A DNA stretch of 64,000 nt. Source: Nitrosophilus labii. GTDB lineage: Bacteria; Campylobacterota; Campylobacteria; Campylobacterales; Nitratiruptoraceae. Positions 1 through 64,000 of the stretch are shown here, in pieces. The notes under the pieces were generated by a model. That model ran no database searches and was not told where the DNA came from. It was given only the letters and a program-made list of their open reading frames with translations. How positions within the stretch are numbered: position 1 is the stretch's first letter; every line of letters starts with the position of its first letter. Location: assembly GCF_014466985.1 (NCBI RefSeq), contig NZ_AP022826.1:124001-188000 (forward strand), in the 5' to 3' direction. Both the position numbers and the translations under genes were made by a program.

Positions 1-339
1 TGCTTTTTCTCTGTTGCTAAAATAAGAAAAGAATTCTTCCTCAGTTATTCCTGCATATTCCCGACATATTTCCCATATTTTTTGAGGGGTTCCTTCAATT
101 ACTCTTTCAAATTCACAAATAGCTACAATTTTTTTAATAGGCGATGATGCATAAATAAATATATTTCTAATATTTTTTTCTTTGAAAATTACTTTCCTAA
201 ATTCATATAGTTTTTCTTTGTTTAAGATTTTTTCAACATATTTTGGTTTGATAGAGATGATTATATCCACTGCATTTTGATTTTTACAAACTAGATAATC
301 ATTAGTTAATGACATACTAGGTAAACATTTCTTTACCAT
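1..339 (-). CDS. ASCH/PUA-like domain protein, partial at window edge
   Basis: An open minus-strand frame runs 113 codons from ATG at 339 to the window edge without a stop. AAGGAG lies 9 bases upstream of this ATG; a second in-frame ATG (315) lacks such a site. Near residues 25-95 the protein reads ISIKPKYVEKIL, EFRK, IYASSPIKKIVA and EGTPQKIW, the pattern of small ASCH/PUA-like domain proteins annotated as predicted transcriptional regulators or RNA-binding proteins. It is divergent from the HTH gene at 432 across a 92-bp gap with palindromes, so the two may be co-regulated. Its C-terminus is not visible. It is probably transposon cargo or a transposon regulator; the exact function is unknown. 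Confidence 0.6.
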   Translation of the reverse strand, partial: MVKKCLPSMSLTNDYLVCKNQNAVDIIISIKPKYVEKILNKEKLYEFRKVIFKEKNIRNIFIYASSPIKKIVAICEFERVIEGTPQKIWEICREYAGITEEEFFSYFSNREKA

Positions 340-431
340 CTTATCATACTCCTTAGCATTTAATATAAATTTTACAAAAAATATACTAATATTTATCTTA
401 AAGTATAAAAAATATACTATTAAGGTATAAA
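340..431. promoter_or_regulatory. Divergent promoter region with TATACT palindromes
   Basis: The gap between two divergent genes has a 17-bp inverted repeat: AGTATA (402-407), five A, TATACT (413-418). A third TATACT stands at 382-387 and GGTATA at 424-429. The plus-strand gene has TAAGG at 421-425 just before its ATG. Repeated half-sites next to a small HTH gene suggest an autoregulatory operator. AT-rich sequence makes chance palindromes more likely, so this is tentative. Confidence 0.4.
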
Positions 432-695
432 ATGAAAAAGTCTTGTCTATCTATAAAAGAATTTAAAAGATTTTTGAAAGAATTGGGATTTACTCAAAAA
501 CAGTTCGCAAATTTTTTAGGATTATCTGAGCAAACATTGAAAAAATGGGTTAAAGATCAAGAGATACCATATTATGCGGAAATAATTATAAAACAAAAGA
601 TGGAACTAGATAAATTTAGGAAGGAACATTCTTGTATAGATGAATTGCTAGAAGATCGAATAAAAAATATACTTTCTAATATTCAAAAGAATTAA
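432..695 (+). CDS. Small helix-turn-helix DNA-binding protein
   Basis: This 87-residue protein has a helix-turn-helix of the XRE/Cro or transposase-HTH type in its first half (about residues 8-42: KEFKRFLKELGFTQKQFANF, then LGLSEQTLKKWVKD). The C-terminal half is charged and likely helical. It has no catalytic domain, so it is probably a repressor. It points toward tniQ, ending 18 bp from that gene's end, and is divergent from the ASCH-like gene. Position and size recall small XRE regulators carried by other Tn7-like elements, so control of transposition or cargo genes is plausible but not shown. Start chosen for the TAAGG 6 bases upstream. Confidence 0.7.
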   Translation: MKKSCLSIKEFKRFLKELGFTQKQFANFLGLSEQTLKKWVKDQEIPYYAEIIIKQKMELDKFRKEHSCIDELLEDRIKNILSNIQKN

Positions 696-712
696 AAATA
701 TTTTGATTTAAT

Positions 713-1921
713 TTACATTAGAGTAGCGAGTTCTGGTCTTTTTCTTCTTTCTATCTTGATTCCTAACACTCTTGATAAACTTGAATAAGAAAGCTCTATT
801 CCATTTTTTTTCATCCAAGAACAAGCATTTTTAACTTCTTCAATAGTTACGAAATGGGCTTGTTTTTTATATTGCCAAATCGTTTTCTCATACCAAAAAG
901 GTATATAATTTAAATCTCGTTTGAGAATAGCATATGAGATTTTATTTGAATTGATAAATCGTTGTAAATTTATAGGAGAAGAGAGAATTGAAATAGAAGC
1001 TGTAAAGACTGCAAATGCTTCTTTGAGAGAAATGATTTCTTCTAAAAACTTTCCTCCGAGTTCCCTTGTATTCTTGAGTTTAACATTGTGTAGCTTAATC
1101 TCTTTTTCCAAAATATCCAAATTTCTATAGCCTGAAAGATATATGAGTTTTGCCATATGTTTTAGAATACGGAAATAGAAAGGCGAATAATACCATTTGC
1201 TGTTATATACAAAATATCCCCTATACAGTATTTCGGTCGCTTTTGAAAGATAATATATGCCTTTTGAATTGTGATGGATTTTTTCCGTTTCGGCTTCTTT
1301 ATAGATAAATCCGCAATTCCAGCAATTAAATGATTTTGTATCCAATTTTCTTTTTACCAAAAATATCGGTTCCCCGCATTGAGGACATTCGTTTATGAGA
1401 AAGTTTTTATGTTTTAGACAAACCGTATAGAAGCTTAATCTCCACTCTTTTCTGAAATATTCCTGTTCTTGCAGACATTGCGGACAATATCTTAGTCCTT
1501 TTATACGTGGATAGCTTCCTCTTACTTTTACCGGTGTTATAAGGTGGTTTCTGGTTTTAGAATCTATTATTTCGTTTAGAAAACCGCTGTAGCTTTGCAA
1601 TGAGGTATTAAAAACATCTTTTTCATCCAGTAACATTCGCTTTGCGAAATTGTTTGCTATCTTTTTATCCACAAAAATATCCGTATCCCTGTTAAGGAAT
1701 TTATTTTTATATTCAGGGAAATAGTAATTGATAAAAGTTGGTGTTTGTAAGAAATTTATAGTAGCGTTTCTTGCGATCCATGAGGTAAATAGTTCATCGG
1801 GATATGGTTTGACTCTGTTTTTGATTACGGTTTTTGCCAATTTTTCTTTAAATTTTTTATCCCTGTAGACTATTTTAAAAAGATACCCTTTTTCAGGATG
1901 AAACTTAGATTTCGTCGGCAT
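713..1921 (-). CDS. tniQ: TniQ/TnsD-like target-selection protein
   Basis: 402-residue protein with the TniQ signature. An N-terminal YPDELFTSWIARNA segment (about 40-53) is followed by cysteine/histidine pairs that look like zinc ribbons (C146/C149, C168/H171, C179/C182, C200/C203). TniQ/TnsD proteins bind the attachment site and recruit TnsC, so this one probably recognises comM. The ATG at 1921 is preferred: GAGAAGG lies about 8 bases upstream and it overlaps tnsC by only 17 bp. The longer open frame from 1954 has no ribosome-binding site. It is the last gene of the tnsABC-tniQ operon. The recognised DNA sequence is not deducible here. Confidence 0.85.
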   Translation of the reverse strand: MPTKSKFHPEKGYLFKIVYRDKKFKEKLAKTVIKNRVKPYPDELFTSWIARNATINFLQTPTFINYYFPEYKNKFLNRDTDIFVDKKIANNFAKRMLLDEKDVFNTSLQSYSGFLNEIIDSKTRNHLITPVKVRGSYPRIKGLRYCPQCLQEQEYFRKEWRLSFYTVCLKHKNFLINECPQCGEPIFLVKRKLDTKSFNCWNCGFIYKEAETEKIHHNSKGIYYLSKATEILYRGYFVYNSKWYYSPFYFRILKHMAKLIYLSGYRNLDILEKEIKLHNVKLKNTRELGGKFLEEIISLKEAFAVFTASISILSSPINLQRFINSNKISYAILKRDLNYIPFWYEKTIWQYKKQAHFVTIEEVKNACSWMKKNGIELSYSSLSRVLGIKIERRKRPELATLM

Positions 1922-2813
1922 AGATAACGCCTTCTCTGTCATATGCGGGGACATACTCTATTTCTTTGAGCATTTTTCTTTCTATTTTCTCTTTTCCGCT
2001 TTCAATCGCCTCTATTGCTAAAAGATTGCAGATTGTTACAATATCGCCTATGAGTCCGTCACTGAGTTCTAAAATTTCGGTAAACAATTTTTCGTTCTCG
2101 TAAATTTTTGAAGGTTTTTTAAGCGGTAAAGTCTTTTCAATTGCGTAAAGCAAAGACAAATAATCTTTATCAAGCTGCCATTTTTTTATTTTTGTCGGGA
2201 CAAAACGGCTTTTTAACTGATGGTCTGAGCTTACTAAACTCACTCCTTTGGGTATTCCAACTAAAACTATGGGAATTTTTAAAACATTTGAGAGATTTTT
2301 AATTCCGCTCATAAATTCCATCTGTTTGGTTATGCTTCCTATTAACGCTCCTTGAATTTCATCGATTATAATCATTTTCACCTCATTGACTTCACAATAA
2401 TGCTTTATTTTGTTTTCTCTTTCGCTAATGGGTTCATCTTTTCTGTATGGAACAACAAAAAACTGGAACATCTTGTTGTATAGATCGTGCAAATCTGCTC
2501 TATTCGGTGCTTGTATTAACATGACATGTTCAAAAAAAAGCTGCTCATCTTCATTTCTATAAATATTCATTTCATAAAATTTCTTAACCATTGCAGTTTT
2601 GCCGTTATTTGAATCTCCTACTAAAAGCATAGAGCGGATTCTATCTTTTCTTGGCTCATTCATAAGATCTGAAAGTTTTTTGAAAAGTTTTATTGCTTTT
2701 GGATGTTTGATGAATTTTGGAGCTTTTATAAAATTTACTCTATCTTCTTTATTTTTATCAAGTTCCTGGAGTGTTTTTTGCGGGAGCCATTGAAGATACT
2801 CTTTTTGTGTCAT
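1905..2813 (-). CDS. tnsC: TnsC/TniB-like AAA+ transposition regulator
   Basis: 302-residue AAA+ ATPase. The Walker A motif is GDSNNGKT at residues 66-73 and Walker B is MIIIDE at 147-152. TnsC proteins use ATP-dependent oligomers on target DNA to link the target selector (TniQ) to the transposase (TnsA/TnsB). The length is near that of short TniB proteins and well below Tn7 TnsC (about 555 residues). It starts 10 bp after tnsB ends and overlaps tniQ, consistent with one operon. Confidence 0.88.
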   Translation of the reverse strand: MTQKEYLQWLPQKTLQELDKNKEDRVNFIKAPKFIKHPKAIKLFKKLSDLMNEPRKDRIRSMLLVGDSNNGKTAMVKKFYEMNIYRNEDEQLFFEHVMLIQAPNRADLHDLYNKMFQFFVVPYRKDEPISERENKIKHYCEVNEVKMIIIDEIQGALIGSITKQMEFMSGIKNLSNVLKIPIVLVGIPKGVSLVSSDHQLKSRFVPTKIKKWQLDKDYLSLLYAIEKTLPLKKPSKIYENEKLFTEILELSDGLIGDIVTICNLLAIEAIESGKEKIERKMLKEIEYVPAYDREGVIYADEI

Positions 2814-2823
2814 ATTCTACCCT

Positions 2824-4641
2824 TTAATCAAAATCAATTTCATAATCTTCAAATTTTATATTTTTTAGTCCAGCCTGTTTTGTATTCTTCTTTTTATTTT
2901 CCAAAAGCGGTTTGGAAGTCTGTTTTCTCTCTTTATTTCTTCTATGCTGTTTCGTTTTTTTAGCTGCTTCGTCTTCCATCTCTTTTAACTTCAAAACTGT
3001 TTCAAGGAATTCTTCTTCAGTATAATCTTTTTTTCTCGCATCCATATAATGTTTTCTTGCATTTTTAAGCTCCCATTTTGAGATAGCTGGTAAAAATCTC
3101 TTTTTTGCTGGGATTTCAATATATTCCTTTAAATCTGGATGGAAGAAATAAATTTTTCTTAAATCATAAGGATCGTATCGAAATATATATTTCTCTTTAC
3201 TCTTTGGTGGAGTTATAAAAGGGATAAGAGACTCATCGTAATATTTAACTCCAAAAAGTTCAACTCCCGCTTTTTGAATGGTTCTTTCTTCAAACGGTAA
3301 AAGAGATATTTTTGCAAATCTTTTTTCCTCTTCGCTTTGAAGCATTCTTAAAGCAACTGGTGGATTTTCTGAATCACCATAAAGACCTTCTTGAAACTTT
3401 TCTTCTGGCGTTAAACCATTAAGTCCTTTATGCGGTTTTTTATGATAATAATTTACTATCCATTCGGTGAGATACTTTTCAAGCTCTTTTAGAGTAAATA
3501 TTGCATTTTTTTCAGAATCATAATCTCCTCTTTCTTGAGGATTTGAAAAAGTGGTACCTTTCAATTTATGAATTTGTATATTAAAAGTTTTAATAGCTCT
3601 TTCTATATGTCCTCCGCTTTTAGGACGTCCTTTTGGTCTGAATTCAAGATTTATGCCCATAACTGAACAAAAAGTTTCCAATCCTTTGCTTCTAAACTCT
3701 TTAGCGTTATCTACATGAATAGTATTTGGAATTCCATAAATTTTCCATTCTCCTTCGATTCCCAACTCTTTTAAATAGTTTTCTTTTGAAATTAGTCCCA
3801 TATAAATGGTTTTTCCAACCGAATACAACCCTGGAGCTTCAAGTGTAAGGCAAAAACCGTAAATCATTCTGCTATAAACATCTATTGCTAGTGTAAGAGT
3901 TGGACGTCCTATCGGTTTTCTATAGGTTTCATCTACTATTTGAATATCTAAAGGTGTGTGGTCTGTTTGGACAATCTCTAGAGGATATTTTGCTTCAAAG
4001 GTATTAGGTGATTCTTCAATTAAATTTGCAAATTTTTTGTTGCCTTCTCTCTTTTTGAATGCGTATCTTTCGTCGATTTGAGACACCATTCTCCATACGG
4101 TTGCATAACTGATTTTTTTCAATCCTTGTTCATACAGTTTTGCGTTAATAAGTTCATGAACGTGAGCTATGGATGGTTTTTGAACACTTAGATAGTTGCT
4201 ATCTATAATTTCCCAAGCTATCCGTTCTTGTTCTTTACTAATTCTAAACTTTCCTCTTCCTCCTCTTTGGGAATAATTCGGAACCAGAGCTAATAGATTG
4301 TTTCCACTGTTTTTATAAAGTTTTATCCAATCGTAAATAGTTTTTATGCTTTTGCCTGATTTTTTTGCTATTTCCTCAACATCCTTTTTAGTTCTTGATT
4401 CCAATAAAGGTTTTATGATTTCAAGTCTCTCTTTAGCAATTTTGAGATATTTTTCTTCAATACTTTCTATAGGTTTTAATGACAAAGATTTTGGATTGTC
4501 ATTTAATTCGCTTATTTTAATGGTTTTGAATAAATTTGTTTTAATTTCTTTTATCACAATAGTGTCAATATCAAGGATCTGATGAATAACATACTTTTTA
4601 TCTTTATAAGATATAGTTTTACCTATTTTAAGTTCTATCAT
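2824..4641 (-). CDS. tnsB: TnsB-like DDE transposase
   Basis: 605-residue Mu/TnsB-type transposase. An N-terminal helix-turn-helix region (about 85-110) precedes a retroviral-integrase-like core. The catalytic triad reads D227 (QTDHTPLD), D311 (HVDNAKEF) and E347 (GGHIERA). The C-terminus is very basic. TnsB binds the transposon ends and joins 3' ends to the target. It overlaps tnsA by 14 bp and is followed by tnsC after 10 bp. All three catalytic residues are present, so it looks intact. Confidence 0.93.
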   Translation of the reverse strand: MIELKIGKTISYKDKKYVIHQILDIDTIVIKEIKTNLFKTIKISELNDNPKSLSLKPIESIEEKYLKIAKERLEIIKPLLESRTKKDVEEIAKKSGKSIKTIYDWIKLYKNSGNNLLALVPNYSQRGGRGKFRISKEQERIAWEIIDSNYLSVQKPSIAHVHELINAKLYEQGLKKISYATVWRMVSQIDERYAFKKREGNKKFANLIEESPNTFEAKYPLEIVQTDHTPLDIQIVDETYRKPIGRPTLTLAIDVYSRMIYGFCLTLEAPGLYSVGKTIYMGLISKENYLKELGIEGEWKIYGIPNTIHVDNAKEFRSKGLETFCSVMGINLEFRPKGRPKSGGHIERAIKTFNIQIHKLKGTTFSNPQERGDYDSEKNAIFTLKELEKYLTEWIVNYYHKKPHKGLNGLTPEEKFQEGLYGDSENPPVALRMLQSEEEKRFAKISLLPFEERTIQKAGVELFGVKYYDESLIPFITPPKSKEKYIFRYDPYDLRKIYFFHPDLKEYIEIPAKKRFLPAISKWELKNARKHYMDARKKDYTEEEFLETVLKLKEMEDEAAKKTKQHRRNKERKQTSKPLLENKKKNTKQAGLKNIKFEDYEIDFD

Positions 4642-5224
4642 AGTTAATCCTTACTATCGAATCAGTTGAGAGTTTTTTAAAGAGATTGATATCTAAGATT
4701 TCGTCAAATATCATCTTGTAGATGAAAGCCATATTGAAACCTTCCTTTGCCAATTTGTTTAAAGATACTCCATTATATTTTTGAATATAACTAATTATTT
4801 TTTTCTTTTCATCTTCAGATAATGTTATACCCGCATAATTATAGATAAAAGATATATTGGAAAAATAAGGTTCTTCAATATCTTTCTCAGTAAAAAATTT
4901 AAATTCTAAATTGTTTTTATCGCAATATTCTTGAAGAGTATTGATTTTTCTTTCAAGTCTTTCGTCCATTTTTTCTACTTCATCGTAATATTTAACTTCT
5001 ATAAGCAAATTTTTGTTGTTATTTCTTTTGGCTAATACATCGGGAACATATCTTCCAATATTTAAAGGCTGTTCTATATATGATTGAATACTTTTATCAA
5101 ACTCTAAAAATAAAAAACATTTTTTCTCTAATTGAGATTCAAATTTTACAACTCTTTTGTTTTTGTAGCTGAAAAAATTACCTGCAACTGATCTAGTTTG
5201 AATAGGTATCTCTCTAATTCTCAT
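4628..5224 (-). CDS. tnsA: TnsA-like endonuclease
   Basis: 198-residue restriction-endonuclease-like protein with the TnsA pattern: an acidic residue in FESQLEKK (E29 or E33), P61-D62 in YVPDVLA, and E76-V-K78 in LIEVKY, giving a PD-(D/E)xK active site. TnsA cuts the 5' ends so that the element moves by cut-and-paste rather than by cointegrates. The C-terminal part (about 125-198) resembles the TnsA C-terminal domain that contacts TnsC. AAGG lies 8 bases before the ATG. It is the first gene of the operon, transcribed inward from the right end. Confidence 0.9.
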   Translation of the reverse strand: MRIREIPIQTRSVAGNFFSYKNKRVVKFESQLEKKCFLFLEFDKSIQSYIEQPLNIGRYVPDVLAKRNNNKNLLIEVKYYDEVEKMDERLERKINTLQEYCDKNNLEFKFFTEKDIEEPYFSNISFIYNYAGITLSEDEKKKIISYIQKYNGVSLNKLAKEGFNMAFIYKMIFDEILDINLFKKLSTDSIVRINYDRT

Positions 5225-5399
5225 TAACTAACCTTACATAAGAAATTATAGATAAATTAGAATAAATATAATTTAGTATATCTAATTTAGAATAACAGTG
5301 CAAATATATTTGAATAATTTCTTTTTTTATTTATGGTAAAATTTCCAAATTAAGCGATTTCAAGGAAAAATTTGGTGAAATTATATTTGAATAATTACA
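5225..5399. repeat. Right end of the Tn7-like element with putative TnsB sites
   Basis: Related 12-bp words lie in the same orientation between tnsA and comM: AAATTAGAATAA (5254), AATTTAGAATAA (5284), ATATTTGAATAA (5306 and 5383). The last two sit in a perfect 15-bp direct repeat (5305-5319 and 5382-5396). The end closes with ACA at 5397-5399. Tn7 ends carry several about 22-bp TnsB sites and end in TGT/ACA. The innermost repeat is next to a minus-strand TATAAT (5245-5250) upstream of tnsA. Site assignment is by pattern only. Confidence 0.6.
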
Positions 5400-6040
5400 G
5401 CGGTTCTAATAGAGCAAAAATAGGTGAAGTGGCTTTGTCCCATCTTGGGATACTTTTTTTCGATGAACTTCCTCATTTTTCCAAAACAGTATTAGAAGCG
5501 TTGAGAGAACCTTTAGAAGACGGCAAAATTCTAATCTCAAGAGTAAACTCCAAGATTGAGTATAAAACCGATTTTTTATTTGCGGCGGCTATGAATCCTT
5601 GTCCTTGCGGCAATCTTTTAAGTTTTAAAAAAGAGTGTAGATGTAGCGAAGCGGAGATTCAAAGATATAAAAATAGACTATCCGAGCCCTTTTTAGATAG
5701 AATAGATTTATATGTGCAAATGAGCGAAATTAACCCGGAAGATAGTTCCACTATAAGCAGTAAAGAGATGAAAAAGTCCGTTTTAAAAGCTTTTGAGATG
5801 CAAAAAAGAAGAGGTCAAAAAAGAGTAAACGGAAAAATGGATGAAAAAGAGATTGAGAACTACTGCATCTTTGATGAGGAGGCAAAAGAGATTTTAGATA
5901 GAGCGGTTGATAGATTTTCGCTCTCTTTTAGAAGTATCAACAAGATTAAAAAAGTCTCTAGAACTATAGCCGATATGGAGTCAAGCGAGAAGATTGAAAA
6001 AAGACACCTATTGGAAGCGTTGGGATTTAGAAAAAGATAG
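5400..6040 (+). pseudogene. comM: ComM/YifB Mg-chelatase-like ATPase, 3' half only
   Basis: The frame from 5402 reads GSNRAKIGEVALSHLG, then the Walker B segment ILFFDELPHF, then the C-terminal Mg-chelatase domain (CPCG, RYKNRLSEPFLDRIDLYV, FSLSFRSINKIKKVSRT) to a normal end. The N-terminal half with Walker A is missing because the transposon end lies immediately upstream. An open frame continues back to GTG at 5372 inside the transposon end, but a product from it would lack the ATP-binding loop. ComM is a hexameric helicase that helps branch migration during natural transformation, so this interruption should remove that function unless another copy exists. Confidence 0.88.
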
Positions 6041-6055
6041 ATAAATCTTCGGCGA

Positions 6056-7111
6056 TTATGCGCCAAAGATTGATATAACCCCTTTTGTTATAAAATAGCC
6101 CCCCACCATAAGCCAGATAGCCATAATCAGAGCCAACATAACCGGTTTTATACCAGCTTGTTTAAATTTTTGTACGCTAGTTTCCATTCCTAAGGCGGTC
6201 ATAGCCATAGTAAGTAAGAAAGTATCCACTTCGTTGATATCTTTTATAATAGGCTTTATAGCTTCAAAATCGGCTAAGGCGGAGTTTATGCCAGCCATTA
6301 CTATAAACCATATCGCAAACCACGGAATAGTTATTTTAAACTTTTGGTTTTTTTGCTCTGAGTCTGAAGTTACGGTTCTTGAAACGATTAAACCTAAAAT
6401 AATTAAAAGAGGAGCTATCATCATAACTCTAGTCATTTTTACGATTACCGCGTTATCTGACGCCACTCCGCCTATAGCTCCACCGGCAGCTACGACTTGC
6501 GCTACTTCGTGAACGGTACCACCAACATAGATGCCGTATGCTGCGGGATCCATATCAAATATGCCGGCCTTGTATAGAGCGGGATAGATAAACATTGCTA
6601 TAGTTCCAAAAAGTACAACTGTTCCTACCGCTACCGCACTTTTATAGGGTTCTGCTTTTAAAACCGGTTCAGTGGCTAAAACCGCAGCTGCTCCACATAC
6701 GCTAGAACCTGAGGCACAAAGAACGGATGTTTCTCTATCAAGTTTAAAGATCTTTACTCCTAGCCACCATCCTAAAATAAAAGTTGTTGAAAGCATTATG
6801 ACCGAAACTATCAAACCTGACATCCCAACTTCGATGATCTGTTGAAAAGTTATCCTAAATCCGTAAAGCACTATTGCAAATCTTAAGAGTTGTTTAGAGC
6901 TAAAAATAATACCTGGAACCCACTCTTTTGGGATATGGCTTCTAAGAGTGTTGGCGTAAAACATACCTATAACGATACCTATTATTAAGGGACTTATAGC
7001 TAGTTTTTTTATAAAACCCATATTTGAAATCTCTATTGCGGCTATTGTAAAAAGTGCAACGAAGAGTATCCCGTTTAGAGTGTATCTGATATTTTCTTTT
7101 GAAAACGCCAT
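6056..7111 (-). CDS. yeiH: YeiH/YadS-type putative sulfate exporter (UPF0324)
   Basis: 351-residue polytopic membrane protein of the YeiH family. Typical segments are present: SPLIIGIVIGM, VLYGFRIT, CASGSSVCGAAAV and VGGTVHEVAQVVAAG. The family is annotated as putative sulfate exporters, though few members have been tested. It is divergent from a LysR gene across 184 bp, the same arrangement as yeiH-yeiE in enterobacteria, so control by that regulator is likely. The 3' end is 15 bp from the comM end, in convergent orientation. Confidence 0.85.
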   Translation of the reverse strand: MAFSKENIRYTLNGILFVALFTIAAIEISNMGFIKKLAISPLIIGIVIGMFYANTLRSHIPKEWVPGIIFSSKQLLRFAIVLYGFRITFQQIIEVGMSGLIVSVIMLSTTFILGWWLGVKIFKLDRETSVLCASGSSVCGAAAVLATEPVLKAEPYKSAVAVGTVVLFGTIAMFIYPALYKAGIFDMDPAAYGIYVGGTVHEVAQVVAAGGAIGGVASDNAVIVKMTRVMMIAPLLIILGLIVSRTVTSDSEQKNQKFKITIPWFAIWFIVMAGINSALADFEAIKPIIKDINEVDTFLLTMAMTALGMETSVQKFKQAGIKPVMLALIMAIWLMVGGYFITKGVISIFGA

Positions 7112-7295
7112 ATCAATCCTTTATATGGAAGATTATGCAAATACTCAATTATTTTGATAGAATATATCTTATGATATCAGTCAAATTAAAGATGAGATTA
7201 ATAATCCTTAAAAAGAATTATAATATTTTTTTTAAAATAAGAAAAATAAATAAATTGGTATATTATCATAAATATAATTGAAAAAGGATTTAAAA

Positions 7296-8195
7296 ATGAG
7301 AATCACTCTAAGACAGATGGAGATCTTTTTACAAGTAGCAAAAATAGGACATCTAACGCAAGTAGCAAATGAGATGGGGCTTAGTCAATCCGCCGTATCA
7401 ATGTCTATAAAAGAGCTTGAGTGTATTCTTGGATGTAAGCTGTTTGATAGAATCCAGAAAAAACTTGTCTTGAATGAAAAAGGGCGTGCTTTTATGCATG
7501 CTATAGAGCCTTTAGTGAAAAAACTTCGAGACATAGAAGAAGAGTTTATGTCTCAAGAAAATAAAGGGGAACTAACAGTAGGAGCAAGTACAACTATAGC
7601 AGACTACATAATGCCTCATATTATTTGCGAATATATGGAGAAATATCCGGACGTAAAGATATCAATGAAGATAGGCAATACTGACGAGATAGTAAAAATG
7701 GTAGAAGAGGGAAGTGTAGATTTAGGATATATAGAGGGTGAAATACAAAATTTTAACGTAGTTACTTCACCGGTAGGAGTTGATGAACTTGTTATTGTAA
7801 CCGGCGATAAAAATCTTGTTAAAAAGAAGGAGTATTATATAGATAATCTTTTAGAATACAAATGGATTTTAAGAGAAGAAGGATCTGGTACTCGTTCAGT
7901 CTTTTTAAATAAGATTAAAAATTATGTAACTGGTTTAAATCTATTTTTAGATCTACGTCATACAGAGGCGATAAAAAGTGTCTTAAAAGAAACTTCCGGG
8001 ACTATTAGCTGCATATCTAAAATAGCAGTAAATAGAAATATAGAGTGTGGAGAACTTTATCAACTCAAAATAAAAGGCTTTGACTTTACCAGAGAGTTTT
8101 TTCAAATTCATCATAAAGACAAATACAAAAGCGAACTTTTCAAGAAGTTTAGCGTATTTGCCAGATATAGGTTTGGTGAGATTTTGAATAAGTAG
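7296..8195 (+). CDS. LysR-family transcriptional regulator (YeiE-like)
   Basis: 299 residues. A winged HTH occupies about residues 1-60 (LRQMEIFLQVAKIGHLTQVA, then LSQSAVSMSIKELE), followed by a periplasmic-binding-protein-like effector domain (GELTVGASTTIADYIMPHII, then LREEGSGTRSVF). The ATG at 7296 is preferred to an upstream TTG (7278) because AAGGA precedes it and the protein then begins directly with the HTH helix. Divergent from yeiH, its probable target. The effector is unknown; sulfite has been proposed for some YeiE proteins. Confidence 0.88.
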   Translation: MRITLRQMEIFLQVAKIGHLTQVANEMGLSQSAVSMSIKELECILGCKLFDRIQKKLVLNEKGRAFMHAIEPLVKKLRDIEEEFMSQENKGELTVGASTTIADYIMPHIICEYMEKYPDVKISMKIGNTDEIVKMVEEGSVDLGYIEGEIQNFNVVTSPVGVDELVIVTGDKNLVKKKEYYIDNLLEYKWILREEGSGTRSVFLNKIKNYVTGLNLFLDLRHTEAIKSVLKETSGTISCISKIAVNRNIECGELYQLKIKGFDFTREFFQIHHKDKYKSELFKKFSVFARYRFGEILNK

Positions 8196-8212
8196 AATAG
8201 ATAGGAGAAATT

Positions 8213-9607
8213 ATGCAAAATCTCTATAAAAGTGTGGCTTTTTTAGATAAAAAGTGTTATGAAAACTACTCTCTTCCAGAAGATATTTTGATGGAGCACG
8301 CTGCCGATGGGATTAATAAATTTATTAGAGAGAGGTTTGAAAAAGGCTCTAAAATATTAATAGTAGCCGGTCCAGGAAATAACGGAGGAGACGGAGTTGC
8401 ACTAGCTAGACTTTTATATGGGGATTTTGAAGTTTCTCTTGTTATGCCTTATGGAGCAAAAACTAAGATGTGCAAAATTCAGCTTGATAGATTTTTTGCG
8501 GTGGGAGGCGAGCTTAGCAGTAATATAAAAGAGTATGATATAGTCATTGACGCTGTTTTTGGCTCTGGTCTATCTAAACCTCTTAGAGATGATACCGTTT
8601 TGCTTATAGAAAGACTCAATTTATTAAAAGCTTATAAAATAGCGGTAGATATACCTTCTGGAATAGATGAAGATGGAAAACCTTTGCCTGTTGCATTTAA
8701 GGCCGATATCACATTTACTATGGGGGCTTTGAAGAGTGCACTTTATATGGATTTGGCAAAAGATTTTGTAGGAAAAGTTAAAGTTGTAGATTTAGGAGTA
8801 TCTAGAGAGCTTTATGAAGAGCCCTCTCATATCAAACTTTTGGATGAAGTGGATCTAAAGCCACCTTATAGAGAGAAGAACTCTTCTCATAAGGGAAATT
8901 ACGGGCATCTAGCGGTTATTGCCGGAGAGAAAGAGGGAGCTGCAATACTAGCAGCTTTAAGTGCTTTGAATTTTGGTGCAGGCTTGGTAACTATAATAAC
9001 CAATGAAAAGATAAATGTCCCTTATGAACTTATGTATTCAAACTCTTTGCCGAAAACTGCAAATGCTATAGCCGTTGGAATGGGTCTTGGTCAAGAATAT
9101 AGTGATGAGGACTTTAACTCTTTGGTAATGGATAATAATCTCCCTTTGGTTGTAGATGCTGATCTTTTTAAGAGTGAAAAGATAAAAGAGCTTTTAAAAA
9201 AGAGTAAAATTGTTTTAACCCCTCACCCTAAAGAGTTTGCATCTATGCTTGATATTTTGAATATCGCACAAGTCTCTCCAAAAGAGATACAGCAAAATAG
9301 GCTCTATTTTGTTCAGCAGTTTTGCAAAAAATATCCAGAAGTTGTATTGCTGTTAAAGGGTGCAAATCCGATAATTGCCAAAAATGAGGAGTTATTTATA
9401 AATCCACATGGCTCAAACGCATTGAGCAAAGGCGGAAGCGGGGATATATTAACAGGACTTATAGGTGCACTTTTAGCCCAAGGGTATGAGCCATTATCTG
9501 CAGCTATTCAGGGTTCTTTAGCTCATGCAATAGCTTCTAAAAAGGTAGAAAAAGCAAATTATGCTTTAACGCCAATTGATTTGATAGAGGCTGTAGGATG
9601 TCTTTGA
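8213..9607 (+). CDS. nnr: Bifunctional NAD(P)H-hydrate epimerase / ADP-dependent dehydratase
   Basis: 464 residues. The N-terminal YjeF domain (about 1-200, with AGPGNNGGDG and DIPSGIDEDG) epimerises damaged NAD(P)HX. The C-terminal ribokinase-like domain (about 220-464, with HKGNYGHLAVIAGE, LTPHPKEF and GGSGDILTG) dehydrates it back to NAD(P)H using ADP. The fusion is the usual bacterial form. AGGAG lies 6 bases before the ATG. It follows the lysR gene by 17 bp and overlaps purN by 10 bp, suggesting co-transcription. Confidence 0.93.
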   Translation: MQNLYKSVAFLDKKCYENYSLPEDILMEHAADGINKFIRERFEKGSKILIVAGPGNNGGDGVALARLLYGDFEVSLVMPYGAKTKMCKIQLDRFFAVGGELSSNIKEYDIVIDAVFGSGLSKPLRDDTVLLIERLNLLKAYKIAVDIPSGIDEDGKPLPVAFKADITFTMGALKSALYMDLAKDFVGKVKVVDLGVSRELYEEPSHIKLLDEVDLKPPYREKNSSHKGNYGHLAVIAGEKEGAAILAALSALNFGAGLVTIITNEKINVPYELMYSNSLPKTANAIAVGMGLGQEYSDEDFNSLVMDNNLPLVVDADLFKSEKIKELLKKSKIVLTPHPKEFASMLDILNIAQVSPKEIQQNRLYFVQQFCKKYPEVVLLLKGANPIIAKNEELFINPHGSNALSKGGSGDILTGLIGALLAQGYEPLSAAIQGSLAHAIASKKVEKANYALTPIDLIEAVGCL

Positions 9608-10176
9608 AAAAGATAGTGGTTTTGTTTAGTGGCGAAGGAACTAATCTTGAAAATATACTAAAAAAGCTTCATAAAAAAGAGTTTGAAGGTAAAAAAATCC
9701 AAATCGTTAAAACTATAACCAATAATCCCAAGGCAAAAGGTATCGAAAAAGCTAAAAAATATGGAGTTGATGTTGAGATTATTGATCATAAAAACTTCTC
9801 TTCAAGAGAGGAGTATGATGAAGTTTTGGTTAAAAGCATCAAAAAGGTTAATCCCCATCTCGTAGTTTTAGCTGGCTTTATGAGGATTTTGTCACCTGTT
9901 TTTACATCCAATATAAAAAATGCAATCAATATTCATCCATCTTTATTGCCTCTTTTCAAAGGTGTTAATGCAATAAAAAAAAGTTTTGAGAGTGAGATGA
10001 AAGTAGCCGGTGTTACTGTTCATAGAGTAAGTGATGAACTCGATTCGGGCAAGATTTTGGATCAGTGCTGTTTCCATAGAGATAATGAGAGTTTTGAGGA
10101 GTTTGAGAAAAAAATCCACCAACTAGAGTATAAACTATATCCTGAAGTGATAAAAACTCTTTTAATAAGAGAATAA
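9598..10176 (+). CDS. purN: Phosphoribosylglycinamide formyltransferase (GART)
   Basis: 192-residue PurN, which transfers the formyl group of 10-formyl-tetrahydrofolate to GAR in purine synthesis. Seen: the N-terminal LFSGEGTNLENIL loop, AGFMRILSP, the catalytic-region motif NIHPSLLPLFKG and VHRVSDELDSG with the conserved aspartate. The usual family length is about 190-220. It overlaps nnr by 10 bp, an arrangement favouring translational coupling. Confidence 0.92.
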   Translation: MSLKKIVVLFSGEGTNLENILKKLHKKEFEGKKIQIVKTITNNPKAKGIEKAKKYGVDVEIIDHKNFSSREEYDEVLVKSIKKVNPHLVVLAGFMRILSPVFTSNIKNAINIHPSLLPLFKGVNAIKKSFESEMKVAGVTVHRVSDELDSGKILDQCCFHRDNESFEEFEKKIHQLEYKLYPEVIKTLLIRE

Positions 10177-10442
10177 TGTTAATTGTTTTAGAAGTTTTGT
10201 ATTTTAAAAAGATATTGCATATTTTTTGATTATTTGGCCAATATTGGTAAGTTATTGCACAAAAAATATCCTGTGATATTAGATGTTAAATGTAGTTTAT
10301 AATTGTTAAGCATTTAGTATGTTTTAGTATGTGTAGTTATAGGAGTTAAAAATTAAAAAGATTGATTTGATTGTAAAATTTTTGACTATGAAAGTTTTTT
10401 AAAGTAAAATAAGATAAAAATTATCCCATTTAGGAGAAAATT
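10177..10442. promoter_or_regulatory. purN-thiG intergenic region with a sigma70-type promoter
   Basis: TTGACT (10382-10387), 17 bases, TAAAAT (10405-10410) form a good vegetative promoter 33 bases before the thiG start; TAGGAG follows as ribosome-binding site. Nothing resembling a TPP riboswitch (CUGAGA-type core) was seen in the 266 bases. The rest is AT-rich with no clear hairpin. Confidence 0.65.
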
Positions 10443-11222
10443 ATGGCTGATATTTTAAAAATAGGAAAATATGAATTTACAAGTAGACTTATAGTTGGAA
10501 GCGGAAAATATCCCGATTTTCAAACTACGTACGACGCGACTATTGCAAGTGGAGCGGAAATGATAACCGTTGCGGTAAGACGCGTAAATATTACCGATCC
10601 AAACAAAGAAAATCTTATGGACTATTTTAAAGATAGCGACGTTCAGTTTTTACCAAATAGCGCAGGTTGCGTAACCGCCGAGGAGGCTATAACGCTTTTT
10701 AGACTAGTTAGAGAAGCTACAGGCATAGATATAATAAAACTAGAAATTATAGGAGATACTGAAAAAACTTTGTATCCTGACGTTATAGAGACGGTTAAAG
10801 CTTGTGAAGTTTTGGCAAAAGAGGGATTCACGGTTATGGCTTATACAAACGATGATCCGATTGTTGCAAAAAGACTTGAAAATGCAGGAGCTGCTGCAGT
10901 TATGCCGTTAGCAGCGCCAATAGGAAGCGGACTAGGGATCCAAAACAGATATAATGTTGTATTTGTTAAAGAGGCTGTAAGTGTTCCGGTAATAGTTGAT
11001 GCAGGTGTTGGATGTGCTAGTGACGCTGTAATAGCGATGGAACTAGGAGCTGACGGAGTACTTACAAATACTGCTATAGCTCAGGCTAAAAATCCTATCG
11101 CTATGGCAGAAGCTATGAAACACGCAGTTATTGCCGGGAGACTTAGCTATTTAGCAGGACGTATTCCGAAAAAACCCTACGCTACGGCTTCAAGTCCAAC
11201 AGAGGGGATGATCCAGTTTTAA
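10443..11222 (+). CDS. thiG: Thiazole synthase
   Basis: 259-residue TIM-barrel enzyme that builds the thiazole phosphate of thiamine from deoxyxylulose phosphate, ThiS-thiocarboxylate and dehydroglycine. Seen: [15 protein letters not shown] at the start, [15 protein letters not shown], the lysine-containing [11 protein letters not shown], and the phosphate-binding [13 protein letters not shown]. It stands alone, without thiS, thiF or thiH nearby. It has its own promoter and ends at a strong terminator shared with the convergent neighbour. Confidence 0.95.
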
Positions 11223-11230
11223 AGTTTTAA

Positions 11231-11259
11231 AATATGAGCCGGTTTTATAGGCTCATATT
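11231..11259. terminator. Bidirectional intrinsic terminator between thiG and the NSS gene
   Basis: AATATGAGCC (11231-11240) pairs perfectly with GGCTCATATT (11250-11259) around a 9-base loop. It is followed by T-rich sequence in the thiG direction and preceded by an A-rich stretch for the other strand. The minus-strand gene's stop codon (11253-11255) lies inside the stem. Confidence 0.8.
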
Positions 11260-12599
11260 TTTATAATTCCCATTAAGTTTAACATCATAAAAAGTAGGGA
11301 TATAGGAGCTATATAGCGGATTGAAAATCTCCAGACTTTATAAACTTTTTCTCCCATTTCCGGTTCTAACTCGGCTTTTACTCTATCTTGATGTATTTCA
11401 TAACCTATAAAAATTGCTATCAAAAGTCCTCCTAGAGGCAATAGTATAGAGTCGGTAGTATACTCTAATATATCAAATATTGGTTTACCCGCTATACTAA
11501 AAAGATCTCCCCACCCTTTGGTATAAGAGAGCAGAGCGGCTATACCAACAAGCCAGTAAATAGAGCTTATAAAAGCTACCGCTTTGGTCCTGCTAAAATC
11601 GAATCTATCTATTAGATATTGAACTACCGGCTCGACAAGGCTTATAGCCGAAGTGATACCGGCAAATGCTAAAGATAAAAAAAAGAGTAGAGCAAAAATA
11701 ATACCCAAAGAGCCAAAATTGTCTAAAATAGTTGGTAAAGAGATAAAAACAAGTCCCGGCCCTTGAGATGGCGATGCGCCAAACTGAAAAAGAAAACTAA
11801 AGATAACCAAACCGGCTATAAGTGCTATAAAAGTGTCCATAAAGGTTACTATAAATGCTGTTTTAGTTATATTTGCATCTTTTGGCAAAGAAGCAGCGTA
11901 TGTCATAATAGCCCCCATACCAAGAGAGAGGGTAAAAAATGAGTGGCCAACTGCTCTTACTATCGCTTCTGAGTTTAGCTTATCCCATTTTGGCTCAAAC
12001 ATAAAACTCCAAGCCTTAGTAAATCCATCTAAAGAGAAAGCGTACAAAAGAAGTCCAAAAAGGATTAACATTAGTGCCGGCATAAGTATAAGATTTATCT
12101 TTTCTATACCGCTTTTAATTCCTTTATGTACTATATATCCTACTATAATGACTGCAATCGTATGATAAAAAATAGCAACTCCTGGGCTTTGTGTTACCAA
12201 AGTATCAAAAATTGTTTTTGCATCTTCAGTAGTTGATGGCAGTCCAAACATCAGTATGATCAGATAATAAAAAATCCATCCGATGACCACTGAGTAGAAA
12301 GTCATAATGATAATACCGTTAAAACCTATCAAACCAGCGTATTTCCAATATTTTTTATTTGGCGGAGCTAAAGTTTCAAAACTTCCTACCGTATCTTTTC
12401 TACCCAGAGCGCCAATAAGCATTTCAGCAACCATTACAGAAAAACCGATAAAAGCTATTGTGAACAGATAAACTAAAACAAACGCACCGCCGCCATACTC
12501 TCCCGTCATATATGGAAATTTCCATATATTTCCCAGTCCAACTGCGCTTCCTGCAGCTGCCATAATAAAGCCAACTCGGCTAAAGCGTTGAATTTTCAC
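11253..12599 (-). CDS. Sodium:neurotransmitter symporter family (NSS) transporter
   Basis: 448 residues from GTG at 12599. This start is chosen because AGGAG lies 5 bases upstream and the protein then begins with the family motif RVGFIMAAAGSAVGLGNIWKFP, the sodium-site region in TM1. An open frame extends 14 codons further upstream but has no ribosome-binding site. About 11-12 hydrophobic segments follow. Bacterial NSS members (LeuT, TnaT, MhsT) import amino acids with sodium; the substrate here is unknown. It is convergent with thiG. Confidence 0.88.
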   Translation of the reverse strand: MKIQRFSRVGFIMAAAGSAVGLGNIWKFPYMTGEYGGGAFVLVYLFTIAFIGFSVMVAEMLIGALGRKDTVGSFETLAPPNKKYWKYAGLIGFNGIIIMTFYSVVIGWIFYYLIILMFGLPSTTEDAKTIFDTLVTQSPGVAIFYHTIAVIIVGYIVHKGIKSGIEKINLILMPALMLILFGLLLYAFSLDGFTKAWSFMFEPKWDKLNSEAIVRAVGHSFFTLSLGMGAIMTYAASLPKDANITKTAFIVTFMDTFIALIAGLVIFSFLFQFGASPSQGPGLVFISLPTILDNFGSLGIIFALLFFLSLAFAGITSAISLVEPVVQYLIDRFDFSRTKAVAFISSIYWLVGIAALLSYTKGWGDLFSIAGKPIFDILEYTTDSILLPLGGLLIAIFIGYEIHQDRVKAELEPEMGEKVYKVWRFSIRYIAPISLLFMMLNLMGIIKI

Positions 12600-12917
12600 T
12601 TTCTCTCCTAGCCATTTGTTTGTTGATATTATATAAAACAATTATTTAAATATGTAATTAAGGCTCAATTTTATTAGCTCTACTCTTTTATTTATATGTA
12701 TGTAAAGATAAAGATGAATTTATCATATTTGTAACTTTTTCTTACTTTTATAAATGATCTTTAAGTAATATTTTATATAATTTAAAATAGTTTATTAAAT
12801 AATTCGATATTGTGCATTAACAACAAGCAACTAATAAAAATTGAAGAATTTATCATCTAAACGCTTCTAAATATGGAACTGTTTTTTAAAGGGTGTTAAA
12901 GTACCGCAAGGACTGTT
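12600..12917. other. Intergenic region between the NSS gene and the response regulator
   Basis: About 318 bases of very AT-rich DNA between divergent genes. GCAAGGA before the ATG at 12918 is a ribosome-binding site, and AGGAG at 12605-12609 serves the leftward gene. No -35/-10 pair stands out, and no convincing hairpin or repeat was seen. Confidence 0.4.
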
Positions 12918-14903
12918 ATGGATATAAAGAAATTGCAAGAAGAAGCTAAAAATTTTAATGTTTTGCTTGTGGAAGATAATGAAAAAGTTTTACAAGTAAC
13001 AAAAACTCTTCTTCTAAAATTTTTCAAAGATGTAAAAGTTGCGTTTAACGGTAAAGAAGGTCTTGAAATTTTTGGAAAAGAGAAGTTCGATATAGTAATC
13101 ACTGATATAAATATGCCTAAAATGAACGGGCTTGTCATGATACGCAAAATCCGTCAAATTGACCAAGAGGTTCCAATAATAGTTTTGTCGGCCTATAATG
13201 AGACAAACTACTTTATTGAGTTGATAAAAGAGGGTGTGGACGGGTATCTTATCAAGCCAATTCAGTTTGAACAGTTGACTACTACTTTACAAAAAGTAGT
13301 TTCAACGTTGAGACAAAGAAGAGAAGCTGAGCGTTATAAATATCTTTTGGAGCAGTACAAAGAGGCTGTTGACGAGGGTACGATAGTTTCAAAAACTGAT
13401 ACGACCGGAAAGATAACTTATGTGAACGAAAACTTTGAAAAAATCTCTAAATATTCCAAAGAGGAACTTATAGGTAAACCTCACAATATTATTAGACATC
13501 CAGATGTTCCCAAAGATTTTTTCAAAAAACTTTGGGAGACGATTTTAGCGAAAAAGACTTTTAAAGGTGTAATTAGAAATCTAGATAAAGATGGAAAAAC
13601 ATACTATGTACAGAGCACAATAAAACCTATATTGGATAATAAAGGTAATATTCAAGAGTTTTTTTCGATTCGTCAAGATATTACCCATACCATGAATCCA
13701 AAAAAACTACTTTTAGAAGCTCTTAAAGAGGTCAAAAATAAACTCTTTGTTTTAATGAAACTCGAGCAATATAGCTTACTTGAAGAATTTTATCCTCAAG
13801 AGATACTTGAAAAGCTAGAAAAAAAAGTACTTAATTATCTTAATACTTTTTTCTATCAATATTTTCATACGGATTACATATTTCATCTTGGTAATGGAGA
13901 ATATGCGCTTTTAATTGAAAAAAATTTAAGTAACGAACAAATAGTAGAGTCATTGAAAAAAGTCCAAAAGAAGATCCAGCAAGATGAAATTATTATAGAC
14001 CAATTTATCCAATACAATATCTCTGTATTGATAAGTGTTGTTTATGAGGGTGATTACTTTTATGAGTCGGCGATTTTTGGGCTAAAAAAATTGGAAAAAG
14101 AGCAAAAATATTTTATAGTTGCCAATAATTTGGCAAATGAGTATAGAAAAAGGGTTAAAGAAAATATAAAAGTTATCAAAGAGATAAAATATGCTCTTAA
14201 TAACGACTCTATTTTAGTTTATTATCAACCCATAGTAGATTCAAATACTTCAGAAATAGTAAAATATGAAGCTCTTGTGCGTATGCGTTCTTCTAATGGT
14301 GAGATAAAGAGCCCCTTTTACTTTTTAGGTGCTTCTAAATTAAGTAATCTCTATCCAAAGATAACGCAAACAGTTATCGAGAGAACCATTACTCTTTTGC
14401 ATAATACCGATAAGCGGGTTAGTATTAATCTTTCCGTTTTGGATATCGAAAATGATGAGATGCGTTCAAATATAATCCATATTCTCTCAGAACATCGTCC
14501 TTGCGTTGATAGAATAACTTTTGAGTTGCTTGAAGATGAAAAGGTACATGATTTTAAGGTTGTAAAAAACTTTATTAAACTCATAAAATCTATGGGCGCC
14601 ACTATAGCGATTGATGATTTTGGCAAAGGTTACTCAAACTACTCCAGGCTTATTGAGTATGAGCCAGATTTTTTGAAAATTGATGGCTCTTTGATTAAAG
14701 ATATAGATCGAAATCCTATTAGCCATTCAGTGGTAAAGAGTATAGTAACGTTTGCTAAAGAGCAAAAAATGAAGACCGTTGCAGAGTTTGTGGAAAATGA
14801 TATTACAGTTAAGATATTGCAAAACTTGGGTGTTGATTTAGTACAAGGCTATTTTTTTGGCAAACCTCAGCCTTTAGAGTTTAAAGATGGCGGAAATGTT
14901 TGA
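12918..14903 (+). CDS. Response regulator with PAS, degenerate GGDEF and EAL domains
   Basis: 661 residues. The receiver domain (about 12-128) has acidic pocket D20, phosphoacceptor D63 and K113. A PAS domain (about 145-255; NENFEKISKYSKEELIGKPH, then RHPDVPKDFF) resembles Aer-type PAS. The next region (about 265-400) aligns as a GGDEF domain but shows LGNGEYALLIE where the active motif should be, so it is probably not a cyclase. The EAL domain (about 415-655) keeps YEALVRM, AIDDFGKGYSNYSRL, FLKIDGSL, VAEFVEN and VQGYFFGKPQP, so it should hydrolyse c-di-GMP. It overlaps the following kinase gene by 17 bp, its likely partner. Confidence 0.9.
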   Translation: MDIKKLQEEAKNFNVLLVEDNEKVLQVTKTLLLKFFKDVKVAFNGKEGLEIFGKEKFDIVITDINMPKMNGLVMIRKIRQIDQEVPIIVLSAYNETNYFIELIKEGVDGYLIKPIQFEQLTTTLQKVVSTLRQRREAERYKYLLEQYKEAVDEGTIVSKTDTTGKITYVNENFEKISKYSKEELIGKPHNIIRHPDVPKDFFKKLWETILAKKTFKGVIRNLDKDGKTYYVQSTIKPILDNKGNIQEFFSIRQDITHTMNPKKLLLEALKEVKNKLFVLMKLEQYSLLEEFYPQEILEKLEKKVLNYLNTFFYQYFHTDYIFHLGNGEYALLIEKNLSNEQIVESLKKVQKKIQQDEIIIDQFIQYNISVLISVVYEGDYFYESAIFGLKKLEKEQKYFIVANNLANEYRKRVKENIKVIKEIKYALNNDSILVYYQPIVDSNTSEIVKYEALVRMRSSNGEIKSPFYFLGASKLSNLYPKITQTVIERTITLLHNTDKRVSINLSVLDIENDEMRSNIIHILSEHRPCVDRITFELLEDEKVHDFKVVKNFIKLIKSMGATIAIDDFGKGYSNYSRLIEYEPDFLKIDGSLIKDIDRNPISHSVVKSIVTFAKEQKMKTVAEFVENDITVKILQNLGVDLVQGYFFGKPQPLEFKDGGNV

Positions 14904-16416
14904 TGTATTGATAATCGAAGATTCTAAAACTATTAATAATATACTTTCTAAAAGACTTGAAGAGTTGGGTTTACAAGTAACTCAGACCTTTACCCTAAAG
15001 GAAGCAGAAGAAAGGCTCTCTCAAAAAAAGTATGATTTTTTGATTTTAGATTTGCATCTGCCTGACGGCGAAGGTATAGATCTGCTAGGCAGTATCCAGA
15101 CCATAACCGATACCAAGATAATAGTTCTCACCTCTACCGCCGATGACGAATCTTTAAGACAGGAATTATTTAACAGAGGGATATTGGATTATATTATAAA
15201 AGATCAAAACTTTCTCTATTCGGTAGAGGAAGTGATAAAGATTTTTGAGCATTTTTTATCCAGAAAAAAAAAGAATATGATCATTATCGATGACTCAAAA
15301 TTTGTAGTACGTCAAGTTAAAAGAGTATTAGATACAAGAAACTATAATGTAGATGGTATTCATACCGGGAAAGAAGGATTGGAGCTATTAGAAAAAAAAG
15401 AGTATGAACTTATAATTTTAGATATTGAACTACCCGATCTTCACGGTTTAGAAGTTTTAAAAAGAATCAGAGATAAACCTTCTCTTATTCATTTACCTAT
15501 TATTGTACTTTCTGGGAGTAATACGCCAGGTCTTGTTAGAAAGATACTCAAAAGCGGAGCGAACGATTATATTAAAAAGCCTTTTGTTGCAGAAGAGTTT
15601 ATACTAAAGGTTGATTTTTGGATAGATTACTTTGAACAGCAGATGCAGCTAAAGCGTAAAACTATTGAGATGCAGCGACTAAACGAGCGGCTTGAAAAGA
15701 TAGTTAAAGCTGAAGTTGCGAAGAATGTCGAACAAGAAAAGATGCTGCTTGCACAATCTAGACTTGCGGCTATGGGTGAGCTTATAGCAATCATTGCTCA
15801 TCAATGGAGACAGCCTATTAATGTTATTAGTACAATAGCGAATAACGTTAAGATATGGCTAGAACTTAAAGAGTATGATATAGAAAAGATTAAAGAGAAC
15901 TGTGAAAATATCTTAAGACAGATTAACTATTTAGATACTACAATGGAAGATTTTAGAAATTTTTTTATGCCGCAAAAGGAGATGGTAAAAACCGATTTTG
16001 GCAAAATTGTACAGAAAGCGGTAGAGATTTTAGAACATCTACTTTATATAAAAGATATCGAGCTAGTTATAGAAAAAAAATCTGTTGAAAAGTTAGAGAC
16101 ATATGAAAATGAACTTTTGCAAGTAGTCATTAATATTATCAAAAACGCCGTTGATGCCATGGAAAATAAAAATAGAAGAAAAATCAAAATTTTGATAGAT
16201 GGTTGTAAACTAGAAATAGCCGATAGCGGAGGAGGAGTGCCATCTAAAATTTTAACAAAGATTTTTGAACCCTATTTTAGTACAAAAGGACAAAAGGGTA
16301 CAGGACTAGGACTATATTTGAGCAAACGTATTGTAGAGGAACGTTGCAATGGAAAATTGGAGGTGCGAAACGAAAAGGAAGGGGCGATTTTTACCATAGA
16401 ATTATGTAAAAGTTAA
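14887..16416 (+). CDS. Hybrid sensor kinase with two N-terminal receiver domains
   Basis: 509 residues. REC1 (about 5-122) has phosphoacceptor D55 but reads IIKD where the conserved lysine-proline normally stands. REC2 (about 130-245) has D179 and the standard K-P at 231-232. A coiled coil (about 250-295) leads to a HisKA box with H305 in AHQWRQP, a form common in Campylobacterota. The HATPase domain has N-box NIIKNAVDAM, DSGGGVP and GTGLGLYLSKRI. There is no transmembrane segment, so it is cytosolic. Start codons at 14887 and 14896 are both possible. It probably signals to the overlapping PAS-EAL regulator. Confidence 0.9.
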   Translation: MAEMFDVLIIEDSKTINNILSKRLEELGLQVTQTFTLKEAEERLSQKKYDFLILDLHLPDGEGIDLLGSIQTITDTKIIVLTSTADDESLRQELFNRGILDYIIKDQNFLYSVEEVIKIFEHFLSRKKKNMIIIDDSKFVVRQVKRVLDTRNYNVDGIHTGKEGLELLEKKEYELIILDIELPDLHGLEVLKRIRDKPSLIHLPIIVLSGSNTPGLVRKILKSGANDYIKKPFVAEEFILKVDFWIDYFEQQMQLKRKTIEMQRLNERLEKIVKAEVAKNVEQEKMLLAQSRLAAMGELIAIIAHQWRQPINVISTIANNVKIWLELKEYDIEKIKENCENILRQINYLDTTMEDFRNFFMPQKEMVKTDFGKIVQKAVEILEHLLYIKDIELVIEKKSVEKLETYENELLQVVINIIKNAVDAMENKNRRKIKILIDGCKLEIADSGGGVPSKILTKIFEPYFSTKGQKGTGLGLYLSKRIVEERCNGKLEVRNEKEGAIFTIELCKS

Positions 16417-16509
16417 ACTGTAATACTCACAACATCATTTGACACTCATACTTTCTCCCATTGATTATTTGTCAGTTTAATTATCAGTGTCAGAAGTGAT
16501 AGTTTTTTC

Positions 16510-17120
16510 GGGAGTGTAAAAATAACTGTGTAAATCCTTATAAAAAGATTAGATAAAATTAAAGAATAAAAAGGATTTACACAATGAGGTATATCAATAC
16601 AGAAGAGGTAAAAAAAGCTATCAAAGAGGGAAAGGGGATAGATATTGATGAGATCTTGGAAGAATTCAAAGGTCTTTTAAAAGAGGTTTATCAGACTGCT
16701 ACAGAAGTAGAGTTAACTGAGCATTTAGGATATGAGAAGCATCAAGTTTCAGATAATCCAAATTATCGTAATGGGTACAGTGAAAAAACTTTAAAGTCCA
16801 AATATGGGGATATAGAGGTTAAGATACCAAGAGACAGAAACGCTACCTTCGAACCAAAGCTTATCAAGAAGCGACAGACTCTCATAAAGGGGACAGAAGA
16901 TTTAATTTTGTCTTTATATGCAAAAGGGATGAGTGAACAGATTTCAACACCATCTTGATGATTTATATGGGTATGAACTTTCTATTCAGACAATTTCCAA
17001 TATAACAGAAGCAATAATAGATAAGGCAAAAGAGTGGCATAGTCGTCCGCTAGAGGCAATATATCCGATAATATTTATGGATGCTACAGTTTTAAAAATA
17101 AGAGTGGATAGAGTAGTATA
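16510..17120 (+). mobile_element. IS256-type element 1, copy A (left part only)
   Basis: The left terminal repeat starts GGGAGTGTAAAAATAACTG at 16510 and matches the left end of copy B (18860-20195, opposite strand) apart from a single noted base difference in the terminal repeat. Identity runs to about 17120, inside the transposase gene, where an IS1380-like sequence begins. The right half is absent. A 13-bp inverted repeat (16527-16539 and 16571-16583) sits just before the transposase ATG. Confidence 0.85.
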
Positions 17121-17121
17121 A
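16584..17121 (+). pseudogene. IS256-type transposase, 5' part, frameshifted and truncated
   Basis: The first frame encodes 124 residues (RYINTEEVKKAIKEG, then GYEKHQVSDNPNYRNGYSEK, LYAKGMSEQ) and shifts out of frame near 16930. The second frame (from GTG 16933) continues the family sequence RFQHHLDDLYGYELS up to DATVLKIRVDRVV, then runs into foreign sequence at 17121. The shift looks like a 2-base loss in a MSxRDIQHHL segment. The same shift is present in copy B. The region encoding the last catalytic residues is missing here. Confidence 0.88.
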
Positions 17122-17404
17122 CCCAAATTTTTCATTAGATAATGATAAAATATTAAACCTACCATACAAGCGGAAAAACTAAAGGGAAGAGGGACTAACC
17201 AAATGGGTGAGTTGAAGATTGGGTATATAGACAAGAATATTACGCCATTTGGAGGGATGAAAATATTAAAAGATTTTATGGATCGTAAAGGATAGATGTA
17301 GATAGTTTGACGATAGATTTGGATAACTTTTATCGCTTTTGGGGGAGCGTTAGAAATTTTGTGTCAATCCGATAGAATAAAATAATCTAAAGGAGAGACA
17401 CAAT

Positions 17405-18638
17405 ATGGAAAACTTCGATTTGAATGAAGCTCTTGAGGCTATCAAGGCTGGAGCAAAAATAGATGGCAAAGATGGAGTACTTGCACCACTTATTAAACAA
17501 CTCACAGAGGCTGCTTTAGAAGCAGAACTTGAATCACATCTAGCTAAAGAGATAAAAAACCGCAAAAATGGCAAATCTTCAAAAACAATGAAGAGTTCAG
17601 TTGGCGAGTTTGAACTAGTGGTTCCAAGAGATAGAAAAGGGACATTCGAACCTCAAATCGTTAAAAAGTATCAAACTTATATGAGCGATCAAATAGAGCA
17701 GAAAATACTATTACTCTATGCTCTTGGAAACTCCTATAGCCAGATAGCCCAGCATATTAAAGAACTTTATGGTATTGAATTTTCCAAAGCCACTATTAGT
17801 GCTGTTACAGATAAGATTATTCCAATGTTAAAAGAGTGGCAGCAAAGACCATTAGAGGCAGTATATCCTTTCATTTGGCTTGATGCAATACACTATAAAA
17901 TCAAAGATAATGGTAAATATGTTAATAAAGCTGTTTATACTATTCTTGGAGTAAATTTGGAAGGCAAAAAAGAGATATTGGGACTTTATCTATCAGAGTC
18001 TGAAGGTGCCAATTTCTGGCTATCTATTTTAACAGATTTAAACAATAGAGGAGTCGAAGATATACTTATTATCAGTGGATGGACTCAAAGGGTTTTCAGA
18101 GGCTATCAATGCAATATTTCCTAAGACCGAAGTGCAACTTTGCATTATTCATCGTCCGAGCGAAGCGACAACCCCGCAGGCGAAGCCGAGGACAATAAGA
18201 AATTCCCTTAAATATGTAGCTTCTAAAGACTCCAAAGAGTTCATGAAAGACCTTAAAAAAGTGTATCAGGCAATATCCAAAGAGGCTGCCGAAACGGAAT
18301 TGGATCGGCTTGAAGAGAAATGGGGCAAAAAATACCCCATTGTTATCAACTCGTGGAGAAATAAATGGGAAAATCTCTCCTATTATTTCAAATATCCTGA
18401 AGATATCCGTCGTATCGTCTATACTACAAATATCATAGAATCTGTCCATCGACAGTTTCGAAAACTTACTAAAACAAAAGGAGCGTTTCCCAATGAAAAC
18501 AGCCTTTTAAAGCTGCTCTATCTTGGTATTCAGAATGCTCAAAAAAAGTGGACAATGCCAATTAGAAACTGGAGTCTTACTCTCTCCCAATTGGCTATAT
18601 TTTTTGAAGGAAGACTCGAGAAAGCTCTCGAGCTATGA
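17405..18638 (+). pseudogene. IS256-family transposase, frameshifted
   Basis: The first frame (17405-18124) encodes the N-terminal region and first catalytic aspartate (FIWLDAIHYKIK). The reading then shifts at about 18075 (AGTGGATGG where a family member would read S-V-D-G), and the second frame continues MDGLKGFSEAINAIFPKTEV to the end (NIIESVHRQFRK near the catalytic glutamate). Within the second frame an extra 13 codons (net) of GC-rich palindromic DNA separate IIH from IRNSLKY. Both changes argue that it is not active. Confidence 0.88.
18154..18193. repeat. 40-bp GC-rich palindromic insertion in a transposase gene
   Basis: The segment runs from GTCC to GGAC, is far richer in G+C than its surroundings and contains two GAA-loop mini-hairpins (GAGCGAAGCGAC and GGCGAAGCC). 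Family members read HQIRNSLKY here; this copy reads H, then RPSEATTPQAKPRT, then IRNSLKY. So about 39 bp has been added without shifting the frame. This resembles small palindromic elements inserted in-frame in genes of other bacteria (such as Rickettsia RPEs). Origin unknown. Confidence 0.65.
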
Positions 18639-18783
18639 TATAATCCTATGAACTATCGGTGACACAAAATTATGAACGGTCTCCTTTTTAGTTGAGAAAT
18701 TTAGTTGAGAAAAAAGATAAACTTCAAAATAATATCATTAAATTTTCTTATGTAAGAAGAACTCTATTGCAAAATCCGGGATT

Positions 18784-18851
18784 ATATTATAGTCTATTAA
18801 GAGTCTGTTTAATTTTTTAGATACTCTTCCTGCTATTATAAAAAATATATA
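18784..18851. other. Short unassigned stretch between IS units
   Basis: 68 AT-rich bases between the IS1380-like right end and the target duplication of IS256 copy B. It does not continue the interrupted IS256 copy A, so a deletion or rearrangement has occurred here. No gene seen. Confidence 0.4.
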
Positions 18852-18859
18852 GAGGTAAG

Positions 18860-20195
18860 GGGACTGTAAAATAAACTGTGTAAACCACCTAAAGTCCTTA
18901 AAACCTTAGCGTGTATATTTTTGCATAATTTCACTGAAAAATATACAAAGCTGAGGATAGATTTCACTCCAGCTTCTGATTTTTGTATTACTCCATTTGT
19001 GCTGTACCTCCTGTGTGGCAAGATAAAGAAGCTTAAAAGCTGAATCGATGGTTGGAAAAGAACCCACAGACTTTGTTCTTTTTTTAATATTTGAATTTAT
19101 CGATTCTATGGGATTTGTCGTATAAATCAGTTTTCTTATAGCTTGGGGATATTTAAAAAATGTAGATAGCTCATTCCAGTTAGATTGCCAAGACTGGGTA
19201 ATATGGGGATATTTTTGACCCCATTTGTCATTAAAATTTGTAAGAGCAAGCTCTGCTTCTTCTTCGGTTGATGAAGTGTAGATACTCTTTAAATCTTTAG
19301 CTACCTCTTTTCTATCTTTCCAAGATACAAATTTTAGGCTATTTCTGATCTGGTGTACAATACATCTTTGAATTTCTGCCTTTGGATAAACTGCCTCTAT
19401 AGCCTCTTTAAATCCATTTAGTCCGTCTATTGCAAATATCAATACATCTTCAACACCTCTGTTTTTTATCTCATTTAAAAGTGTTAACCACTGTTTAGAA
19501 CTTTCATTTTCACCTATCCATATACCAAGAATATCTTTTTTCCCTTCAAGAGTTATGCCTAGCATTATATATGCAGCAATATTTTTAACTACTCTATCCA
19601 CTCTTATTTTTAAAACTGTAGCATCCATAAATATTATCGGATATATTGCCTCTAGCGGACGACTATGCCACTCTTTTGCCTTATCTATTATTGCTTCTGT
19701 TATATTGGAAATTGTCTGAATAGAAAGTTCATACCCATATAAATCATCAAGATGGTGTTGAAATCTGTTCACTCATCCCTTTTGCATATAAAGACAAAAT
19801 TAAATCTTCTGTCCCCTTTATGAGAGTCTGTCGCTTCTTGATAAGCTTTGGTTCGAAGGTAGCGTTTCTGTCTCTTGGTATCTTAACCTCTATATCCCCA
19901 TATTTGGACTTTAAAGTTTTTTCACTGTACCCATTACGATAATTTGGATTATCTGAAACTTGATGCTTCTCATATCCTAAATGCTCAGTTAACTCTACTT
20001 CTGTAGCAGTCTGATAAACCTCTTTTAAAAGACCTTTGAATTCTTCCAAGATCTCATCAATATCTATCCCCTTTCCCTCTTTGATAGCTTTTTTTACCTC
20101 TTCTGTATTGATATACCTCATTGTGTAAATCCTTTTTATTCTTTAATTTTATCTAATCTTTTTATAAGGATTTACACAGTTATATTTACACTCCC
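18860..20195 (-). mobile_element. IS256-type element 1, copy B (full length, 1336 bp)
   Basis: Terminal inverted repeats are GGGACTGTAAAATAAACTG (from 18860) and, on the complement, GGGAGTGTAAATATAACTG (from 20195); both continue into TGTAAA. The element is flanked by the exact 8-bp direct repeat GAGGTAAG (18852-18859 and 20196-20203), the target duplication expected for IS256. The transposase gene inside is frameshifted at the same point as copy A. Confidence 0.92.
18906..20121 (-). pseudogene. IS256-family transposase in two frames
   Basis: The N-terminal frame (20121-19747, 124 residues) and the C-terminal frame (19772-18906, 288 residues) together cover the whole IS256-type transposase. 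The catalytic region is complete: IFMDATVLKI (D), FAIDGLNGF (D) and NPIESINSNIKKR (E). They are offset by one frame at KGMSEQ/RFQHHLDD. Either a 2-base deletion has inactivated it or frameshifting restores it; no canonical slippery heptamer with a following stem was noticed. The upstream inverted repeat ends at the start codon. Confidence 0.88.
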
Positions 20196-20220
20196 GAGGT
20201 AAGGATTTGGAGTAAACTAT

Positions 20221-21624
20221 CTAAAAAATGATGGATGATTTTAGTCTTTTAGAAAGTTTTTTATAAAGTTTTCTAAATAATTTTCTCTGTTTAAACTCTT
20301 CAAACTCCATATCTCCTATTAGCTTTCCTACACTTAAAATCGTATCAAATGAGAAATCTCTCTTTTTTAAATACTCTTTAATATGGATTCTTTGTACTTC
20401 AAGATCTTGATGCCTTCCTAAAATATCTTGAATATTTTTGCAGTTTTTTATAAATATTTGCGTCTCTTTTTTTTGATAGAGGCGAGAGAAGAACTCTAGT
20501 AGATAGCGGATCCTTTTAAATTGGATTCTTAGCTCATGATATTTATAAGCAGGTGTATTTTTTACTATCGATTTTGCTAGAAAAAATATTTTTTTCTCCC
20601 TTTTTTTTATGATTTTATACGAAGTAACAATGATTGGAAAGCTAGCTTTTGCAGTAAACGAAATCGAGTCAATCAGATTTTTGATATTTTTGAATTTTTC
20701 ACTTTTTAAAAGTTCTAAAATTCTTTTTTGCTCTTTTTCTTGAATCTCTTGTAATTTATCTTTGAAATCCTTTAAATAATCTTTCATAGAAGGAGGAAGA
20801 TGTGAGAGATATTCATCGAAATTGGAAAGTAAAACGTCTATATCCCTTTTTTTGTTTGTGGATGACATAACCTCTTTTGTTTGAGAATATATGGTTTCAA
20901 ACCACTTTTTTTGAAAAAACTCTTTAAACTCTTTCAAAAAGACTAACATTTTTCTTAGAGAGACTCTAATCTGATGAAGATTTTCTATATCTTCATCGCC
21001 TGTTAATATTTTTTCTCTGTAATATTCAGCTCTTCTAAAAAGAGAATGCAAAATAGTTTTAGAGGCCTCTTTAGTACTACAAAGAGGAGCAATCTCTTCA
21101 ATATTTAAAATATTTTCGCAGTTTTGTAAAGTGGGAATATTTTGGTTTTTAGCCAAGAAAAAATTGGAAAATCTTATATCTTCAGTAACATCTTCTAAAA
21201 TAAGCTGTTTAAATCTTTTATCTATATTGAAATATTTGGCTTCTTTCTCATCTTTAAACTCTACTTCTAAAAAAAAGAGTCCTTTTAGCTCTTTTTCAAA
21301 TCTATCTATCTCATAGATCTTTTTTCTTGTTTTGACTTTATATCTCGTTTTATACAAGGAGTAGATATCTTTATAATTTGATAAGATATTTTCAAACTCG
21401 TCTTTGGTTATCTCTCTTTCAAACTCCTCTCTTGCAAGCCCTTCGCCTTTTTTTAATGTTAGAAAGTATTTTTTTCCAAACTTCCTGATTCTGATAGGAG
21501 TGTTTGAATCAAATATATAAAACTGTGAGATATCGAAAGATTTGTAGTTTAGTCCAGCTTTTTTCAGGAAGTTTTCTATATTGAAAGGCTTTAGAAGAAA
21601 TTTTTTCTCAATCTCAAGAGCCAT
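20221..21624 (-). CDS. CYTH and CHAD domain protein
   Basis: 467 residues. The N-terminal CYTH domain (about 1-165) begins with the ExExK motif EIEKK (residues 4-8) and contains alternating acidic and basic strands typical of the triphosphate tunnel fold. The C-terminal CHAD domain (about 190-460) is helical with conserved histidines (ENLHQIRVSLRKM and YHELRIQFKRIRYLLE). CYTH-CHAD proteins hydrolyse inorganic triphosphate or associate with polyphosphate. The ATG is preceded by GGGAGG, partly inside a hairpin (21632-21669). Confidence 0.9.
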   Translation of the reverse strand: MALEIEKKFLLKPFNIENFLKKAGLNYKSFDISQFYIFDSNTPIRIRKFGKKYFLTLKKGEGLAREEFEREITKDEFENILSNYKDIYSLYKTRYKVKTRKKIYEIDRFEKELKGLFFLEVEFKDEKEAKYFNIDKRFKQLILEDVTEDIRFSNFFLAKNQNIPTLQNCENILNIEEIAPLCSTKEASKTILHSLFRRAEYYREKILTGDEDIENLHQIRVSLRKMLVFLKEFKEFFQKKWFETIYSQTKEVMSSTNKKRDIDVLLSNFDEYLSHLPPSMKDYLKDFKDKLQEIQEKEQKRILELLKSEKFKNIKNLIDSISFTAKASFPIIVTSYKIIKKREKKIFFLAKSIVKNTPAYKYHELRIQFKRIRYLLEFFSRLYQKKETQIFIKNCKNIQDILGRHQDLEVQRIHIKEYLKKRDFSFDTILSVGKLIGDMEFEEFKQRKLFRKLYKKLSKRLKSSIIF

Positions 21625-21631
21625 AGCAAAC

Positions 21632-21669
21632 CTCCCGGTCTTTGTATAATTATACTATACAAATCCGGG
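21632..21669. terminator. Hairpin between rpsU and the CYTH-CHAD gene
   Basis: TCCCGG (21632-21637) pairs with CCGGGA (21664-21669), and TTTGTATA (21640-21647) with TATACAAA (21655-21662), giving a two-part stem of 14 pairs. No U-tract follows on the minus strand. Instead the distal arm overlaps the GGGAGG ribosome-binding site of the next gene, so it may limit translation or protect the rpsU end rather than terminate. Confidence 0.55.
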
Positions 21670-21679
21670 AAGTAAAAAC

Positions 21680-21892
21680 TTAAAGTTTTGCTTCGTAGCG
21701 TCTTAGCATCCAAAGGCGTCTTAAAGCTTTCTTTCTAGCTTTTATCTTTTCCTCTTTTCTTATTTCAGTGGGTGGTTTATAAAATCTTCTTGCTCGTGCT
21801 TCTGTAACTATAAGGTTTCTATCTACCTGTTTTTTAAATCTTCTATACGCTTCTTCAAAACTCTCATTTGGATTAACTATAATGCCGGGCAT
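21680..21892 (-). CDS. rpsU: Small ribosomal subunit protein S21
   Basis: 70-residue basic protein beginning [20 protein letters not shown] and ending in an arginine/lysine-rich tail, typical of S21 (bS21), the last protein joining the 30S platform near the anti-Shine-Dalgarno region. The length is the normal one. It is preceded by AAGGAGACTTAA-type sequence before the ATG. The downstream CYTH-CHAD gene is on the same strand after a hairpin. Confidence 0.95.
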
Positions 21893-22010
21893 TTAAGTCT
21901 CCTTGAGAAAATTTCTGAAAAATTTAAGTGCAATTATAACAAAAATTCGAAAAATTTAAAGATGAAACTGATATAATTTTGAAATTATGGGTTGAAATTA
22001 AGGGGGATTG

Positions 22011-22445
22011 ATGGAGTATTATAGCTGGATTTTGGCTTTTCATATTGTTAGTTTTATTAGCTGGATGGCTATGCTTTTCTACCTTCCGAGACTCTATGTT
22101 TATCACACAGAGTTTAAGGATAAAAAAGATTTCGTTGAGATTGTAAAGATACAAGAAGCAAAACTTTACAATTTTATAGGAGTACCAGCTTTTTGGGCTA
22201 CGCTATTAAGCGGACTTGCTATGATTGCTATAAATCCCGGACTTTTTAAAAGCGGTATGTGGCTTCATATTAAATTAACCGCAGTAATACTTCTTATAGC
22301 ATACCATTTTAGTTTAGGATATTTTAGAAAAAAGTTACTAAATGATGAATGCACAAAAAGCGGAAAGTTTTTTAGAGCGTACAATGAAGTGCCAACTATC
22401 TTGATGATTATCATAGTGGTTATGGTTATAGTTAAACCGATATGA
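22011..22445 (+). CDS. hemJ: HemJ-like protoporphyrinogen IX oxidase
   Basis: 144-residue integral membrane protein with about four transmembrane helices (UPF0093/HemJ). Conserved features: an early histidine in AFHIVSFISWMAMLFYLPRL, YHTEF, and HIKLTAVILLIAYH with a second histidine. HemJ oxidises protoporphyrinogen IX in heme synthesis and binds heme itself. The ATG at 22011 follows AGGGGGA. The stop overlaps the next gene's start (ATGA), so the two are translationally coupled. Confidence 0.9.
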   Translation: MEYYSWILAFHIVSFISWMAMLFYLPRLYVYHTEFKDKKDFVEIVKIQEAKLYNFIGVPAFWATLLSGLAMIAINPGLFKSGMWLHIKLTAVILLIAYHFSLGYFRKKLLNDECTKSGKFFRAYNEVPTILMIIIVVMVIVKPI

Positions 22446-23182
22446 AAAGAGCTGCAGTTTTTAGCGGAGGTGGAGCAAGATGTATGGCTCAGCTTGGTTA
22501 CCTCTCTTTTTTAAAAGAGATGGGAGTCGAGTTTGAATGCTATAGCGGAGTTAGCGGAGGTGCTATAGTGGCTTCCTTTTTGGCAAAAGGGTATAAGCCA
22601 AAAGAGATTTTTGAGATACTAAAATCGATAGATTATAAAAAGTTAATCAAACTAAATATATTTGGAGGCTCCATATTTCACCTAAAAAAAGTTTATCCTT
22701 TATTGAGAGATTTTGGATTAAAAGATTTTAGCGATTTAAAATATAAACTCTATGTTGCCGTAACAGATTATGAGACTTATGAGACAATCTACAGAGATAG
22801 TGGCGATTTGGCAAAATATCTTATAGCTTCTTCCTCTTTGATTCCAGTTTTTTCTCCCTTCGAAGTGGATGGGAGAGTATATATTGATGGTGGTTTTACA
22901 GATAATCTGCCGGTTACTCCTTGTGTAGATAGCGATTTTATTTTGGCTATTAATGTAAATCCTCCTCTTAGATTTAAAAACAGCTTATGGGGCAATTTCT
23001 ATAGGGCTGGGTATATAATGCTAAATACTAATATAAGATATTCAAAACAGAAAGCCCATAAATATGTAGAAATTAAAAAGTGCGGAGTTTTTTCCATATT
23101 TGATACGAAAAATTTCGATAAAATTTATGAAGCGGGATATGAAGAAGCTGAAAATGATATAGAGTTTTGGAAAAGGATATGA
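22442..23182 (+). CDS. Patatin-like phospholipase (RssA/YlbK family)
   Basis: 246 residues with the patatin Ser-Asp dyad: oxyanion loop FSGGGARC (7-14), nucleophile elbow GVSGG with S38, and D149 in YIDGG. Bacterial relatives are predicted serine lipases/phospholipases acting in the cytoplasm or at the inner membrane; the substrate is unknown. There is no signal peptide. It overlaps hemJ by 4 bp and the next gene begins 1 bp after its end, so the three likely form one operon. Confidence 0.88.
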   Translation: MKRAAVFSGGGARCMAQLGYLSFLKEMGVEFECYSGVSGGAIVASFLAKGYKPKEIFEILKSIDYKKLIKLNIFGGSIFHLKKVYPLLRDFGLKDFSDLKYKLYVAVTDYETYETIYRDSGDLAKYLIASSSLIPVFSPFEVDGRVYIDGGFTDNLPVTPCVDSDFILAINVNPPLRFKNSLWGNFYRAGYIMLNTNIRYSKQKAHKYVEIKKCGVFSIFDTKNFDKIYEAGYEEAENDIEFWKRI

Positions 23183-23183
23183 A

Positions 23184-23690
23184 ATGATAAAAGAGTTTTG
23201 GGAAAAGTTTGTAGATGAGAAGATCATTCCTTATGTTTTTAAATGTTCTAAACATCCGATGAGATTTGTTGAGCTGTTAAAATCAAACAAAGCTTATATA
23301 GATGGGCTTGATCCTTCCATGACTATACCTGGATTTCGGTTGTCAACCATAAGACTCTATATAGTATATTTTATTTTGTGGAACTTGGTTATCATACCTG
23401 CTTCTTTGATATTTCACGCTTTTTTGGCAAAACTTGATTGTCATCTTTCAATAATCCTTGCAATTATATTTACGCTTATCTTTTTTGGTACTTTTCAGAT
23501 ATTTAAAGAGTGGCTTATACATAGAGTAGCTGAAAACATTATCAAAAAAGCGTGGCAAAATCATCTTCCACATTTTAATTACGAAAAATACAGATACAAA
23601 GTAGCCGAGATTTATGCGGAGGCTATGGATAAAGAGATACCAAAATTTGAAATAGAGAGATATATCATAGATAGGCTAGTGGAGTCTTAA
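23184..23690 (+). CDS. Hypothetical membrane protein
   Basis: 168 residues, family not recognised. Two adjacent hydrophobic segments (about 57-80 and 86-107: LYIVYFILWNLVIIPASLIF and IILAIIFTLIFFGTFQIF) are flanked by charged N- and C-terminal parts, suggesting a two-helix inner-membrane protein with cytoplasmic tails. It starts 1 bp after the patatin-like gene, which points to a shared transcript and perhaps a role at the membrane. Its end overlaps the convergent YhbP-like gene by 4 bp. Confidence 0.7.
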   Translation: MIKEFWEKFVDEKIIPYVFKCSKHPMRFVELLKSNKAYIDGLDPSMTIPGFRLSTIRLYIVYFILWNLVIIPASLIFHAFLAKLDCHLSIILAIIFTLIFFGTFQIFKEWLIHRVAENIIKKAWQNHLPHFNYEKYRYKVAEIYAEAMDKEIPKFEIERYIIDRLVES

Positions 23691-24097
23691 ACTCTTTGCC
23701 AGACTATTTTTTTCCCAAACCCCAAAAGATTGTCGGTAAGTTTCACAAAGTCGAGCTCTATCGACCAAAGAAGGGGTTTATGGTTTTTTGCAAAGGGAAA
23801 CTTTTCAAAATAGCTTCTTATTTCTTCAAATGTTAGGGAATTTTTAAGTCTGCCTGTAAACTGGATACCTTGAATTTTTCCTATATTTTTTGTTTCTTTC
23901 GATACCGTCCCTGCAATTTTAGGATTTGAGATAGCTTCTTTCATATGTTTTGTTTTTATATCCGAAGCAAATATTAAACTTCTGTTTTCTATGTTAAAAG
24001 CGTAAAAGCAGTTGGCACAGTAAGGCTCCCCCTTTCCACAAACCGCAAGTGTGAGTAGATGATGAGCTTTTATATACTTTTCGATTATTTTGTCCAT
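23687..24097 (-). CDS. YhbP-like protein of the pyridoxamine-5'-phosphate-oxidase fold
   Basis: 136 residues resembling the UPF0306/YhbP group of split-barrel flavin-binding proteins: HHLLTLAVCGKGEPYCANCF at the N-terminus, SDIKTKHMKEAISNPKIAGTV in the middle and IQGIQFTGRL. The family probably binds FMN; its reaction is unknown. It is 3 bp downstream of the YqaA-like gene on the same strand. Confidence 0.75.
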   Translation of the reverse strand: MDKIIEKYIKAHHLLTLAVCGKGEPYCANCFYAFNIENRSLIFASDIKTKHMKEAISNPKIAGTVSKETKNIGKIQGIQFTGRLKNSLTFEEIRSYFEKFPFAKNHKPLLWSIELDFVKLTDNLLGFGKKIVWQRV

Positions 24098-24100
24098 TTC

Positions 24101-24526
24101 TTATCCTGTAGCTATGTTGTATCCTTGCAAGACAAACAGATATCTTCCAAGTTTAGCTAAAAATACCAAAAACAGAAATTTTTTAAGATCATAATGCATA
24201 ACTCCCGCTATGAATGTGATAGGATCTCCGATAACCGGCGCCCAAGAGAGTAAAAGGGCAAAGGGTCCTAGTTTTTCAAAATATTTTTGAGTTTTTTCTA
24301 TCTCTTTTTGTTTTAGATATCTTTTTTTAATAAGATAGTCGGTCCCTTTTAAGCCTATAAAATAGTTAAGTAAAGAGCCCAAAGTGTTTCCTACAGATGC
24401 ATTGAGTAACAAAAAGAAAGGATTTAGTCCTTGATGAAGATAATAAATAAGCATCCCTTCACTATATATAGGCAAAAAAGTTGCCGCAGCAAAAGCGGAT
24501 AAGAAAAGTAAAAAATATCCAAGCAT
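24101..24526 (-). CDS. YqaA/DedA-like membrane protein
   Basis: 141 residues with several hydrophobic segments and the motifs of the small SNARE-associated/VTT family: FLPIYSEGMLIYYL, NTLGSLLNYFIG, and FALLLSWAPVIGDPITFIAGVM. Members are inner-membrane proteins, some linked to lipid flipping or transport; the role here is unknown. ATG 24526 is chosen over a TTG two codons upstream (24532); neither has a strong ribosome-binding site. Confidence 0.75.
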   Translation of the reverse strand: MLGYFLLFLSAFAAATFLPIYSEGMLIYYLHQGLNPFFLLLNASVGNTLGSLLNYFIGLKGTDYLIKKRYLKQKEIEKTQKYFEKLGPFALLLSWAPVIGDPITFIAGVMHYDLKKFLFLVFLAKLGRYLFVLQGYNIATG

Positions 24527-24571
24527 AGACAAAAGAGCCTTTGTTTTTCGGATATAATAACACAGCTATCA

Positions 24572-24593
24572 CCGAAAAGCAAAAGCTTTTCGG
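24572..24593. terminator. Hairpin downstream of the sir gene
   Basis: CCGAAAAGC (24572-24580), loop AAAA, GCTTTTCGG (24585-24593): a perfect 9-bp stem 7 bases past the sir stop on the minus strand. No U-tract follows, so termination would be weak; it may be an RNA-stability element. Confidence 0.5.
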
Positions 24594-24600
24594 AATTGAA

Positions 24601-26169
24601 TCATAAGGCAAATTCTACATCAAAGTTTTTGCTCGCTAGATATTCGCCAAAGCTTTTAAAACCGCTTTTTTGGTAACTTAGTATAAGTTTTTCAATAAAG
24701 CCGGGTATCTCATCGTGAGTCAGCAAAATTCCTGTTCTTTTTGAAAAACGGCTTGATTTTCCTTCAAGTTTACCTCCTACCAAAAGCTCAAAACCTTTTA
24801 CACTTTTTCCATTTCGTTTAAACGTGGCCCCACTTAGACCTATATCTGCAATACAAGGATGAGCGCATGAATTTGGACAACCGTTTACACTTATATTGAC
24901 CGGCTCACCGAAAGCTGGAAATCTGTTTTCAAGATAAAGAGCGATTTTTTCGGCAAGGCTTTTTGTTTCGTTTATGGCAAATTTACAAAAATCGAGACCG
25001 GTACATGCTGTTGTCCTTGTTCTAAAAGCTGATGGATAAGGGTTGATTTTCATCTTTTCAAGCTCTTCACAAATTCTGTTTGTCTCCTCTTTTGGAACAT
25101 CCAAAATGATGAAATTCTGTTTTGTTGTAGTGCGAATTTCACTTATATCATATTTTTCAAGCAGCGTATATAGCTGCAATAGCCTGTCTCCTCCCATCTT
25201 TCCGCCGAAAAGTGCACATCCTATATGATTGGTGTTACTGTTTTTGGATGGAAAAATTCCGCAATGGTGTCTTATTTTGGCAGGTGAAACTTCAAAGAGT
25301 TCTCTCTCTTTTATTTTAATACCCGAGTTTTTTTCAAGAGTCTCTTTAAATTTCTGCACTCCCCATTTTTTTATAAGATGTCCAAGTCTTGCTTTATTTC
25401 TCTTTTCTCTATTTCCAAAGTCCCTAAATATCTCAACAGCTGCTTTTGCAAGAGGTACTATTTCATCCTTTTGTACATATCCCAAAAAGTTTGCAAAGCG
25501 TCTGTTGCTAGCAAGTCCCCCACCGGTAAAGAGAGCAAATTCAACCCCATTTTTTCTTTTTACAGCTACAAAACTCAAATCTTGTATCTCATAAGGCATA
25601 CAGTGTTGTGCACATCCGCTAACTCCTATTTTAAATTTTCTAGGAAGATTGCTAAAATCTTTGTTTTTGAAAAAAAGTGAATTTATCTCATCTACAATAT
25701 CACTTACGTCTGTAATCTCTTCTTTGGCCCTTCCATTAAGAGGGCATGTAACAGTATTTCTTACAACATCGCCTGCGGCCATGCATGTGCTAAGACCACT
25801 TTTTTGAAGTTTTTCAAAGATATCAGGAACATCTTTCATTTTTATCCAATGAAACTGTAAATCTTGTCTAGTTGTAAAATCTGCACTGTTTTTCGCATAC
25901 TTTACCGATATCTCTCCAAGTGTTTTGATTTGTTCTTTGTTTAAAACCCCTTTTTCTATCTTAACTCTGAGCATAAAATATTGTGTAGGATCCGATTCTG
26001 GTTGGAGTGTCCTATTTTGCGTATAAAGACCGTACCATTTGAGACGATCGATATCTTCAGGATCCATCGGGATATCTTCTTTTGCATATCTGTATATATC
26101 CTTCAATACATCAAGCCCGTCTTTTTGGCGTTTTAATCTTTCAATGCGTGTTGCTTTGCTCTCTTTCAT
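24601..26169 (-). CDS. sir: Ferredoxin-type sulfite (or nitrite) reductase
   Basis: 522 residues of the siroheme/[4Fe-4S] reductase family with two nitrite/sulfite reductase half-repeats. The cluster-siroheme ligands are C-x5-C near 388-394 (CTGLDFC) and C-x3-C near 429-433 (CPNSC). The sequence alone does not cleanly separate sulfite from nitrite reductase. Its place after cysH-cysD-cysN argues for six-electron reduction of sulfite to sulfide. The ATG at 26169 overlaps the cysN stop (ATGA) and is preceded by GGAGAAGA; a longer frame to 26199 is less likely. Confidence 0.88.
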   Translation of the reverse strand: MKESKATRIERLKRQKDGLDVLKDIYRYAKEDIPMDPEDIDRLKWYGLYTQNRTLQPESDPTQYFMLRVKIEKGVLNKEQIKTLGEISVKYAKNSADFTTRQDLQFHWIKMKDVPDIFEKLQKSGLSTCMAAGDVVRNTVTCPLNGRAKEEITDVSDIVDEINSLFFKNKDFSNLPRKFKIGVSGCAQHCMPYEIQDLSFVAVKRKNGVEFALFTGGGLASNRRFANFLGYVQKDEIVPLAKAAVEIFRDFGNREKRNKARLGHLIKKWGVQKFKETLEKNSGIKIKERELFEVSPAKIRHHCGIFPSKNSNTNHIGCALFGGKMGGDRLLQLYTLLEKYDISEIRTTTKQNFIILDVPKEETNRICEELEKMKINPYPSAFRTRTTACTGLDFCKFAINETKSLAEKIALYLENRFPAFGEPVNISVNGCPNSCAHPCIADIGLSGATFKRNGKSVKGFELLVGGKLEGKSSRFSKRTGILLTHDEIPGFIEKLILSYQKSGFKSFGEYLASKNFDVEFAL

Positions 26170-27620
26170 TTCTTCTCCTCTATTGATATACATCCCCATT
26201 CAGGGAAGTGTTTTCTGATGTAGCGATTTAGTTCTATCTCTGCTTCGGTGTAAACTCTTTTTTTCTTATCACTTTTTGTTGCATCTATGATCATACCTGC
26301 TGCAACGGTATGGTTTGTAATTTTATCTATAACAATAAAACTTCCGGTGCCTTTTATCTTGTTATAAGGATCACAAGCTATCTCTCTTGTTAGAGAAAGA
26401 CGGCATTTTCCTATCTCGTTCAGTTCAAGAGTATCTGTTTTTATTTCCTCCCAGCTGTTTACATCTTTTTTAAATATAATCTCTTCAAATATTACATTCA
26501 AAGATGTTGTAGCTCTTTTTATCTCATACTCTATTTCTAGTTCCAAAGGCTTTTCATCCATCCAAACTATCATAGCTACTATAGTGTCTGAGGTTGTCAA
26601 GCAATCTTTTGAATGTACTATCATATCTCCTCGGCTGATATCTATCTCATCTTCCAAGGTTAAAGTTACTGCCATAGGAGCAAACGCCTCTTGTATGCTG
26701 ACAAGCTTTGAATCACTGCCAATAGATGGGAGAATTATCTCTTTTATTTTGCTCTTTTTCCCAGAAGGTAAAACGGTTATTTCATCTTTCACTTTAACAC
26801 TTCCGCTTGCAATGGTTCCTGCAAATCCTCTAAAGTCAAGATTCGGTCTGTTTACATACTGAACAGGAAATCTAAAATCTTTTTGGTTTATATCTTTTGA
26901 AATTTCTATTGTGTCCAAATATTCCAAAAGGGCTTTCCCCTCATACCACTGTATATTTGTACTCTTTTGTACAACATTGTCTCCCTTTAAAGCGGATATG
27001 GGTATAAAGTCTATAGTATGTATACTATCTTTGAACTCTTTCAAACTTTTTGTTAACTTTTCATACATCTGCAAATAGTCTCTTTTTATATTTTCGTATA
27101 CATCTTTGCTGTAGCCGACTATATCCATCTTATTGATGGCAACAACTATATGCTTTATCCCGAGAAGAGAGACTATATATGAATGTCTTTTTGTTTGAGT
27201 TAGAACTCCTTTTCTTGCATCTATCAGTATCACAGCAAGGTTTGCAGTGCTTGCTCCTGTAACCATATTTCTTGTGTACTGTTCGTGTCCAGGAGTATCA
27301 GCTATGATATATTTTCTTCTGTCGGTTGCAAAAAATCTGTATGCAACATCAATTGTGATTCCTTGTTCTCTTTCGCTTTGAAGACCATCTACAAGAAGAG
27401 CAAAGTCTATCTCTTCGTTTGTCGTTCCGTATTTCTTACTCTCTCTTTTAACGACGCTTAATTGATCTTCCAGGACGGTCTTGCTGTCGTACAAAAGACG
27501 TCCTATAAGCGTACTCTTGCCGTCATCAACACTTCCGCATGTGATAAACCTAAGAAGCTCTTTGTTCTCGTGCTCTTTGAGATACTGCTCTATATTTGTT
27601 GCTACAAGATTTTGACCCAT
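26166..27620 (-). CDS. cysN: Sulfate adenylyltransferase, GTPase subunit
   Basis: 484 residues, EF-Tu-like. G1 is GSVDDGKS (29-36), G3 DTPGH (108-112) and G4 NKMD (163-166). CysN couples GTP hydrolysis to synthesis of APS from ATP and sulfate by CysD. It has no C-terminal APS kinase (cysC) fusion, which fits an APS-reducing pathway that needs no PAPS. It begins 1 bp after cysD ends and overlaps sir by 4 bp. Confidence 0.95.
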   Translation of the reverse strand: MGQNLVATNIEQYLKEHENKELLRFITCGSVDDGKSTLIGRLLYDSKTVLEDQLSVVKRESKKYGTTNEEIDFALLVDGLQSEREQGITIDVAYRFFATDRRKYIIADTPGHEQYTRNMVTGASTANLAVILIDARKGVLTQTKRHSYIVSLLGIKHIVVAINKMDIVGYSKDVYENIKRDYLQMYEKLTKSLKEFKDSIHTIDFIPISALKGDNVVQKSTNIQWYEGKALLEYLDTIEISKDINQKDFRFPVQYVNRPNLDFRGFAGTIASGSVKVKDEITVLPSGKKSKIKEIILPSIGSDSKLVSIQEAFAPMAVTLTLEDEIDISRGDMIVHSKDCLTTSDTIVAMIVWMDEKPLELEIEYEIKRATTSLNVIFEEIIFKKDVNSWEEIKTDTLELNEIGKCRLSLTREIACDPYNKIKGTGSFIVIDKITNHTVAAGMIIDATKSDKKKRVYTEAEIELNRYIRKHFPEWGCISIEEKK

Positions 27621-27621
27621 T

Positions 27622-28533
27622 TTAGAAATACCCCTCTATCTTTTTTTTCTCCATACTTCCTTCTTGGTCTTTGTCGATGATTCTTCCTTCTCTTTCACTA
27701 TTTCGAGACAGAAGCATCTCTTGTATGATCTCTGGAAGAGTTTCGGCGTTGGAACTTACCGCTCCTGTTAAAGGGTAGCATCCTAAAGTTCTAAATCTAA
27801 CTTTTTCTATTTTTGCTTTTTCTCTTAAGTGTTTCGGCATCCTTTCGTCATCTACCATTATCTTTGCTCCATCAATTTCGACTATAGGCCTCTTTTTTGC
27901 AAAGTAAAGAGGCACTATAGGAATATTTTCCAGATAGATATACTGCCAGATATCAAGTTCCGTCCAATTTGAGAGAGGAAATACTCTTACGCTCTCTCCT
28001 TTATTTATTTTTGTATTGTATATATTCCAAAGTTCTGGTCTTTGGTTTTTAGGGTCCCATCTGTGGAAGTAGTCCCTGAATGAAAAGATTCTCTCTTTTG
28101 CTCTACTTTTCTCTTCATCTCTTCTGGCTCCTCCGATTATAGCATCAAACTTCCCTTTGTTTAGCGCTTGTTTCAAAGCCTGGGTTTTCATAATGTCAGT
28201 ATGAAGTTTTGACCCATGGATAAACGGGTTTATATCCATTTTTATACCTTCCGGATTTGTATGGATTATAAGTTCTACTCCAAGCTCTTTGACTCTTTTG
28301 TCTCTAAACTCTATCATCTCTTTGAACTTCCACAATGTATCTACATGCAAAAGCGGAAAAGGAGGTTTTCCTGGATAGAAAGCCTTCATAGCAAGGTGAA
28401 GCATTACCGAGCTATCTTTTCCTATGCTGTACATCATCACTGGATTTTCGAACTGGGCAGCTACTTCTCTAAGGATATATATAGACTCTGCTTCTAACTG
28501 TTTTAAATGGGTCAATTGTTTTTTATCTATCAT
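27622..28533 (-). CDS. cysD: Sulfate adenylyltransferase, catalytic subunit
   Basis: 303 residues of the PP-loop (N-type ATP pyrophosphatase) family: [14 protein letters not shown] is the PP motif near the N-terminus, followed by [25 protein letters not shown] and [14 protein letters not shown]. It forms APS with CysN. The ATG at 28533 is chosen because AGAGGTGAAA precedes it and it begins 2 bp after the cysH stop; an open frame extends 20 codons upstream but lies within cysH. Confidence 0.95.
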
Positions 28534-28535
28534 TT

Positions 28536-29252
28536 TCACCTCTTTTTTATGTGTAGTCCGCACTCTTTGTGTTCCGGTTTTTCCCACCACCATCGTCCGC
28601 TTCTTATATCTTCACCCTCTTTTACTGCCCTTGTACAAGGCTCACATCCAATGCTTGGAAATCCTCTGTCATGAAGAGGATTGTATGGAATTTCATGTTT
28701 TTTTATATATTCCCATACCTGTTTGGTACTCCACTCAAATAGTGGATTTAGTTTTATTAATCCGAAAACGTCGTCATATTCAACAAGTTTTGCATCTTTT
28801 CTTGTTATCGATTGTTGGCGTCTAAGGCCAGTTATCCATATTTTTTTATTTTTAAGAGCTCTTCTTAATGGCTCTATTTTTCTTACTTCACAGCACCTTT
28901 TTCTATTTTCAATGCTTTCGTAAAATCCGTTGATGCCTTGTTCATATATGAGATTTTCCAAACTTTTGTAGTTAGGGACATACGCTCTTATTGTAATACC
29001 GTATTTTTTTTCGGTTTTTTCCCATGTTTTATATGTCTCTTCATGCAGTCTGCCGGTATCAAGCGTAAAGATCTCTATATTTGGATCAATATTTACCCCT
29101 ATATGGGTAAGCACCTGATCTTCTGCTCCGAAACTACTTGCAAGCGCAATATCTCCTTGATACTCTTTCAAAAAATATTCAAGGACCTTTTTGGGATTTT
29201 CTTTTACAAATATACGGTTATAGTTTTGAGCAATTTCCAAAAAAGATTTCAT
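28536..29252 (-). CDS. cysH: Adenylyl-sulfate (APS) reductase, [4Fe-4S] type
   Basis: 238 residues. Cluster ligands C120-C121 (RCCEVRK) and C203/C206 (GCEPCTRA) identify the iron-sulfur APS reductases rather than the cluster-free PAPS enzymes, and the catalytic cysteine C231 lies in ECGLH. A PP-loop-like SSFGAEDQV stands at 39-47. It reduces APS to sulfite with thioredoxin, which agrees with the absence of a cysC gene. It lies between the DUF2061 gene and cysD in one operon. Confidence 0.94.
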
Positions 29253-29265
29253 ACTTTATTACCTC

Positions 29266-29493
29266 CTATATCTGATACTCTGGCTCTTTTTTTATGCGTC
29301 CAAGCGGTATCTTATTCCATACTCTTTCGTGAAAATAGTAAAGGATCATTTTTGTTATAAGCTCTATTCCCCCTATAGAAGCAGCCATACCAAAACTCCC
29401 GGTTATAAAAAAGGAGATGGCTATAGTGTCTAAAGTACCTAATGCCCTCCATGATATAGTTTTAATGACGCTTCTGTAAGGCTTTTCGTGCAT
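29266..29493 (-). CDS. DUF2061 membrane protein
   Basis: 75 residues with two predicted membrane segments (about 19-33 and 37-53) and the DUF2061 pattern: KTISWRALGTLDT at the start, then a C-terminal YYFHERVWNKIPLGR. DUF2061 genes often sit in sulfur-assimilation or sulfate-activation operons; no function is established. It is the first gene of the DUF2061-cysH-cysD-cysN-sir transcription unit, 13 bp before cysH. Confidence 0.85.
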   Translation of the reverse strand: MHEKPYRSVIKTISWRALGTLDTIAISFFITGSFGMAASIGGIELITKMILYYFHERVWNKIPLGRIKKEPEYQI

Positions 29494-29504
29494 TTTTAAC
29501 TCTC

Positions 29505-29534
29505 CATATAGACTAAGTCTATCGAATTAGTCAA
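29505..29534 (-). promoter_or_regulatory. Promoter with 15-bp palindromic operator upstream of the cys operon
   Basis: On the minus strand TTGACT (29529-29534), 18 bases, TATATG (29505-29510) form a likely promoter 12 bases before the DUF2061 gene. A perfect palindrome ATAGACTAAGTCTAT (29508-29522) overlaps the -10 and spacer, where a bound repressor would block polymerase. The neighbouring rrf2-family regulator is the obvious candidate. Confidence 0.6.
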
Positions 29535-29562
29535 GATTGACCTCAAAAAAAATGTTTTTATT

Positions 29563-29588
29563 TTTGACGAGTTTTTCAACTCGTCAAA
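29563..29588. terminator. Hairpin at the end of the rrf2 gene
   Basis: TTTGACGAGTT (29563-29573) and AACTCGTCAAA (29578-29588) form an 11-bp perfect stem with a 4-base loop. The rrf2 stop codon (29584-29586) is in the stem. A T-rich run on the minus strand appears about 20 bases further, so termination is possible between metY-rrf2 and the cys operon. Confidence 0.6.
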
Positions 29589-30000
29589 TTGTGTAAAATA
29601 TTTGGTTTGAGACCTTTTGCTGATATAGTTTAAAATCATCAAGGGTTATATCGAAAATTTTTTCCAGTTTTTTTTGTGCTTCCTCGTAAAAAAGCTCCAA
29701 AACAGGATTGCCCGTACAGGTTTCGGTTATCTTTATGTTGCCTTCTAACGATCTCACAATATCCAAAACTTTGATATTGGAAGGGTGGGTTGATAGCATA
29801 TATCCTCCATAAGCTCCTCTTATACTTTTTACAAAGCCATCTTTTTTCAAAATATTCAAAAGCTGCTCAAGATAATTTTGAGGTATATTTGCTCTTGCTG
29901 CGATATCTTTTATTTTGACAGGCTTATTGAACTGATAATCTTTTGATAGTTCATACATTGCAACTAAACCATATGTTCCCTTCGAGGAGAGAAGTGTCAT
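29584..30000 (-). CDS. Rrf2-family transcriptional regulator (CymR-like)
   Basis: 138 residues. The winged HTH (about 1-80) reads LSSKGTYGLVAMYELS, IPQNYLEQLLNILKKDGFV and SIRGAYGGYML, a clear Rrf2 signature. Only one cysteine (C95 in TETCTGNP) lies where IscR has three, so it is unlikely to hold an iron-sulfur cluster the IscR way and is closer to CymR, which represses cysteine genes. It starts 1 bp after metY, pointing to co-transcription with a sulfhydrylase, and lies just upstream of the palindromic operator. Confidence 0.9.
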   Translation of the reverse strand: MTLLSSKGTYGLVAMYELSKDYQFNKPVKIKDIAARANIPQNYLEQLLNILKKDGFVKSIRGAYGGYMLSTHPSNIKVLDIVRSLEGNIKITETCTGNPVLELFYEEAQKKLEKIFDITLDDFKLYQQKVSNQIFYTI

Positions 30001-30001
30001 A

Positions 30002-31267
30002 TCAGCTCTCCATCGCTTGTTTTAGATCTTCAATCAAATCTTCATAATCTTCAAGACCAACACTTAGCCTTATTAGACCCGGAGTTACTCCTGTTTTTTC
30101 AAGTTCTTCCGGACTTAGTTGCTGATGAGTGGTGCTTGCTGGATGAGTTATAATAGATTTTGAATCACCTATATTAACAACTACACTGAAAATTTTTGTA
30201 TTGTTTAGAATCTTTTTAGCAAACTCAAAATCACCCACATCAAAACTCAAAAGTCCTGAAGCCAATCCATCTTTGAAATATTTCTGTGCTTTTTCATAGT
30301 TTACATCACTTTTTAGCCCCGGATAGTTCACTTTCAAAACTTTAGGATGTTTTTCTAGAAACTCAGCAATTTTAAGGGCATTTTTAGAGTGTTCTTTGAT
30401 CCTTACTGCTAATGTTTCCAGACCCTGTATATGTAGCCAAGAGTTAAAGGGTGCAGGAGCAGCGCCTATATCTCTAATAAGAGAGAGTCTCACTCTAAGT
30501 GTAAATAAAGCAAAAGGAAGATCTGCATAAACTAGACCATGATAACTCTCGTCCGGTTCGTTGAATTGAGGATATTTCTCATTGCCTATTAATTTTTGAT
30601 TTAGTTCTTTGTTTTCTACTATCAATCCCCCAATTGCAGTCCCTTGTCCGTTTATGTATTTACTAGCACTATGTACTACAACATCTACACCTTTTGTTAG
30701 AGGATTGAAAATGATAGGTGTTGCTACTGTGTTATCGCATATTGTTACAATATTGTGTTTGTTGGCTATTTCAACTATTTTTTCCACATCCGCTATGCTG
30801 ATGTGAGGGTTTGAAAGAGATTCGAAAAATATGGCTTTAGTTTTATCATCTATGAGTTCTTCTAGGTCTTGTACTGTAACGCTATCGAAAAGTCTAGCTT
30901 CTATACCGAATCTTTTTATAGTATGTGTTAGTAAAGTTGTTGCACCACCATATATCTTTTTTGCTACTATTATATTGTCTCCCGCTTCGGCAAGATTAGC
31001 TACAGCATAGAAGATGGCTGCTTGTCCACTAGATGTTGCAATAGCTGCAGCGCCTTTTTCCAATGCGGCTATTCTCTTTTCCAAAACTTCTGTTGTAGGG
31101 TTGTTTAGTCTTGTATAGATAGGTCCTAGCTCTTTTAGTGCAAACAGATTTGCCGCACGTTCTGCACTCTCAAAATCGTAAGCGGTGGTTTGATAGATAG
31201 GTACAGCCATAGTGTTAAAGCCATCTTTATTATATCCGTAATGTAGAGCAAGAGTCTGTTTCTTCAT
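30002..31267 (-). CDS. metY: O-acetylhomoserine sulfhydrylase (MetY-type PLP enzyme)
   Basis: 421 residues, cystathionine-synthase-like PLP family. PLP lysine K203 lies in HSASKYINGQGTAIGG. Other motifs are YTRLNNPTTEVLEKR and TSSGQAAIFYA, and the C-terminal LIRLSVGLED is typical. The length of about 420-430 and a long insertion near 215-260 match MetY rather than MetB/MetC. It combines sulfide with an O-acetylated homoserine (less likely serine), using the sulfide made by the adjacent sir operon. First gene after a strong promoter (31292-31320). Confidence 0.92.
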   Translation of the reverse strand: MKKQTLALHYGYNKDGFNTMAVPIYQTTAYDFESAERAANLFALKELGPIYTRLNNPTTEVLEKRIAALEKGAAAIATSSGQAAIFYAVANLAEAGDNIIVAKKIYGGATTLLTHTIKRFGIEARLFDSVTVQDLEELIDDKTKAIFFESLSNPHISIADVEKIVEIANKHNIVTICDNTVATPIIFNPLTKGVDVVVHSASKYINGQGTAIGGLIVENKELNQKLIGNEKYPQFNEPDESYHGLVYADLPFALFTLRVRLSLIRDIGAAPAPFNSWLHIQGLETLAVRIKEHSKNALKIAEFLEKHPKVLKVNYPGLKSDVNYEKAQKYFKDGLASGLLSFDVGDFEFAKKILNNTKIFSVVVNIGDSKSIITHPASTTHQQLSPEELEKTGVTPGLIRLSVGLEDYEDLIEDLKQAMES

Positions 31268-31291
31268 GTAAATCCTTTTTGTTTTTTGAAA

Positions 31292-31320
31292 ATTATATGA
31301 AAAGAAAGAGATAAAGTCAA
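31292..31320 (-). promoter_or_regulatory. Promoter of metY-rrf2
   Basis: Minus-strand TTGACT (31315-31320), 17-base spacer, TATAAT (31292-31297), 25 bases before the metY ATG, with AAAGGA as ribosome-binding site. A near-consensus vegetative promoter. The 15-bp palindrome of the cys promoter is not repeated here. Confidence 0.8.
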
Positions 31321-31396
31321 GTAAATCAATAGAGATTATACAGAATGAGCAGAAAGATAAAAAAAATTTATTTTTGTTGGTTAGTAAGAGATTCTC

Positions 31397-31507
31397 TTAC
31401 TTATCTTTAGAGCATTTACAAGAGATCTTTAACTCCTCTTTTTTAGCACTACAATTGCACTTTTTTACACCTTCTGCTTTGTAGTTGGATTTTGGAGCCT
31501 TTTAAAC
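31397..31507 (-). pseudogene. 3' remnant of a small cysteine-rich protein gene
   Basis: On the minus strand a frame reads KAPKSNYKAEGVKKCNCSAK, then KEELKISCKCSKDK and a stop at 31397-31399. The two CxC pairs suggest metal binding. It begins abruptly at the IS3-type terminus (31508) with no start codon, so the 5' part seems removed by the insertion. It could also be chance coding; no family is recognised. Confidence 0.35.
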
Positions 31508-32812
31508 TGTCCCATTTGTCAAGACAACTTTTTTAGCATTCATCTTTCAGCTTTTCAAGCTGCTTTTTCTTTTGATGTCTGATAGACATTCATCGGTCTG
31601 TTATAGTTTAAAGATGAATGCATTCGATTGAAATTGTAAAATTTGATGTAGTTTCGTATGCCTGTTCTGAGTTCCTTAACGTTGCTATATTCCCTGAGAT
31701 AGATCTCTTCATATTTGAGTGTTCTAAAGAAGCGCTCTATTGCAATGTTATCGATACTTCTTCCTTTAGAGTTCATAGAGATTGTGATGCCATACTTTTT
31801 TAAAAGTTTGGTATGATTATCACTTGTATATTGACTTCCTTAATCTGAATTGAAGATTTGGGGTACTCCATGTATATCGATAGCATCTTGAAGTGTCTGT
31901 GTCACTAATGATACATCTATAGTGTGTTGGAAAGCCTCCACGATAGCAAGGCTTTAGAGTGCCAATCGATAATGGCGCATAGATACATAAAGCCACCCTT
32001 GACTGGGATATAGGTAATATACCACTCCACACTCTATTTGGTCTATCCACAACTACTTGACCTTTATCGTTTTAAAGGCTTTCAAAGAGTAAGGATAGAT
32101 TGTGTGCTCTTTGGCTTTGGTGCTGGTTTGTTTCTTTCTTTTAGGATAAATTGCAGCAATTCCTAAAAGTTGCATCAATCTATGTACTTTATTATGACCT
32201 ATATGCCAACCTTCCTCTTTGAGCCTAGCGTGGATTCTACGATAGCCATAGGTTGCAACATCGGTATATATCTCATCGATACGGCGCATAATCTTCAAAT
32301 CGTATTCGCTTATTCCTTTTGGTTTATAGTAAAGTGTGGAGCGATTGAGACCCAAAAGTTCACATTGTCTCGTCAAAGAGATGGTTTTAAGCTTGGACTC
32401 GACGAGACTTTTCTTACTTGATAAGTCCAAGCTTTTTAGTTTTCCCACTGCCCAGTCTCTTTCTATTGTGGTCTTTCCTAAAGTTTTCGCTAAAACTTCA
32501 TTCTCAATTTCTAGCTCTTTTATCTTTTCTCTATACTCTTTTGTAGCCTCTGCGATATCGAATGCCAAAGAAGCGTTTTCTAAAAACTTCTTCTTCCATT
32601 GGTTGAGTGTTTGAACGCTGATACCATATTTACTTGCTATCTTTGCAGCAGGCTCCTCATCTTTTCATAGCTCCAATACTACTTTGGTCTTAAACTCTGC
32701 GCTATAGCTTTTTTTCTTTTTGCTCATCTTTAGCCCCTTTCTTTTTCCCTCTTATCATTTTAGCTAATTTGAAGCTCCTTATTAGATTTTGTTGTCTAAA
32801 ATTTTAGGGGCA
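31508..32812 (-). mobile_element. IS3-family element, degenerate
   Basis: 1305 bp. Ends begin TGTCCCATTTGTCAAGACAAC (31508) and, on the complement, TGCCCCTAAAATTTTAGACAA (32812), sharing TGYCCC and AGACAAC as expected for IS3-type termini (TG...CA). orfA and orfB are on the minus strand and both broken. No 3-bp target duplication is seen. Confidence 0.8.
31555..32727 (-). pseudogene. IS3-family transposase genes orfA and orfB, broken
   Basis: orfA starts at ATG 32727 (SKKKKSYSAEFKTKVVLEL) and is cut by a TGA stop after 17 codons. The rest (KDEEPAAKIASKYGISVQTL) is an intact HTH with a coiled-coil region. orfB continues with the IS3 leader (RQCELLGLNRSTLYY, YGYRRIHARLKEEGW), then loses frame near 32050. 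The frame is regained only for the C-terminus (31776-31555), with the catalytic-glutamate region NIAIERFFRTLKYEE. At least one stop and two shifts make it nonfunctional. Confidence 0.88.
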
Positions 32813-32861
32813 TTATAGCGAAGCTGTGAGATTTTATTTAGACTAACACAAGGAGGGTTTT

Positions 32862-33020
32862 ATGTATTATGTTGGCATTGATGTTTCAAGTAAAAAGCAT
32901 TATGTTTGTATATTGGATAAGAATAAAGAGTTGATTATAAAACCTTTTAGTATCGCTTCTGATATACAAGGTTTAATGTTATTAAGTAAAAATAAAGTCT
33001 ATTATTTTGGATAAGAGTAA
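32862..33020 (+). pseudogene. IS110-family transposase, N-terminal remnant
   Basis: ATG 32862 after AGGAGG opens a 50-codon frame, YYVGIDVSSKKHYVCILDKN, the first DEDD aspartate segment of IS110 transposases, then a stop at 33012. The sequence resumes on the far side of the IS256-type element at 34416-34478, with a frame encoding LESTGIYSENLYEF, another IS110-specific stretch. There it is cut by the IS1380-like element at 34479. The 3' part is absent. Confidence 0.8.
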
Positions 33021-34415
33021 GATAGTGTACACTAAAGTTCGCAATTTCACTTGAAGACTCTTTTTTAGATTTTGAAATCTTCAAAAGAGTTGGATAGACT
33101 TCCCAGTGAGGAATAAAGCAAACAGGAGGAAGCCTATCCATGAGGAATAATAGCAAAAAAATAGATGAAACAAAAATATTCAAAGAGATAATGACACAGT
33201 TTGTAGTTGATGAAGATCCACTTTTATCAATGATGAAATGGATGATGGAACAGTTGATGAAGATAGAGTCCGAGATGAAAGTTGGAGCTAAAAAAGGTGA
33301 GCATAATAGTGAGAGAAAAAGCTATTTCAGCGGTTATCGTCCAAGAAGATTCGATACAAGACTAGGCACTGTATATCTGATGGTTCCAAAGATCAGAAAA
33401 GGAGGCTATATTCCATTTTTCATAACAGAGAGAAAAAGGAGCGAACAGGCTTTAATTGCAATGGTACAAGAGGCATACGTTAATGGAGTATCCACAAGAA
33501 AGATAGAGCGTTTAGCCAAAGAGTTGGGGATAGAAAATATTAGTGCTTCGCAAGTATCTCAAATCAATAAAGGGCTAGATGAACAAGTAAAAGAGTTTCG
33601 AAACAGACCGCTGCAAAAAGAGTATCCATTCGTTTGGGTTGATGCTTTGTATGAGAAAGTGAGAAACTATGAAGGAAGAGTGGTATCTACCGCTATTATG
33701 ATAGCTTATGGTGTGACATTGGAAGGAAAAAGAGAAGTATTGGCGATCGAGCCTTTTGTCAATGAAAGCGTAGAGAGCTGGAAGAGTTTTTTTGATAAAC
33801 TCAAACAAAGAGGCATAGAAAAGATTGCCCTTCTTGTCAGTGATGCACATTTAGGGATTCAAAAGGCTTTCAAAGAGAGTTTTATTGGCGCATCATGGCA
33901 ACGGTGTAAAGTCCATTTTATGCGTAATATCCTGGCTCATGTTCCACCTAAAGCAAAAGAGAAATTTGCAGCCAAACTCAAACAAATCTGGCTGCAAAAC
34001 AGCAAAAAGGAAGCTTATCTTATAGCCCAAGCTATTATCGATGAATATGGCAAAAAATTCCCTGAAGCTACCCAAGTGCTTCAAAATGGATTGGAAGACT
34101 CTTTGCAGTTTTATCACTTCCCGCAAATTGATAAAAGGAGGATAAGTTCGACAAATGTGTTAGAAAGAATCAACAAGGAGATTAGAAGACGCTCTAAAGT
34201 AGTATCTGTTTTTCCATCAAGAGAGTCCTATATTAGACTCATTACCACATACTTGATGGAGTACACTGAAGACTGGGAGATTGAGAGAAGCTATATTCAT
34301 CCACAAAAGCTTCAAGAGGTGATGGAAATCTATGAGGTGCAGCTTAAAGCTGCTTGATATCCAATGAAATACAACTTGCTGGAAAGTAAAATTGCGAACA
34401 AAACTTGACAGTATC
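33021..34415 (+). mobile_element. IS256-type element 3, intact (1395 bp)
   Basis: Terminal inverted repeats GATAGTGTACACTAAAGTTC and (complement of right end) GATACTGTCAAGTTTTGTTC both continue with GCAATTT. The element is flanked by the exact 8-bp duplication AAGAGTAA (33013-33020 and 34416-34423) and lies inside an IS110 remnant. The transposase gene is complete, so this is the only apparently autonomous insertion sequence in the window. Confidence 0.93.
33140..34357 (+). CDS. IS256-family transposase, complete
   Basis: 405-residue DDE transposase of the Mutator-like IS256 family. The catalytic residues are D168 (FVWVDALYEK), D235 (LLVSDAHLG) and E342 (NVLERINKEIRRR), with the helical insertion carrying the C/H motif (WQRCKVHFMRN, C256 and H259) between the second D and the E. 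Family length is about 390-410. There are no frameshifts or stops. It differs from the two other IS256-type transposases in the window and is probably still active. Confidence 0.93.
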   Translation: MRNNSKKIDETKIFKEIMTQFVVDEDPLLSMMKWMMEQLMKIESEMKVGAKKGEHNSERKSYFSGYRPRRFDTRLGTVYLMVPKIRKGGYIPFFITERKRSEQALIAMVQEAYVNGVSTRKIERLAKELGIENISASQVSQINKGLDEQVKEFRNRPLQKEYPFVWVDALYEKVRNYEGRVVSTAIMIAYGVTLEGKREVLAIEPFVNESVESWKSFFDKLKQRGIEKIALLVSDAHLGIQKAFKESFIGASWQRCKVHFMRNILAHVPPKAKEKFAAKLKQIWLQNSKKEAYLIAQAIIDEYGKKFPEATQVLQNGLEDSLQFYHFPQIDKRRISSTNVLERINKEIRRRSKVVSVFPSRESYIRLITTYLMEYTEDWEIERSYIHPQKLQEVMEIYEVQLKAA

Positions 34416-34478
34416 AAGAGTAACTTTTTAATTGGTTAGAATCTACTGGTATTTACAGCGAAAATCTTTATGAGTTTT
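34416..34478 (+). pseudogene. IS110-family transposase, second piece
   Basis: Continuation of the IS110 remnant after the IS256-type insertion. The frame reads LESTGIYSENLYEF, an IS110-family stretch downstream of the first aspartate. It connects to the upstream piece through the AAGAGTAA duplication, with a one-base shift in the joined reading frame. It ends at the IS1380-like left terminal repeat. Confidence 0.7.
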
Positions 34479-35680
34479 AAACCCAGATTTTGCAATAGAG
34501 TTCTTCTTGAATAAGAAAATTTAATGATATTATTTTGAAGTTTATCTTTTTTCTCAACTAAAAAGCGATAAAAGTTATCCAAATCCACCAATAGGAAGAG
34601 ATAGATTCTTGTTTTTTTCAAAAAGAGAGTTCATCCAAGCTCTTCTTTTTTTGGCTAGAGCCATTTTGAGCACTTTTTGATTGGAGTAGTGATTAGTAAT
34701 ATAACTTCCTATTGCAAAGCAATAGGCTCTGATAGTTGTGAAAGACATTGATTTGATTGTAAAAGAGAGTGTTTAAAAAGAGCTAGGATATTGTACGCCA
34801 TCATAATGAATCGAAAGGAAGCTTCCGTAGCGAAAAAGCCTTTGAGTACAAAACTATCTATGGCAAAATCATATTTGAGCTCTTTGATTTGGTTTTCAGC
34901 ATCAGCTCTTTGATTGTAGAGTCTATAGATCTGATCTGCTGGTAAAGAAAGATTGGTCACATAGGCGCTATATCTATACAGCGGTTCATCAAAAAGAGTT
35001 TTACCTGTCGCTTTTGGATAGTTTTCGACTCTTTTTCGCACAATAACATAGCGTCTAGGATAGGGACTATTTGGATGTTTGAGATACAATATGGCTGTAT
35101 CGATCCCTTTTGTTATCGATATCCATTGAGTTATTTTACCTATCTCGTATTGGATATTTGTATAGAACTTTACCGCTATGATGTAGTTTAGCTCTTTGTT
35201 CTCTAGCCATTTGAGTAGTTCATTGGCATAAAAACCGCTATCGGCTCTGACTAAACCTATAGGATGATCTTGCAAAACTTTCTCGAATGTCTCTTGTAAA
35301 AAGGCTTTGTAACTGCTAAGACTTACGCTATTACCGCTTCTTAGCCAAGCGTTCTACCATTTTCGTCTGTTCTATAAAGACTATGAGAGGATGATGAGAA
35401 GGTCTGCCAGGCTTTTTAGGATTATAGCCAACTTTCGCTCCCTCTTGATTGCCATATCTTGTTATAACTGTAGAATCCAAATCTATCGTCAAACTATCTA
35501 CATCTATCCTTTACGATTCATAAAATCTTTTAATATTTTCATCCCTCCAAATGGCGTAATATTCTTGTCTATATACCCAATCTTCAATTCACCCATTTGG
35601 TTAGTCCCTCTTCCCTTTAGTTTTTCCGCTTGTATGGTAGGTTTAATATTTTATCATTATCTAATGAAAAATTTGGGTTT
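34479..35680 (-). mobile_element. IS1380-like element, degenerate (about 1.2 kb)
   Basis: Terminal inverted repeats AAACCCAGATTTTGCAATAG (34479) and, on the complement, AAACCCAAATTTTTCATTAG (35680). This is the parent-type sequence of the deleted copy at 17122-18783. Its transposase has several frameshifts. No clear short target duplication is visible. It truncates the IS110 remnant on one side and abuts an IS481-like remnant on the other. Confidence 0.8.
34709..35596 (-). pseudogene. IS1380-family transposase, frameshifted
   Basis: Read from ATG 35596: GELKIGYIDKNITPFGGMKI up to DRKG and a stop. It resumes as DSLTIDLDSTVITRYGNQEG (catalytic aspartate region) and RPSHHPLIVFI, shifts near 35355, then continues in the long frame 35275-34709 (VRADSGFYANELLKWL, NQRADAENQIKELKYDF with the catalytic glutamate). 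A further shift near 34709 cuts off a C-terminal tail still visible to about 34570 (LAKKRRAWMNSLFEK). Not functional. Confidence 0.85.
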
Positions 35681-35685
35681 AAAAA

Positions 35686-35982
35686 GAGTTTGACGCTTTA
35701 ATAGAACAAAAAGGTCTCACACATTATTGAACATATCCTAAAAGCCCTAAAATGAACGCACATAATGAACGCTTCAATAGAACCATTCAAGAACAATTTA
35801 TTGACTATTATGAAGACCTACTCTTTACAGATATTAACGAATTTAACAAAAAACTTGCCCACTGGCTCATCGATTACAATACCAAAATACTACACTATTC
35901 ACTTAATTTTAAATCTCCGGTAAAATACCTTCTTGAAAATCATAATGAGTGCCATATGTATTGGACTTATACAATCTATTGA
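35686..35982 (+). pseudogene. IS481-like transposase, C-terminal remnant
   Basis: The frame reads EFDALIEQKGLTHY, a TGA where relatives have tryptophan, then TYPKSPKMNAHNERFNRTIQ (the catalytic-glutamate region of rve-type transposases), DINEFNKKLAHWLIDYNT and the terminal ECHMYWTY. Everything upstream is missing, cut by the IS1380-like end. The open frame from ATG 35752 is only the tail of this pseudogene. Its stop codon overlaps the promoter -35 box at 35979. Confidence 0.82.
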
Positions 35983-36007
35983 CAACACTAAAAAAAATTT
36001 GTATAAT
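35979..36007 (+). promoter_or_regulatory. Consensus sigma70 promoter for the tRNA-tuf operon
   Basis: TTGACA (35979-35984), 17-base spacer, TATAAT (36002-36007): both hexamers are perfect. It stands 18 bases before the first tRNA (36025). The -35 box overlaps the stop codon of the upstream transposase remnant, so the IS pile comes right up to this essential promoter without breaking it. Confidence 0.9.
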
Positions 36008-36024
36008 TCCAGTCCAATTTGTTT

Positions 36025-36101
36025 GCCGGTGTAGCTCAGTTGGCTAGAGCAGCTGATTTGTAATCAGCAGGTCGGGGGTTCGAGTCCCTTCACCGGCTCC
36101 A
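36025..36101 (+). tRNA. tRNA-Thr (anticodon TGT)
   Basis: Acceptor GCCGGTG pairs with CACCGGC, the T-arm is GGGGGTTCGAGTCCC-like, the anticodon loop TTTGTAA gives TGT, and CCA is encoded at 36099-36101. First of four tRNAs upstream of tuf, in the order known from thrU-tyrU-glyT-thrT-tuf. Confidence 0.95.
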
Positions 36102-36134
36102 TTGATAAAATCAGTGTTTGACCAGTAAGACACT

Positions 36135-36220
36135 GGTGGGATACTCAAGTGGTCAACGAGGGCAGACTGTAAATCTGCTGGCTTTCGCCTTCGGAGGTTC
36201 GAATCCTCCTCCCACCACCA
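36135..36220 (+). tRNA. tRNA-Tyr (anticodon GTA)
   Basis: Acceptor GGTGGGA/TCCCACC, anticodon loop CTGTAAA, a long variable arm (class II) between GCTGGC and GGAGG, and encoded CCA at 36218-36220. Confidence 0.95.
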
Positions 36221-36233
36221 TTAAGTGTCATTT

Positions 36234-36310
36234 GCGGGAGTAGCTCAGTTGGCTAGAGCATCAGCCTTCCAAGCTGAGGGTCGCGGGTTCGAGTCCCGTC
36301 TCCCGCTCCA
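36234..36310 (+). tRNA. tRNA-Gly (anticodon TCC)
   Basis: Acceptor GCGGGAG/CTCCCGC, anticodon loop CTTCCAA, T-loop GGTTCGAGTCC, encoded CCA at 36308-36310. Confidence 0.95.
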
Positions 36311-36389
36311 GAACTGGGAGCTGAACTAATTACCTCTTTTACTACTTAGTTTTGCTTCCATTGTATATTGCCATTGCGATTTGAGTTGT

Positions 36390-36464
36390 GCCCAGATAGC
36401 TCAGTGGCAGAGCACTTCCTTGGTAAGGAAGAGGTCGGCGGTTCAATCCCGCTTCTGGGCTCCA
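36390..36464 (+). tRNA. tRNA-Thr (anticodon GGT)
   Basis: Acceptor GCCCAGA/TCTGGGC, anticodon loop TTGGTAA, T-loop GGTTCAATCCC, encoded CCA at 36462-36464. The last tRNA before tuf. Confidence 0.95.
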
Positions 36465-36625
36465 TCCAAAATATATAGTGTTTGAATGAAAGTGTTTGTG
36501 TTTGAAACAATTTTACATTGACACTATCATAAACGCTAATGATATTAAATTAAAACTTAAGAAAATATTTGGGTATATTTTGGTAGAATTAGCCCGAATT
36601 TTAATCAAATTATACGGAGGAAAAG
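36465..36625. promoter_or_regulatory. tRNA-Thr to tuf intergenic region
   Basis: Contains TTGACA (36518-36523) with a possible -10 GATATT (36541-36546) and a later TAGAAT near 36583, so tuf may have its own promoter. AGTGTTT occurs twice, 14 bases apart, near its start. ACGGAGGA before the tuf ATG is a strong ribosome-binding site. Confidence 0.45.
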
Positions 36626-37825
36626 ATGGCTAAAGAAAAATTTGTCAAAACCAAGCCACATGTTAACATTGGTACTATAGGTCACGTTGACCATGGTAAG
36701 ACTACTTTGACTGCTGCTATAACTGCAGTTTTGGCTGAAAAAGGTTACGCTGAAAAAAGAGATTACGATCAGATAGATAATGCGCCAGAAGAGAGAGAAA
36801 GAGGTATTACTATCGCTACTTCTCATGTTGAATACGAAACTGAAAAAAGACACTATGCGCACGTTGACTGTCCTGGACACGCGGACTACGTAAAAAACAT
36901 GATCACTGGTGCTGCACAAATGGATGGAGCCATTTTAGTTGTTTCTGCTGCTGACGGTCCAATGCCACAAACTAGAGAGCACATTCTTCTTTCAAGACAG
37001 GTTGGTGTTCCATATATAGTTGTATTCCTAAACAAAGAGGATATGGTTGACGATCCTGAGCTTCTTGAACTTGTTGAAATGGAAGTTAGAGAGCTACTAA
37101 ACGAGTATGATTTTCCAGGAGACGATGTACCAGTAATCGCAGGTTCTGCTTTAAAAGCTTTAGAAGAAGCAAAAGAAGGAAAACTTGGACCTTGGTCTGA
37201 AAAAATCATCAAGCTTATGGATGCGGTTGATGAGTATATTCCTACTCCTGAAAGAGATATCGACAAGCCATTCTTGATGCCAATTGAAGATGTTTTCTCA
37301 ATCTCTGGTAGGGGTACAGTTGTTACTGGTAGAATCGAAAGAGGTATAGTTAAAGTTGGTGATGAGGTAGAAATAGTTGGCATAAGACCAACTCAAAAAA
37401 CTACTGTTACTGGCGTTGAGATGTTTAGAAAAGAGCTTGATCAAGGTGAAGCTGGCGACAATGTCGGTGTACTTCTAAGAGGTACTAAAAAAGAGGAAGT
37501 TGAAAGAGGTATGGTTCTTTGTCAACCAGGCTCTATAACTCCTCACACTAAATTTGAAGCAGAAGTTTACGTACTAACTAAAGAAGAGGGTGGAAGACAT
37601 ACTCCATTCTTTAGCGGTTATAGACCTCAGTTCTATGTTAGAACAACTGACGTAACTGGAAGCGTTATTCTTCCAGAAGGGACTGAGATGGTTATGCCTG
37701 GAGATAATGTAAAAATCACGGCTGAACTTATAGCACCGATTGCTCTTGAAGAGGGAACGAGATTTGCTATCAGAGAAGGTGGTAGAACTGTCGGTGCCGG
37801 TGTTGTAACTAAAATAATCGAGTAA
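36626..37825 (+). CDS. tuf: Elongation factor Tu
   Basis: 399 residues. G1 is GHVDHGKT (residues 19-26), G3 DCPGH, G4 NKED (NKxD), followed by the two beta-barrel domains ([19 protein letters not shown]; the C-terminal [13 protein letters not shown]). EF-Tu delivers aminoacyl-tRNA to the ribosome. It follows the four-tRNA cluster and precedes rpmG. Only one copy is in the window. A short GGGGC/GCCCC hairpin (37831-37847) follows the stop. Confidence 0.97.
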
Positions 37826-37867
37826 TTTTAGGGGCTATTGCTGCCCCAACATTAAAAAGGCATAAAG

Positions 37868-38020
37868 ATGAGAGAAATAATTCATTTGGCTTGTGAGAAG
37901 TGTAATAGAAGAAATTATCACACGACAAAAAACAAAAAAACTCATACAGAGAAATTTCAAATAAGAAAATATTGCAAATTTTGTAAAGAACACACACTAC
38001 ATAAAGAAGCTAAACTTTAA
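37868..38020 (+). CDS. rpmG: Large ribosomal subunit protein L33
   Basis: 50 residues. [20 protein letters not shown] and [16 protein letters not shown] carry two CxxC pairs, the zinc-binding form of L33. The length is normal. It starts 42 bp after the tuf stop and ends just before a heptad-repeat hairpin that separates it from tRNA-Trp. Confidence 0.94.
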
Positions 38021-38096
38021 GAAGGTTGAAGGCTGAAGTTAGAAGGTTGAAGAGATGACTTTTGTCTTTCCTTCAACCTAATTACCTTTAACCTAA
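38021..38096. repeat. Heptad-repeat hairpin between rpmG and tRNA-Trp
   Basis: Five consecutive 7-base words begin directly after the rpmG stop: GAAGGTT, GAAGGCT, GAAGTTA, GAAGGTT, GAAGAGA (38021-38055). The complement arm contains CTTCAACCT (38071-38079), which pairs perfectly with AGGTTGAAG (38044-38052), then ACCTAAT, TACCTTT, AACCTAA at the same 7-base spacing. No U-tract follows, so it is not a standard terminator. Confidence 0.75.
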
Positions 38097-38100
38097 ATAT

Positions 38101-38176
38101 AGGGCAGTAGCTCCAATGGTAGAGCGGCGGTCTCCAAAACCGCGTGTTGGGGGTTCGAGTCCCTCCTGCCCTGCCA
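38101..38176 (+). tRNA. tRNA-Trp (anticodon CCA)
   Basis: Acceptor AGGGCAG/CTGCCCT, anticodon loop CTCCAAA, T-loop GGTTCGAGTCC, encoded CCA at 38174-38176. Position between rpmG and secE is the usual one in this phylum. Confidence 0.95.
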
Positions 38177-38192
38177 TAAAAGGATTTATAAA

Positions 38193-38372
38193 ATGGAAAA
38201 ATTTATAAAATATTTTGAAGAAGCAAAGATAGAGTTACAAAAAGTAATTTTCCCTACAAAAGACCAAGTAAAAAATGCTTATATTGCTGTTTTTGTCGTG
38301 GTACTGATTGTTTCACTTTTTTTGGCGTTGATAGATTTGACTATGTCATTTACTCTTTCACATATAATGTAA
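38193..38372 (+). CDS. secE: Preprotein translocase subunit SecE
   Basis: 59 residues, the short single-helix form of SecE: an amphipathic N-terminal part (KFIKYFEEAKIELQKVIFPT) containing the conserved K-V-x-F/W-P-T motif, then one transmembrane segment (IAVFVVVLIVSLFLALIDL-like). SecE stabilises SecY in the inner-membrane translocon. It lies between tRNA-Trp and nusG as expected. Confidence 0.94.
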   Translation: MEKFIKYFEEAKIELQKVIFPTKDQVKNAYIAVFVVVLIVSLFLALIDLTMSFTLSHIM

Positions 38373-38388
38373 TTAAGGAATCTACTAT

Positions 38389-38919
38389 ATGACACATAAA
38401 TGGTATGCGATACAGGTTCACGGCGGAAGTGAACAAGCAGTAAAAAGAGCAATAGAAAATATAGCTAAAGATGAGCATCTTGAAGAAAAAATTAAAGAAG
38501 TAATAGTACCTACGGAAGATGTAATAGAAGTAAAGCAGGGAAAAAAGAAAATAACACAAAGAGCTCTTTACCCAGGATACGTCTTCGCTCTTTTAGAACT
38601 AGATTTAGATTTATGGCATAAAATACAATCAATGCCAAAAGTAGGCAGATTTATAGGCGAATCAAAAAAGCCTACTCCTTTGAGTGAAGAAGATGTAAAA
38701 GTAATTTTAGAAAAAGCACAACAAAAAGGTGCGCCTAAACCTAAAATCTCTTTTGAACGCGGTGAAGTTGTTCGCATTATCGAAGGACCATTTGCTAATT
38801 TTACCGGTGTTGTAGAAGAGTATGATATGGAGCATGGAAAATTGAAGCTAAACGTATCTATATTTGGTAGAAGCACACCGGTTGAGATTCTCTATTCGCA
38901 AGTTGAAAAAATAATCTAA
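38389..38919 (+). CDS. nusG: Transcription termination/antitermination factor NusG
   Basis: 176 residues. The NGN domain (WYAIQVHGGSEQAVKRAIE, YPGYVFALLELDLDLWHKIQ) is joined to a C-terminal KOW domain (about 120-176; FERGEVVRIIEGPFANFTGV). NusG links RNA polymerase with Rho or the ribosome. Family length is 175-185. It is 16 bp downstream of secE. Confidence 0.96.
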   Translation: MTHKWYAIQVHGGSEQAVKRAIENIAKDEHLEEKIKEVIVPTEDVIEVKQGKKKITQRALYPGYVFALLELDLDLWHKIQSMPKVGRFIGESKKPTPLSEEDVKVILEKAQQKGAPKPKISFERGEVVRIIEGPFANFTGVVEEYDMEHGKLKLNVSIFGRSTPVEILYSQVEKII

Positions 38920-38939
38920 ATTATTAGAAAGGAAAATAG

Positions 38940-39365
38940 ATGGCTAAAAAAGTTGTTGGTGAAATCAAACTACAAATACCAGCCGGAAAAGCAAACCCGT
39001 CACCTCCAGTCGGTCCTGCTCTTGGACAAAGAGGTGTAAATATTATGGAGTTTTGTAAGGCGTTTAATGAAAAAACTAAAGATATGATGGGATTTAACAT
39101 CCCTGTTATTATTACAGTTTATGCTGATAGAAGTTTTACTTTTGTTACAAAACAACCGCCTGCTACTGATTTGATAAAAAAAGCCGCAGGTATACAAAAA
39201 GGTAGTGATAATCCACTTAAAAATAAAGTAGGAAAAATAACTAAAGCTCAACTTGAAGAGATTGCAAAAACAAAAATGCCTGATTTAAATACAAATGATC
39301 TTGAAGCCGCAATGAAAACAATAGCGGGATCATGTAGAAGTATGGGGATTGAAATAGTTGATTAA
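38940..39365 (+). CDS. rplK: Large ribosomal subunit protein L11
   Basis: 141 residues, the standard length. The N-terminal domain contains the proline-rich switch region [19 protein letters not shown], and the C-terminal rRNA-binding domain ends [21 protein letters not shown]. It forms the stalk base with L10/L7/L12. AGGA precedes the ATG. Confidence 0.97.
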
Positions 39366-39374
39366 GCGATCTTG

Positions 39375-39401
39375 ACCGCAAAGATCTAAAAGAGTTGCGG
39401 T
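39375..39401 (+). promoter_or_regulatory. Hairpin in the rplK-rplA spacer
   Basis: ACCGCAA (39375-39381) pairs with TTGCGGT (39395-39401); an alternative stem GATCTT/AAGATC overlaps it. In many bacteria L1 represses this operon by binding an rRNA-like hairpin, so this structure is a candidate L1 site, but the canonical L1 motif was not confirmed. Confidence 0.35.
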
Positions 39402-39425
39402 AGCAAAAAAAATGCGGAGAGAATA

Positions 39426-40130
39426 ATGGGAAAAAAACATTCTAAAAGATATCAACAACTATTAGAAAAAATAGATAGAAATAAAATCTATTCTGTTGAA
39501 GAGGCTGCAAAGACTGTTAAAGATCTTAAATCTGCCAAATTTGACGAAACTGTTGAGTTGGCTTTAAGACTTGGAGTAGATCCAAGACATGCGGATCAAA
39601 TGGTACGAGGTTCTGTTGTTTTACCCCATGGAACTGGTAAAAAAGTAAGGGTAGCAGTTTTTGCAAAAGGTGTTAAAGCTGATGAAGCTAAAGAGGCAGG
39701 TGCTGATATTGTCGGAGCTGAAGATTTAGTAGAAGAGATTCAAAACGGAAATATTAATTTTGATATAGCTATTGCTACTCCCGATATGATGGGTTTAGTT
39801 GGAAAAATAGGTAGAATTTTAGGACCAAAAGGACTTATGCCAAACCCTAAAACCGGAACGGTGACAATGGATGTTGCAAAAGCTGTAAAAAATGCTAAGA
39901 GTGGACAAGTAAACTTTAGAGTTGACAAAAAAGGTAATATTCACGCAGGGATTGGAAAAGCTAGCTTCCCGGCAGAACATATTGCAGAAAATTTAAAAGA
40001 GTTTGTAGCGGCAATTAATAAACTTAAGCCTGCAGCCGCAAAAGGAAAATATATAAGACTTGCTGCCTTATCTTTAACTATGAGTCCGGCAATAGAGTTA
40101 GATTCTCAGGAATTAATGGATATTAAATAA
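39426..40130 (+). CDS. rplA: Large ribosomal subunit protein L1
   Basis: 234 residues. Seen: [20 protein letters not shown] at the start, [22 protein letters not shown] and [18 protein letters not shown], the RNA-binding signatures of L1. It forms the mobile L1 stalk at the E-site and usually autoregulates its operon. It is followed at once by a nested hairpin (40131-40191). Confidence 0.97.
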
Positions 40131-40191
40131 GTTTGAAGTTTAACGTTTCAAGTTAGTAAAAAAACTTGAAACATATTTTAAAACTTCAAAC
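40131..40191. repeat. Heptad-repeat nested hairpin between rplA and rplJ
   Basis: It starts directly after the rplA stop with GTTTGAA, GTTTAAC, GTTTCAA, GTTAGTA (7-base steps). The outer stem GTTTGAAGTTT (40131-40141) pairs with AAACTTCAAAC (40181-40191), 11 of 11. The inner stem GTTTCAAGTT (40145-40154) pairs with AACTTGAAAC (40163-40172), 10 of 10, leaving an 8-base loop. The strongest of the repeat hairpins in this supercluster. Confidence 0.8.
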
Positions 40192-40267
40192 TTTATCTTA
40201 GACTGAAGATAGTGGGCATAAAAATAAGACCTGCTTGAAGTCTTCTGTCGGAAAGGAGGTTAAGAAA
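40192..40267 (+). promoter_or_regulatory. rplJ leader, candidate L10 autoregulatory site
   Basis: The 76 bases before rplJ include a small hairpin AGAC...GTCT around 40228-40243 and a very strong AAGGAGGT ribosome-binding site 8 bases before the TTG start. L10 leaders that bind the L10-L12 complex are common here, but the conserved kink-turn motif was not matched. Low confidence. Confidence 0.35.
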
Positions 40268-40783
40268 TTGACACGAGCTCAAAAAGAAGAGGTTGTTGCC
40301 AGGCTCACTGAAGAGTTCAAAAATGCAGCAGCTATAATAGATTGTAACTATAAAGGTATGAGCGTATCTGAGTTGGAGTCTTTTAGAAAAAAGCTTAAAG
40401 AAAAAGGGATTAAAGCTCAGGTTGTAAAAAATACACTTGCTTTAATTGCTTTAAAAAATAACGGTATTGAAGATTTCCAACTTAAAGATACAAATATCCT
40501 TGTTTGGGGTGACGATCTCGTAACTTTAGCAAAAACAGTAACTGAATTTGCTAAAGAAGCACCGAAAGGTTTTGAGATTAAACAAGGTTATTTTGAAGGT
40601 GAGGTTGCTGATCCTGCCAAGATTGAAGCCTATTCTAAGCTTCCGAGCAAAGAAGAGCTTCTTGGTATGTTGCTGTCTGTATGGACTGCGCCTCTTAGAA
40701 ACTTACTATACGTATGGAATGCACCAAAACAGAATTTTGTTACAGTGCTTGAAAATATAAAACAACAAAAAGAAAATTCTTAA
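40268..40783 (+). CDS. rplJ: Large ribosomal subunit protein L10
   Basis: 171 residues from a TTG start: AAGGAGGT lies upstream and the protein begins [20 protein letters not shown] as in related species. The open frame extends 11 codons further upstream but that part covers the ribosome-binding site. Conserved [20 protein letters not shown] and [11 protein letters not shown]10 anchors L7/L12 dimers at the stalk through its C-terminal helix. Confidence 0.93.
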
Positions 40784-40805
40784 AATAAAAAGAAGGAGAA
40801 GTGAC

Positions 40806-41189
40806 ATGGCTATAACAAAAGAAGATGTAATCGAGTATATTTCAAATCTATCTGTTCTAGAATTAAGCGAATTGGTGAAAGAGTTTGAAGAGAAATTTGG
40901 TGTTTCTGCTCAACCAACAGTAGTTGCTGGCGCTGTTGCAGCTGGTGGTGATGCTGGTGGCGCTGCTGCAGAAGAGAAAACTGAGTTTGACGTTGTATTA
41001 ACTGATGCTGGTGCTAAGAAAATTAATGCTATTAAAGTTGTAAGAGCTGTAACTGGCCTTGGACTAAAAGAAGCTAAAGAAGCTGTAGAAAGCTGTCCAA
41101 CAACAATTAAAGAAGGTATAAGCAAAGAAGAAGCTGAAGAGATTAAAAAGCAGTTTGAAGAAGCTGGAGCAAAAGTAGAGATTAAATAA
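40806..41189 (+). CDS. rplL: Large ribosomal subunit protein L7/L12
   Basis: 127 residues. An N-terminal dimerisation helix pair (about 1-35), an alanine/glycine hinge ([16 protein letters not shown]) and the C-terminal domain [20 protein letters not shown] with [18 protein letters not shown], which recruits GTPase factors. The length is normal. AAGGAG precedes the ATG. Confidence 0.97.
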
Positions 41190-41208
41190 TTTTGTTTTTT
41201 AAATTTAG

Positions 41209-41229
41209 AAGAGAGGTTTATCCTCTCTT
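41209..41229 (+). terminator. Attenuator-like hairpin between rplL and rpoB
   Basis: AAGAGAGG (41209-41216), loop TTTAT, CCTCTCTT (41222-41229) followed by TAATCC. Position matches the partial terminator that lowers rpoBC expression relative to L7/L12 in other bacteria. The short U-run suggests incomplete termination. Confidence 0.6.
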
Positions 41230-41295
41230 TAATCCATTGTTAGATATTATGTTATCTTACCCCCTACAAGCCTTCACGGCTAAAACTACTTTTAA

Positions 41296-49975
<8,680 letters not shown>

Positions 49976-50172
49976 TTAAGATTATTTAGTTATTGGTCAT
50001 TAGTCATTGATGACAAATATAGTGTCAAATATGACATAATGACCAGTTCGCTTAAAAAAGAACAACTTTAAAATAACTTTAAATTAAGTTATTTTAAAGA
50101 TTTATTTTAGTATTATTAGCCACTAAAAAATGCAATCGCATTAAAAATATGTATTAAAGGAAAGGAAAAGAA
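49976..50172. repeat. rpoC-rpsL spacer with a heptad-repeat hairpin
   Basis: TTGGTCA, TTAGTCA, TTGATGA run in 7-base steps from 49993. TGGTCATTA (49994-50002) pairs with TAATGACCA (50037-50045), and GTCAT (50003-50007) with ATGAC (50031-50035), giving a 14-bp stem with a single bulged base. The rest of the 197-bp spacer is AT-rich; AAAGGAAAGGAAAAG before the GTG of rpsL supplies the ribosome-binding site. Confidence 0.75.
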
Positions 50173-50547
50173 GTGCCTACAATCAATCAGTTGATAAGAA
50201 AAGAGAGAAAAAAGGTAATCAAAAAATCGAAGTCACCAGCTTTGGTTAAATGTCCTCAAAGAAGGGGTGTTTGTACAAGAGTTTACACAACAACTCCTAA
50301 AAAGCCTAACTCTGCACTTAGAAAAGTTGCAAAAGTTAGACTAACTTCAGGTTACGAAGTGATAAGCTATATTCCTGGTGAAGGACACAACTTGCAAGAG
50401 CACTCTATCGTATTAGTAAGAGGCGGTAGGGTTAAAGACTTACCAGGTGTTAAGTATCACATAGTTAGGGGTGCATTAGATACTGCAGGCGTAGCAAATA
50501 GAAAAAATTCAAGATCTAAATACGGAACTAAAAAACCTAAATCTTAA
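50173..50547 (+). CDS. rpsL: Small ribosomal subunit protein S12
   Basis: 124 residues with a GTG start; the protein begins [20 protein letters not shown]. The conserved [12 protein letters not shown] segment (K43 region) and [15 protein letters not shown] (K88 region) carry the usual streptomycin-sensitive residues. S12 checks codon-anticodon pairing at the decoding centre. First gene of the str operon part (rpsL-rpsG-fusA). Confidence 0.97.
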
Positions 50548-51194
<647 letters not shown>

Positions 51195-51313
51195 AACCAA
51201 AAAAAATTTCCGAAACTGGACTAGCAGAGTCCGGAGACTTCTTGAAAGCAGGATTCTTCCTGCCTTCTTACAATCTTTCAAAATCAAAACTTATAAAATC
51301 TAAAGGATAGAGC

Positions 51314-53392
51314 ATGGCTAAAAAGACTCCGATCGAAAAAATTAGAAATATCGGTATTGCCGCACACATAGATGCTGGTAAAACAACTACTACAGAAAGA
51401 ATACTTTTCTATACCGGGATTTCTCATAAAATAGGTGAGGTTCATGAAGGCGCTGCTACCATGGACTGGATGGAACAAGAAAAAGAGAGAGGTATTACGA
51501 TCACTTCTGCTGCAACTACATGTTTTTGGAAGGATCACCAAATAAACATTATCGATACTCCAGGTCACGTTGATTTTACGATTGAGGTTGAAAGATCAAT
51601 GAGGGTTCTTGACGGTGCTGTAGCAGTTTTCTGTGCAGTTGGTGGTGTTCAACCTCAAAGCGAGACTGTTTGGAGACAAGCTAACAAATATCATGTTCCA
51701 AGAATAGTTTTTGTGAATAAAATGGATAGAATAGGTGCAGATTTTTACAATGTTGAAAATCAGATCAGAGATAGACTAAAAGCAAATCCAGTTCCTATTC
51801 AGATTCCTATAGGTGCTGAAGATAATTTTAGAGGTGTTGTTGATTTGGTAGAGATGAGAGGAATCGTTTGGGATGACGAAACAATGGGCGCAAAATATGA
51901 GGTTATTGAGATCCCAGAAGATTTAAAAGATAAAGCTGAGGAGTATAGAGAAAAACTTATAGAAGCAGTTGCAGAAACTGATGATGAGTTGATGGAAAAA
52001 TATCTAAGCGGTGAAGAGCTGAGTGTTGATGAGATCAAAAAAGGTATCAAAACTGGTACACTAGATATGAGTATTACGCCTATGCTTTGCGGTAGCGCCT
52101 TTAAAAACAAAGGTGTTCAAACGCTTTTAGACGCAGTTGTTGATTATCTGCCGGCTCCTACTGAAGTTGACTGGATAAAAGGAGTAGATCCAAAAACAGG
52201 TGAAGAGGTATCAGTTGAATCAACAGTTGATGGTCCTTTTGCCGCCCTTGCATTTAAGATTATGACAGACCCGTTTGTAGGACAACTATCTTTCATAAGA
52301 GTTTATAGGGGTAAAATTGAGAGCGGAAGTTATGTTCTAAACTCTACTAAAGAGAAGAAAGAGAGAGTTGGTAGGCTACTTAAAATGCATGCAAACAAAA
52401 GAGAGGAGATTAAAGAGCTTCCAGCCGGTGAGATAGGTGCTGTTGTGGGACTTAAATATACACTGACAGGTGATACATTGTGCGATGAAAAATCTCCTGT
52501 GATTTTGGAAAAGATGGAGTTTCCAGAACCTGTTATCTCGGTTGCAGTTGAGCCAAAAACTAAGGCCGACCAAGAGAAGATGAGTGTAGCTTTGGCTAAA
52601 CTTGCTGAAGAGGATCCTAGCTTTAGAGTTCACACCGATGAAGAGACTGGACAGACAATTATCTCTGGTATGGGTGAATTGCACCTTGAAATTATCGTAG
52701 ATAGAATGAAAAGAGAGTTTAAAGTTGAAGCAGAAGTTGGAGCACCTCAAGTTGCATATAGAGAGACTATAAGAACAGCTGTAGATCAAGAGTACAAATA
52801 TGCTAAACAGTCGGGTGGTAGAGGGCAGTACGGACATGTATTTATCAAACTAGAGCCACAAGAGCCAGGTCAAGGTTATGAGTTTGTTAACCAAATTACC
52901 GGTGGGGTTATCCCGAAAGAGTATATTCCAGCGGTTGACAAAGGTATCCAAGAAGCAATGCAAAACGGTGTAGTTGCCGGATATCCTGTAGTTGACGTTA
53001 AAGCAACGTTATATGATGGAAGTTATCACGATGTTGACTCTAGTGAGATGGCATTTAAGATAGCTGGTTCTATGGCGTTCAAAGAGGCTGCCAAAAAAGC
53101 AAATCCTGTACTTCTTGAGCCTATTATGAAAGTGGAAGTAGAAGTTCCTGAAGAGTACATGGGCGATGTTATAGGCGATATCAATAGAAGAAGAGGACAA
53201 GTATCTTCAATGGAAGATAGAGCTGGAAACAAGATAGTTACTGCTATGGTGCCGTTGGCAGAGATGTTTGGATACTCAACTGACTTAAGATCTTTCACTC
53301 AAGGAAGAGGAACTTATTCTATGGAATTTGATCATTATGAAGAGGTTCCAAGAAACGTTGCTGAAGAGATTATCAAAAAAAGACACGGATAA
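51314..53392 (+). CDS. fusA: Elongation factor G
   Basis: 692-residue translocase GTPase. G1 [12 protein letters not shown] lies near the start, followed by G3 DTPGH and G4 NKMD. The domain IV loop is [10 protein letters not shown] and the C-terminal domain reads [18 protein letters not shown]. Length and motifs match canonical EF-G. It follows rpsG by 119 bp. The spacer 51195-51313 has a short CTTGAAAG...CTTTCAAAATC hairpin. Confidence 0.97.
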
Positions 53393-53399
53393 TTTAGTC

Positions 53400-53520
53400 A
53401 ATTGTATATGGTGGATGGTTGATAGTTTATTTCTATCAACCACTCAACCATACCACAATTTTAATCAATAATCTTCTTAAAACTTGCAGCTTTAAACTTT
53501 AAACATCAAACTTACCGTAT
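53400..53520. repeat. Heptad-repeat hairpin after fusA and repeats before tRNA-Arg
   Basis: TGGTGGA, TGGTTGA, TAGTTTA run in 7-base steps from about 53409. TGGTTGATAG (53416-53425) pairs perfectly with CTATCAACCA (53433-53442), and the outer parts TATGGT/ACCATA and AATTGT/ACAATT extend the foldback over 53400-53460. A second 7-base series, CTTTAAA, CTTTAAA, CATCAAA, lies just upstream of the tRNA. TTTTAATC follows the large hairpin, so it may terminate the fusA transcript. Confidence 0.72.
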
Positions 53521-53597
53521 GTCCCGGTAGCTCAGCTGGATAGAGCATCGGATTCCTAATCCGAAGGTCGGAGGTTCGAATCCTCTCCGGGACACCA
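53521..53597 (+). tRNA. tRNA-Arg (anticodon CCT)
   Basis: Acceptor GTCCCGG/CCGGGAC, anticodon loop TTCCTAA (CCT), T-loop GGTTCGAATCC, encoded CCA at 53595-53597. It lies between fusA and the convergent T2SS pseudopilin genes. Confidence 0.95.
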
Positions 53598-53598
53598 C

Positions 53599-54105
53599 CT
53601 ATTTTTGAGGTATATATAGTTCAAAAGTTAAAGGAGTTGACTCTTTTGTTTTCATATAAACTAAAAATTTATCTTTTTTGTTTGACCTGTAGATTTTGAA
53701 GATTTCACAGTTTTGTACTACTTTGCTAACAAATACTTTGCCAAAATTTTCAGGATAAAGTGGAAGAACTATTTTAATAGGAGATTCTAATCTGCAAAGA
53801 GTATTGCTATCTTTTAATACATACCATACCACATAAGGGTTATCTATATCAAAAAGTGTATTTTTAGTTTGAAGATAAATAATCGAATATTTTTTACCTC
53901 CCTTAATCTCTATATTTTTTGAAAGAAGCAGATCATAATAGAGTATTTTAGCAATTTTGTTTTGAAGATACTCTTTTTCTACTGTACCTTTTATAACCGA
54001 ATGAGATATATTTAGATTAGATATTGATTGCGAAATAAAAAGTATTATTAGTGATAAAATAGTTATAGAAACAATCAGCTCTATTAGAGTAAATGACTTT
54101 TTCAT
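53599..54105 (-). CDS. gspJ: T2SS minor pseudopilin, GspJ-like
   Basis: 168 residues. The type IV prepilin-type leader KKSFTLIELIVSITILSLII has F/T/L/I/E after the cleavage site and a hydrophobic helix. The rest is a small globular domain. GspJ sits near the pseudopilus tip. Assignment among H/I/J/K rests on gene order (G-H-I-J) and length. The ATG overlaps the upstream gene's stop by 4 bp, and its stop is 2 bp from the tRNA-Arg 3' end. Confidence 0.75.
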   Translation of the reverse strand: MKKSFTLIELIVSITILSLIILFISQSISNLNISHSVIKGTVEKEYLQNKIAKILYYDLLLSKNIEIKGGKKYSIIYLQTKNTLFDIDNPYVVWYVLKDSNTLCRLESPIKIVLPLYPENFGKVFVSKVVQNCEIFKIYRSNKKDKFLVYMKTKESTPLTFELYIPQK

Positions 54106-54506
54106 AACTGTTCTATTTTGAAAGCAGAGTTTTTGAATCCATCTATATCCGTTTCAATCTTAAAAAATAAAACTCCAACATTTGAGTTTTCATCTATTGT
54201 AAATTTATTATCTTCTTTAGAGTTAATTTGAACTTTTTTATTTTTCAAAAACTTTTTAATATCTTCATTTTCAACAATATAATCATTTTTAATTAAAGAA
54301 TAGAGTTGAGCATTTTTGTTTTTTAGTTTTGAATCGTATCTAGTATATACGTAAGTGGAGAGCATAGTTGAATTTTTTTTCTCTTTTGAATACTCTATCA
54401 GCCTTTTGTCGGAGCTGCTCAAGTTTAAAAGTGCGGTTCCTACGATAGATAAAATTGTTACTGAAATCAAAATTTCGATAAACGTAAAGGAGTTACTCAT
54501 TTTCAT
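54102..54506 (-). CDS. gspI: T2SS minor pseudopilin, GspI-like
   Basis: 134 residues with the prepilin N-terminus SNSFTFIEILISVTILSIVG and a short soluble domain, matching the size of GspI (about 120-130). ATGs at 54506 and 54500 are both possible; the second overlaps the gspH stop more tightly. It is coupled to neighbours on both sides by overlaps. Confidence 0.72.
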   Translation of the reverse strand: MKMSNSFTFIEILISVTILSIVGTALLNLSSSDKRLIEYSKEKKNSTMLSTYVYTRYDSKLKNKNAQLYSLIKNDYIVENEDIKKFLKNKKVQINSKEDNKFTIDENSNVGVLFFKIETDIDGFKNSAFKIEQL

Positions 54507-55032
54507 AATATGTTCCTGGCCCAGGCAACAGATCTTTTTCTAAAAATGTTTCTATGGCTTTATCTAACGTTTTTACTATTTTTAACTCTTCAAAATATGG
54601 TTTAAAAACGTAATATTTGCTGTCATTTTTTACAATATAGCTATCATTTGAGCCGTTTGGATAGATTGTAAATTTAAAGCAGACATCGTAAGATTTTCCT
54701 TTTAGTAAAATATTTGGGTAATCTTTTATTTTGGGGTTCAAATAGGTATCTAAATCGTAAATTACCAACTCATCAAAAATATCAAAATCGATATTTTCAT
54801 AAGTTAGCGCATCGTTAATCAAAACTGCGTTTTTATTACAGTTGTCGTAAAGCACAAAAGTTATTTTATCGTCCTCTTTCTCTTTAAAAAGGAGAAGTGA
54901 CTCTTTCAGATTTGCTATATTGTCAATTTTTAGATTCTCTTTTGAATAAAAGCGCCCAATGGCAAGAGAGTATATTAAACCCATTATTAAAACTACTAAA
55001 ATAAGTTCAATAAGTGTAAAAGAGTGTTTCAT
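54493..55032 (-). CDS. gspH: T2SS minor pseudopilin, GspH-like
   Basis: 179 residues beginning KHSFTLIELILVVLIMGLIY, a prepilin-type signal. The soluble domain has no clear motif. Its place between gspG and the gspI-like gene and its length agree with GspH. It starts 4 bp after gspG ends and overlaps the next gene by 14 bp. Confidence 0.75.
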   Translation of the reverse strand: MKHSFTLIELILVVLIMGLIYSLAIGRFYSKENLKIDNIANLKESLLLFKEKEDDKITFVLYDNCNKNAVLINDALTYENIDFDIFDELVIYDLDTYLNPKIKDYPNILLKGKSYDVCFKFTIYPNGSNDSYIVKNDSKYYVFKPYFEELKIVKTLDKAIETFLEKDLLPGPGTYYENE

Positions 55033-55036
55033 TAAA

Positions 55037-55456
55037 CTATTTTTGGCAGCTCTCTAAGCTGATATCGGCATTTTCGCCGCTTCCTCCCTCTTTGCCGTCT
55101 GCTCCTAAAGAGATAATGTTTATTTCACCCTCTTCATTAAGATATATATAATCATTGTTCCAAGGATCTTTAGGAGGATTTTTACTGTCTAAAAAACCGT
55201 TTTTAGGGTAGTCTTTATATTTTTGAGGATCAGGGTTTTTTACTAAAGCTTTAAGACCTTCTTCCGTTGAAGGGTATTTCCCATATTTAAGTTTGAAACT
55301 TTTTAGTGCGTCGCTGATGGTTTTCATCTGTATGCAGACGATTTTCTTTTTGGCTTCTTCGCTTTGGCCTATAAGATTTGGCATAACCAAAGCAGCCAAA
55401 AAACCCAAAATGATTATAACGATCATAATTTCAATAAGTGTAAAACCTTTTCTCAT
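55037..55456 (-). CDS. gspG: T2SS major pseudopilin GspG
   Basis: 139 residues. Class III prepilin leader MRKG/FTLIEIMIVIIILGFLA, with cleavage after glycine and the conserved glutamate at +5. The C-terminal GspG region KYGKYPSTEEGLKAL, PKDPWNNDYIY and ISLGADGKEGGSGENADI contains the calcium-loop type GADG motif. It is the main subunit of the pseudopilus. First gene of the leftward unit, divergent from gspK. Confidence 0.93.
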   Translation of the reverse strand: MRKGFTLIEIMIVIIILGFLAALVMPNLIGQSEEAKKKIVCIQMKTISDALKSFKLKYGKYPSTEEGLKALVKNPDPQKYKDYPKNGFLDSKNPPKDPWNNDYIYLNEEGEINIISLGADGKEGGSGENADISLESCQK

Positions 55457-55522
55457 CTTATACCTTTATTTAATAATTATTTTATTATGATATTTACAAA
55501 ATTTTACTGGAATGAAACTTTA

Positions 55523-56398
55523 ATGACAATGAAAAAATCTATTGCACTCTTTATAGTTTTGATATTTATTGCAGTTGCCTCTTCTTTGATAGCTATTGTT
55601 TATAAAGAGAGTCAAAAAGCACTTTCATTTTCTAAAATATATGAAAAAATATCACAAAACTCTCTACTTATTAGAGATTTTGAGTATATTTTAAAAAACA
55701 GTTTAAAAGATATAAACTCAAGCGAAGATTTAGATATGCTTTTTGTCTCTTCACCTTTACTTTCAAGTAAAGATGGCGAGTTTAACTTCGGTTTTTCGCT
55801 TAGACCTCTTAGCGATAAGATAAATTTAAATTTTTTGAAAGATAAAAAAAAGAGAGAATATATTAAAGATTATATCTATAGAGTATGCTCTTTTTACGAG
55901 GTGGAAGATACAGAGTTTTTTATCGCACTTTTAGAAGATACGATAGACGTAGATATTGAAGAGAGAGTTGTCGGTAGCGAAATAGTTTTGGAAAATAGAA
56001 GATTTAAAAACGGTTTTATTGAGAGTTTCAGCCATTTTTATAAAATTTTAGATTATTATTTTAAGATGTCACAAGATAGCAACATTTTTAAAGTTAACTG
56101 GAAAGAGCTCATATATTTTGATAAAGATCTAAAGAGTATTATCGATTGTAAGCGGCTTTCTTCGCAAAATGCAAGATTTTTAGGACTTCCTGTAGAAAAT
56201 GAAAGTTTTGATTGTGAAGAGCTAAAAAAAGATGTAAAATATAAAGAGATTTTAAAAGTATTAAATATCAAAGATTATACAAAAAAAGAGCCATATTTGA
56301 TAGAAGCTTCGTTATATTACAAAAAGGATGGTTTTGAAGAGAACTTTAGGCTCAGATACAATCTTTTCAAACAAAAAGTCACACAAGTTGAAGAATAG
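55523..56398 (+). CDS. gspK: T2SS GspK-like tip pseudopilin
   Basis: 291 residues from ATG 55523 (or ATG 55529). The N-terminus KKSIALFIVLIFIAVASSL is a prepilin-like helix without the usual F-T-L-I-E, as in GspK, which lacks the +5 glutamate. The alpha-helical middle (SLRPLSDKINLNFL, IALLEDTIDVDIEERV) fits the GspK domain. GspK caps the pseudopilus with I and J. The open frame extends about 53 codons upstream but that part lies in the divergent gspG gene. Confidence 0.8.
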   Translation: MTMKKSIALFIVLIFIAVASSLIAIVYKESQKALSFSKIYEKISQNSLLIRDFEYILKNSLKDINSSEDLDMLFVSSPLLSSKDGEFNFGFSLRPLSDKINLNFLKDKKKREYIKDYIYRVCSFYEVEDTEFFIALLEDTIDVDIEERVVGSEIVLENRRFKNGFIESFSHFYKILDYYFKMSQDSNIFKVNWKELIYFDKDLKSIIDCKRLSSQNARFLGLPVENESFDCEELKKDVKYKEILKVLNIKDYTKKEPYLIEASLYYKKDGFEENFRLRYNLFKQKVTQVEE

Positions 56399-57311
56399 GT
56401 ATCGATTACTATTTTTTAGAAAAGAGTCAGATTTTAAAAATGTCAAAGATAAAGTAGTTCTTATACTCTCTCCCGAGTTTTATTGGATAAAGAAGATAGA
56501 ATTTGACGTTAAAAATATAAAAAGTGCGAAAAAAATAGCTCCTTCTTTGTTTGAAGGTTCTCTTCCTCATAACAATTTTGAATTTAAGATATTAAAACAA
56601 AAAAGAGACTTTTTTGCGATAGCATACGATCCAGAGGAAATTAAGGAAGCGATAAAAAAAAGCGGTTTATTAGGTGATAATGTAAAAAGAGTCTATTTTG
56701 CACAAAAAGAGTTTGAAAATATCTATGAGTGTATTGAGTTGGACGATTTTTTCTCTTTGGCCAAAGTTGAGGATATCTGGACAAAGATTCCTAAGGTTTG
56801 CACGCAAGGGTCTAAAACTTTAGATGAGGTTTTGAATGAGATAAAACTTTCCGATTTTTTTGTAACTTTGAATAAAAGAAGAGAGTTTTTTGTTAACGAA
56901 AAGATTTTAAGAGTGGCGGCTGCTTCTTTTTTGCTTTTTTGTTTAGCGCAAGGTATTCGTCTCTATTCATATGATAAAGAGATAAAAAGTTTGAAAAATA
57001 AAGAGATAAACCTTTTAAAAAAAGAGTCTTTACCGTCAACATTGATACAGTTAAGAAGTATAGAAAAAAGATTGGATAAAAAGCTTAAAAAAAGTATGGC
57101 TCAAAAAAGGGTTATAAAGTATTTGTCTAAACTATCTATGAAAGATGTAAAACCTATAAGAATTTCGATCAAAAAAGATGAAGTGGTACTTGAGTTTTCT
57201 AGTAATGATAAAGCCGTTAAATCTATAGTTGAGAAAATAAAAAAAGAGTATCCTTTGTTAAAGAGTAAAAAAGAGAATAAAATTTATAAAATATGGTGGA
57301 GATATGAGTAG
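56388..57311 (+). CDS. gspL: T2SS inner-membrane platform protein, GspL-like
   Basis: About 307 residues. An N-terminal cytoplasmic region (LILSPEFYWIKKIEFDVK, KKIAPSLFEGSLP) resembles the actin-like GspL domain, then comes one membrane helix (AAASFLLFCLAQGIRLY, about 190-207) and a coiled-coil plus periplasmic domain. GspL holds the GspE ATPase to the membrane. The start is uncertain: TTG 56388, overlapping gspK by 11 bp, is preferred to ATG 56328, which would overlap by 71 bp; neither has a clear ribosome-binding site. Confidence 0.68.
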   Translation: MKNRYRLLFFRKESDFKNVKDKVVLILSPEFYWIKKIEFDVKNIKSAKKIAPSLFEGSLPHNNFEFKILKQKRDFFAIAYDPEEIKEAIKKSGLLGDNVKRVYFAQKEFENIYECIELDDFFSLAKVEDIWTKIPKVCTQGSKTLDEVLNEIKLSDFFVTLNKRREFFVNEKILRVAAASFLLFCLAQGIRLYSYDKEIKSLKNKEINLLKKESLPSTLIQLRSIEKRLDKKLKKSMAQKRVIKYLSKLSMKDVKPIRISIKKDEVVLEFSSNDKAVKSIVEKIKKEYPLLKSKKENKIYKIWWRYE

Positions 57312-57696
57312 AAACTTTTTGTTTAGCATTTCAGTTATCCTTTTTTTATTTGCTCTGTTTCTATATTTTAAAAATTATGAATCTAAAGATGAGTTAAAAA
57401 TGGCTCAGAAAAGATATTTTGAGGTAGAGAAAAAAGTTAAAAAGATTGTTTACCTTAAAAAAAGATTAGAAGATGAAAAATATCTGAAAAGTTTCATAGC
57501 AAAACTTCAACGAATAAAAAAAGCAGATCTTATTAAAGATAAAGATGAGTATATAGAGATCTATTTTTCTAACCTAGAGCCTAGGACTTTAGATAGACTT
57601 CTACAAAAGACGGTAGACTCTTTTATAGATATAAAAGAGTTGATAATAGACAACACTCAAAAGAAGTGTTCTGTAAAGATTGGGATTGCAAAATGA
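57304..57696 (+). CDS. T2SS GspM-like protein
   Basis: 130 residues: one N-terminal transmembrane helix (FLFSISVILFLFALFLYF), a coiled-coil region (about 25-60, KDELKMAQKRYFEVEKKVKK) and a small periplasmic domain ending KCSVKIGIAK. This layout and the position after the GspL-like gene fit GspM, the partner of GspL. Sequence conservation in GspM is low, so the call rests mainly on context. It overlaps the next gene by 4 bp (ATGA). Confidence 0.65.
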   Translation: MSRNFLFSISVILFLFALFLYFKNYESKDELKMAQKRYFEVEKKVKKIVYLKKRLEDEKYLKSFIAKLQRIKKADLIKDKDEYIEIYFSNLEPRTLDRLLQKTVDSFIDIKELIIDNTQKKCSVKIGIAK

Positions 57697-58196
57697 GAAA
57701 AGCGTTACTTTCTATACTATTTTTTTATCTATTTTTTATACTGACTTTTCCAAAAGAGCAGATATGGTTTGCGATGGAAAATTTGGCAAAAGAAAAAGGC
57801 CTCTTTTTTAACGGAGAAAAGATTGAAAAAGCACCTCTTACTTTAAAAGTTGAAAATTGTGAAATTTTAAATAAAGGGTTTGATATAGGAAAACTTAAAA
57901 ACGCCACTTTTTTTATATCTTTTTTTTATAATAGTGTAGATTTGAGTGGTTTTGTTTTTAAAATAGATAAAACTATCTCTTTAAATAGTGCTAAGGCGGC
58001 TTACAGTGTGTTAATTCCATTTAAAGTAGTTTTAAAAGCAAAAATGTCTATTTGTGATATTGAGGGAGAGATAGATCTTAAAAAGAGGTATATAACCTTA
58101 TATCTAAACAATATAAAAGACTTCAATAAAGTAAACAAGATTTTCAAAAACATCAAAAAAAATGAAAAAGGGTATCTTTTTGAAAAAAGATTTTAA
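57693..58196 (+). CDS. T2SS GspN-like protein
   Basis: 167 residues from ATG 57693, coupled to the previous stop. One N-terminal membrane helix (ALLSILFFYLFFILTF) is followed by a periplasmic beta-rich region (KGLFFNGEKIEKAPLTLKVE). Size and position between the M-like and C-like genes suggest GspN, an optional T2SS component of unclear role. Sequence support is weak. Confidence 0.55.
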   Translation: MRKALLSILFFYLFFILTFPKEQIWFAMENLAKEKGLFFNGEKIEKAPLTLKVENCEILNKGFDIGKLKNATFFISFFYNSVDLSGFVFKIDKTISLNSAKAAYSVLIPFKVVLKAKMSICDIEGEIDLKKRYITLYLNNIKDFNKVNKIFKNIKKNEKGYLFEKRF

Positions 58197-58971
58197 AAAA
58201 GAGTTTTTTTTAATAGTTTTATTCTCTTTTGTTGTAGCGTATATTGTCAATTCATTAGTTATATATTTGCTGCCTAAGACTACTGTAGAGTATGTGGACT
58301 ACTCTCCAAAGCAGGAGTTTTTTATCGTAAGACTTTCCGAAAAACTTTGCAATCAAACACAAAAAGTCCAAAAAGATAGAAACGAGGATTTACCACAAGA
58401 AGATTTCAGTGAGATAAAAACTCTTAAACTCAAAGCTGTTTTTTTAGAAGAGGATAGCGGCTTTATAGTGGTAGAAAATAATAAAAAAGAGGTTTTTATA
58501 TCCTTAAAAGATGTCTATAAGGGGTTTAAGCTTGTAAAGATTTTGCCTCAAAGCGCAATATTCAAAAAAGGCTCTAAAAAGTATATTCTAAAACTGCAAG
58601 ATCTCAAAAAAAGCGATATTTTCCTAAAGACTCCTAAATTTCAAAAGAAAAAAGATGGGGATTATAGGATATCAAAAAGTGAATTACGCAGTTATAGAAA
58701 AAAATATGACAAGCTTTATAGAGAGATAGCGTTGATGCCGGTTAAAACAAAAAGTGGTTACGGATATAAGGTTACTTATCTAAAAAAGGGTTCTGTTTTA
58801 GAAAAACTTGGACTTAAAAAAGGAGATGTGATATTACAGATCAACTCTAGAAGTGTGGAAGATAGTGGTCTTTTTAACGACTTGCTAGAAAATTTCGAAA
58901 ATCTAGAGTATATTTTTATAACACTGCTTAGAGATCATAAAGAGAAGGAATTGTATTATGAGATATATTAA
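58162..58971 (+). CDS. gspC: T2SS inner-membrane protein GspC with PDZ domain
   Basis: 269 residues. A short cytoplasmic start and one transmembrane helix (FLIVLFSFVVAYIVNSLVIY) are followed by an HR-like region (LKAVFLEEDSGFIVVEN, EVFISLKDVYKGFKLVKI) and a C-terminal PDZ domain (KKGSVLEKLGLKKGDVILQI, then NSRSVEDSGLF). GspC links the platform to the secretin GspD, encoded next. It overlaps the gspN-like gene by 35 bp; TTG 58180 is an alternative start. Overlap with gspD is 14 bp. Confidence 0.85.
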   Translation: MKKGIFLKKDFKKEFFLIVLFSFVVAYIVNSLVIYLLPKTTVEYVDYSPKQEFFIVRLSEKLCNQTQKVQKDRNEDLPQEDFSEIKTLKLKAVFLEEDSGFIVVENNKKEVFISLKDVYKGFKLVKILPQSAIFKKGSKKYILKLQDLKKSDIFLKTPKFQKKKDGDYRISKSELRSYRKKYDKLYREIALMPVKTKSGYGYKVTYLKKGSVLEKLGLKKGDVILQINSRSVEDSGLFNDLLENFENLEYIFITLLRDHKEKELYYEIY

Positions 58972-60757
58972 GATTTTGATACTGATTTTGTTTGTAAATC
59001 TCTCTTTTGCAGCTAAAAGTGAGCAAGAGATTGTGCTCAATTTTCAAAATCTAAGTATAAATAATTTTATAAAAATGGTGGCTAAAATAACCGGTAAAAA
59101 TATACTATCTCCTGAGTCTATAAGAGGAGATGTGAATTTTATATCCGTTAAGCCTATAAAAAAAGATGAGGTATTTGATCTTTTGTTAAATGTACTCAAA
59201 AATAAAGGCTATACTATTGTTGAGAGTCCAAAAGGGTATCTTTTGGTAGTTAAGAGCAAAGATGCTATAAGAGAAGCTCCTCCCTTTTTTGGTAAAACAG
59301 ATCTTGATCAGATACAAACCGATATCATAGGCATCAAATATGTAAGTGCGACAAAGATTTTTCCCTCTATTACACCACTGCTTAGCCGTAACGGTAAAGC
59401 TTCGTTAGTAAAAGATATAAACACTATTATAGTAACAGATTTTCCAAAAAACTTGATTTTGATAAAAAAAATAGTCTCTTTTTTAGATAAAAACGTAAAA
59501 AAAGAGGTTGTTTTTATACCTTTAAACTATGCAAACGTCTCAAGTATCTACTCAAAACTTGTGAAAATTGCCTCCACATTATATCCTGTCAACACAAAAT
59601 CTAAACAACTAGATATTATTTCCAATGAAGCAACCAATACTATTATTATTATAGGGGATGTTACGGAAGTGAAAGCTTTAAGGGAGTATGTAAAGGAGCT
59701 TGATAAAAAAGATGATATAGTAAAACCTAAAGTTCATATAGTTAAGCTTAAAAACTCAGATTGCGAGGAGATGCAGAAAGTTTTAAATGATTTGGTTTCT
59801 AAAAAAAGGTATGACAAAAAGGAGACAAAACCCTCTATCACAATAGACAAACCTACAAATACTCTAATAATTTTATCTAGTCAAAAAGAGTTTGAAGAGC
59901 TAAAAAAAGTTATTGACGTGCTGGATATCGATAGGCAGCAAGTTTATGTAAAAGCAAAAATTGTGGAGATAAGCGGTAAAAAAGCTTCGCAAATAGGAGC
60001 CAAATACGGAATATTTGGGGGAGTGGCTAATAGCTCAGGGCTTTATAGCTTCAGTACCAATCTTGGAGGGCCAGCTATACCTTTTGATCTTAATGAATTG
60101 GGTATTGAAAAGCCAACATTAACTCAAGGTCTTGCTTTAGGGGCGACTATCTCTCTTCTTGAGACCAATGGGGCTGCAAAAAAGCTCTCAGAGCCATCTT
60201 TACTTTGTGTAAACAATACCGAATCTACCATATATGTAGGACAAACCGAATCGGTTATAACTCAAGGAACAGTGGGAGCGAAAACGACGGACTATACAAA
60301 AAATGTATATACTAGACAAGATATCGGTTTGACACTTAAAATTAAACCGAGAATCTCTTCTGATAACAAAGTCTCTTTAGATATTAAAACAGTTATCGAA
60401 GATATCTTACCCGGAAGTCAGATAGGTCTTCCTATTACCTCAAAAAGAGAGATGGATACAACCACTATAGTAAAAAACGGACAATCTATAATAATAGGAG
60501 GATTAGTTAAAGACAATCTAGATATAACAACTTCAAAGGTACCGCTTTTGGGTGATATACCTATTTTAGGGAATATCTTTAAATATGAGGAGAGATCTAA
60601 CGATAAAACCACTTTAGTAATTCTACTAACTCCTTATATCGTAAAAAAATCGGAAGATCTTAACAAACTAAGAGCTCTTCTTGGAAAACTGGATGCTTTA
60701 GAGAAGAAGTTTGCTAAAGAGTTTATAAGGGCCAAAAAAGATGAATCTAATAGATAG
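58958..60757 (+). CDS. gspD: T2SS outer-membrane secretin GspD
   Basis: 599 residues with a signal peptide (RYIKILILILFVNLSFA). The N0/N1-N3 domains follow (FIKMVAKITGKNILSPESIR; IPLNYANVSSIYSKL; IVKLKNSDCEEMQKVLNDL). The secretin core (about 330-575) has QVYVKAKIVEISG, VGQTESVITQG, DIGLTLKIKPRIS and SKVPLLGDIPILGNIFKYEE. The cysteine in the signal peptide region is absent, so it is not an obvious lipoprotein. It forms the outer-membrane gate. Length is slightly short but complete. Confidence 0.93.
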   Translation: MRYIKILILILFVNLSFAAKSEQEIVLNFQNLSINNFIKMVAKITGKNILSPESIRGDVNFISVKPIKKDEVFDLLLNVLKNKGYTIVESPKGYLLVVKSKDAIREAPPFFGKTDLDQIQTDIIGIKYVSATKIFPSITPLLSRNGKASLVKDINTIIVTDFPKNLILIKKIVSFLDKNVKKEVVFIPLNYANVSSIYSKLVKIASTLYPVNTKSKQLDIISNEATNTIIIIGDVTEVKALREYVKELDKKDDIVKPKVHIVKLKNSDCEEMQKVLNDLVSKKRYDKKETKPSITIDKPTNTLIILSSQKEFEELKKVIDVLDIDRQQVYVKAKIVEISGKKASQIGAKYGIFGGVANSSGLYSFSTNLGGPAIPFDLNELGIEKPTLTQGLALGATISLLETNGAAKKLSEPSLLCVNNTESTIYVGQTESVITQGTVGAKTTDYTKNVYTRQDIGLTLKIKPRISSDNKVSLDIKTVIEDILPGSQIGLPITSKREMDTTTIVKNGQSIIIGGLVKDNLDITTSKVPLLGDIPILGNIFKYEERSNDKTTLVILLTPYIVKKSEDLNKLRALLGKLDALEKKFAKEFIRAKKDESNR

Positions 60758-62279
60758 ATTGCCTAGATTTAGAGAACTTGATCTTTATCCGGAAATTCTT
60801 GATGATGTAGATATAGAATTAGCCGTTAAAAATAGACTTCTTTTTACAAATATAGATGGAAAGGTTTATGCTGTAATTGATCCTGAATCGATAGCGGATT
60901 CTCTCAACTATTATTCAAAGCTTACTCTTAAAATACCTGTAGCGGTTTTAGACAAAGACTCTTTTGAAAGACTATATCACAGATTTTTGGAGCTTAAAAG
61001 CGACAAAGTTTTTAGCTCTGAACTAAATGAAAGTGAGAGTGAAGAGTTTATAGAAGAAGAGCTTGAATTATCCGATTTTTTAAAAATTTCCGAAGATATC
61101 TTAACTAGTGAAGAGTCTGCACCTATTATAAAGTTTGTGAATGCACTTTTTTATCAGGCTGTAAAAAAGAGAGCAAGCGATATACATATAGAAAGCCATG
61201 AAGATAGGGGAGTAGTAAGATTTAGAATAGACGGCATTTTACTAAAACACTCAGAGCTTGATAAACGCGTAGTCTCTTTGGTCATAAGCCGTATAAAAGT
61301 TATCTCGAATTTGGATATATCGGAAAGAAGGATTCCTCAAGATGGAAGGACGCAGGTTAAAATTGCGGGGAAAACTTTAGATGTAAGGGTCTCGATTTTG
61401 CCTACTTATCATGGCGAGAGAGCGGTTATGAGAATTTTGATGGAGTCTGAAGAGATTCCATCTTTAGAAGAGCTTGGATTTGAGGAAGAGCTCACAAAAA
61501 AATTTAAAGAACTACTTTCACATACATACGGAATGATACTTGTTACTGGTCCTACGGGAAGTGGAAAATCCACCACATTGCACGCTTTTTTGCAAAATGT
61601 GGCAACTGAGGAGAAAAATATAATAACCATTGAAGATCCGGTAGAGTATAAAAGCGAAAATATAAATCAGATTCAGGTTAACCCAAAAGTAGGGCTCACT
61701 TTTGCTTCGGGACTAAGATCTATCTTAAGACAAGATCCTGATGTGATATTAGTAGGTGAGATAAGAGACAAAGAGACGGCTCAGATAGCTGTTCAAGCGG
61801 CACTTACTGGGCACCTTCTGCTTTCAACACTTCATACCAACAATGCTGCTTCTGCAATCACTAGACTTATGGATATGGGTATTGAGCAGTTTTTGATAAC
61901 CTCTTCCCTGCTTGGGGTTCTTTCCCAAAGACTGGTTAGAAAACTCTGTTCGCATTGTAAAGAGGTGGATGAGAGTGATTTGAAGGAAAGGTTTTCAATC
62001 CCAAAAGAGAGCGTTATATACAAAGCAAAAGGGTGTGCAAAATGCAACTATACCGGTTATATAGGAAGAAGTGCGGTGGGTGAACTCTTTTTGCTTGATG
62101 AGGAGACGAAAAATCTTATAAAAAACGGAGCAAACGAAAACAAGTTGAGAGAGTATATGAAAAAAAGAGGCTATAAGACGTTGCCCGAGTATCTAAAAGA
62201 GAAAGTTATAAACCAAGAGACCTCTTTGGCGGAAGCCATAAGAGTAGGATTAACTGAAGAGATAAAAGATGCGATATAG
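60741..62279 (+). CDS. gspE: T2SS assembly ATPase GspE
   Basis: 512 residues. The N-terminal N1E-like domain is followed by RASDIHIESHEDRGVVRFRI, Walker A GPTGSGKSTT (about 270-279), the Asp box ITIEDPVEY, Walker B ILVGEIRDKETA and the His box TGHLLLSTLHTN. The tetracysteine zinc motif is at about 402-433 (LCSHC and GCAKC). It powers pseudopilus assembly. It overlaps gspD by 17 bp and gspF by 11 bp. Confidence 0.95.
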   Translation: MNLIDRLPRFRELDLYPEILDDVDIELAVKNRLLFTNIDGKVYAVIDPESIADSLNYYSKLTLKIPVAVLDKDSFERLYHRFLELKSDKVFSSELNESESEEFIEEELELSDFLKISEDILTSEESAPIIKFVNALFYQAVKKRASDIHIESHEDRGVVRFRIDGILLKHSELDKRVVSLVISRIKVISNLDISERRIPQDGRTQVKIAGKTLDVRVSILPTYHGERAVMRILMESEEIPSLEELGFEEELTKKFKELLSHTYGMILVTGPTGSGKSTTLHAFLQNVATEEKNIITIEDPVEYKSENINQIQVNPKVGLTFASGLRSILRQDPDVILVGEIRDKETAQIAVQAALTGHLLLSTLHTNNAASAITRLMDMGIEQFLITSSLLGVLSQRLVRKLCSHCKEVDESDLKERFSIPKESVIYKAKGCAKCNYTGYIGRSAVGELFLLDEETKNLIKNGANENKLREYMKKRGYKTLPEYLKEKVINQETSLAEAIRVGLTEEIKDAI

Positions 62280-63477
62280 ATATATAGGCTTTTCTAAAAA
62301 AGGGGAGAAAGTTTCGGGATATATTGAAGCATCCTCCATAGAAGAAGCTAAAAGAAAGTTAAAAGATGCATCTATAGTTTATGAAGAGTTAAAAGAGATA
62401 AAGCCGCTTTTGCCATCTTTTAATTTTAAAAAAGAGGTACCTAAAAATATACTTATAGATTTTTCCAAAACTTTGTCTATATACCTAAAGTCGGGCATAT
62501 CTATCGCTAAAGCGATAAGACTTGCAAAAAATCAGTTTAGTGACGGTAAAACTTTAGATTTTCTATTTCAGATCCAAAAAAATATAGATGAAGGAAAAAG
62601 TTTTTATCAAGCCCTTGATAAACAAAAGATTTATGATATACCGAAATTTTATAAAGAGTCGGTTAAAATCGCAGAAGAGACTGGAACTTTACAAGAGGTT
62701 ATTTCTGAGATGGCCGATTTTTTAAAAAATCTAAAATCTATGGAAGATAAAACAAAAAGGGCTTTGATATATCCTCTTTTTATTATAATTGTCGCTATTT
62801 TTATGATATCTTTTATGTTAAGTTTTGTTATTCCTAAAATCTCGGCAATCTTTTTACAGTTACATCAAGAGCTTCCAAAAATTACTAAATTGGTTATATC
62901 TATAGGAGATTTTTTGACACAAAACTGGATTGGCTTGGTATTTATTATTTTTTTACTTATTTTTTCTTTTTCCTTTACAGTGAAAAAAATATACAGATTT
63001 AGATACATGTTGCATTTTTTCATTTTAAAAATACCGATAATTAAAGATATAGCCATAGCTTCGAATCTGGGTAAATTTTCATATCTTATGTCGGTTTTGA
63101 CAAACTCGGGAGTAAACTTTGTTCATTCGGCAAAACTATCTTCAGAGACTTTACAAAATGAAGTGATAAAAAGAATTTTTCAAGATGCTTCTAAAGAGTT
63201 AGTGGAGGGAAAAAGGTTTTCAAACGCATTGGTAAAAAATGGATTTAATTTTGATAAATCTTTTATTCAATCTATAGCACTTGCGGAAGAAACAAGTGAG
63301 GTAACTGAGATATTTAAGAATCTATCTGAGCTTTTTAAGGAAAAGAACAGTGCTAAAATAGAGCTTTTTTTATCTTTATTGGAACCTACTCTTTTATTGG
63401 TAGTGGGGATTATCATAGGATTTATAGTAACTGCTATGTTATTGCCTATTTTTAGTATGAATTTAACTGTAGGATAA
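62269..63477 (+). CDS. gspF: T2SS inner-membrane platform protein GspF
   Basis: 402 residues with two GspF cytoplasmic domains (about 65-185 and 265-390, each with SGISIAKAIRLAKNQ- or SGVNFVHSAKLSSE-type motifs). Three hydrophobic segments (about 165-190, 215-235, 370-395) anchor it. It forms the platform core that contacts GspE. Last gene of the rightward T2SS unit; no terminator is obvious before the next gene. Confidence 0.93.
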   Translation: MRYRYIGFSKKGEKVSGYIEASSIEEAKRKLKDASIVYEELKEIKPLLPSFNFKKEVPKNILIDFSKTLSIYLKSGISIAKAIRLAKNQFSDGKTLDFLFQIQKNIDEGKSFYQALDKQKIYDIPKFYKESVKIAEETGTLQEVISEMADFLKNLKSMEDKTKRALIYPLFIIIVAIFMISFMLSFVIPKISAIFLQLHQELPKITKLVISIGDFLTQNWIGLVFIIFLLIFSFSFTVKKIYRFRYMLHFFILKIPIIKDIAIASNLGKFSYLMSVLTNSGVNFVHSAKLSSETLQNEVIKRIFQDASKELVEGKRFSNALVKNGFNFDKSFIQSIALAEETSEVTEIFKNLSELFKEKNSAKIELFLSLLEPTLLLVVGIIIGFIVTAMLLPIFSMNLTVG

Positions 63478-63547
63478 ATGTTAATTTATGATTTCTTAAA
63501 AATGTTTTATTATAATTGATTATAAATTTTTTGCTTGAAGGATTTAC

Positions 63548-64000
63548 ATGCCTAAATCGATACGAGCCAAGTTTATAGTTATGTTACTCTCTACGCTTTT
63601 AACTATTTTTATTTTGCTTTCGATCCATCTTTTTAATAGTTTTAATCAAATAATCGAAAAGAGTGCAAAAGAGAATCTTAAAACGTTAAGCGATTCTATA
63701 TTTGTTGCAATTAGATCTAGTATGAATTTTGGAAGTAGTGAAGAAGTACAAAAAACATTAAACAATATTAAAAAAATAGAGGGAATTAAAGATATAGATA
63801 TTGCAAAATCTAAAAAGGTAATCCAGCTTTTTGGTTTAAATGAAAATTTTGAAGACTATAATAAGGAAATCAAAAAAGTTTTTAAAACAAAGAAAATCAA
63901 ATATATAGAGGATGAGGTTAGAGATAGTATAAAACTTTTAAAACCTATCGCGGCAACTAAAGAGTGCCTTAGCTGCCATACAAATGCAAAAGAGGGAGAT
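63548..64000 (+). CDS. Membrane sensor with periplasmic c-type heme motif, partial
   Basis: 151 codons up to the window edge. A transmembrane helix (FIVMLLSTLLTIFILLSIHL, about 9-28) is followed by a periplasmic region and a CLSCH heme-binding motif near residue 143. This is the DUF3365/heme-sensor-like layout found in chemoreceptors, kinases and diguanylate cyclases that sense redox or gases; the output domain lies beyond the edge. GAAGGA precedes the ATG. It is separated from gspF by 70 AT-rich bases. Confidence 0.78.
   Translation, partial: MPKSIRAKFIVMLLSTLLTIFILLSIHLFNSFNQIIEKSAKENLKTLSDSIFVAIRSSMNFGSSEEVQKTLNNIKKIEGIKDIDIAKSKKVIQLFGLNENFEDYNKEIKKVFKTKKIKYIEDEVRDSIKLLKPIAATKECLSCHTNAKEGD

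Follow-up and report, generated by a model that had tools for sequence, protein, structure and literature searches.

A candidate operator shared by the metY-rrf2 and cys promoters of Nitrosophilus labii points to a CymR-like regulator of sulfur assimilation in Campylobacterales

We describe a candidate operator that is common to two promoters of Nitrosophilus labii, those of metY-rrf2 and of the DUF2061-cysH-cysD-cysN-sir operon, within a stretch of 64,000 nucleotides (contig NZ_AP022826.1, positions 124,001 to 188,000; hereafter the window). An Rrf2/CymR-like regulator very probably controls the DUF2061-cys promoter. We favor, and hold to be probable, the explanation that Rrf2 represses sulfur assimilation in the manner of CymR, acting with CysK at both promoters. 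Sequence comparison and modeling argue for a common site that is linked to sulfur genes throughout the order, and for the fold of the regulator and a near-invariant C-terminal tail; we infer DNA binding by Rrf2, repression as its sign, a complex with CysK and a signal carried by O-acetylserine.

In the proposed mechanism, an Rrf2 dimer would bind an imperfectly palindromic site of ~22-28 bp over the -35 of the two promoters. The site at metY-rrf2 would provide autoregulation, and the DUF2061-cysH-cysD-cysN-sir operon would be the second target; metY, cysH, cysD, cysN and sir serve cysteine and homocysteine synthesis from sulfate. Binding should repress because both sites cover the -35, and Rrf2 would thus block RNA polymerase at both promoters when cysteine is sufficient. 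Most likely, the C-terminal Tyr-x-Ile tail of Rrf2 would insert into the CysK (cysteine synthase) active site, making this enzyme a co-repressor and a sensor of the cysteine-replete state. A rise in O-acetylserine, the sign that sulfide or cysteine runs short, would expel the tail and relieve repression.

Background

What is said here of published work rests on the accessible portions of the papers cited. CymR is reported to function as a complex with CysK (PMC2869319, PMC4961446, PMC9338935). Partners of CysK are said usually to carry a C-terminal Ile (PMC4961446); CymR is named among the proteins with a C-terminal Ile motif, and O-acetylserine is reported to compete with CysE for its site on CysK (PMC12895370). 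In the openly available literature searched, no described regulator of sulfate assimilation in Campylobacterales came up; an earlier prediction in subscription journals or regulon databases is possible. In their accessible text, a C. jejuni fitness screen includes one putative Rrf2-family gene, the role of which is not given (PMC5438104), the Nautilia profundicola genome paper describes a species without sulfate assimilation (PMC2628731), and a Nitratiruptor metal-stress study lists metY-type genes with no mention of Rrf2 (PMC10092412).

Results

The locus and its promoters

The features of the locus are collected in Table 1. The listed cysD ORF overlaps cysH, so the true cysD start is probably internal. 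The metY stop lies 1 base upstream of rrf2. The preliminary description of a CymR-like rrf2 gene that neighbors the cys genes and forms one operon with metY holds. The DUF2061-cys promoter was absent from the output of the consensus promoter scan. Downstream of rrf2, the T run of the stem-loop starts 10 nt further on, so the structure is not a textbook terminator; since this strong stem-loop was not scored as a terminator by the terminator scan, read-through from metY into the cys operon may occur.

Table 1. Positions of genes, promoter elements and candidate operators in the window
Feature	Position	Strand	Basis or remark
sir, sulfite/nitrite reductase family	24601..26199	-	PF01077, PF03460
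cysN	26166..27620	-	TIGR02034, 593.7 bits
cysD	27622..28593	-	TIGR02039; listed ORF overlaps cysH
cysH-type APS/PAPS reductase	28536..29252	-	TIGR02055, 266.4 bits
DUF2061 (small membrane protein; opens the cys operon)	29266..29493	-	PF09834
DUF2061-cys -10 TCTATA (tentative)	29507-29512	-	16-nt spacer; comparison with relatives
Dyad core GACTAAGTCTATCGAATTAGTC of the candidate cys operator	29511-29532		9/11 pairs; 5-8/11 in eight relatives
Conserved candidate operator of the cys operon	29512..29539	+	28-bp register; over -35 and spacer
DUF2061-cys -35 TTGACT	29529..29534	-	sequence and relatives' promoters
11-bp stem-loop after rrf2	29563..29588	-	-14.7 kcal/mol, z -4.4
rrf2, CymR-like regulator, 138 aa	29584..30000	-	PF02082, 98.5 bits; C-terminus ..QIFYTI
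metY, O-acetylhomoserine sulfhydrylase	30002..31267	-	TIGR01326, 574.9 bits
metY promoter TTGACT-17-TATAAT	31292..31320	-	consensus scan, 11/12 matches
Conserved candidate operator of the metY-rrf2 promoter	31312..31339	-	over its -35; R1 22.8 bits, E 2.4e-4

Several neighboring features were recorded. Next after sir, in the same orientation, come genes for a VTT-domain membrane protein (24101-24532) and a weak PNPOx-like protein (23687-24097), which may be part of the cys operon. Just upstream of metY lies a cluster of transposase-like ORFs (31555-35500), several of them apparently broken, with a long ORF of 405 aa (33140-34357); these families were judged by eye. In relatives (L035, L038), cysK stands between rrf2 and DUF2061; it is missing from this place in the N. 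labii genome and in genomes G148 and G137. The N. labii cysK lies elsewhere (genome C1:271031) and is 65% identical to that of L038.

The regulator and its C-terminal tail

The rrf2 product belongs to the Rrf2 superfamily (PF02082, cut-off of 30 bits). The best curated model for it was NCBIfam CymR (NF047409), at 103.9 bits well short of the cut-off of 195. The score with NCBIfam IscR was 76.5 bits (cut-off 207.55); the NCBIfam cut-offs for NsrR and RirA were likewise missed. An AlphaFold model had a mean pLDDT of 89.7, lowest at the last residues (68). Its top solved fold, the best of 38 matches at E<=0.001, was B. subtilis CymR (2y75; TM 0.81 by query and 0.88 by target), and IscR folds were among the matches too. 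The five solved CymR/IscR chains formed a branch of their own (93/86) in a tree with rough bootstrap values and 19 of its 43 inner branches open, and this tree does not join the present Rrf2 group to CymR.

The product holds one cysteine, as had been described, and the proposal that it senses by means other than an Fe-S cluster is in line with the orthologues, 0/70 of which carry the Fe-S Cys triad. Sensing had been ascribed to a small molecule or a partner protein. A partner protein, by our reading CysK, is indeed probable; the single cysteine on which that argument drew is not a conserved feature (31/70 orthologues have none) and is therefore an unlikely sensor.

The C-terminus is conserved. 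An Ile ends the protein in 69/70 order loci and 79/80 named loci (overlapping sets); position -3 is always Tyr or Phe, and the residues preceding it vary. L074 and L276 are the two loci that differ, with FGL as their last residues. At L276, the metY operator is also weak (9.5 bits), as if partner binding and the site had decayed together. In gene order, metY stands directly before rrf2 in 71/80 named loci and cysK directly after it in 67/80, although in N. labii itself cysK is not adjacent. As a control, 20 regions with Rrf2 paralogues were taken, of which five gave no match; among the remaining 15 paralogues, a terminal Ile was present in six (as part of GLGI in five), so the C-terminal Ile alone is not diagnostic. 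The GLGI-ending Fe-S-type paralogues come from four Arcobacter-like genomes of family f9 and one of f20 (L308, L309, L310, L318, L319), and their ends are reminiscent of CysK-binding tails.

None of 51 CysE proteins examined has a C-terminal Ile, so the usual CysE anchor for CysK is missing. Because 22 of these 51 come from genomes without an Rrf2 orthologue, this absence is not specific to the Rrf2 system. The N. labii CysK keeps the PTSGNTG and NQF stretches, which we assume to hold the peptide-contact residues listed in the accessible part of PMC12895370. The case for CysK as partner is circumstantial: the Ile tail is a signature of a CysK-binding regulator, not proof of one.

Part of this evidence also suits a different account, in which Rrf2 represses at the common site and senses thiol oxidation, a small molecule or another partner, the Ile being due to dimer packing or chance. 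The Ile-ending Fe-S-type paralogues fit it, as do a cysK unlinked to rrf2 in the genus of N. labii and CysE proteins that lack the Ile even where the orthologue is absent; moreover, the S. aureus CymR is described, in the accessible part of PMC9338935, as an oxidation sensor. Chance or packing would sit poorly, however, with an Ile and an aromatic residue at -3 retained while the preceding residues vary, with cysK as the next gene in most named loci, and with a model confidence that falls at the very end of the chain, as for a free tail; the cysteine-free orthologues speak against thiol oxidation. We consider this account unlikely, though it deserves to be taken seriously.

The conserved operator in the clade and in other genera

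In the clade of N. labii, a stretch, TCTTGASTAWWTCRATAGANWT, that overlaps the 15-bp palindrome described below is common to 9/9 cys promoters (that of N. labii included) and lies over the -35 and spacer. The best dyad of the clade is centered at 29521/29522, with a mean of 8.22 of 13 pairs (z 3.9) over nine promoters, L068 being counted and L038 left out. The position of the center differs by method, since palindromic expectation maximization favors odd widths with one center and per-clade dyad counts favor others. Read on the opposite strand, the cys element resembles the stretch at the -35 of metY-rrf2. A clade cys model trained on sites from seven genomes (three clusters at 80%; N. labii and its nearest genome left out) was run over all window positions on both strands. 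It ranked the N. labii cys site first (34.8 bits) and the N. labii metY promoter second (17.8, the next match scoring 13.9), and it hit the expected register in 7/9 clade metY promoters (not L035 or L041).

Distant metY promoters, from genomes including Sulfurospirillum- and Arcobacter-like ones, share TykATnAAnTTACTTGACATTA. In other genera, where the DUF2061-cysH operon is remote from rrf2, the metY-type element is present in most promoters of this operon. To compare the two promoter types, 35 distant metY sites (11 clusters; sites L100 and L074 were dropped from the model sets) were made into a model. Of 18 regions upstream of distant DUF2061 genes, 15 had a match to it at E<=0.002 per region, L145, L157 and L158 being the misses; the regions were hand-picked after a first inspection, with L148 left out and L158, which has cysK upstream, left in. 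On the nine cys promoters of the N. labii clade, the same model was weak (E in region 0.002-0.29; 0.07 for N. labii), and its best match fell in another register in four of them, N. labii included.

Expectation maximization on both promoter sets (metY and DUF2061) converged on one motif. Its palindromic form, run on 45 promoters, gave log-likelihoods of 243-389 at widths 21-32, and three shuffled promoter sets gave 87-92 at widths 26 and 27. Among the metY promoters in named loci, 66/68 exceeded the 99% background score, as did 56/58 of those without a verbatim training site.

The predicted regulon

A sequence-only profile, R1, was made of 30 sites out of 33 non-redundant ones (L066, L067 and L078 were left out). 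In the N. labii genome, its top two matches were the metY site (22.8 bits) and the cys promoter (14.3 bits, E 0.134; genome C1:153513-153538, window 29513-29538), and the third reached 12.3 bits (E 0.586). Since both top matches belong to the training set, this ranking shows specificity, not discovery. No site was found before the N. labii cysK, either by eye (L123) or among the 10 R1 matches in this genome.

The profile was then searched against 199 genomes of the order, and 29 matches were given as loci L177-L205. These lie before or by metY (12), DUF4395-like genes (nine), cysK (two) and DUF2061 (two), and the rest by a cysD-like gene, an ABC permease (~280 bp away), a FadL-like gene and an unidentified one. 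The DUF4395-like calls were made by Pfam for L180 and L183, and for the others by the same N-terminal CPIS motif. DUF4395-like membrane proteins with an operator before them (L180-L184, L186, L196, L199, L200, L219, L221) occur in many genomes, some next to rrf2 and some elsewhere.

Genus g28 (family f15) contributed no training site, one other f15 genus having given one. Its R1 matches precede metY and cysD-, cysN- and ThiS-like genes; others stand before the genes of an ABC transporter (solute-binding protein, permease and ATPase), of a luciferase-like monooxygenase and of an NMT1-type binding protein. A further f15 genome, G145, has matches near genes for a permease and an NMT1-type binding protein. 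Where we call matched genes sulfate, ssuA, ssuC or ssuD, this is our reading of their Pfam domains. Other matches have no clear sulfur link, namely those by PhoH, a Peripla_BP_6 protein, a molybdopterin oxidoreductase and, at L218, L220 and L223, proteins without a Pfam match.

An R1 match at E<=0.01 was present in 61/89 genomes with an Rrf2 orthologue (E<=2e-17) versus 7/110 without, and thus missing from 28/89 orthologue-bearing genomes. With the 26 training genomes excluded, the counts were 39/64 versus 7/109; both comparisons are inflated by shared ancestry, and near relatives of the training genomes remain in the second. Together, the matches suggest that the element is tied to sulfur genes across the order.

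The element could conceivably be a mere extended -35 feature, or the site of another regulator, with Rrf2 acting elsewhere. TTGAC stands at the -35 inside the element in most metY promoters, and a conserved -35 would by itself supply part of the information. Yet in the clade, the cys element aligns with its metY counterpart in the orientation opposite to that of the promoter, which a promoter element would not do; the matches cluster at sulfur genes and co-occur with the orthologue; and the site is present in the operon of the regulator itself. This makes such an explanation decidedly improbable.

The 15-bp palindrome

A palindromic operator had previously been proposed in the DUF2061-cysH-cysD-cysN-sir promoter, and the palindrome is indeed there: ATAGACTAAGTCTAT spans 29508-29522 of the 90-bp gap between rrf2 and DUF2061 and has a single exact copy in the window. 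The pattern ATAGACTNAGTCTAT occurs at one place with 0 mismatches in the 2.09-Mb genome. Odd palindromes with perfect 7-bp arms number nine in the window versus about 7.7 expected, although when the 90-bp gap was shuffled 5000 times, only 75 of the resulting sequences contained one. By itself, a perfect 7-bp-arm palindrome is no more than chance in the window.

The preliminary description called for a search of relatives for the palindrome before cys genes. It is kept in 0/8 related DUF2061 promoters, which differ from it by 3, 3, 5, 6, 7, 4, 4 and 5 mismatches, so that the exact palindrome is private to this genome. We therefore do not retain ATAGACTAAGTCTAT as the operator, the conserved site being ~28 bp long and offset from it (the palindrome is centered at 29515). 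The overlap with the -10 and spacer holds for the palindrome, which reaches into the tentative -10; the conserved site covers the -35 and spacer. By this comparison, ATAGACTAAGTCTAT is one half of the conserved candidate operator, running on into the -10 region. That the palindrome alone is the operator, as its perfection in this genome and its place inside the promoter might suggest, is very improbable, given its loss in all eight relatives, the drop of dyad pairing at its center to 2-5/7 pairs there, and the lack of a second copy within 3 mismatches in the window, hence of any before metY.

A loose genome search with the 15-bp palindrome at <=3 mismatches gave 191 forward matches against 165 for a control pattern and thus no regulon. 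A hand-made 22-bp pattern gave 68 matches against 79 for its control; mismatch counting was too blunt, and a profile was used instead.

Discussion

A CymR-type regulator that works with CysK is already known; the system predicted here would be a distant offshoot of this kind, found in another phylum and having an operator and a gene array of its own. It resembles CymR of B. subtilis and S. aureus in the Rrf2 fold, the lack of Fe-S ligands and the C-terminal Ile motif and, going by the predicted operators, would also be tied to cysteine and methionine supply genes. In B. subtilis, a canonical CysE-CysK complex is reported to be absent or non-functional (accessible part of PMC12895370), and here CysE is without the required Ile. 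Unlike CymR, the regulator shows 40% identity in the structural alignment and scores below the equivalog cut-off, it is encoded in a metY-rrf2-cysK array, and its operator was defined independently of the B. subtilis motif. With the IscR/NsrR/RirA branch it has the DNA-binding domain PF02082 in common but differs in the missing Cys triad, the missed cut-offs and the sulfur-supply context. An Ile tail held by the active site of CysK, as we propose it, is also the arrangement of the CysE-CysK and CdiA-CT/CysK complexes, as far as these are described in the accessible sources, except that here the Ile would be carried by a transcription factor and by none of the CysE proteins examined.

We tentatively extend this to a broader scenario, which is possible but which we hold with distinctly less assurance than the reading of the N. 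labii locus. In much of Campylobacterales, the CysK-anchoring Ile may be missing from CysE and carried instead by an Rrf2 repressor cotranscribed with metY and often with cysK. CysK would then be a widespread cysteine sensor, and a CymR-CysK-like system would exist outside Firmicutes, by descent or convergence.

Conclusions

If this broader scenario is correct, the CysK-Rrf2 pair has an operator code of its own, which would reach sulfate and sulfonate uptake, DUF2061 and DUF4395. The proposed system offers a concrete and testable model for the control of sulfate assimilation in Campylobacterota, among them vent, sulfur-cycling and host-associated species. The idea of an enzyme as co-repressor, as with CysK and CymR, would be extended to another phylum, and two uncharacterized membrane families, DUF2061 and DUF4395, would find their place in a sulfur regulon.
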